From positions 8,181,538 through 8,245,537 of the forward strand of contig CM040742.1 in the NCBI GenBank assembly GCA_022829145.1: DNA of 64,000 nt, given 5' to 3'. The notes beneath the pieces were generated by a model. It was not told the DNA's origin, did no database searches, and was given only the letters and a program-made list of their open reading frames with translations. Positions 1 through 64,000 of this stretch are shown here, one piece after another. Both the position numbers and the translations under genes were made by a program. Source of the stretch: Albula goreensis (Eukaryota > Chordata > Actinopteri > Albuliformes > Albulidae). The stretch's first letter is position 1, and each line of letters starts with the position of its first letter.

Positions 1-625
1 GGATGGATGAGAAAACACTGTCTTGTCAGTCACACTTGTGAATGTGGGGACATTGCAGTCCATATTAACACTCTCTTGTGAGTATTCCTCCCTCTAGAAT
101 ACCTAACGAAGCATCTACTGGACATAATTAGAAATGTAAACACAATTAATTCAAAAGGAAAGCTGGCTCTAGGGGGGAAGAGAGGAAACAGTTTGATGTT
201 TTCACCATCTCCCAGTGATGTGCAAAGACGTCTTGGCAGACTCTTGCTTAATAAGCTGGGTAAAATGAATATGCCTGAGGAAGTGTCATTTTTCACCGAG
301 TCACTGTTAAATCCTGAGATTAATTGTTGACATTCATCTCTCGTAAATTAGAGCCATCCAAATAATTAGAACCGGAATTACTTTTTTTATGATAGCAATT
401 TTGTGTAAATGCACAAATCCATAAAATTGAAGTTTTTAAGAAAAAAAAAATGATTTAGATGTCTTATCATTAAATATTGACAGAACTCTTTAGATCTGTA
501 TGCCCCAGAGTATGGACAGTAATGAAACCTCATTATATGTCTATATTATACAATTATCAAGTATGCAGTCTTTTTTTTATCATGCACTGGGGTAAAAGGA
601 TGGTTATGCTCATATATAAATATGT

Positions 626-628
<3 letters not shown>

Positions 629-665
<37 letters not shown>
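629..665. repeat. CA dinucleotide microsatellite
   Basis: About 18 CA units in an otherwise AT-rich stretch. Confidence 0.95.
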
Positions 666-668
<3 letters not shown>

Positions 669-3600
669 CAGTGAAAAGTAACCTATTGTACTGTATGCAA
701 AGAAATGTAGTTTTGAAAATAATACATTTATTACCATTACTCAGATATAACAGTACTGGGTCCAGAGTTGTACAGCTGGTCTTGCTGGTACCTGTTATAT
801 ATTTTCCCTTACTCTTATATTAGGAGCCTGAACAACCCTAACCCCCACCGGCGGCATAAAATCCGGCATTCATTTCTGTGATGGGGGATGTGGGACTTCC
901 TGTTTACGTGGGACTTCCTGTTTCAGGCAACCTGACCTATCGATGAAGCCGCATTTCCATTAATCCAAAGACTTGACTAGTAGAGATGGTTTGAGCGAAG
1001 GGAGACAGTTGTTTGGAAAGGGCCGGAAGGGCGTCGCAGGAAAAAGAGGGGGAAAAGCACATGCAACCACATTAACCTGAATGAATATGAGAAAATGAGG
1101 GTTGCAGGTGATAGGGCAGTACTATTACCCTCTTCACAGAGGGTATAAATGATCTGTCACACCTTGAGACATATTCTAGACTGCTGGTTTACATGACCTG
1201 AAGCACAGTTAGGCGAAATGCTTAAAGACTGGGGGGGGGGGGGGGGGCGCTAGGGCAATGGAGAGTAAAAAAAAAAAAAAAAAAAAAACAAGAAAGTCTT
1301 TTCCCTCTTCAGAGATTCAGAAGCACAGACGTGTGAAGAACTCATCAGCGTGTGCAGCCGAGAATGCAGAGAGAACATTTCGCCACCAACCATCCAGCAT
1401 CTCGTACTTGCCGCTGCAGTGTTGATACAGATGCCGCTGGAAGATATTGGTGTCATTAAAAATCAAAAGAGCAGGCGAAAATTGCCAAATGTGCAACCCT
1501 GTGGAATATTCTGTCCTTACTTAAGAACAATGTGGAGCTGAAGCATTGGTGAATTTTCTATAGTAGGTCATTGTGTCTTTTTTTTGGCGCTTGGAATTGC
1601 TTATATATGTTTGAACTGTGAGCCCATAACATGGATCAGTGGCTTCTTAAAGATTCTGAAGGGCAGGTGTTTCTTGGTGTAAACGTGTTGGTTCAAATAT
1701 GTCCCCAGTAAAACATCCTTGGAAGTTACATTTTCCACCCCTTACTCAGATTTATGATCTGCTTATTATTGTATTGGTTCTTCCAATACATTTATCACAG
1801 TGATTAATGCAGCAATTCTTATGATATACCGTGAGCCTGTATCTTTATGGAGCCCTTATCTTATTCAGTGGCACAAAACTCAAAAGTTAATTTGACATTT
1901 TAGCTCTCGGCCCCAGGACGACGTGCTTCATTTAACTTAATAAGTTTAAATAATGGCCTCCAATTGGTCTTACTCCACCACTTTTATAGTGCCGAACAAA
2001 GAACGGGATGGATGTCCCTTGTGCTTCTGTATTTAAAGGAGACATCTGGAAGGATGGCTCCGAGAAGCTGGAACACATAACAGAGGCCATGTTATGACCC
2101 ATCTTTCAGGAGCTGGTCAGTTTGCCAACTGGACACTCAGCTGTACCGCAGAGGGCTCGGTGATTCATCATGCTCTCCTCCTGTTTCAAACAAGCCAAAT
2201 CCTGCAGAAATAATGCAGATGATGAATAAGCAAATGTGTTAAAATGTGTTTCTGTAATGCATAGTACCATGAGCGTTAATGCACAAAGAAGTCGTGCAAT
2301 ATAACTTTTGCAATATTCATAGCTATTTGCGAATCTCAATTTCTGTTTCAGGATTTGTAAACATAAAGCTTCCCAAAGCCCTTACAAAACAGCTCCACTA
2401 ATTGGAACAGCATCCCTACATCTCTCTCCTTTTGAAAACAACCGTGAGAAGAGATGACTGAAAAAATCAGAAAAAAAAAAAAACATCTTTAACAGCTACG
2501 AGTGGAAGCCAAGGGCATACATAGCGAAGCAGACAGACGAAGGCTTGTCATGACTCAAACCGCTTCTCCTCTCCCTCTCATCAATTGATAGTAATCTCTG
2601 CGGGCCTCATTATTTCTTAATTATAGATAGCCCATTGTTCAACAACAGTATAGGACAGGAGTTTTATGGAGCCTGTAAAGTCACAGGGCTCTCTGGGTTT
2701 AGTTTTGGAGGTGCTCTTTTACAAGATTACGATTCACCTTGGATTTTCCTGTTAGGATATTGGAAGGCTTGGTTGCTGCATTAATAGTAAATCGAGAGAG
2801 CTAATGTTAGAAAAAAACATTCTGAGGTAACCATCAATGGAGCCAATTACAATAATGAGCATATAAACGAAACATTTCTCACCAAGAAAATGGCCATTTG
2901 ATATGCTGTTATATACAAAATTATGTTTTTTTATTTATTCATTTACTCCTGTGCCACCAAAAAACCGCAGTGAAGAATGCCTCCTTCACAGCCGTTCAGT
3001 TATCTGTTTTATGCTAATGGGAGATTTGTTTTGCTCCTCAATAAAAACGATTAAATGCAAAGTGGTAGACAGATCCCAAAACAGCCGTGCTTCCTTTGTT
3101 GAGCCATTGATTCTGAATCAAGCAAACGGTGCCTGTCTACAAGAATCGCTAAGGAACTACACAAACCAGATGACACTGCAACTTTCATAATATTCACACC
3201 GATTTGCTAATATGGCCTGAGACACACATAAGTGCCCTTTTGATTAAAAAAAATCCATATTTTCATTATTCCTATACGGGGTGGAGGGGCAGGGGGCGTA
3301 CAGTTCTGCATTGTGAATCAACTGCTGTTGTTGTAGCGAAGCTATACTTTTTCAAATGAACAGGTAGAAGCAGTACATCAAATGGACCAGAAAGCACAAC
3401 GATGTGATTTCATTGCTGCTCATTTCAGACTTCTCCTGTGGTTTTCTATTATGATTCAATTCCTCAGATGTTATAACACACTTCTCCTACTTTTTCTATA
3501 TGTCCACTGTGATCCATATTACATCATTTCAGTTCTTTTTGACATGTTGTTTACTAAATTAGAGGTTCATTTTCCTTCATAATCCAAAAACATTACTATT

Positions 3601-5136
3601 AGTAGTACTATTAAGTTTATCTTTATGATTAAGATAATTACTTATCCAGTCATGAAATGAACACTGATCCAATATATATGTTAGTGTCCGCATGAGTAAA
3701 CCTTGGACCCTGTTGTTATGGAGACATGGGATTTTTGGCTATATTTGTGCGTACATTGTGTGCCTGTTTTGATTACAAGACAAAGGCATAATTGAGAGAG
3801 CTTGTCAATTTGCTACATAATGAAAATGGTCACTGGGCGGGTTTTGTCCAGCTCTTCTCTCTGGCAGTGCTGAAATGCCCCCATGTGGACACATTCTATC
3901 ATTGCTCTGCATCAACTCTGTACTGTTACACAATTAAAAGGATGACGAATGAAGTCTTTGTTACAGTACACCTTATCCACATAAAAACTGTGTGTATTTA
4001 GTGCATAATTGAACTTGGAAGAGTAATATTATGTTCTGGGGAGTATGTTCTGGGGCTTCAAAGTTGAGGCAATACTGTTAACATTTCAAATGTGTTATAC
4101 CCCTGGATCACACATACTCAAGTTCAATTTTACCTGCTGTTTTAACAATATGTTTTCTTATCAGTCAGTGTGAAAACCACTAATGAGAGAATCAGCAGCA
4201 GCATACAGAAATATGTATCTGACGTCTAAGTATTTCTTCAGTCTTGGCAAGTGATACCTCATTTTGTAGCTCTGAATCTGTACTTCACTATCATGTGATA
4301 AAATAAAACCGTGAACTTTGTGAATGTGCCACTGAATTATACAATCAGTCACATTTGATTTTGTTTGCATAGTTGGATAATATACATAAAAAAACAAAAC
4401 AAACAAGACAAAACCATTTGATCAAATTGCACTGTTGTGTCGCTTAAGGATCATTTGAGGATCAAGGATACTCAAACGAGGAGTACAAGATGTAGCAAAT
4501 CGTCTCCTCTAAGCCAAGCCGAGTACAAGAAATTCATAAGAGCTGTATGTTTTCAAGAGCCTCTGTAGACCTGTGAAGCTCAAGCTAAAGGGCTCCAGGA
4601 AGAACTGGACATTTCATTTCATTGCCTGCTCTTTGACCTCAGATCCAGCTTAAAACCTGTGTGGGAACAATGGCAATTTAGTTTCTGTGAACAAGTGTGA
4701 GTGTTTTTTAGTTCAGGGGTGCTTGCAGTCGCTTTGTTCATGAGCGATTGTGGTAAAGATCAAATCCTCTCCCCAACGCAGCTGAGAAAGCCACCTCTAC
4801 TTGACTTAGTCTCTTGCCTCTTTTTAACTAAAAAATGTGTCATGTAATATGTGTATTTCTTCTGAGTGTTTAGATTAGCATTTTTCAGCTGCATGTGGAT
4901 ACTAGTAGCATGTGGATACTACTTGCAACATTATATGATTCCATGGTACTGATGAGCTAAAGGGAGTACATGTGCTAATATATGAATGCACTTAACACTA
5001 CTTTGTGCTACCAGTGGGGAACGTGTAATATGTATTATTCATGTGAAATACTAAAATGTTAAATAGATGTTATTGCTTCTTATTATTGGGCAAACTTTGT
5101 CATGGAACACCACACACAACTGAAATTTTAAATTTG

Positions 5137-5142
5137 TTTAAT
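5137..5142 (-). terminator. smarca5: Possible poly(A) signal of smarca5 (ATTAAA)
   Basis: Read on the minus strand this is ATTAAA, about 515 nt past the smarca5 stop codon. No AATAAA was seen on the minus strand between here and the stop, so this variant hexamer is the best candidate. No transcript end is visible, so it remains a guess. Confidence 0.3.
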
Positions 5143-5654
5143 AATACTGAACTGATCTTTAAAACAAATGAAACACTCAATCACATTTTTGAGTTTAAAA
5201 TATCTAACGTGGTAAATGTCTGAGCTGCATAAGTAAAATGCAATGTAAAGTAAAAGAAAGTGCTAAAGGTGTGTGCAAAGCAATGGGTTATATACATAAC
5301 AATCAAAGGACCATCTGCAAATCCATATCCCCTCAACATAATTCCTCTAGCACATAGCTTAAAATTAATTTTTGATATGTCAAAATAGTAGAAACATAGG
5401 CATATAAAGGCCCTTTTCTTGCATGCTAACTTAACAAGACATGGGACAACAATAACAATTCAACAGACACAAATTGTAAAGTTTCAAAGTGCATTGAACA
5501 ATTGCAACCAGAATAATACAAAATGGAGTAAGAATTTTAAGTAGCAACTCACTTCCACAACAATTTTCACCGGCAATCTATAATGAATGCAATATGCTTC
5601 GCATGAAAGCTGGTCGTTAGCTGGCAATGTGAGAGGCGTGTTGCGGAAGGACCA

Positions 5655-23836
<18,182 letters not shown>

Positions 23837-23970
23837 TATGTCAATACGCACTGTTTTACCATGGATCACTTTGATTATACAGTAAGTTAAAAATGACAAA
23901 AACAGATAGCTACGTCACTATCACACTGTACATTTCTAGCATACGCCCCCCTTCCACATTAGGTTCAACT

Positions 23971-24004
23971 TCTCGCGACGTTATGGCAATATCATACCGC
24001 GAGA
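23971..24004. promoter_or_regulatory. smarca5: TCTCGCGA-type promoter element upstream of smarca5
   Basis: The palindrome TCTCGCGA lies at 23971-23978 and a second half-copy CGCGAGA at 23998-24004, 135-170 nt upstream of the start codon. TCTCGCGA is a known promoter motif of broadly expressed TATA-less vertebrate genes, which fits smarca5. Its position makes a transcription start between about 23840 and 23960 likely; no start site is visible directly. Confidence 0.5.
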
Positions 24005-24452
24005 TTTCTAGAAGGCTCAGTCAGACTACTACAATAATATCAAATGCTATCCAGCTTACTCGTAGTTACAGCACTCATATGCTGTGGTGACAATGTCGGT
24101 AACCTAGCTGATACAAATAGTTTCTGAGAATCAGTTAATTTCTGGTCAAGGAGGAACACCTAACTTTACACATTTAGCAGACAAGCAAATACATGCAATT
24201 TCACAGCCAATACTTCTTCAATATTTTGTATTAATCTAACAAATCAAATGTATATGGGTTCAATTGATACTTTGCCATCAAGCTTAATAATTTACATGTA
24301 TTCTCTGTATTAAAGGAAAAATGCTCAAATTAATGTTTAAGTAATGTTATCATGATTTTTAATATCTTTTTTATAATTATATTTTGATGATAGTATGTGT
24401 ATCTTACGGAATATGTATCTTATGTTCTTCCTCGAAGAAATGTTTAAGATAC

Positions 24453-25470
24453 TTGAAGTTGTGTACAAAACGCGGATATGAAATTTGGATGGTTCCCAGA
24501 GCACATCTGTTGAGTGCGTGCGGAGCATAAGTGAAGAATATGCACCAGTCTGCAGAACCCATTACAAGAATTACACCAGGCATAAATTACACTAGTGGCC
24601 GCTAGATGTCAGAATACTACCACTTTTTGTTTACTGTCAATGGGCGCTTTTCAGCTGGAGCATCCAAACGTATGTACCACTGGCATCCTGACAGATTGAA
24701 ATGTGCCCGCATAAATTTAAACTATAGACGTTTAAATACTGCAGCTGCTTACTTTCATTTGCAACCAAATAAGGTATGTACATGTCAAAGCCACGATGTC
24801 TTCATATTTTCTCTCGAGCATATGTTGGGACCTTTCAGGTTACATTTGGATGCAGAATGTTAAAAAGAAAGATGTACAGACACAAAGTCAAACGAGTGAT
24901 GAGCAAAAATAAATAACTCAATAAACATCCAATCAGTCACATCTTTTATGTTTAATTACTCAGCAAACTGATCTGGGGTGAATTCAACAAGATTTCATTT
25001 TTTAACCATGTCACCCATACAGTGTCATACTTTCTGAAGCAGTTATGTTAAGTTACTGTGCTCATGGGTAAACACAGCCACTGTTCCACCAGCAACCTTT
25101 AGCATATAGACTCACTGGACTGAGAATTCATCTTCATCTCCAGAGAGGCAGACAGTAACTTCTATCTGCTTTACCCATTCTTGTCTGCCATCAAAGTTAA
25201 ACTTCCAGTATCACTTTCACCAAATGCATCAGATGGCAATGGTAGAAACCCAGGCGTAAACTGAATTATTTCTGTGAAATATTAAGTAGCGGTATAAATA
25301 AAAAAACTAATTATGTCATACCAAAATGTTTTGCATGAGAAAATAAATGGTCAGACCTAATCAATGGCTTTTTCTTTTTGTTGTGTTTTTGTTTTTATAT
25401 TCAGTTCCAGATCTCTGATTGAGAAAGGGTACTGGAGGGTGGCAGCATGAAGTTTAGGCTGTGCTCAGTG
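24453..25470. repeat. Dispersed/segmental duplicate, copy 1
   Basis: Closely similar to 45780-46430, same orientation. The first 450 bp (24453-24905) and a later block (25334-25470) match. The 24946-25333 piece has no counterpart in copy 2. The shared part includes an 85-codon frame (24606-24863) that stays open in both copies, beginning MSEYYHFLFTVNG. I do not recognise it as any protein family. Confidence 0.75.
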
Positions 25471-25981
25471 AGTCTGGTTGCACAAGCCACTACTTCACTT
25501 AACTCAAACAGCCAGAGCAGGGGAGCCACCAGTGCAGGGAACCAAATAAGACGTTACACCTCCCAATTAAAAAAGAGAACTGGGAAAACCATGCAAAGTC
25601 TCACTACAAACGTGAACATTTGGAGCCTGGCTGCCATGCTGATAGCCCCCCGCTCGTATTACTCACCTGTCGGCTGCCTGATAATTATGATTCTGGTGGC
25701 AGGTGATCACATACGAAGACAGATCTTATTTTTATTAAGAAACCAGAAGGAATTATGAAATCTTTTAATTTTATAACAGACATGTCAGATCATAATCTGA
25801 CCCTAATTGTAAGAAAATGTACTCAGCAGCAATTTTTATACAGACAGGAGGGTAAGCGTATGTAGTCGATTAGGAAAATAGTGTTTCTGCATGCAGCATG
25901 CTGTAGGGTGACACTTTTTCCAGTGCTTAGGTTGAAAGCTGAAAACTCCCCACTTAATCCATGCCCCCAAAATTCAATTGT

Positions 25982-26015
25982 CCAATCAGACAGCACAGTA
26001 TATTTATTTAAAAAA
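25982..26015 (+). promoter_or_regulatory. CCAAT box and TATA-like element of the SoxE-like gene
   Basis: A CCAATCA box at 25982-25988 is followed by an AT-rich TATA-like run (TATATTTATTTAAAA) at 25999-26013, about 70 nt before the predicted start codon at 26083. The spacing suits a transcription start near 26030-26040 and a roughly 50-nt 5' UTR, and supports exon 1 as a true first exon. Confidence 0.5.
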
Positions 26016-26082
26016 GCCGGCAAGTGTGAAATAGAAAGAGTTCAGCACTGAAAAAGTGAGCATCTGAAAGCCAGTCCTGAAA

Positions 26083-26249
26083 ATGTCTGCCAGAACGAAA
26101 GAATCTCGCAACAGACGACTGATGAATGTCAAAAAGCCATTAAATGCATTTTTCATATTTTCAAAAGAAGTGAGGAGGGAGCTGGCAGTGCAATATCCAA
26201 ATGTGCCTAGAGGCTCTTCGTTAAGCCGAGTGCTGGGCGAGCAATGGAG
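26083..26249 (+). CDS. SoxE-like exon 1: start and first half of HMG box
   Basis: ATG at 26083 follows an in-frame TGA at 26065, so the protein starts here in this reading. Residues 1-14 are basic and serine-rich, and the HMG box starts near residue 15. VKKPLNAF and [10 protein letters not shown] match Sox helix 1, and LSRVLGEQW matches helix 2. The exon ends TGG AG with a GTAGGT donor, between the Trp and next codon of the box, as in SoxE genes. Confidence 0.85.
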
Positions 26250-29200
26250 GTAGGTCACCGTCTTGCATCTGGTCAGGAAGTTATGTTACCGACTGAAACG
26301 TTATGACTATTTATGAACATAATTCATGGAGGGGGGAGTCGACCATCTAATCCTCAAGAGTAAAATACTTCATTTGAGTTTTTGAAATAATAGTGTAGTA
26401 ATTTAAATATTCATGAAAATCAGCAGTGCATCCCAGGGGCAGTTGGAGATCTGTGTGATATTAATAATAATTATGAATACTATGATAGCTGCTTTGGTCT
26501 TGTGGTTTGTAAGGAGGAGCCATTGCCTTTGAGAGGTTAAGGTTACAACCATCGCAAGAGAGGTCAGCTTTTTCAACTCTGCCCTTGATGTGTGTCTTTT
26601 ACTTTGGAATTCCGCCACCCCTCCTTGCACACAGTCAAATCCAAGACTGCAGGTGTCCCTTGTTCGTTTTTTTCTAATGAGGGAGTTATCTACTTTCCAC
26701 TCTCCTCTGTCCTCCTCCTTCTAAGTCCCAAAGGACAAGCACTACAAACTGAACCTCTATAAATGAACCTCTATTTGCTTCCGATTATCGTTTAAAAGTA
26801 CACTCACCATTGAAAGAATGTCATGCTTCATTTGTGCAGTCCTGAATAATCTAATGAATTCTTGATTGCAATTTGCTTTTGCCTTGATATTGTTTTCAAT
26901 TCAGGTAAGGTCAGCTTTAAATTGGAGATTCGGTGCACATGCGCTTTGTGATTGTCAATAGATTTTTATTCACAGTTGCAATAAACTTAATAATTGAACG
27001 GTCACAGTGTTCTACATCAGAGAATGCTTTTAATTATGATTTTCTGATTTGCACAGTGATTATTATAAGGGTGCAAGCCCACAAAGTTTTTTTGCTTTTT
27101 CTATTTTTATTATTTTTAGAGTTCAAGCCCACAAAGTGTTCATATTATAAGTAGTATAAATAAGCCATTTTAATGAAAAATGACCATGACTCATAGAAAT
27201 AATGGTAACTTTTTTTTGCTTTTGCAAACATTCCAGAAGGGGGGGCTATAGCAACCACTTAAGTATTCCAACTTTGAGAGCCCATAGCTTTTGAACCGTT
27301 TGATGTACAGAGACACAAAAGCAATGCTGGCAGATCTTTCTCTTCAAGATGAACTAAAAAGCTGCTTTGATCAAAAAGACACATCATTTTATATTTTCCA
27401 TCATTTTTAACTTTGTGAAAAACACAAAGAACCTTTTTAAAATATACCGTAAGTCCAATCGACATTAAACTTGCTATGCAACAAGTATGGGCTGGGGCCA
27501 AACAAGTCTGGGGAGGAAAAATTCCTTCATTAAAACTTCCACACAACGTGAAAATTAATCAGCACCATAAATAACAAATAGCAAAGCTTTGTGTACCAAA
27601 TTCGAACGTGATTGGATAAATAAAATGGTTGCCAAAAGTGATGGTTAGGGTGTTGAATAAGGCCACTGAATTTTAAAAACATTTAGCTAAAATGTTTCCC
27701 TCTTTGAAGTTGTGACTTTAGCAAGCATTTTCTTTTTCTTCACTTGTCGATGTATGTTTTGCGGCCTGAGCTTGCTGAGTGAGACCATAAAACAGCCTTT
27801 TGAGAAGGAAGCTCACTCCCTGCGGATGCAGTATAAAAAAGATCATCCCAAACAAAAGTACCAGCCCAGGCGAAGGAAACCCTTACAGACCCAGAGCTCC
27901 TTGGCTGCAAGGAGCAGCATTTTCTGGGAGACCATTCAGGTAACTTCAACTCTGTATCAAAATACCGTAGATACCATATTCTATTCTATGTATGCTATAA
28001 CATGCATTGGATGTGCCTACAGTGTATCCTTTTTAATGCATGAGTTTTAAACTTGGGGTCCATTCCATATCAAATTCCCTACACTGTCAAAATAAAAGTG
28101 TCTTGAAACACTGAACTAGTGTGGAACTTCAGGGCTCCCGGGAGAACGCTGTACCCTGTGAACATGATAGCACGCCATGGTAATTTAGGTGAAAACGACT
28201 TTGCTACCTGACCCCAATCTCCCTCCCCACCTCCCCCACAGGTATCCACCTGCGACAGAGAAACACAGGACACGGTAACAGATCGGCAAATCGTGTTTAA
28301 CATTTATACAGCATCATAAATCGAACACCCATGCAGAAATTAACCTCTGGTTTCTGTCTTCTCCCCCTTGATATGTGATACTGGCCAACCACAGGCATTC
28401 CTCAGGTAAGGCACTGGTCATCCACTGTAGCACACCACAGTCACGCCCACTCACACAGCAGCCCACCCACTACATGGTTCTCCTGCAGAACATTATGATT
28501 CGGCTGCTCCATGTCTGATCGCTATCACAGTCTTCCCCCGGTGACAGTTGCGTACTAGCCAGAAAACACTGCAAATCATCCTCCAGGCCCCATCTCATCA
28601 TGGAATCACTGTAGGTTGGGCATTTCTTTTGAATCTGGATGCATTAATTAAAATTAATTAATCTCGATCTGTGTGGGCCTCCCTATACCTAATGAATTGA
28701 CAGCCGCGGTAACCTCCTGCCATGCAAGTGTTTTTTGTTACCCCTGTGCTGTTGCCACATGAAATTATATCACAAACTTCCCTCTTGCATGGTTCAATTT
28801 ATATATATATATTTTTTGCACAATATTTTTTTATCATCACGAGAAAGGGGCAGTATACCCACAAAATAGAGGTACCTCATTTAAAAAACTACTACCTAGT
28901 GGTGGGGTGCCCTTCTTTTCGTGAGCCTCAGCCCCCCATAATGTTCTCTTTCTACAATTTACTTCCTCTTCCTTACCCATTCCCCTACCCCACCCCCCAG
29001 GAAAAAGCACCCTGACAAGTGCTTCCCACAATGCTTCAGCTCGAGCTCCTCCATCCTGCAGCAGTACAGCGCCTCCAGTTACCCTCGCTTCACCAGTGCT
29101 GCCCAGGAAGACTACTCTGACCACCAGGGCAAAACTGCTTCCAACTACACCCAAGTGGAGGGCAGCTCGGAGGGTCCTCACTCCAACCCCACCTACATGG

Positions 29201-29316
29201 CCCTCAGCAAAATGCCAATGTATACCCCTGTCACCAACCCCCTGGTCCCCCACATAGCCCAGTACAATGAAAGCCCTCTGTACTGGGATCAACAACCAGT
29301 GTACACTCAGCTCTAA
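26083..29316 (+). CDS. Divergent SoxE-type HMG-box transcription factor gene (3 supported exons)
   Basis: Exons 26083-26249, 27771-27939 and 29008-29316 encode about 214 residues. Sox proteins bend DNA through the HMG minor groove; SoxE members (Sox8, 9, 10) drive neural crest, cartilage and gonad programmes. Exons 1 and 2 join (phase 2) inside the HMG box at the intron position I recall for Sox9/Sox10. The box begins [11 protein letters not shown] and ends [15 protein letters not shown]. Exon 3 carries a SoxE-like tail with [20 protein letters not shown] and a final QPVYTQL. Intact introns argue against a retrocopy. Only 14 residues precede the box, so the SoxE dimerisation region is absent, and the linker to the tail is very short. 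The box has a one-residue loop insertion and unusual wedge residues. A poly(A) signal follows 80 nt after the stop. It could be a rapidly evolving functional paralogue or an early decaying one; no stop or frameshift is seen in the three exons. Confidence 0.82.
26250..27770 (+). other. Intron 1 of the SoxE-like gene
   Basis: A 1.5-kb AT-rich intron starting GTAGGT. Two near-identical short phrases (TTCAAGCCCACAAAGTGTT type) occur at 27075 and 27121, a small local duplication. No other gene or repeat recognised. Confidence 0.5.
27771..27939 (+). CDS. SoxE-like exon 2: second half of HMG box
   Basis: Acceptor CTGAG after a pyrimidine-rich tract, donor CAG|GTAACT. Encodes [20 protein letters not shown] then [16 protein letters not shown], which aligns residue for residue with helices 2-3 and the C-terminal nuclear localisation patch of Sox9/10. 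The following 20 residues end SSIFWETIQ, recalling the Sox9 AIFKALQ segment. Exon 2 of Sox9 is longer, so the post-box region is cut down. Confidence 0.9.
28242..28274 (+). CDS. Candidate extra 33-nt exon of the SoxE-like gene
   Basis: A strong pyrimidine tract and CACAG acceptor precede 33 nt that are open in the phase needed after exon 2 ([11 protein letters not shown]), followed by a GTAACA donor. No similarity to Sox proteins is seen, so this rests on splice signals and phase alone. Confidence 0.25.
28395..28405 (+). CDS. Candidate 11-nt micro-exon of the SoxE-like gene
   Basis: Eleven bases lie between an ACCACAG acceptor and a GTAAGG donor. Inserting them after exon 2 shifts the phase so that exon 3 could start at the strong CCCCCCAG acceptor (29001) and still read the Sox tail. 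This solves a real phase problem but could be chance. Confidence 0.25.
29008..29316 (+). CDS. SoxE-like exon 3: C-terminal transactivation tail
   Basis: Read from 29008 the exon encodes 102 residues and ends TAA at 29314-29316. [31 protein letters not shown] and [10 protein letters not shown] match in order the tail of Sox9/10 (YPPITRSQYDYTDHQ ... RPMYTPI ... HWEQPVYTQL). Only the last three Sox9 residues are missing. Direct joining to exon 2 (phase 0) needs acceptor AAAAAG at 29007 instead of the stronger CAG at 29000, which would put a TGA in frame. Confidence 0.85.
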   Translation, partial: HPDKCFPQCFSSSSSILQQYSASSYPRFTSAAQEDYSDHQGKTASNYTQVEGSSEGPHSNPTYMALSKMPMYTPVTNPLVPHIAQYNESPLYWDQQPVYTQL

Positions 29317-29904
29317 GTGTGAGTTAGAGCATACTCACACGTACACACATATACACAGACTCAAGCTCACACTCATACATGCACACAGATAAAAAATAAA
29401 CCATATACACAGACAGACAGACACACACACACATACACGTCAATTCTTCGATACACAAGATAATTATACAACTCTTCTGGTCCAGCATACTGTTCATTGG
29501 TCCAATCTGTTTAAGGACATGCTAAGAATTTCTCTGCTTTAATGACAGCAGTTATGATGGGTATGTTATGGTGACGATAACATTTAGCAGTAAACAACAG
29601 ATCATATTTTCTGGTGAAAACATACAAAAATCTCAATTTTGATTTTAAACAAAAAACAACTTGTATATCATTCTTAAAGACAGCAAATAAAAACGATTTT
29701 TGAAGTAATATTATTTTATCTTTGTTTTCTATTCTCTGTTGCCTGTCAGTTCCAACACAAAGATACTTGGCAATCCATAACAGAGAAAATTTAGTTTTTC
29801 TTGTTGTCCTTAAAATAAACATCTTTTCGTTGAAATATTTTGAATAAAGGATGAAGCATATGTCTTGTGTTTGGTTGTTGCACCAACACTGTGTCCACTG
29901 TGTT
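29317..29904. other. Spacer between the SoxE-like gene and the repeat array
   Basis: CA-rich 3' flank (29330-29450) then AT-rich sequence without recognisable genes or repeats up to the first array homology. Confidence 0.5.
29395..29400 (+). terminator. Poly(A) signal AATAAA of the SoxE-like gene
   Basis: AATAAA 79 nt after the stop codon within a CA-rich 3' UTR. Right strand and distance for the SoxE-like transcript. Confidence 0.5.
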
Positions 29905-31061
29905 ACACACCCATATCGCTTCAGTTTGACTACGTCACATGGACGTGGGGAGACTTGATAGGTAGCCCACATACAGGTAGTTGACCAATGGGGTTTGGCG
30001 TGGCAGAGTCATTCTTTACTTTTGAGGCAGAGTCTCCCTCAAAAGTAAAGAATGAAAAACTCCCAGTTCAAAACAAACCCTCTCCCTACAAGCAATCAGA
30101 CGCTACTGCACTGGGCAAAGCTTCCGAGTTTCCTCACTCAAATGGTACCGTGAACGAGACAAGAACGAGACACGTGAACGAGACAAGAAAGCCGCCCGTG
30201 TGCAGTTACTTAACAGAGTTAAGACAATATCAGACTTATAATTGTGCTATTTGATTGAGTTTGAATTGAAAATCAGAACTGACTGAACATCCCCAGTATC
30301 CAAAACAACTGTACAGGCCATCTGGAATACCTGCACTCTTACAACGTAAATGCAGACTATAACACTATGCTGTTAAGAAAACAAATACATTACAGCCTAA
30401 GGAAAATAGCTAGCTTGATGCTACTAACTACACAGAGTTGGCTAGCAATGGCTGGCAGTCATTAATGCCAGAACAACAGGAATATACCTAACACAAGGCA
30501 CTGCCATTCATTCAAACGAAAACATACAATGAACTGATTTTAAAAGGGCTTCATGGAGCTCCTTGACATTAACAGGCATGGGATTATTAACACTGCCGAA
30601 TTGAACATCAGAACTGGCTGAATATCCCCAGTATCCCAAACAACTGTACAGGCCATCTGGAATACCTGCACTCTTACAACGTAAATGCAGACTATAACAC
30701 TATGCTGTTAAGAAAACAAATACATTACAGCCTAAGGAAAATACCTAGCTTGATGCTACTAACTACACAGAGTTGGCTAGCAATGGCTGGCAGTCATTAA
30801 TGCCAGAACAACAGGAATATACCTAACACAAGGCACTGCCATTCATTCAAACGACAACATACAATGAACGTTCACACCTACCAACAAAGCTTCAACGACT
30901 GATCACATGAGATTAGCATGTCTGCTGCCATGCTTGTTTGAGTACATTGACAGTGATTTTAAAAGGAAGAAGCAATGGGAAAAGAGAGGGGGAGGGGGCA
31001 GTTGCGCTGAATGCTAGACCGGTAGCAGGGCTTTCCACCTTACTTCTCGCTAATGCTGAAT

Positions 31062-31079
31062 ATATATATATATATATAC
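31062..31079. repeat. TA microsatellite within array units
   Basis: A TA run followed by CACACAC. The same tract occurs at about 34738-34760, 38363-38380 and 40966-40990, with a different length in each unit. Confidence 0.7.
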
Positions 31080-31145
31080 ACACACAAAAAGGAATCGTTG
31101 CAGACAGCATACATTACAAAGGGTCAGAAAACATACTTTTCAAAT

Positions 31146-31326
31146 ATGAAGCAAGACCTATCCGGAGAACTGAATGAAATCGCATCTGAGTGGAAAGAGC
31201 GGTGTAAGTTTGTCAGGCTCTGTTGCGCTACACATTTCGGTTATTTAGTTCCTCATTCATTTCTTCTTTCCAGCACACCCATATCTCTTCAGTTTGACTA
31301 CGTCACATGGACGCGGGAGACTTGAT
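31146..31326 (+). other. Conserved short ORF with internal splice signals, array unit 1
   Basis: An ORF starting MKQDLSGELNEIASEWKE is intact in all four units (ATG near 31146, 34828, 38449, 41058). Just after this start lies GGT|GTAAGT (31204), and 70 nt on lies TTCTTCTTTCCAG (acceptor at 31273), i.e. a complete mini-intron layout. I recognise no protein family. It may be a captured gene fragment rather than a coding gene. Confidence 0.4.
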
Positions 31327-31409
31327 AGGTTGCCCACATACAGGTAGTTGACCAATGGGGTTTGGCGTGGCAGAGTCTTGGGGAAAAAATTCCACAACAT
31401 TCGTCAGCA

Positions 31410-31484
31410 GCCACATAGCTCAGCGGGTAAGGACGCTGGTGCTCTAAGCCACACCTCCTCGGCTCGAATCCCGCCCCGGCGACC
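31410..31484 (+). repeat. tRNA-like pol III promoter box, array unit 1
   Basis: A-box TAGCTCAGCGGG and B-box GGCTCGAATCC in correct order, about 40 bp apart, like a tRNA gene or SINE head. Acceptor and T stems do not pair well, so it is tRNA-derived, not a working tRNA gene. Confidence 0.65.
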
Positions 31485-34400
31485 AAAGCGGTGAACGAGA
31501 CAAGAAAGCCGCCCGTGGTGCAGTAGCGAAAAACTCCCAGTTCAACCCCCATCCCTCAAAAGTAAAGAATGAAAAACTCCCAGTTCAAAACAAACCCTCT
31601 CCCTACAAGCAACGAGACGCTACTGCACCGGGCAAAGCTTCCGAGTTTCCTCACTCAAATGGTACCGTGAACGAGACAAGAACGAGACACGTGAACAAGA
31701 CAAGAAAGCCGCCCGTGTGCAGTAAGCGAAAAACTCCCAGTTCAACCCCCTACCCCTCAAAAGTAAAGAATGAAAAACTCCCAGTTCAACACAAACCATC
31801 TCCCTACAAGCAACGAGACGCTACTGCACCGGGCAAAGCTTCCGAGTTTCCTCACTCAAATGGTACCGTGAACGAGACAAGAACGAGACAAGAAAGCCGC
31901 CCGTGTGCAGTAAGCGAAAAACTCCCAGTTCAACCCCCTACCCCTCAAAAGTAAAGAATGAAAAACTCCCAGTTCAACACAAACCATCTCCCTACAAGCA
32001 ACGAGACGCTACAAACTCCCAGTTCAACCCCTACCCCTCAAAAGTAAAGAATGAAAAACTCCCAGTTCAACACAAACCCTCTCCCTACAAGCAACGAGAC
32101 GCTACTGCACCGGGCAAAGCTTCCGAGTTTCCTCACTCAAATGGTACCGTGAACAAAAAGAAAGAAAAGCTGCAGGTAGATAAGATTAGCATGTCTGCTA
32201 CCGAACAATGTGAGTGCAGACTATAACACTATGCTGTTCAATCACAGTCTAAGGGAAAATAGCTAGCTTGATGCTACTAACCACACAGAGTTGGCTAGCA
32301 ATAGTTCTAGGCAATCATTAATGCTAGAACAACAGGAATATACATAACACAGGGCACTCATTCAAACGAAAACACACAATGAACTGACTTTGAAAGGGCT
32401 TCTTTGAAGATCAGAGAGCCCGTACTCTCTTACTGTAACAAGAGGCAACATGAACGAACTAGAGGGGCAGAATACTCATAATTCTTCACTTTGTAATACT
32501 TAACTTCAAACTAGTTTGGAGACAAGATGCATGGAATGTTACTTAGCAGAGTTAAGACAATGTCAGACTTATAATTGTGCTATTTGATTGAGTTTGAATT
32601 GAACATCAGAACTGGCTGAACATCCCCAGTATCCCAAACAACTGTACAGGCCATCTGGAATACCTGCACTCTTACAACGTAAATGCAGACTATAACACTA
32701 TGCTGTTAAGAAAACAAATACATTACAGCCTAAGGAAAATACCAGCTTGATGCTACTAACTACACAGAGTTGGCTAGCAATGGCTGGCAGTCATTAATGC
32801 CAGAACAACAGGAATATACCTAACACAAGGCACTGCCATTCATTTAAACGACAACATACAATGAACTGATTTTAAAAGGGCTTCGTGGAGCTCCTTGACA
32901 TTAACAGGCATGGGATTATTAACACCGGGCAAAGCTTCCGAGTTTCCTCACTCAAATGGTACCGTGAACGAGACACGTGAACGAGACAAGAAAGCCGCCC
33001 GTGTGCAGTAAGCGAAAAACTCCCAGTTCAACCCCTACCCCTCAAAAGTAAAAATGAAAAACTCCCAGTTCAACACAAACCTCTCCCTACAAGCAACGAG
33101 ACGCTACTGCACCGGGCAAAGCTTCCGAGTTTCCTCACTCAAATGGTACCGTGAACAAAAAGAAAGAAAACTGCAGGTAGATAAGATTAGCATGTCTGCT
33201 ACCGAACAATGTGAGTGCAGACTATAACACTATGCTGTTCAATCACAGTCTAAGGGAAAATAGCTAGCTTGATGCTACTAACCACACAGAGTTGGCTAGC
33301 AATAGTTCTAGGCAATCATTAATGCCAGAACAACAGGAATATACATAACACAGGGCACTCATTCAAACGAAAACACACAATGAACTGACTTTGAAAGGGC
33401 TTCTTTGAAGATCAGAGAGCCCGTACTCTGTTACTGTAACAAGAGGCAACATGAACAAAACAACTAGACAGGCAGAATACTCATAATTCTTCACTTTGTA
33501 ATACTTAACTTCAAACTAGTTTGGAGACAAGATGCATGGAATGTTACTTAGCAGAGTTAAGACAATGTCAGACTTATAATTGTGCTATTTGATTGAGTTT
33601 GAATTGAACATCAGAACTGGCTGAACATCCCCAGTATCCAAAACAACTGTACAGGCCATCTGGAATACCTGCACTCTTACAACGTAAATGCAGACTATAA
33701 CACTATGCTGTTAAGAAAACAAATACATTACAGCCTAAGGAAAATAGCCAGCTTGATGCTACTAACTACACAGAGTTGGCTAGCAATGGCTGGCAGTCAT
33801 TAATGCCAGAACAACAGGAATATACCTAACACAAGGCACTGCCATTCATTCAAACGACAACATACAATGAACTGATTTTAAAAGGGCTTCGTGGAGCTCC
33901 TTGACATTAACAGGCATAGGATTATTAACACTGCCGAATTGAACATCAGAACTGGCTGAACATCCCCAGTATCCCAAACAACTGTACAGGCCATCTGGAA
34001 TACCTGCACTCTTACAACGTAAATGCAGACTATAACACTATGCTGTTAAGAAAACAAATACATTACAGCCTAAGGAAAATACCTAGCTTGATGCTACTAA
34101 CTACACAGAGTTGGCTAGCAATGGCTGGCAGTCATTAATGCCAGAACAACAGGAATATACCTAACACAAGGCACTGCCATTCATTCAAACGAAAACATAC
34201 AATGAACTGATTTTAAAAGGGCTTCATGGAGCTCCTTGACATTAACAGGCATGGGATTATTAACACTGCCGAATTGAACATCAGAACTGGCTGAATATCC
34301 CCAGTATCCCAAACAACTGTACAGGCCATCTGGAATACCTGCACTCTTACAACGTAAATGCAGACTATAACACTATGCTGTTAAGAAAACAAATACATTA

Positions 34401-35091
34401 CAGCCTAAGGAAAATACCTAGCTTGATGCTACTAACTACACAGAGTTGGCTAGCAATGGCTGGCAGTCATTAATGCCAGAACAACAGGAATATACCTAAC
34501 ACAAGGCACTGCCATTCATTCAAACGACAACATACAATGAACGTTCACACCTACCAACAAAGCTTCAACGACTGATCACATGAGATTAGCATGTCTGCTG
34601 CCATGCTTGTTTGAGTACATTGACAGTGATTTTAAAAGGAAGAAGCAATGGGGAAAAGAGAGGGGGGAGGTGGGGCAGTTGCGCTGAATGCTAGACCGGT
34701 AGCAGGGCTTTCCACCTTACTTCTCGCTAATGCTGAATAATATATATATATATATATATACACACACAAAAAGGAATCGTTGCAGACAGCATACATTACA
34801 AAGGGTCAGAAAACATACTTTTCAAATATGAAGCAAGACCTATCCGGAGAACTGAATGAAATCGCATCTGAGTGGAAAGAGCGGTGTAAGTTTGTCAGGC
34901 TCTGTTGCGCTACACATTTCGGTTATTTAGTTCCTCATTCATTTCTTCTTTCCAGCACACCCATATCTCTTCAGTTTGACTACGTCACATGGACGCGGGA
35001 GACTTGATAGGTTGCCCACATACAGGTAGTTGACCAATGGGGTTTGGCGTGGCAGAGTCTTGGGGAAAAAATTCCACAACATTCGTCAGCA

Positions 35092-35167
35092 GCCACATAG
35101 CTCAGCGGGTAAGGACGCTGGTGCTCTAAGCCACACCTCCTCGGCTCGAATCCCGCCCCCGGCGACC
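35092..35167 (+). repeat. tRNA-like box, array unit 2
   Basis: Near-identical to the unit 1 copy, with one extra C before GGCGACC. A and B boxes intact. Confidence 0.65.
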
Positions 35168-38100
35168 AAAGCGGTGAACGAGACAAGAAAGCCGCCCGTG
35201 TGCAGTAAGCGAAAAACTCCCAGTTCAACCCCCCATCCCTCAAAAGTAAAGAATGAAAAACTCCCAGTTCAAAACAAACCCTCTCCCTACAAGCAACGAG
35301 ACGCTACTGCACCGGGCAAAGCTTCCGAGTTTCCTCACTCAAATGGTACCGTGAACGAGACAAGAACGAGACACGTGAACAAGACAAGAAAGCCGCCCGT
35401 GTGCAGTAAGCGAAAAACTCCCAGTTCAACCCCCTACCCCTCAAAAGTAAAGAATGAAAAACTCCCAGTTCAACACAAACCATCTCCCTACAAACAAGCA
35501 AGACGCTACTGCACCGGGCAAAGCTTCCGAGTTTCCTCACTCAAATGGTACCGTGAACGAGACAAGAACGAGACAAGAAAGCCGCCCGTGTGCAGTAAGC
35601 GAAAAACTCCCAGTTCAACCCCCTACCCCTCAAAAGTAAAGAATGAAAAACTCCCAGTTCAACACAAACCCTCTCCCTACAAAAGAAACTGCACCGGGCA
35701 AAAAGTTTCCTCACTCAAATGGTACCGTGAACAAAAAAGAAAGAAAAGCTGCAGGTAGATAAGATTAGCATGTCTGCTACCGAACAATGTGAGTGCAGAC
35801 TATAACACTATGCTGTTCAATCACAGTCTAAGGGAAAATAGCTAGCTTGATGCTACTAACCACACAGAGTTGGCTAGCAATAGTTCTAGGCAATCATTAA
35901 TGCAGAACAACAGGAATATACATAACACAGGGCACTCATTCAAACGAAAACACACAATGAACTGACTTTGAAAGGGCTTCTTTGAAGATCAGAGAGCCCG
36001 TACTCTCTTACTGTAACAAGAGGCAACATGAACGAACTAGAGGGGCAGAATACTCATAATTCTTCACTTTGTAATACTTAACTTCAAACTAGTTTGGAGA
36101 CAAGATGCATGGAATGTTACTTAGCAGAGTTAAGACAATGTCAGACTTATAATTGTGCTATTTGATTGAGTTTGAATTGAACATCAGAACTGGCTGAACA
36201 TCCCCAGTATCCCAAACAACTGTACAGGCCATCTGGAATACCTGCACTCTTACAACGTAAATGCAGACTATAACACTATGCTGTTAAGAAAACAAATACA
36301 TTACAGCCTAAGGAAAATACCTAGCTTGATGCTACTAACTACACAGAGTTGGCTAGCAATGGCTGGCAGTCATTAATGCCAGAACAACAGGAATATACCT
36401 AACACAAGGCACTGCCATTCATTTAAACGACAACATACAATGAACTGATTTTAAAAGGGCTTCGTGGAGCTCCTTGACATTAACAGGCATGGGATTATTA
36501 ACACCGGGCAAAGCTTCCGAGTTTCCTCACTCAAATGGTACCGTGAACGAGACACGTGAACGAGACAAGAAAGCCGCCCGTGTGCAGTAAGCGAAAAACT
36601 CCCAGTTCAACCCCCTACCCCTCAAAAGTAAAGAATGAAAAACTCCCAGTTCAACACAAACCCTCTCCCTACAAGCAACGAGACGCTACTGCACCGGGCA
36701 AAGCTTCCGAGTTTCCTCACTCAAATGGTACCGTGAACAAAAAGAAAGAAAAACTGCAGGTAGATAAGATTAGCATGTCTGCTACCGAACAATGTGAGTG
36801 CAGACTATAACACTATGCTGTTCAATCACAGTCTAAGGGAAAATAGCTAGCTTGATGCTACTAACCACACAGAGTTGGCTAGCAATAGTTCTAGGCAATC
36901 ATTAATGCCAGAACAACAGGAATATACATAACACAGGGCACTCATTCAAACGAAAACACACAATGAACTGACTTTGAAAGGGCTTCTTTGAAGATCAGAG
37001 AGCCCGTACTCTGTTACTGTAACAAGAGGCAACATGAACGAACTAGAGGGGCAGAATACTCATAATTCTTCACTTTGTAATACTTAACTTCAAACTAGTT
37101 TGGAGACAAGATGCATGGAATGTTACTTAGCAGAGTTAAGACAATGTCAGACTTATAATTGTGCTATTTGATTGAGTTTGAATTGAACATCAGAACTGGC
37201 TGAACATCCCCAGTATCCAAAACAACTGTACAGGCCATCTGGAATACCTGCACTCTTACAACGTAAATGCAGACTATAACACTATGCTGTTAAGAAAAAA
37301 ACAAATACATTACAGCCTAAGGAAAATAGCCAGCTTGATGCCACTAACTACACAGAACTGATTTAGCAATGGCTGGCAGTCATTAAATGCCAGAACAACT
37401 GGGAATATACCTAACAACAAGGCACTGCCATTCATTCAAACAAAACATACAATGAACTGATTTTAAAACAGGCTTCGTGGAGCTCCTTGACATTAACAAG
37501 GCATGAAAACATACAATGGATTTTATTAGCTCCTTGACATTAACAGGCATGATTATTAACACGAATTGAACATCAGAACTGGCTGAACATCCCCAGTATC
37601 CCAAACAACTGTACAGGCCATCTGGAATACCTGCACTCTTACAACGTAAATGCAGACTATAACACTATGCTGTTAAGAAAACAAATACATTACAGCCTAA
37701 GGAAAATACCAGCTTGATGCTACTAACTACACAGAGTTGGCTAGCAATGGCTGGCAGTCATTAATGCCAGAACAACAGGAATATACCTAACACAAGGCAC
37801 TGCCATTCATTCAAACGAAAACATACAATGAACTGATTTTAAAAGGGCTTCATGGAGCTCCTTGACATTAACAGGCATGGGATTATTAACACTGCCGAAT
37901 TGAACATCAGAACTGGCTGAATATCCCCAGTATCCCAAACAACTGTACAGGCCATCTGGAATACCTGCACTCTTACAACGTAAATGCAGACTATAACACT
38001 ATGCTGTTAAGAAAACAAATACATTACAGCCTAAGGAAAATACCTAGCTTGATGCTACTAACTACACAGAGTTGGCTAGCAATGGCTGGCAGTCATTAAT

Positions 38101-38713
38101 GCCAGAACAACAGGAATATACCTAACACAAGGCACTGCCATTCATTCAAACGACAACATACAATGAACGTTCACACCTACCAACAAAGCTTCAACGACTG
38201 ATCACATGAGATTAGCATGTCTGCTGCCATGCTTGTTTGAGTACATTGACAGTGATTTTAAAAGGAAGAAGCAATGGGGAAAAGAGAGGGGGGAGGTGGG
38301 GCAGTTGCGCTGAATGCTAGACCGGTAGCAGGGCTTTCCACCTTACTTCTCGCTAATGCTGAATATATATATATATATATACACACACAAAAAGGAATCG
38401 TTGCAGACAGCATACATTACAAAGGGTCAGAAAACATACTTTTCAAATATGAAGCAAGACCTATCCGGAGAACTGAATGAAATCGCATCTGAGTGGAAAG
38501 AGCGGTGTAAGTTTGTCAGGCTCTGTTGCGCTACACATTTCGGTTATTTAGTTCCTCATTCATTTCTTCTTTCCAGCACACCCATATCTCTTCAGTTTGA
38601 CTACGTCACATGGACGCGGGGAGACTTGATAGGTTGCCCACATACAGGTAGTTGACCAATGGGGTTTGGCGTGGCAGAGTCTTGGGGAAAAAATTCCACA
38701 ACATTCGTCAGCA

Positions 38714-38789
38714 GCCACATAGCTCAGCGGGTAAGGACGCTGGTGCTCTAAGCCACACCTCCTCGGCTCGAATCCCGCCCCCGGCGACC
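38714..38789 (+). repeat. tRNA-like box, array unit 3
   Basis: Same sequence as unit 2, A and B boxes intact. Confidence 0.65.
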
Positions 38790-40965
38790 AAAGCGGTGAA
38801 CGAGACAAGAAAGCCGCCCGTGTGCAGTAAGCGAAAAACTCCCAGTTCAACCCCCCATCCCTCAAAAGTAAAGAATGAAAAACTCCCAGTTCAAAACAAA
38901 CCCTCTCCCTACAAGCAACGAGACGCTACTGCACCGGGCAAAGCTTCCGAGTTTCCTCACTCAAATGGTACCGTGAACGAGACAAGAACGAGACACGTGA
39001 ACAAGACAAGAAAGCCGCCCGTGTGCAGTAAGCGAAAAACTCCCAGTTCAACCCCCTACCCCTCAAAAGTAAAGAATGAAAAACTCCCAGTTCAACACAA
39101 ACCATCTCCCTACAAGCAACGAGACGCTACTGCACCGGGCAAAGCTTCCGAGTTTCCTCACTCAAATGGTACCGTGAACGAGACAAGAACGAGACAAGAA
39201 AGCCGCCCGTGTGCAGTAAGCGAAAAACTCCCAGTTCAACCCCCTACCCCTCTCAAAAGTAAAGAATGAAAAACTCCCAGTTCAACACAAACCCTCTCCC
39301 TACAAGCAACGAGACGCTACTGCACCGGGCAAAGCTTCCGAGTTTCCTCACTCAAATGGTACCGTGAACAAAAAGAAAGAAAAGCTGCAGGTAGATAAGA
39401 TTAGCATGTCTGCTACCGAACAATGTGAGTGCAGACTATAACACTATGCTGTTCAATCACAGTCTAAGGGAAAATAGCTAGCTTGATGCTACTAACCACA
39501 CAGAGTTGGCTAGCAATAGTTCTAGGCAATCATTAATGCCAGAACAACAGGAATATACATAACACAGGGCACTCATTCAAACGAAAACACACAATGAACT
39601 GACTTTGAAAGGGCTTCTTTGAAGATCAGAGAGCCCGTACTCTGTTACTGTAACAAGAGGCAACATGAACGAACTAGAGGGGCAGAATACTCATAATTCT
39701 TCACTTTGTAATACTTAACTTCAAACTAGTTTGGAGACAAGATGCATGGAATGTTACTTAGCAGAGTTAAGACAATGTCAGACTTATAATTGTGCTATTT
39801 GATTGAGTTTGAATTGAACATCAGAACTGGCTGAACATCCCCAGTATCCAAAACAACTGTACAGGCCATCTGGAATACCTGCACTCTTACAACGTAAATG
39901 CAGACTATAACACTATGCTGTTAAGAAAACAAATACATTACAGCCTAAGGAAAATAGCCAGCTTGATGCTACTAACTACACAGAGTTGGCTAGCAATGGC
40001 TGGCAGTCATTAATGCCAGAACAACAGGAATATACCTAACACAAGGCACTGCCATTCATTCAAACGAAAACATACAATGAACTGATTTTAAAAGGGCTTC
40101 GTGGAGCTCCTTGACATTAACAGGCATGGGATTATTAACACTGCCGAATTGAACATCAGAACTGGCTGAACATCCCCAGTATCCAAAACAACTGTACAGG
40201 CCATCTGGAATACCTGCACTCTTACAACGTAAATGCAGACTATAACACTATGCTGTTAAGAAAACAAATACATTACAGCCTAAGGAAAATAGCCAGCTTG
40301 ATGCTACTAACTACACAGAGTTGGCTAGCAATGGCTGGCAGTCATTAATGCCAGAACAACAGGAATATACCTAACACAAGGCACTGCCATTCATTCTAAA
40401 CGAAAACATACAATGAACTGATTTTAAAAGGGCATTCATTCAAACGACAACATACAATGGAGCTCCTTGACATTAACAGGCATGGGATTATTAACACTGC
40501 CGAATTGAACATCAGAACTGGCTGAATATCCCCAGTATCCCAAACAACTGTACAGGCCATCTGGAATACCTGCACTTACAACGTAAATGCAGACTATAAC
40601 ACTATGCTGTTAAGAAAACAAATACATTACAGCCTAAGGAAAATACCTAGCTTGATGCTACTAACTACACAGAGTTGGCTAGCAATGGCTGGCAGTCATT
40701 AATGCCAGAACAACAGGAATATACCTAACACAAGGCACTGCCATTCATTCAAACGACAACATACAATGAACGTTCACACCTACCAACAAAGCTTCAACGA
40801 CTGATCACATGAGATTAGCATGTCTGCTGCCATGCTTGTTTGAGTACATTGACAGTGATTTTAAAAGGAAGAAGCAATGGGGAAAAGAGAGGGGGGAGGT
40901 GGGGCAGTTGCGCTGAATGCTAGACCGGTAGCAGGGCTTTCCACCTTACTTCTCGCTAATGCTGA

Positions 40966-40998
<33 letters not shown>

Positions 40999-41331
40999 AA
41001 AAGGAATCGTTGCAGACAGCATACATTACAAAGGGTCAGAAAACATACTTTTCAAATATGAAGCAAGACCTATCCGGAGAACTGAATGAAATCGCATCTG
41101 AGTGGAAAGAAAGGTGTAAGTTTGTCAGGCTCTGTTGCGCTACACATTTCGGTTATTTAGTTCCTCATTCATTTCTTCTTTCCAGCACACCCATATCTCT
41201 TCAGTTTGACTACGTCACATGGACGCGGGAGACTTGATAGGTTGCCCACATACAGGTAGTTGACCAATGGGGTTTGGCGTGGCAGAGTCTTGGGGAAAAA
41301 ATTCCACAACATTCGTCAGCAGCCACATAGC

Positions 41332-41397
41332 TCAGCGGGTAAGGACGCTGGTGCTCTGCCACACCACCTCGGCTCGAATCCCGCCCCCGGCGACCAA
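41332..41397 (+). repeat. tRNA-like box, array unit 4
   Basis: Same element with a small deletion between the boxes (GCTCTGCCACACC) and shared A and B boxes. Confidence 0.6.
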
Positions 41398-42456
41398 AGC
41401 GGTGAGACAACGAGACAAGAAAGCGCCCGTGTGCAGTAAGCGAAAAACTCCCAGTTCAACCCCCCATCCCTCAAAAGTAAAGAATGAAAAACTCCCAGTT
41501 CAAAACAAACCCTCTCCCTACAAGCAACGAGACGCTACTGCACCGGGCAAAGCTTCCGAGTTTCCTCACTCAAATGGTACCGTGAACGAGACAAGAACGA
41601 GACACGTGAACAAGACAAGAAAGCCGCCCGTGTGCAGTAAGCGAAAAACTCCCAGTTCAACCCCCACCCCTCAAAAGTAAAGAATGAAAAACTCCCAGTT
41701 CAACACAAACCATCTCCCTACAAGCAACGAGACGCTACTGCACCGGGCAAAGCTTCCGAGTTTCCTCACTCAAATGGTACCGTGAACGAGACAAGAACGA
41801 GACAAGAAAGCCGCCCGTGTGCAGTAAGCGAAAAACTCCCAGTTCAACCCCCTACCCCTCAAAAGTAAAGAATGAAAAACTCCCAGTTCAACACAAACCC
41901 TCTCCCTACAAGCAACGAGACGCTACTGCACCGGGCAAAGCTTCCGAGTTTCCTCACTCAAATGGTACCGTGAACAAAAAGAAAGAAAAGCTGCAGGTAG
42001 ATAAGATTAGCATGTCTGCTACCGAACAATGTGAGTGCAGACTATAACACTATGCTGTTCAATCACAGTCTAAGGGAAAATAGCTAGCTTGATGCTACTA
42101 ACCACACAGAGTTGGCTAGCAATAGTTCTAGGCAATCATTAATGCCAGAACAACAGGAATATACATAACACAGGGCACTCATTCAAACGAAAACACACAA
42201 TGAACTGACTTTGAAAGGGCTTCTTTGAAGATCAGAGAGCCCGTACTCTGTTACTGTAACAAGAGGCAACATGAACGAACTAGAGGGGCAGAATACTCAT
42301 AATTCTTCACTTTGTAATACTTAACTTCAAACTAGTTTGGAGACAAGATGCATGGAATGTTACTTAGCAGAGTTAAGACAATGTCAGACTTATAATTGTG
42401 CTATTTGATTGAGTTTGAATTGAAAATCAGAACTGGCTGAACATCCCCAGTATCCA

Positions 42457-43060
42457 AAAATGAGGCCTCTGAGCCCCCTGGATTTTCCTGGCCACAGTTT
42501 GTAAGTGCTTGCACCATTGTCAATAGTTCTGAGTATGTAGTTTGCCTTGGGTTATTTTTACAATGGTGCTGAGCTGCTTGTGTCTGATGTCCCCTTCACC
42601 ACTTTGGTCCTTTTCCTTCCATTCCCCCTACAAGTATAACACATACGAGGGCTCCTGCATTTACTCTGCATGTGCCCCAACTTTCCACAGTTGAAGCACT
42701 CCAATAGTTTTGGCCCTTTTCCTTCCATCCCCCCTCTCTTTGACCAGCACTGTTTTATGGAGTGGCCCGGTCTTTCAAATTAGAGCACACGAGGGGTCTT
42801 CTACATGCGCTTTGGATATGTCCTGATATTCCACAATTAAAGCATTTAATTGGGTGTTGGCCTTCTCTAGGTATAAAATCAATGAAATTGCTCATGTCTG
42901 CCATAAAGCGATAGACCACAGCCTCACTCATTAATTGTAACTTGGTTTCATGGTCAGGAAAGACAGCTGGATCCCCCGGACCCTGTAAGAATTCAACGGG
43001 CATGTAGCTGTTGCAGTGCTTGCACTTGGGTCACCTATGCCATCCCATGTAGGGAGCTGC
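42457..43060 (-). pseudogene. Decayed retroelement gag-like fragment with CCHC knuckles
   Basis: On the minus strand an open frame (42755-43003) includes the zinc-knuckle CFNCGISGHIQSAC (CX2CX4HX4C). A second knuckle, CFNCGKLGHMQSKC, lies further along near 42650-42690 in another frame. Tandem CCHC knuckles are typical of retroelement Gag nucleocapsid regions. A stop separates them and no protease, reverse transcriptase or LTR is seen, so this is a dead fragment. A host CCHC protein pseudogene is possible. Confidence 0.6.
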
Positions 43061-43077
43061 TTCTGTAAGGCTGTCAG

Positions 43078-43925
43078 AACGAGACACGTGAACAAGAGAA
43101 GAAAGCCGCCCGTGTGCAGAAAGCGAAAACACCCAGTTCAACCCCCTACCTCTCAAAAGTAAAGCATGAAAAACCTCCCAGTTCAACCCCCTCTCCCTAC
43201 AAGCAACGAGACGCTACTGCAATGGGCAAAACCTCCCACTTTCATCGCTCAGCTGTTACCGTCAATAAAAAGGAAAGAAACGTTTTTTACATTTTTTTTT
43301 AAAGGTGCCGGGAGAGAACCTGAACATTCCAAGAATTTACGTGCCATATATGTACATATCATGATCAAACAATTCTATTTTTTTAAAATATATATAATTA
43401 AGGATTTTGATTGCAGACCCTGATTAGTTGAATAGCTGAATTAGATATTTTCGTGCCGAGCTGGAACGATTACTTGTACCATTACTGGTCGTTCCTATAT
43501 CTGACATATGGGATCCACTGAAAGCTGAGGAATCAAACAAATCAGTCATAAAGTCATAATGACAATTTTATTCATCAACAATTTGTCGGCATGCTAGCAG
43601 GTGATGACAGTTTTAAAACCTTTTTTGTTCAGTCAGTATTGTATTTTCGCAATACTGACTGACTTTCGTTTTCCTTTCATTCACAAGATTGTGTGGTAAA
43701 TCTAACCTCTTTAATGTGTTGTTCTGGGGCTTGCTTGTACTTGGCCATCTGCAATACTTACACTCTTACAGCATAAATGCAGACAACAGCACATGAATTG
43801 AACATCAGAACTGACTGAACATCCCCAGTATCCAAAACAACTGTACAGGCCATCTGCAATACCTACATTCTCACAACGTAAACGCAAACTATAACACTAT
43901 GCTGTTACAAAACAAAAACATCATG
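43078..43925. repeat. Older, diverged copies of array subrepeats
   Basis: 43078-43270 is a diverged D subrepeat (GAAAGCCGCCCGTGTGCAG, CAAGCAACGAGACGCTACTG). 43743-43925 is a diverged A subrepeat (ACAACTGTACAGGCCATCTG, CTATAACACTATGCTGTTA). They are more divergent than units within the array, so they predate its homogenisation. Confidence 0.8.
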
Positions 43926-45779
43926 TAAACTTCATGTAAACAGAACATTCAGAACGTTTTTCATTGGAATGAGTAAAAAACCTACCTGTAACTGTGGCCC
44001 TTGTGTATTCTTTTTCTACAAAATTTTAAGAATGGATGCCGCAGTGTCCTGATTTGTAGTGGGCTGGACCCTTCTCTCTGCCTTTTTTATGGACATTCCA
44101 TAATTGACTATATGATCAATAATTGATTCCAGAATTTCATCCAAACTTGTGCTCTATTTGATCGCCTTTCAGCTGCTCCTTCACCATGCATTCAAACTCC
44201 TCTAACTCGGGCCCCTGTGTTCTGGCCTCTCCCTCCGTTTTGTTCATACCTGTCTTTGACCTCATTGAGCCATGCTTGCAGGCAGCATCTCAGAGGTGAA
44301 ATCTTTTATGAATGAATAATAACTGACTTGAATTGTATGAATTTTTTTTGAGTTACGTTTTACAAAATTGCAGAGGATGTTGATACCTATGAGAGCGCGT
44401 TCTAGCAGCTGTCACTAAGTGTTTACATTTTGTTTGATGTGATTTAGTCAGTACAGTTTTGTGTCTTTCTGTGAGATCTATGTGTTTTGAAAAAAGCTTG
44501 TGGCGAGTCTGGGTAGCTCAGTGGGTAGCGCAACTGCCTCAAACACACATGGTCGCTGGGAGAAGGGTTTGAAAAATGTGTGAAACCAATTTAAAAAGTT
44601 GATGCATTGGTAAGAGAAGATTTACACTGTGCTGAGGAGGTGATAATGAAGATCAGTTGGTTCCCTGTTTTGTTAAGCATGCCTGAACCAGGCAGTTCCT
44701 TATTCCAAAGACATGAGAAGAGTGCCTCCATTTAGGTCAACTAGCGGTGAGCACGCTCAGTATCCTTCTGGCCAGAGCTGCATAGTTCATTCAACACCAG
44801 ATATGGTTTATCATCCAGCCTGGAGGAGCTAGAGTTCATATTCAAACTCAAGGCTACAGGTGTCTGGAAGCCTGTACAGAGACAGGCACCACACACATAC
44901 ACATAGATTTAGTGATGTAAAAAGCAGTGATACCCTAGCCAATTCTGTGAACAAAGATTATGTGTGAACACCTGGGGGGGGGGGTATTTTGGGGTTACCC
45001 ATTCCTACAAGTTTTACATCATCCATCTCCTCATTTCCATTACAGCTAGGTTGACATGTATGTTGATGACTATAAAAAAATATATATATATATACAATAG
45101 TTTCAATAGCTTGCCCATGCAGAAAAGATTTATATTATACTAATATGTTTGTTTCGCTTATAATAAGAGCCTCTATGAAGGGAAGGCAAGTAGAAGAGTA
45201 AAGTTGAAGAAGATCAACAGTATACTCCAGTGCTAGTTCATGTGCTGCTTTGAAAGTAACAAAATCTTAAAATCAGGCCAGTACTATGTGCTACCTTTTC
45301 TTGGTATTAGTTACTAGTCTGTTTACTAAACTAATTTACAGTAATGTGGTTGTTTAATTTGGCAGACAATGGAGTGAGACTGTGTAGGGCAATGAGTGAT
45401 CCAACGATGTTACAACAGCAGCCAAACAGAAGCCAGGAGGATAATAATGACAGGTCGCCATTTGGCTCAGTGGAATCTTAAAACCATCCCTCTAGTCGGC
45501 TTTTGGAATAACCAAACATTCCTATAGCAGTAATCGTAACATAACAGTAATTTTTATGTTGGGATCTTTTCGTTTTTAGTCATGTTTGTACTCACTCTCA
45601 TGAATGTAACAAGCGGGGTGTATGCGCATTGTGTGCCTGCCTAGTTGCACGTCACTATCTAACTAGAACCATATAGGATAATTTGGCCGACACACTCAAG
45701 GCCGCCTATCCCCCCTACTAGCAAACTTACTAGCCAGTACAGAAGTGGGGATAAGAGGGAAAAATTTTAAGATTCTTAA
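43926..45779. other. Intergenic stretch right of the array
   Basis: Apart from the SINE relic, I see a short TA tract near 45080-45095 and no gene. Confidence 0.5.
44500..44582 (+). repeat. tRNA-derived SINE relic
   Basis: A-box GGGTAGCTCAGTGGGTAG near 44511 and a weakened B box AGGGTTTGAAA near 44563. It is similar in layout to a tRNA head but the body is not identified. Confidence 0.5.
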
Positions 45780-46430
45780 TTGAAGTTGTGCACAAAATGA
45801 GGATATGAAATTTGGATGGTTCCCAGAGCACATCTGTTGAGTGCGTGCGGAGCATAAGTGAAGAATATGCACCAGTCTGCGGAGCCCGTTACAAAAATTA
45901 CACCAGGCATAAATTACACTAGTGGCCGCTAGATGTCAGAATACTACCACTTTTTGTTTACTGTCAATGGGGGCTTTTCAGCTGGGGCATCCAAACGTAT
46001 GTACCACTGGCATCCTGACAGATTGAAATGTGCCCGCATAAATTTAAACTATAGAAGTTTAAATCCTGCAGCTACTTACTTTCATTTGCAACCAAATAAG
46101 GTAAGTACATGTCAAAGCCACCATGTCTTCATATTTTCTCTCGAGCATATGTTGGGACCTTTCAGGTTACATTTGGATGCAGAATGTTGAAAAGAAAGAT
46201 GTACAGACACGATGTCAAACGAGTGATGAGCAAAAATAAATAAATAAGCATCCAATCACAGTCACGCCTGAAATGTTTTTATGTATAAGCACGAGAAAAT
46301 AAATTGTCAGACATAATCAAGGGCATTTTCTTTTTGTTGGCAAAATATGCTGTTTTTATATTCAGTTCCAAATCTCTGATTCAGAAAGGGTGCTGCAGAG
46401 TGGCAGCATGAAGTTTAGGCTGTGCTCAAC
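45780..46430. repeat. Dispersed/segmental duplicate, copy 2
   Basis: Second copy of the segment at 24453-25470, same orientation, with the 390-bp middle piece absent. The 85-codon frame (45933-46190) is open here also, with a handful of substitutions. Confidence 0.75.
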
Positions 46431-49400
46431 ATCCCTTGATGCAGACAAACCAAACAATTACTTTTGGTGACCACTGGGGGCAGCACAAAGCTTGGTGTGC
46501 TGTAGACTTGCTTGTGTTGGTCTCAGTAGAAGAAGAGTGGATGCCATCTTTGACATTTTGCATGGTTTGTCAGAAGCCTAAAACATGTCCTTTTGTACAC
46601 CCCTTGATTATTTTATGTATGCTGCCTGGATATTGGCACAGTGTAGATTTCAAATATACTGCTAAGAAGAATGAAATAGGTAAACGTCATTGTAATAACT
46701 TGACTGATTTTCAAGAGGATGTCTGTAAGACTATGATCTACCTTAGTGTGTCGGGACAAGGGAGACCTCTGCTCTGGCTCCATCTGTTTTTATTTACTAT
46801 CATGCTCAAAAAGGTCAGCAGCTAATGAAAAATAAAGGTCTTGAATTAAATGTTGCTCATTCAGTTAAATTCATATTTAAGCTTGAAAAGGCCTGATCAG
46901 GCTTTCCTCAAAACTTGACCATACCATACCATAACAACATAACATAACATAACATAATATAATATAATAATTGGCCATAGTAGGACATGAGAGTGTTAGT
47001 ATGTGTGGTTTGAGGAGCAGTGGAATTTGCGTGCTCCACACTCCACCTCCCATGGTGCCAAAACGGCCACCAATTTTTTTGTCCAAATTTGCGGAAGTTG
47101 GAAATGTAGAAGAACCATTATAAAATTATTGAAAGGAGTAGAAACTTTGGTTGTTTACCGTGTTGGACTGACTAGCTGAAGCAATAGCAACAAGGCTACA
47201 GAGTGATTCAGGAAGTAGCAACAAAAGTGTATGGCGCAAGTGTAAAATACAGCGGCTGTAAGCAGTAAGTGAAGAGGATATAAAGTGGAAGTGATATACA
47301 GACAGTTTTGGGGAAACTTGTTTAAAGTTTTTGGTTGCTCCACTCCCCTCCACCTGAACTATTTGTCAAGATAAAACCCTATACTCTGAGTGAATGGACA
47401 ATGGAAAGTATTTGAACCAGGAAATTTAAAGCTCGAAAAGTCTTATTCTTCTGAACCATGATTCAAAAGAGCCATTTCGCGAAAGAGTCAAGCTAGCTGG
47501 CATTGGATAAAATTAACCCTTACGGAGATTTCCCCAAGGAATGTTAGATTGGTGCAATGCCGTTATTTTTCTTTTCTAGTGCGACAATGTGAAAATAGGC
47601 ATTTCATTTATTTCGGCTGCAAACTAGGAAATAACAAGCCGAAAGTAAAAACAAACTCAGTTACTGAAAGACAAAGCAGGTCACATAAGCCAACAAAATC
47701 AGATTTTTGTAATTAACCACCTCTCATACACTCTCCTATGGTTATGGGGCTCTCTCATATTATATACTGTATATATTTCAGAATTCTCCATCAGAGGAAG
47801 CTATTTGGAGAAAGAAATGTAAACATCTCCTTTACAAAGAAGGGGAAGACTGGACAGAAATGGGTCTGGCACGAAATGAACATCTTAGTACATTCCAAGA
47901 TCAAAATCTATCTAATCAATCATGTAGTGTCATGCTCAAACTTGCAAGGAAGGTTTTATCAGCCGGGAGCTTTTTTCTGAGCTTCATGTCTAGCTGCCAG
48001 ACCAGGTAGTAAGTGATTCAGTTAGCCTACAGCAAGCTGAATTTCACTCTAAATGTCTAGCTAGACTTTCGATCAAATGATGAATACTTAGCTTCACCTT
48101 CTCTGTTGCCTGCACTGAAGTAGGCAAGGAAAATTAGATATGTCTTAAGTAGAGTTGAAATACAGTACACCGCACACCCACCTAATGCTTTATGTCAGAC
48201 TAAAACTAAACGTCATTCTTGGATGAAAGGGCACTATCTTGCTTTTGATTCAATTTTGAGGATGCAACGTTTGTATTTCAAGCAAAGTGGGTATTTCCTG
48301 ACCACTTTTTTCCATCCAAAAAATTGGGAAGAAGAAGAGTCTAGAACTATTAATTCCTATTGTGTCCAGATCCTTCTGCGCTGTGAATTGGAATCCTGTG
48401 GGATAACTGACTGTAAAAGATATCACAGATGTTACCAGGATTTGGCAAGAATTTTATATTTATGTACAGAGACAGAGACATAAATATCAAACACGTTCCA
48501 AACCTGGTAACATCCTGTCCCTATTTTAAACTAAAAACTGTAATTTGTGTTGTTTCTGTGGTGTTCCATCGAGAATATCAGTTGAATGTCTTATTTACCA
48601 CGTAAGTCATGACTGTAAGCCCATCTGTTACATCCACCAACCAAAACCGACAACAGTGTCACTATTGCTTTTATTACTTGGCTTTCACTTTTTTTTGGCA
48701 ATTTACATTTAGCAAAGCAGTTCTGTGATTAGGGGTGCAATATTTATCAAGTCTGGAAATATTTCTGTAGCCAGTCATTGGTCTCGCACCAGAAACACAC
48801 CAAAAGGTTATTGACTTGATTGCCATTACAATTTACACAAATCCAGCGAATAAAACATATTTTCTGCTAAATATGTTTTGAAATGTTCATTTCCCTTGCA
48901 TCAATGGTACCATATATAGTTTTTTTTAATTTTTTTACTTTTTGGTAAGCAGCCATGGTATAACACAGAGCGAGATAATGCCCTCCTGACTGTCCCATTT
49001 AGTGACAGTAATGTACTTCACAGAGGAAACCTTAGCGCATACCCTGGGGTGTTCTTTGTCTCCATGCCATACATTAATATGTTATAGCAGGACACTTCAG
49101 AGTGCATTATTCCTTACTTGATATATTGCTTTAAGACATTAGTTTGCTCTGACGGAGAGCTCTCTTTTTCCCCCACTCTCCCACACCACCTTATCTCCTC
49201 CCGCTATCACCGCTGGTAAGTGCAAACTGTATTTCAGGAGAAGGTACACAGACTGGCCCAGAAGGCATTACAATTTTTCCTCATTTTATAACTGAAAGCA
49301 TACAGTTCATTCTTCACAGATATGACACTGAAAAATGATTGAACGCATGGGGTGTTGGAAGTGTTTCTACAGGGACTTTTCATAATAACGATGACTATGC

Positions 49401-52400
49401 AGAGTTATTGAAATGAGAAGGTAGGAAAGGAGTAGGGGAAAGAGGACTGGAGGTATAGGAGAAGACACTGTCAAAGTGGTTGTCAACAAGAATGAGATTG
49501 TGCACCCCCACACTTTGGGCTGTCATGGTGGTGAATTTTGCCATGGTATCTACTGTGTATCCATCATTTACCAGCAGTGGGCATACTGATGGTTGAACAT
49601 ATAAATTAAATTCTGCCAACATCAAAAGTACAGTATATGTGTCGGCGATGATATTCCATCTTCCCTCTATGTTGCGAACACAGAACTTCTCTGGTCAGAT
49701 AATGTGTAATACTGTGATTTTTTTAATGAAAACCTGCAAGCCAGCCGTTAGTATGGCTTACCATAGGTGGATCTGGCCAGGGTTGTGTGACAAGGGGGGA
49801 AATAAGTCGGTATGGTCTGGAACACTGTTCCACCTGAAGAAAAGAAAAGGAGCCAGTATGCAGCAAATATACAGTACCAGGAAATGAAACTGTCAAAGAC
49901 ACTGACTAAATTTAGCAGGCCTCCAGGTGGCTCGCGATGTGTACTGAGAGCAAAGCTTTTGGGTGTTTGAGTCGCTGCCACGCTATTGCCGGCCATGGCC
50001 AGAGGTCCGCATTGGGGAGGCAACAATTTGCCAAGCATTGCCTTTGATGTTCTAATTGCTCTCTAGTCTCTAGCCACCATGGGCCAGGTGGTTACGGATG
50101 CACAAACCAATAACATGCTGGCTTCATAACCATAGACAGTATGTAACTAGTGTTGCATCCGCACGGTGTCAAGAAAAAATACCAACCATCGTAAATAAGA
50201 GCAATCCTGCAAAAACACTGTCTTCCTGATGCCAGCAGGACAGGTTGCTGGTGGGACACTAACTTCAGTTCAGTTGACCTCAAAGCTTTTAATTATGATT
50301 ACCAAATAGTATGTTCGTTTTTGAAAATGATAAAGTAGCCAGCCAAAGAAAACAGTTCCAATGGGACTATAGCAACAGTCCTGAAGCTGATCACTGCCTT
50401 ATTCCCTTGAGACTACAGCAACATCCAAACATTCTCCCTTTCCGGGAAGAACACCTCCAGACTTCCAGGATAATGAAGGGTAAAAGATTGAATCTGCTCA
50501 AAAAACTTAAATTCCTTATGTGGTGGGTTATTTTGAGTAATCACTCAAATTCACTCGAATTTATCTGGAATAACGAAGGTCTGAATAAAATACCTTAGAA
50601 ACACTGATGGAAAATTGTTTGGTTTCAATTCAAAGCAGGAACTCAAGAGCACTAATCCAACAGGGTTAATACACACAGACTCTGCCTTATTCTCCCCCCG
50701 ACAAAGCCAAGTTTTTGTCTATGCTGTATGTAGTAATGCCAGACGAGATAATCATGTGCTTTGGGAGATTCAAATGGCTCTTTTCTTTACCCCACAGCAT
50801 TCATGATGAGGAGCGTGAGGTTAAAGACATCATGCAAGTTTTGCCATAAAGACTCATCGAAATTTCTGAAAGGTTAAAAATTCCACACAGAATTCTTCAG
50901 ACTTTCTTGCCCCATGCTTTTTTCATGGTTTATTTTTAAAAAAATTCATAACACACAGTAATTAAACATCTAAATGGTTCATGTACTGAAAAAGTGGCTT
51001 CATTCAGAAACAAAACTCTATTTATTTTATATGTTATTTCTACAGTACATAATCCTTTTATTGTAAATAAAGGCACACAGTTAAAACAACTGGAAAAGCT
51101 AAGTATTATTATAGTTGATACAGTATGTCTGAATTTTCCATAGTACATAGGAATTATGGTAAAACTTACACTAGTGTTAGAAAAGCACTGGTCTCTACTA
51201 AATGCTGGGAGGAATATCAAAATTGTGTATATAAGTATCGGTCTCCCATGGGGGTCAAAAAATGTTTAGGTTGCTCTTGATAAAACTTGTAAAGCCATTG
51301 TAATAACTTTGACAAGTTAAAATATTTGTCCTTTTCAATAACACTACTCAATAATACTACTAATAATAATAATACTTCAATAATACAGTATTTACACAGT
51401 TCTAACTTCAGATGCATTTGTATGCAGTTATAGTTCACTCTTTTGGTTTATACGGACAGCTAATATCCTTCACAAGGTAAATGGTATAGCACTGTATAGC
51501 ACTAGCAAAGAAAGAAAGAACTGAAAAAACAGAGATCCGATTTGAAACACTTTGGAAAAACATGGAAATGTTATGATTTTCTGTGGTAAAAAACAAAGTA
51601 AAGCACCCTGTGGGCACTCTATTCCTGCTCAGGTCCCAGTTTCCTCCTAAAACATGAGTAAGGCTTTCGGTCATCCTTTTCACTGATACTATTCCCTGTA
51701 ATTGCGTAGTTTGGGAAGAAGACAAAAACTACAATATTTTTTTTAAATGGATTTCACATACTTCACAGCTCAACAGACAACGTGAGCAAACTTTCATGTT
51801 GAGATCTACATTTATGAAAATGTATGGCCCAGCTGAATATGGTCCAAAAGAGCAAAACGTTTGCTTGTCTGTCTCTCTCCACACTTTACATTAAGGGAAG
51901 TGTTTCTGGCACTAGTCCTAGAGAGCTACAATATTGTTAGGTTTTTATTTTATGCTAAAACCAGCATCCAAAGACACCTTATTATATTGGAGTTATTGGT
52001 GTAATACACTGCTTTAATTGATCGGTAAAATGCTGAATAATGAGGAGGACCAGCACCCTCTTTGGGTTTTCAAGACCAAGATTCTGCCTCCTTTACCGCT
52101 GAGCAGTCACAATAATCCCTTTGCTCTGTACATTCTCAGAAACATGGCCTTAAATCCTTTTTATTATTTTGGATGTTTTTGTTTCTGTGGTCCTTCTGAT
52201 ACTGACTGTGTTCTGATACACAAGAATTCTCATGTTACCTTCTCTGTTTGAAGTTATGATTCTCCATTTTACTCATGGAGCAGCAGTGGATGGAAACTTT
52301 CTTGACGGGTACTTTCTTTGTCTCTTTGTGCGATTCTTTGGAAACTATGTGCTTTTACATACTGTTGATGTAGTGGCATTGAGAGGTCATGGTTTATCTG

Positions 52401-54137
52401 TAATGTTAATGATGTTAAGGCATACCAGTAGTGGATCTTGGTGTTAACACAAAAACTGGAGGATTTATCTGGCTTCGATGAGTCTAGTACAGTGCTTTAC
52501 GTCTAGAATGCGCTTGGGGAATTTGATGCAGCCTGGAGGAAAAACCCTGACAATTCAACTGGTATGAGAAACAGGGGGCTTCAATGATCCAAACAGCTCC
52601 TGCTCATGTCTTTCCTTGGTTTGTAAAGGTATTAGATGAGGACAATGACTCTACCTGCTCTGACTTGACAGGCTTCTGGTGCGCAGTTGTGATCGTCAAA
52701 GTTAATCGATTGTTATATTTTCCTTCTTTCCTAATCCCGAGAGCAGCTACGTCAGACCTGTCAAATTCCTGATTAACACACAAGGGATTACACTTTGTGA
52801 AGTTGTCAGCGTATTTTGATTGTTTTGTGAGCCTCTTAGCTCCAAAACAGCTGTTTGTGCCAGGATGGACCATAGAAGATGTCATAGTCTGTAGTTAAGA
52901 ACATTGAAGCAAACAGTCACAAGCAAGTTTTTATTTGTATATACCATCTCTCCCCTGTAGAAGTTTTGTGCCAGTCAGAACCTGACTTTCTCTTTCTGGT
53001 TTGGCTAAGCGCTCTAGACATGCTCATACTCCAAATGACCCATTTAAATGAAACACTCAAACATGTAGTAGCTGTAAGGCAAGTCTGCGTGTGATGTCGC
53101 AACACAAAATGGAATTGAATAATTTAAATATTACGCAAACAGATTGACACAGTCAAGTGTTTGTCACGCTGAGTAATTCTGTCTACATGCTTAGGATTCT
53201 TAAGTAAGGTTAGTGTGCCTAAGACACAGAAGCACACAGAATTGCTAGCTCAGGTCAGGATAAACAACATAGAAAAGGATTTTCCACCCCACAGACAACC
53301 AACAATAAAGCTGTCCCTGGTGACCAACCACACAGATGCAGGGGAACAGTCATTTCATGGTACAAGGGTTCATGCGTGTACAAAGTAATAAAGTAACAGT
53401 ATATAAATGCACATACAGTGTTTCACTGCTGTGGACTACAGTCATGTACTGTATCTCTTAATGCTATGTCTTTATGATCTTAAATACCATGACCTTACTT
53501 CAGCTTTACCTCTGTTATGAAGTAAGCATGAAATACTGTAAGTCTTGTGCAACACATCTTGTGATTAATTTCCCCACGCTGGTCTGAGGTCAGTACTTCT
53601 CTGGAACTCTGATTACTCATTTGTTTTCCTCTCCCTGTTTTTGTAACTAATGTCTGTAGCCAGCATTTTGTCTGTTCAGTAAGACAGACGAAAGTAAAAA
53701 AACAGAGGCAGTTGTCAGGAATTTGTAAGTGGACAGTCTCCATGCTGTGCTGGAAAAGGCTTAGGTGGCAGATGGTTAGCAAAAGTCCCTCCGCAGCAGT
53801 TTTTGGCTAAGGCTCATCCACACGCCGGTTGCTCTGTTTATAAAACATCTTGGTCATGTGCTCACTGTACAAGTGCATAGTGTTTTAATTAGTGGGAGGA
53901 GTAATCTCCCTCTCTCTCGCACACACACTCTCTCTCTACTCTCTCTTCCTCTCTTTCTCTCTCTCTCTCTCTGTCTTTTCTTCACTGTCAGTGTGATCAA
54001 TGACTTGACTTCCTTTTGGCACGGCCGTACGCTGGAACACAGAAATTGACTGGCGCTACTCAGTTTCCCAGCAGAAGCTTTAAAAACAATATAGCGCGCA
54101 CACTGGATTCTCAACGCTCCAGCACTCAGCCGACAAG
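46431..54137. other. Intergenic stretch upstream of gab1
   Basis: No protein family recognised on either strand. It includes an ATAAC-type microsatellite (about 46920-46968) and a CT-rich tract (about 53908-53980) just upstream of gab1. Open frames here are short and unsupported. The gab1 promoter must lie in the last few hundred bases; a TTTAAAAA run at 54078-54086 is a weak TATA candidate. Confidence 0.5.
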
Positions 54138-54209
54138 ATGAGTGCAGGGGACGTGGTATGTACCGGCTGGCTCATCAAATCTCCCCCCGAGAAGAAATTA
54201 AAGAGATAT
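54138..54209 (+). CDS. gab1: gab1 first coding exon (start of PH domain)
   Basis: GAB1 is a cytoplasmic docking adaptor that binds PIP3 through an N-terminal PH domain and recruits SHP2, PI3K and GRB2 downstream of Met, EGFR and other receptors. The exon encodes 24 residues, [20 protein letters not shown] then LKRY, followed by GTGAGT in phase 0. It fits the first beta strand of the GAB PH domain. GDVVCTGWL also resembles GAB2, but KKLKRY and the neighbouring smarca5 favour GAB1. The remaining exons lie beyond the window. Confidence 0.85.
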
Positions 54210-57200
54210 GTGAGTACGGAAACAGGGATGGGGGGGGGAGAGTGGGTAAAGAGGGAAATTTCTCATATGTCCTTGTGGGGCATTCTACCCAGGATGTAGT
54301 AGTAGTAGTATTCATAGTAGGAGTAGTATTAGTTCCTGCACCAAATGATGTGTACATGTCTCTGAACAGTGCTGTGTCATTTCTGTAGCACACTCAGCTT
54401 CTGTTTAGTAAGAATCATACAGGGAAGAGCTGAAATGTATGAATTTATTTTATCTATTATTTGGGTAAATGGTGTTTTGGTGTGCATACTGTGTCTTCTC
54501 TGTGCATCGGTGCAGCCCAGACCATCGAGGGGACATGTGAAGTGCACTAAGAGTGCTTGCTGCTGCTTTTGAACATCTGCATAGGACATCATCCAACAGT
54601 TGTTGCATTTTTAACATCTGATTGGTGTTTATTTAACACCTCTGATGTGTAAAGTGTACACGCTCAGAGTCTAGCATACGCTTGTTGTTACCCTGCGTTG
54701 ACGGTACACAGTGTACGCTGCATGGGAACCGCTGATGGACGGCAAGGTGCGTGGAGTACAATACAGCATGTTTATGCTGTTCGGAAGAGGAGGGAAAGGG
54801 GCCCGTCGAACTGGGATGTGTGCCTTAACTGTCAGCCTGTTATTCTGTGAAATTTGGGTGTGTGTTGCAAAACATAGGAAGCGCTATCACAGCCGAAGCA
54901 GTTGAGAAATGACCCGGCAGGCAGAAATGATCCACCGCAAGGATGACTGTTAGTGTTTCCTCTAGCACAGCACACCATGGAGGGGCGAAGGGGTGGTCAT
55001 CGGGGAAGTGGACATTCATTGTACTCTTAAGGGGACAGTATTTTTCCTTTTTGATGGGACATGGTTAGGAGGATGGGAATTGAGGGGTGGAGGGTGGTTT
55101 GGATGGGGGGGGAGGTGGGGGTGCAAAGGGGCAGCTTATTGTGCAAGAGGATACAGACAGCAGGAAGGGCATGGCTTTTGCCCCTTTGGCCCTATATAAG
55201 AATAAAAAGTGACCATGTGAATGCTGGAAGCACCGCCTCCCACCCTCCCATTAGGAAACACTGGTCAGCAACAAGGAGTGGCTACATCCATAGGTCAAAT
55301 TCAGCACTGCTGCAGGCTCTTGTGTTACACTTCAGGGCCACTTCGGAATGATCTGGCCTGTTGTTGATGTGTGCTCCTCTCTTCATATATTCATGGTAGG
55401 CTTAAGACTTGCGGCATATATGGTGACATGGTCACATTCAAATAAAAAATATGAAGAACAATAACAGTTTTATTTTAATTTCATAACATGCTGAACACAC
55501 TAATAGCACTGAGATATTCATGTTTATAGTAAATGTGTCATTCATTTTGCTCATAGGGATATACATTTTTCCACATTTTAAAAATTATTACTATACATAA
55601 GAGTATGCCTTTGTATACACAAAAACACGTGTCACTGCTTGGTCAGTGATGGGAAGTGTGCATTCTTAAGGATTTTGTAAACCTGTAAGGCTTGAAGCTT
55701 TGTAAAATTGTCAATTCAACAAATAATACAGCATTTTAACATCATATTTGAAAATTATTTCTGACACTCTGCACAAGGTGGTGTAATATTTCCTCACTAG
55801 TTTGTTGGAAATGATTAAATGTATAAATATTTGCTCACAAGCACAACATCAGTTCTTTGTTAATTTTATTATAGAAGCACAGACTTTGGAACTATTCATT
55901 TTTGAAAATGTTTTACTTTCTCTTCTGGGTATTACTAGCTACCCAAAGAGCCTCTAGACAAATTTAGAATTATAATCTGGCCTTGTGGTATCTTTTTATT
56001 TTAACATAATAAAACTGTATTCACATTGGCCACAGTGACTATATGGTAATGTAATGGCGATAAGCAAACTTAATTATTGTTAATTCTCATTAAAATCAAT
56101 GCTGGTGTTTGATTTGACTGTGTTTTACTGAGGGTTGTGTATTCCCCACTAAAACACATTAAAATGAACAATTATTTAAACTTGAACTCAGTTTTGTTTA
56201 TATTGAATGATTTGTACTGTAGACATTATGAGATGTTCTAAAGACACTAGCAGAGACATTTGGTAAATTGAATAGGATTTTGGCATTCCATAACTGCAGT
56301 CAGTCTGTCATGCCCAGTCACAGACAGCTCACCAGCCCATGTGCCATGCCAAAGAGTCCATCCACACACCAGAGCAGGCCCATTACAGCATGAATTACCC
56401 AGCAGCTGAGCGTGGCATTTAAACTCTTATCTCGAAATGTTTGCCTGCAAACTGATCTGCAGGTTCATTTTCCAATGAAATGAAGTTGGAAGTTCCTCAG
56501 AATCTGCATATATTATCAGATTGCACTAGCTACCAGTTTGTAACTGCCTCTAATGCAAATATTTACTATTTAGTTCCTTTTTATTTTGTGTTCTAGAGAA
56601 TGTATATGGGCTCTGAATTTTAACAATCAGTCTCAAAATGTACAGATATAGGAATGGACTTAAGTAGTACAACCTTTAAATACATAAAGGTAGTTTATGC
56701 TACAATTTGTTTTTGACCGATGAAAAGGTGACACCCTTATCTGTCCTGTTTGGGTACTACTGAGAATGCCTGTCTGTTTGGCTTCTGTATCTGCCTCATG
56801 CTGCTGAATTCCCCATATTATGACTCCTCACATAGTTTGGCCTCCTTCCACACTTCAGGGGTCAGGGGTCAAAACTAGCCACAGCTGTGAGTCACTCCTG
56901 CTACCTCACCTTTACCCATAGTTCAAGGCACACGTTCACCGGCCGCGCCATTATGGACTGCTCATCTGCCTGTCCCACCCTGTGTGTAGGTGTCTGTGGG
57001 CATTCCCGTGTTGTAAAAGAAAACAGCAATGTTGAGAAAGACACATTTAAGCTGTGACTCATACTTGTCTCTGAGGTCCCCTTTTGTTCTTTCAAAATGG
57101 CATGTCTAAGAATATTAAGTCTGTGAATGTCCAGAGTTCGATAGATAACCCTGAAGGCTTTTTGTTTTCATATGATGGTTGCAGTGCTCTTTATCTGACT

Positions 57201-57954
57201 GCACCATTTGATATTCTCCATACAGACATGCAGCATGAGACCGATTCAAATCACCCTGGCAAATCCTTTTTGTAGGATGTTATACAAACAGGATGATGTT
57301 CTTGTTGTGGCGATGGTGATGTCATCCTCTCGTGTTAGCGTTTTTGTGGTGAGAGGTGTTGTAGACTCCCCTGTTTGATCGCAGTCGTTTGGCGGAACGA
57401 GCTGAACTTCTCCCACTCGTTTGTCACACTTCGGTTGTGAAACGCTGTGAGGCGGTGACCGTTGAATATCTCGATGGGGCAGGACCTAACACCACAAAAT
57501 CTAAAAGATACGATGACACAGGGATGCAGGTACCTTCTATGCAGCATGCAAATGTTTCCTGGAATCAGCAGCTTGACTATGCAAATACAAACAGGTCACA
57601 ACTCTCTCTTACAGAAGTTAAATTCTCTTATCACCCTTCAAAGGTCTGCATAATATTTATAAAAGCTCCACTAAAGATCTAATTACAACACCAGTGTTCA
57701 GTTTCAAACCATAACACTACATTCTCTTATGTATATGAAAAAGAGTCTCAGATTCAGATCTCAGATTCACTTGTGTATACACTGGTTTTTTTAACAGCCA
57801 ATCTGTTGTTCTATCTGAAAACATAGCACTGTCATGCAAAAACTTACAGCTTTTAAGTCTGTCCTTATGCTTTAACAGAATGCCTAATTTCTGAAGTCTG
57901 ATTTAGGTACCTTTAGGCACCTCATTACAAGTGTATTAGTTGCCCACGAACAGA

Positions 57955-58560
57955 TCTGAATGACTGGAAATCTCAGGATGTGGATAGGGACATTTGCTTG
58001 AGGCACATGGTTCCTGCAATGGTGGCAAGTGATCTGAGTACTGCTGCAGCAAAGGCTATGACACTACCTTCACCATGCTTGACCATTAGTATTTGTATCA
58101 CCACATACACAGGGGTCTGCGTTGCCCTAGAAGTTCCACTTTTTACACCGTCTGACAGAGCATTGATCCAAGTGCGTTTGGAAAGCATGAGATGAACATC
58201 CGTGTTCTCCATAGTAAACAGTGGTGTCCTCGCTGCTGCCCCGCCTTCCCATTCCTGCTCAGTGTCTCCCAGATGTTAAAGTCATGATCACTGACCTGAG
58301 CTGAGGGGAGAGAAGCCTGCAGATCTCTGAACGTTGTTCCAGACTCTTTTGCGAGTCCTTGGATTGCTTGTGGAGAGAGGGCATCCACTCAGGGATAACA
58401 CGGCAGAGTCTGATGATGATTTGGTGGAGCCCTAGTACCTGAGAAATGGCATTGTGACTCCTCCCAGACTGACTGGCATGAACAATGTTCTCCCAGAGGT
58501 CTTCTGAAATGTTTTAAATTGTGGCATCAATAATGAACCTCGGCCAAAGTTAGTAAGATT
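57955..58560 (-). mobile_element. Dead Tc1-like transposon fragment
   Basis: On the minus strand, a frame with KHGEGSVIAFAAAV and LATIAGTM matches the Tc1 transposase block KHGGGSVMVWGCF...G. A second frame matches the helix-turn-helix region just upstream (GTTFRDLQASLPSAQVSDHD). Frames are shifted relative to one another and interrupted by stops. Ends not resolved. Confidence 0.6.
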
Positions 58561-58866
58561 TGTAATGTGCTGGACAGGCCCAAATTATTCTTGATTGTTT
58601 CCCAAAGCAAACCGTAATTATGCCTGTTATAATTGGGTTGAGCTAAATTTTTCACACCCAAAGATTTAGTCTTTGATGCTTTGCACATTAAATAAATGAA
58701 AGAAGTACCATGCTTTGTTTGTTTGTTTGCTTTTTTTGCCATGTTTTCTCCAGACTACACTGGTGCAACCCACAAACATATCTGTGGGCATTCAATGTTA
58801 AAAATATATAAAATGCAGTAAAACTTTGGGGCAGCAAAAGCATTTGTCATAGTGCTACATATACAC

Positions 58867-58893
58867 AAACACACACACACACACACACACACA
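58867..58893. repeat. CA dinucleotide microsatellite in gab1 intron 1
   Basis: About 13 CA units. Confidence 0.9.
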
Positions 58894-60409
58894 CATTTGG
58901 TATAAACATTAGTACAAAAACACCTGTTGATTCTTTAATTCAGTTTGGTTATGTCTAAATGTGTTTTCACATTATGAAACATATTCAGTTCTTGTGTCCT
59001 GTCTCAACACAGTCATTTTACTACTGAATTGTAAAAGCTAACCACAATGTTTGCTTTAGCACAGCTGTAAAAGTTATGGTTATGACAAATTTAAATAGAA
59101 CCGAGGGTACCTCACAATTCTCTGGTTTGAAATAACTAACCAATAGGATTTCTGTTTTTCATAAAAAAATGAACTGTCTCAACACAAACTCAGAACTCAA
59201 AGCGCATTAGAATATGAAAATGTATAGAACTTTCCCATACAGGAAATTATATTTTATGCTGCTGATAAGGAGTAAAATAGAATATGACAGAAGGCTGATC
59301 GCTCTCAAATTTTTTCTTGACGGGCACTGACTTGTGAGGACAGTTATCAGTTGCCTGTATTAAAATGATGATGAAAATATGAAATGAATGATGAAGTATA
59401 CTGTAGTTACTACCCTCCCTTCTGGAACATGAACTTACTATTATAAGTTGGACATTTTGTTCAGATGTGTTTCAAAAGTAATTTATTTAAAACACATTTT
59501 TCAGTACACATGCTACTAGATAAACATTAGCAAGAACAAGAAGAGTTTTCGAAGATATCTGGATGATATTTGGAAGATATTTGCATATATGGCTGTTTAG
59601 TATCTTATGAGCAATGTTGTTGATCCTTTCAGATCAGAGCAAACTTTATTGGAGCTCAAGTATGTTTACACGTCTACTACTGTGCAGAATTAGCTTGGAA
59701 GGACCAGTACAATTTAAATGGGTTAAAAAATGATTTCCAAATTTGTATGTCTGAACAGAGCTTCTTACTTTTCCATTATTTAATGTATTCAGCCAAATTA
59801 AAGTAATTCACTCACATAAAAATCCCCCCAGAGCGAAATGAAGCATCAAAATGAGGGCCGTTTGAGCCATGCGAGGTGTTTGGTGGGCCTTTATAGGCAC
59901 ATTTAGTCAGGAGTCATATCAGGAGTGGAGGGGAAACTTAAAAATAAAAGGTTAGGCCAATGTTGTGGTTAACAAGTTAAAGAGTGAAACGGAAACCGCC
60001 CATGATGAACCACTGCAGTCGTAGCTGAAAAATCTTCTACTTGGCCTTTTGAAATGTATGCAAATCACTGGGAGCAAAGCAAGCGTATGCATTTATAATT
60101 ATTATAGCTGACAACTGCAAATGATTAATAATGCGTATTTATTTGTTTAACCTCCTAGGGTTGTATGATTAGTCCATGTGTCCTGATATAAATCTATACC
60201 CAGCTCAAGGCTTGATATACTATAAACCACCATTGTGTCCATGTTTTTGCCCCCTTCTTGATTTCTTTTCATTCTTTATTTCATGTTTTTCCTGCTGAAT
60301 GTTTTCAGATAATCAAAATAAATATACTCTTGGACAACAGAAACCCAAGCAAACATAAGTCATAGTTTTTACATCATTATTTCACTCACTCATTACAGAT
60401 AGTCACCAA

Positions 60410-61308
60410 TTACCAAAATTGCCCCTGTGAAAAAGCAATTGCCCCCTTAAGCTTAATATCAGGTTGGACTACCCTTAGGGGCAATAACTGCAAACAAATT
60501 TTGCCTATAGTTTGATATAAGATCTCTGAGGAGGAAACTTGGCCCACTCTTTGCAGAACCTCTTTAACCCTGACAAATGTGTAGGTCAGGACTTTGATTA
60601 GGTGACCACAACACTTTAATTTCACTACTTTTCAGCCATTCAGATTTGGATTTGCTTGTATGTTTAGAATCGTTGTCCTGCTGCATCACACAGTTATGCT
60701 TCAGCTTCATTTCACAGACATATGGTTGTACATTCTCCTTAACAATCTTCTGGTATGCATCATCCAGGTCCTGACACAGCAAAACATTCCCATACCATCA
60801 CACTGCCACCGCCATGTGTAGGCAAGGTGTTCTTACAGTGGAATGCTGTATTTGGTGTATGCCTGACAGAGGTGGACTTGCACACTCAGGTCCACCTCTG
60901 ACTCATCTGGCCTTATCCCAAGAGACTTGAACATCATCAGATGCTTTTTAGCAAATGTGAGATGAGCTTTTATGCTTTTCTCAGAGAGCAGCGGTTTCTG
61001 CCTTGCCCTCTTCCATGAGGCCCAGTTTTGCTCAGTGTCTTTCTCATTGTAAAGTCATGGCCTGCAGTTCTTTTAAAGTTTTTCTGGGGGCTTTAGAGAC
61101 TTTGTGGATGAGACCTCGGCATGCCCTGGCAGAAGTTTTGGCTGGTCGACCAATCCTAGGAGTATGGATGGCCGTCCCAATCTAATATAGTCAAAGAGAG
61201 AATTGCTTGCACTTTGGCTCTCTAGAGTCCAAGAACCTTAGAAATGGCTTTGTAACCCTTTCAGACATATAGCTCCACAACTGTCCCCCTGCTGTGTGTG
61301 TGTGTGTG

Positions 61309-61401
<93 letters not shown>

Positions 61402-61540
61402 GTGCTTTTTAAACTCAACAAGGCTGGCTGCATTCAATTATGGCTGTGTTCGGGCATCTGAATCTAATTTTCAAATAGCAAATTAAGAAGGGGGGAAGTT
61501 CAGAAGGGGACAAATAGTTTTTCATGGCACTGTACCTGTA
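60410..61540 (-). mobile_element. Dead Tc1-like transposon with internal TAGA expansion
   Basis: The minus strand contains VQPYVCEMKLKHNCVMQQDN followed by DSKHTSKSKSEWLK and PNQSPDL, the D2-to-D3 part of a Tc1 transposase (HDNDPKHTSK, WPSQSPDLNP in active members). The N-terminal part follows toward 61450 but is broken by frameshifts and a TAGA tract (61310-61400). Near the ends, CTGTGAAAAAGCAATTGCCC (about 60424) and, at about 61500-61535, TAGTTTTTCATGGCACTGTA resemble its terminal inverted repeats. Confidence 0.8.
61310..61400. repeat. TAGA tetranucleotide microsatellite
   Basis: More than 20 uninterrupted TAGA copies, preceded by a short GT run, inside the Tc1 relic. Confidence 0.95.
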
Positions 61541-64000
61541 TCATTTCCATAAATCATTTCTTTACATGCAAATTACTACTGAATCTAAACTGGTCATAAA
61601 TCAATAAAAATAATCCGGGAAAAAAAACAGCCAATCAAAAAATCTACAAAATAATATTATAAATATATTGTAAATAGTGATAAACCATAATTAGAAATAA
61701 AAGTTAGGTGTAAATATGTTTAAATATCTTACAGTGGTCATTAATCAATAAAAATAACAGCCAATCAAAACATCTTAAGCTATGAATTACCAAAGGTAGA
61801 ATTTTTCACAAACATTGGCACATGTATGAGTTCATAACAGTAGGCCAAACTGTATAATTGTAAGGACATAGTACCCAGGAACAGACTGTGCATAGAAAGT
61901 AGGCCAAAAGAAGAAACTTAACACACTGAGTAGGACAGATTTAATAGAAAATGAGAGTATACACAGATGACATATTTAAATGTACTAGGAGACAGTAAAC
62001 ATACAGAAGGACAAAGTGCACACACCTGTACTTTCTATGTACTGTATATTCACCCATTGAACTTTGAGAGGTAGTTATTGCCATAATAATGGGGTAGGCA
62101 TTGCTAGAAATGCAAGGTTATTCCAGAGGACATGACTGTTATTGACCTGGGCTTAAGCATCAAAATGCATGTTTGACCACTGAACTGGCTGCAAAGTGAT
62201 CTTGCAGCGGTTAACAACAATTCGTTGTAACAATAAACCCCTGACAAATATGGGTGTATTTTTATTTTTGACCTTATCTTTCATCAAATATTCAAACAAC
62301 TATACTGAATTGGGAGATAGACATGCAAACGCAGTGTACCATAATATGGGAGTAACTCGCGTTTTCTTGGGTTCTGTTGTCATGGTTTTTGCACAATATA
62401 TCAGGAGTGTGACTGTTAATGCAAAACAAGATCAAACAATTTTTGAAAATGTATCAGCTTATGGTAAAAAAACTACATTAAAGCTACAAGGCGTCCTTAT
62501 ATCAGACCAGTGTGGTATACCAGTTGGCTCCACACTTTTTCAGGTGTTGTTATTGATACTCACTTCAGCAATGTTCTGTTGAGTGACAATGGACAATAAC
62601 ATTGATCATGTGTTTTGAAAATCAGTATTTTATTTTTATGCAGTTATTGCATTTATGAGCATGTGCATTTAGGTGACGATATAAACATGAATTTTTGAAA
62701 GTATGAAAGATGAAAGTACATATAATTGCATTATTCTTTGAAAAAGGGCACCTGCATGTGTGCAATTTTGAATCTATTGTGGATTGTGAAACTAAAAAGC
62801 CATTTCCATACTGCAGAGACGGCCTTCAGTTCTTTTTGACACAGCCTCCACCATGCAGAAAGAACTTCCTCTTTTTCAACACTTCTGGGAAATACTATTG
62901 TCAGTTCCGCACAATAAACATAGCAAAAGCCAGAAAAGGTAACTGTGTACACCTGATCTACAGAACTTGAGCCTTCAACACAGACCTTTCTTTCCATCAC
63001 AAACGAAGATAGCAGAACTGCTCATTTAAACATGATACAGCTTTGCATATAGTAGGAAGCATGAAAGTCACCTGCATGTAAATAATGCACCTTGGTTAAA
63101 GTAAGTAAGCATGAAATCCCTGCTTGTCTTGGCAGTTTGAAGTTTCAGATGGGAACAGTTTCAAAATTATCAAAGTGTTACAAGAAGGATGTAAGGTGAG
63201 GAGGCAAATAATGTCACATGTCATGGCATAGCTGCAGTTTTGGCCAAAAGAATTATGTAAGTGCCGTTCGCTCCCTTTTGCCAACATTTTGTTTTCTTTT
63301 ACTCATCAACTATAAGAGAGTAAGTCATTGTTCCCTTGGAGACCTGCCATAGAAACAGGTGTTATGAAACGTAGCGACTCTCATGCCTAGTCCCTCCCCA
63401 CACCCTCACTGTAAGCCTGTAAACCGACCACAGGCCCAGTGCATGTCTCTGACTAAAGGGTCTGGCACATTATCCAAAAAAACTGATCGAAAATGACCTA
63501 CACCTTCATGCCCACAGGTTATGACTTCACCTCTGAATCGCGTCTTACCCCCATGCTTTTGTTTCGTCCTGCTTCCCTCCTCACAACTGTCAAAAATGAA
63601 TATGTCTATTATTGGGAAACATTGATTATTTAGGTCTGATTTAAGTCAGTGTAAAGGTCAGAAGTCAAAGAAAATATGATTTATGGTGTTCTTATTTCCC
63701 ATATGGCAGATGTAATAGGAATATCTACAATATAAGACTTCAATAGCATACAACCCATATTCTACATCCAATTGAAATAATAACTCCAAGGCCATGCTAC
63801 TTTTTGATTCACTTCAGGTAGAGTTTTTCCATTTAAAATCATACAACTGGAAAAGATATGTAAGTAAAACAAAAAGCAACATTTCTGGGCTATATATGTA
63901 CTCCAGCAAAGCTGGATTGAGATGTCACTGGTTCAAACCTCTTTCATGTGCCATCAGCAAACAGGCTGGAGCTCTGATGTCACTGGTTCAAACTAGTTTT

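Follow-up and report, generated by a model that had tools for sequence, protein, structure and literature searches.

The window analysed here, a stretch of 64,000 nucleotides of the Albula goreensis genome, contains at 26083-29316 (+ strand) a Sox gene of three exons, flanked by a smarca5-type gene on the - strand and a gab1-type gene on the + strand (Table 1). The first-pass annotation had read three exons sharing strand and order, and all three do lie on the + strand within this interval. The - strand neighbour encodes an ISWI-type remodeller and is taken as smarca5, its best PDB match being one that we take to be SMARCA5; the other neighbour is taken as gab1 after the N-terminus of GAB1. 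C23 likewise has a smarca-type and a gab-type exon in linkage, which marks the neighbourhood as old. Not one of the 79 HMG matches in the genome lies near this C23 pair, and the 40 kb beside a gab1-like exon on C6 contain no Sox remnant (best tblastn E=0.022).

Table 1. Features of the window and of the genome's canonical SoxE genes; positions are those of the window unless a chromosome is named, and slashes mark splice boundaries.
Feature	Position	Strand	Description
Window	C2:8181538-8245537		assembly of 932 Mb
smarca5-type neighbour (part)	11412-16492	-	SNF2 and helicase C-terminal domains; best PDB match 6ne3 (SMARCA-family)
Candidate core promoter	25982-26006	+	CCAAT at 25982, TATATTTA at 25999; 75-100 bases 5' of ATG; weak, AT-rich (pattern scan)
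Coding exon 1	26083-26249	+	ATG, basic leader of 14 residues, first half of HMG box; GT donor at 26250
Intron 1	26250-27770	+	interrupts HMG box where the six SoxE genes do; acceptor GAG
Coding exon 2	27771-27939	+	second half of HMG box up to YQPRRRK (ends 27879), short linker; CAG/GTAACT
Intron 2	27940-29007	+	AG 29000 behind long pyrimidine tract (tail out of frame); AG 29007 in frame
Coding exon 3	29008-29316	+	Sox9-type TAC ending QPVYTQL; TAA at 29314-29316
AATAAA signals	first 29395-29400; others 29686, 29814, 29843	+	downstream of TAA stop
Neighbour taken as gab1, first coding exon	54138-54212	+	short exon, no Pfam hit
sox9 pair	C19:1.59 Mb, C22:15.16 Mb		own-genome protein search and locus reading
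sox8 pair	C19:2.03 Mb, C22:15.63 Mb		own-genome protein search and locus reading
sox10 pair	C19:9.51 Mb, C22:19.08 Mb		own-genome protein search and locus reading

An own promoter and poly(A) signal had been claimed for the gene; CCAAT, TATATTTA and AATAAA elements are indeed present, but base composition alone predicts about 0.9 AATAAA in the 684 bases 3' of the stop, where four are seen, so these signals lend weak support. An in-frame stop at 26065-26067, just 5' of the ATG, means that exon 1 encodes no dimerisation domain.

A spliced query shows that exons 1 and 2 code for an HMG box (Pfam PF00505, E=3.8e-17; 62.9 bits where 25.4 is the cut-off) whose top PDB relative, setting aside a two-box SRY/HMGB1 fusion, is SOX9 (4euw, 5.7e-23). 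The box has diverged considerably: it is 57% identical to that of sox9 and carries one inserted residue and several motif changes, with 28 of the 65 compared codons encoding a different residue, whereas the sox9 copies on C19 and C22 are 100% identical to each other over the same codons. The RPMNAFMVW motif reads KPLNAFFIF, including a change of W to F, while the Asn, the Trp of LGxxW and YQPRRRK are conserved; in the PDB-match alignment, FF and KQPFEKEA resemble HMGB1 box B. Taken alone, the box has its top identity with sox8 on C22 (57%, 76 columns), and path lengths in its tree likewise bring it nearest to the two sox8 genes; it is 55% identical to sox8 and 55% to sox10.

The tail points more narrowly to Sox9. 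It ends in QPVYTQL, as had been noted for SoxE tails, and both sox9 copies match this end and then continue with SRP, three final residues that a TAA removes from the window gene. In protein searches the tail finds the genome's own sox9 genes at E=1.8e-19 and 1.8e-17, an agreement that exceeds chance; the identity of the TAC is 54-57%, with 54.5% against residues 386-484 of sox9 on C19 (a 487-residue model), and exon 3 DNA is 68.7% identical to that gene over 431 columns, 3' flank included, and 69.4% identical to sox9 on C22 over 301. Tail identity falls to 34% against sox8 and 45% against sox10, both on C19, and the 102-aa tail has no relative in bacterial genomes and viral contigs, as expected. 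We found no counterpart of the sox9 DIM segment in 16001-30500 by tblastn (best E=0.2, a match to exon 3) and none of the TAM/K2 segment either there (best E=0.30, again exon 3) or in the whole window. The gene thus combines a SOX-type HMG box, SoxE introns and a TAC with the absence of DIM and TAM/K2: by architecture it is not a full SoxE protein, and because the dimerisation domain marks SoxE proteins it is an architectural outlier among them. The domain names DIM, TAM and TAC are used as in PMC9482574.

The genome already contains six canonical SoxE genes, two each of sox8, sox9 and sox10, on C19 and C22; we named them by reading their sequences, and DIM, HMG, TAM and TAC stretches are present in each. 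The window gene is therefore a seventh SoxE-derived gene, which bears out the suggestion of an extra paralogue in an unexpected place, and own-genome family and protein searches, with the best candidates scored, revealed no second copy of it. SoxF genes are present as well, sox17 and what we take to be sox32 (casanova) lying about 24 kb apart on C16; such a sox32-like gene, along with the pairing of sox8, sox9 and sox10, suggests a teleost genome. The intron within the HMG box, given in the first-pass annotation as a SoxE feature, falls at the same base in the window gene and in all six SoxE genes, in which exon 1 ends TGGAG/GT (TGGCG/GT in the two sox8), and a second intron lies 3' of the HMG box as in SoxE. 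With both introns at SoxE positions a retrocopy, which that annotation had argued against, is ruled out.

Phylogeny of the HMG box and tail had been proposed as a check, and it upheld SoxE descent and narrowed it to Sox9. When the seven SoxE genes of this genome are compared in a codon-DNA tree (444 columns), the window gene groups with the two sox9 at 100/99, and AU tests reject its grouping with sox10 (p 0.00515) and with sox8 (p 0.0022), ruling out an origin from either. Restricted to codon positions 1 and 2, the tree gives 98/99 with sox9, and sox10 (p 0.03) as well as sox8 (p 0.00025) is again rejected; third positions by themselves do not settle the placement. Protein trees also place the gene with sox9, more weakly (TAC 79/82 and combined 79/83, both unstarred), but the HMG box alone assigns it only to the SoxE side (94/92 for that branch, unstarred), without singling out Sox9, in a tree that took in four of 11 further Sox loci considered. 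Its branch is by far the longest, at 0.61 in DNA and 1.33 in HMG protein, so its exact placement is unsure. We conclude from the codon-DNA trees that the window gene is, by descent, a third Sox9 paralogue.

An origin in SoxF, or in a Sox32-like gene whose tail had come to resemble Sox9 by chance, can be set aside as scarcely credible: Sox32 likewise has RPLNAF and a fast branch, and HMG-only groupings are not firmly rejected (p 0.052 with sox32, 0.072 with four SoxF), but the window gene carries KYQPRRRK as do all six SoxE genes, against KYRPRR in the four SoxF, its tail matches Sox9 (E=1.8e-19) and its second intron after the HMG box is SoxE-like. That the window gene is a fourth SoxE gene, one that survived from the vertebrate genome duplications and predates the split of Sox8, Sox9 and Sox10, is very unlikely; the very long branch and the old neighbourhood implied by the C23 linkage would suit this idea, but the tail end is common to the window gene and the two sox9 copies only, the Sox9 clade stands at 100/99 with sox8 and sox10 rejected, and no HMG match among the 79 lies near the C23 pair. 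Where the sox9 copies differ, the window gene matches C19 22 times, C22 23 times and neither 12 times, and this near-equality suggests a split about as old as that between the two copies, though the trees do not reject a more recent derivation from one of them. One tree pairs the window gene with sox9 on C22 at 82/83, alternative resolutions not being rejected. A 3' flank rich in CA and an intron that begins GTAACTTC are shared with sox9 on C19 and point to that copy, but CA repeats are weak evidence.

Both modules bear the mark of selection. At sites equal in both sox9 genes, the HMG box has 25/63, 12/65 and 23/42 changes at codon positions 1, 2 and 3, and the TAC 24/73, 13/75 and 21/63. We compared these parts with neutral simulations carrying the same number of differences, 2000 for each of four cases (two parts, two sox9 ancestors), and the observed BLOSUM score was reached in 0 of 2000 in every case. 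For the HMG box, the observed identity of 37 exceeds the simulated maxima (31 and 32) and its 12 position-2 changes fall below the minima (15). For the TAC, where the simulated maximum is 45, identity lies outside the range with one ancestor (47) and inside it with the sox9 C22 ancestor (44), and the 15 and 18 position-2 changes are within range for both (minima 14); the TAC signal is the weaker of the two. Drift would have left no stop codon with a simulated chance of 0.094 and 0.078 for the HMG box and 0.075 and 0.096 for the tail. Eleven central codons of the HMG box lie outside these counts and simulations.

A purpose-written codon model fitted to five of the seven genes, the two sox8 being left out, likewise rejects omega=1 on the window-gene branch for the HMG box (2dlnL 9.40) and the TAC (6.60), and for both parts under three topologies (8.57, 18.94 and 19.86). 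Synonymous change is saturated, so the omega estimates themselves are unusable, and a branch length sat at its bound in two of five free fits. As simulations and codon model together reject neutral drift for both parts, the gene encoded a selected protein during much of its history, with HMG box and TAC both translated in these frames. Such tests average over the whole branch, however, so they establish a coding past and are compatible with a recent death.

The present state of the gene is uncertain because its best-looking splice sites put the HMG box and tail out of frame. Judged by eye against the splice consensus, the CAG/GTAACT donor joined to the acceptor at AG 29000 (CAG/GAAAAAG) yields Glu-Lys-Ala-Pro-stop and an HMG-only protein of 116 aa. 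The length of about 214 aa given by the first-pass annotation, which overlooked this mismatch, therefore stands only if AG 29007 is used, seven bases on, where the join is in frame and all 214 codons are open; a poor donor at 27954 with the acceptor at 29000 is in frame as well. Across the end of exon 2 (its last 16 bases) and into the intron, the window gene reads CTGGGAGACCATTCAG/GTAACTTC and sox9 on C19 CTGGGGACCACTCAG/GTAACTTC, a resemblance that extends into intron DNA, yet with the reading frame shifted. Homopolymer indels of a single base occur elsewhere in this assembly in two of the six canonical SoxE genes, namely in exon 2 of sox9 on C22 (CCC, where a fourth C would keep the frame) and exon 2 of sox8 on C22 (seven As); in genes so conserved these are probably assembly errors, so the frame break in the window gene need not be real, and the GAAAAAG 3' of the 29000 acceptor is a homopolymer run of the same kind. 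The mismatch can be read in three ways: the AG at 29007 is used in frame, the assembly is wrong here, or the break is real.

We favour, at a probability of roughly 0.6, an old, fast-evolving, monomeric Sox9 derivative composed of HMG box and TAC and duplicated as DNA into the interval between smarca5 and gab1. A sox9 gene would have been copied at the DNA level with its introns kept, transposed between the two neighbours and then pared down to the HMG box, PRRRK included, and the TAC; splicing at AG 29007 would bring these two modules into one frame, as would an A-run at 29002-29006 that had been miscounted. The observed sequence, its affinity to Sox9, the missing domains and past purifying selection on both modules are the starting point from which we infer the rest, namely that the altered HMG box would bind single Sox sites as a monomer and the retained tail would recruit co-activators. 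According to one review, SOX9 dimerises through DIM, as required on cartilage genes, and acts as a monomer in Sertoli cells, while its TAC binds MED12, CBP/p300, TIP60 and WWP2 and TAM synergises with TAC (PMC9482574). Lacking the pairing surface that SOX9 requires on cartilage genes, the protein would thus act where SOX9 is a monomer or compete with sox9a and sox9b, presumably at shared sites, and its anatomy of HMG box and TAC alone, deprived of the synergy with TAM, suggests single-site action, weaker activation or such competition. The gene is, on the evidence of trees, domains and substitution patterns, Sox9-derived, architecturally new and long under selection; its present function is putative.

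The main rival to this derivative is a relic, which we consider unlikely but well worth keeping in view: an old Sox9 paralogue would have worked during most of its existence and have died in this species only recently. On that account the out-of-frame join of exons 2 and 3, with its stop after four codons, and the GAG acceptor of intron 1, at a place where all 12 acceptors from the six SoxE genes have C or T, would be the first signs of decay; the TAA that removes the last three residues speaks for the same view. Against it, the 214 codons of the long form are all open, both modules show past selection, an in-frame AG lies seven bases on and the homopolymer indels in two of six canonical SoxE genes make an unreal frame break plausible.

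Splicing at 29000 would instead give an HMG-only regulator of 116 aa, the HMG box followed by EKAP, which would sit on Sox sites, fail to activate and so dampen sox9a and sox9b, the long form being minor or absent. The best-looking splice sites lead to this product, which keeps PRRRK and the second half of the HMG box, and nonsense-mediated decay would not be expected because the stop would fall in the last exon. We nevertheless hold it to be improbable, as an untranslated exon would show no such selection as the tail does in its own frame (2dlnL 6.60; with both ancestors, a BLOSUM score higher than in any of the 2000 simulations). Bolder and more doubtful still is an extension of the favoured HMG-plus-TAC derivative, in which a natural, dimerisation-free Sox9 derivative confined to monomer sites would have been recruited in this fish lineage to the gonad or another SOX9-monomer tissue, possibly as an SRY-like switch upstream of or against sox9a and sox9b.

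Compared with known Sox genes, the window gene is closest to sox9a/sox9b, with which it shares an HMG box bearing the same internal intron, the second intron 3' of the box, KYQPRRRK, a tail of the PMYTP... type and its highest DNA identity (65% over 438 columns, with sox9 on C22). It departs from them in its length (214 or 116 aa, the sox9 C19 model having 487), in the absence of DIM, TAM/K2 and the final SRP, in its divergent HMG box and in its location: the full sox9 genes lie on C19 and C22, which does not fit a sox9a/sox9b-type origin, through the teleost genome duplication and on Sox9 syntenic blocks, for a gene on C2 beside smarca5 and gab1. With Sox8 and Sox10 it shares the SoxE exon plan and moderate HMG identity, and differs in its tail and in the rejected codon-DNA groupings.

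Such a gene has little place in the published picture. According to a medaka paper that compares stickleback, medaka and zebrafish, genome scanning found no sox9-like gene besides sox9a and sox9b (PMC3257256), teleost sox duplicates other than sox17 are all ascribed to genome duplication across eleven teleost genomes (PMC5524304), tilapia has six SoxE genes (PMC4813134) and a Sox9 study drawing on 657 species recognises three clades, Sox9, Sox9a and Sox9b (PMC4873142). We found no description in the open-licence literature, a further review (PMC8066042) included, of a Sox gene between smarca5 and gab1 or of a third teleost Sox9, and the gene may stand as 'Sox-9-like' in sequence databases. A third Sox9 at a non-Sox9 locus departs from the sox9a/sox9b-only picture of teleosts, and, if our reading is correct, a DIM-less Sox9 whose HMG box evolves fast would offer a natural means of testing which functions of Sox9 require dimers.

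The favoured derivative would also represent a second route, besides SRY, from a testis-pathway Sox gene to a reduced derivative. SRY is a functional analogue, since it too arose from a developmental Sox gene, evolves fast and has been reduced to a form centred on the HMG box; it is sex-linked and derived from SOX3, whereas the window gene comes from Sox9 and has retained the TAC. Sox32 offers a further parallel as an extra, fast-evolving Sox gene with RPLNAF, differing in that it is SoxF-type and sits here close to sox17.

Two of the conserved SoxE genes of Albula goreensis, the sox9 and sox8 copies on chromosome C22 (L042 and L043), each have the frame of exon 2 broken by a single-base homopolymer indel. 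These indels are probably assembly errors, and they bear on every frame argument made in this genome, including that on the exon 2/3 join of the divergent Sox9 gene.

Immediately 3' of the divergent Sox9 gene, nested direct repeats form an array with spacings near 190-200, 335, 1000 and 2600-3700 bases; it contains repeated open frames, and some of its copies are 98-100% identical, an appearance in the sequence that resembles recent expansion. An open frame in the window matches the CCHC zinc knuckle family of Pfam (E=1.3e-4) and is perhaps a retroelement remnant.

Locations of the features described

Feature	Location	Strand
Repeat array	window 30029-42577	
CCHC open frame	window 42755-43030	-
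smarca-type and gab-type exons	C23:13.07-13.14 Mb	
SoxD-like locus (L049)	C1:1319500-1323500	-

On C23, a distance of 67 kb separates a smarca-type exon (88% identity) from one of gab type (74%), a linkage that parallels that of smarca5 and gab1 in the window; these are perhaps the smarca1-gab3 pair from an old genome duplication. The C1 locus carries half an HMG box, SoxD-like by eye, followed by a long simple repeat in which all three frames of the listed strand are open and encode an HTHTH-like protein.
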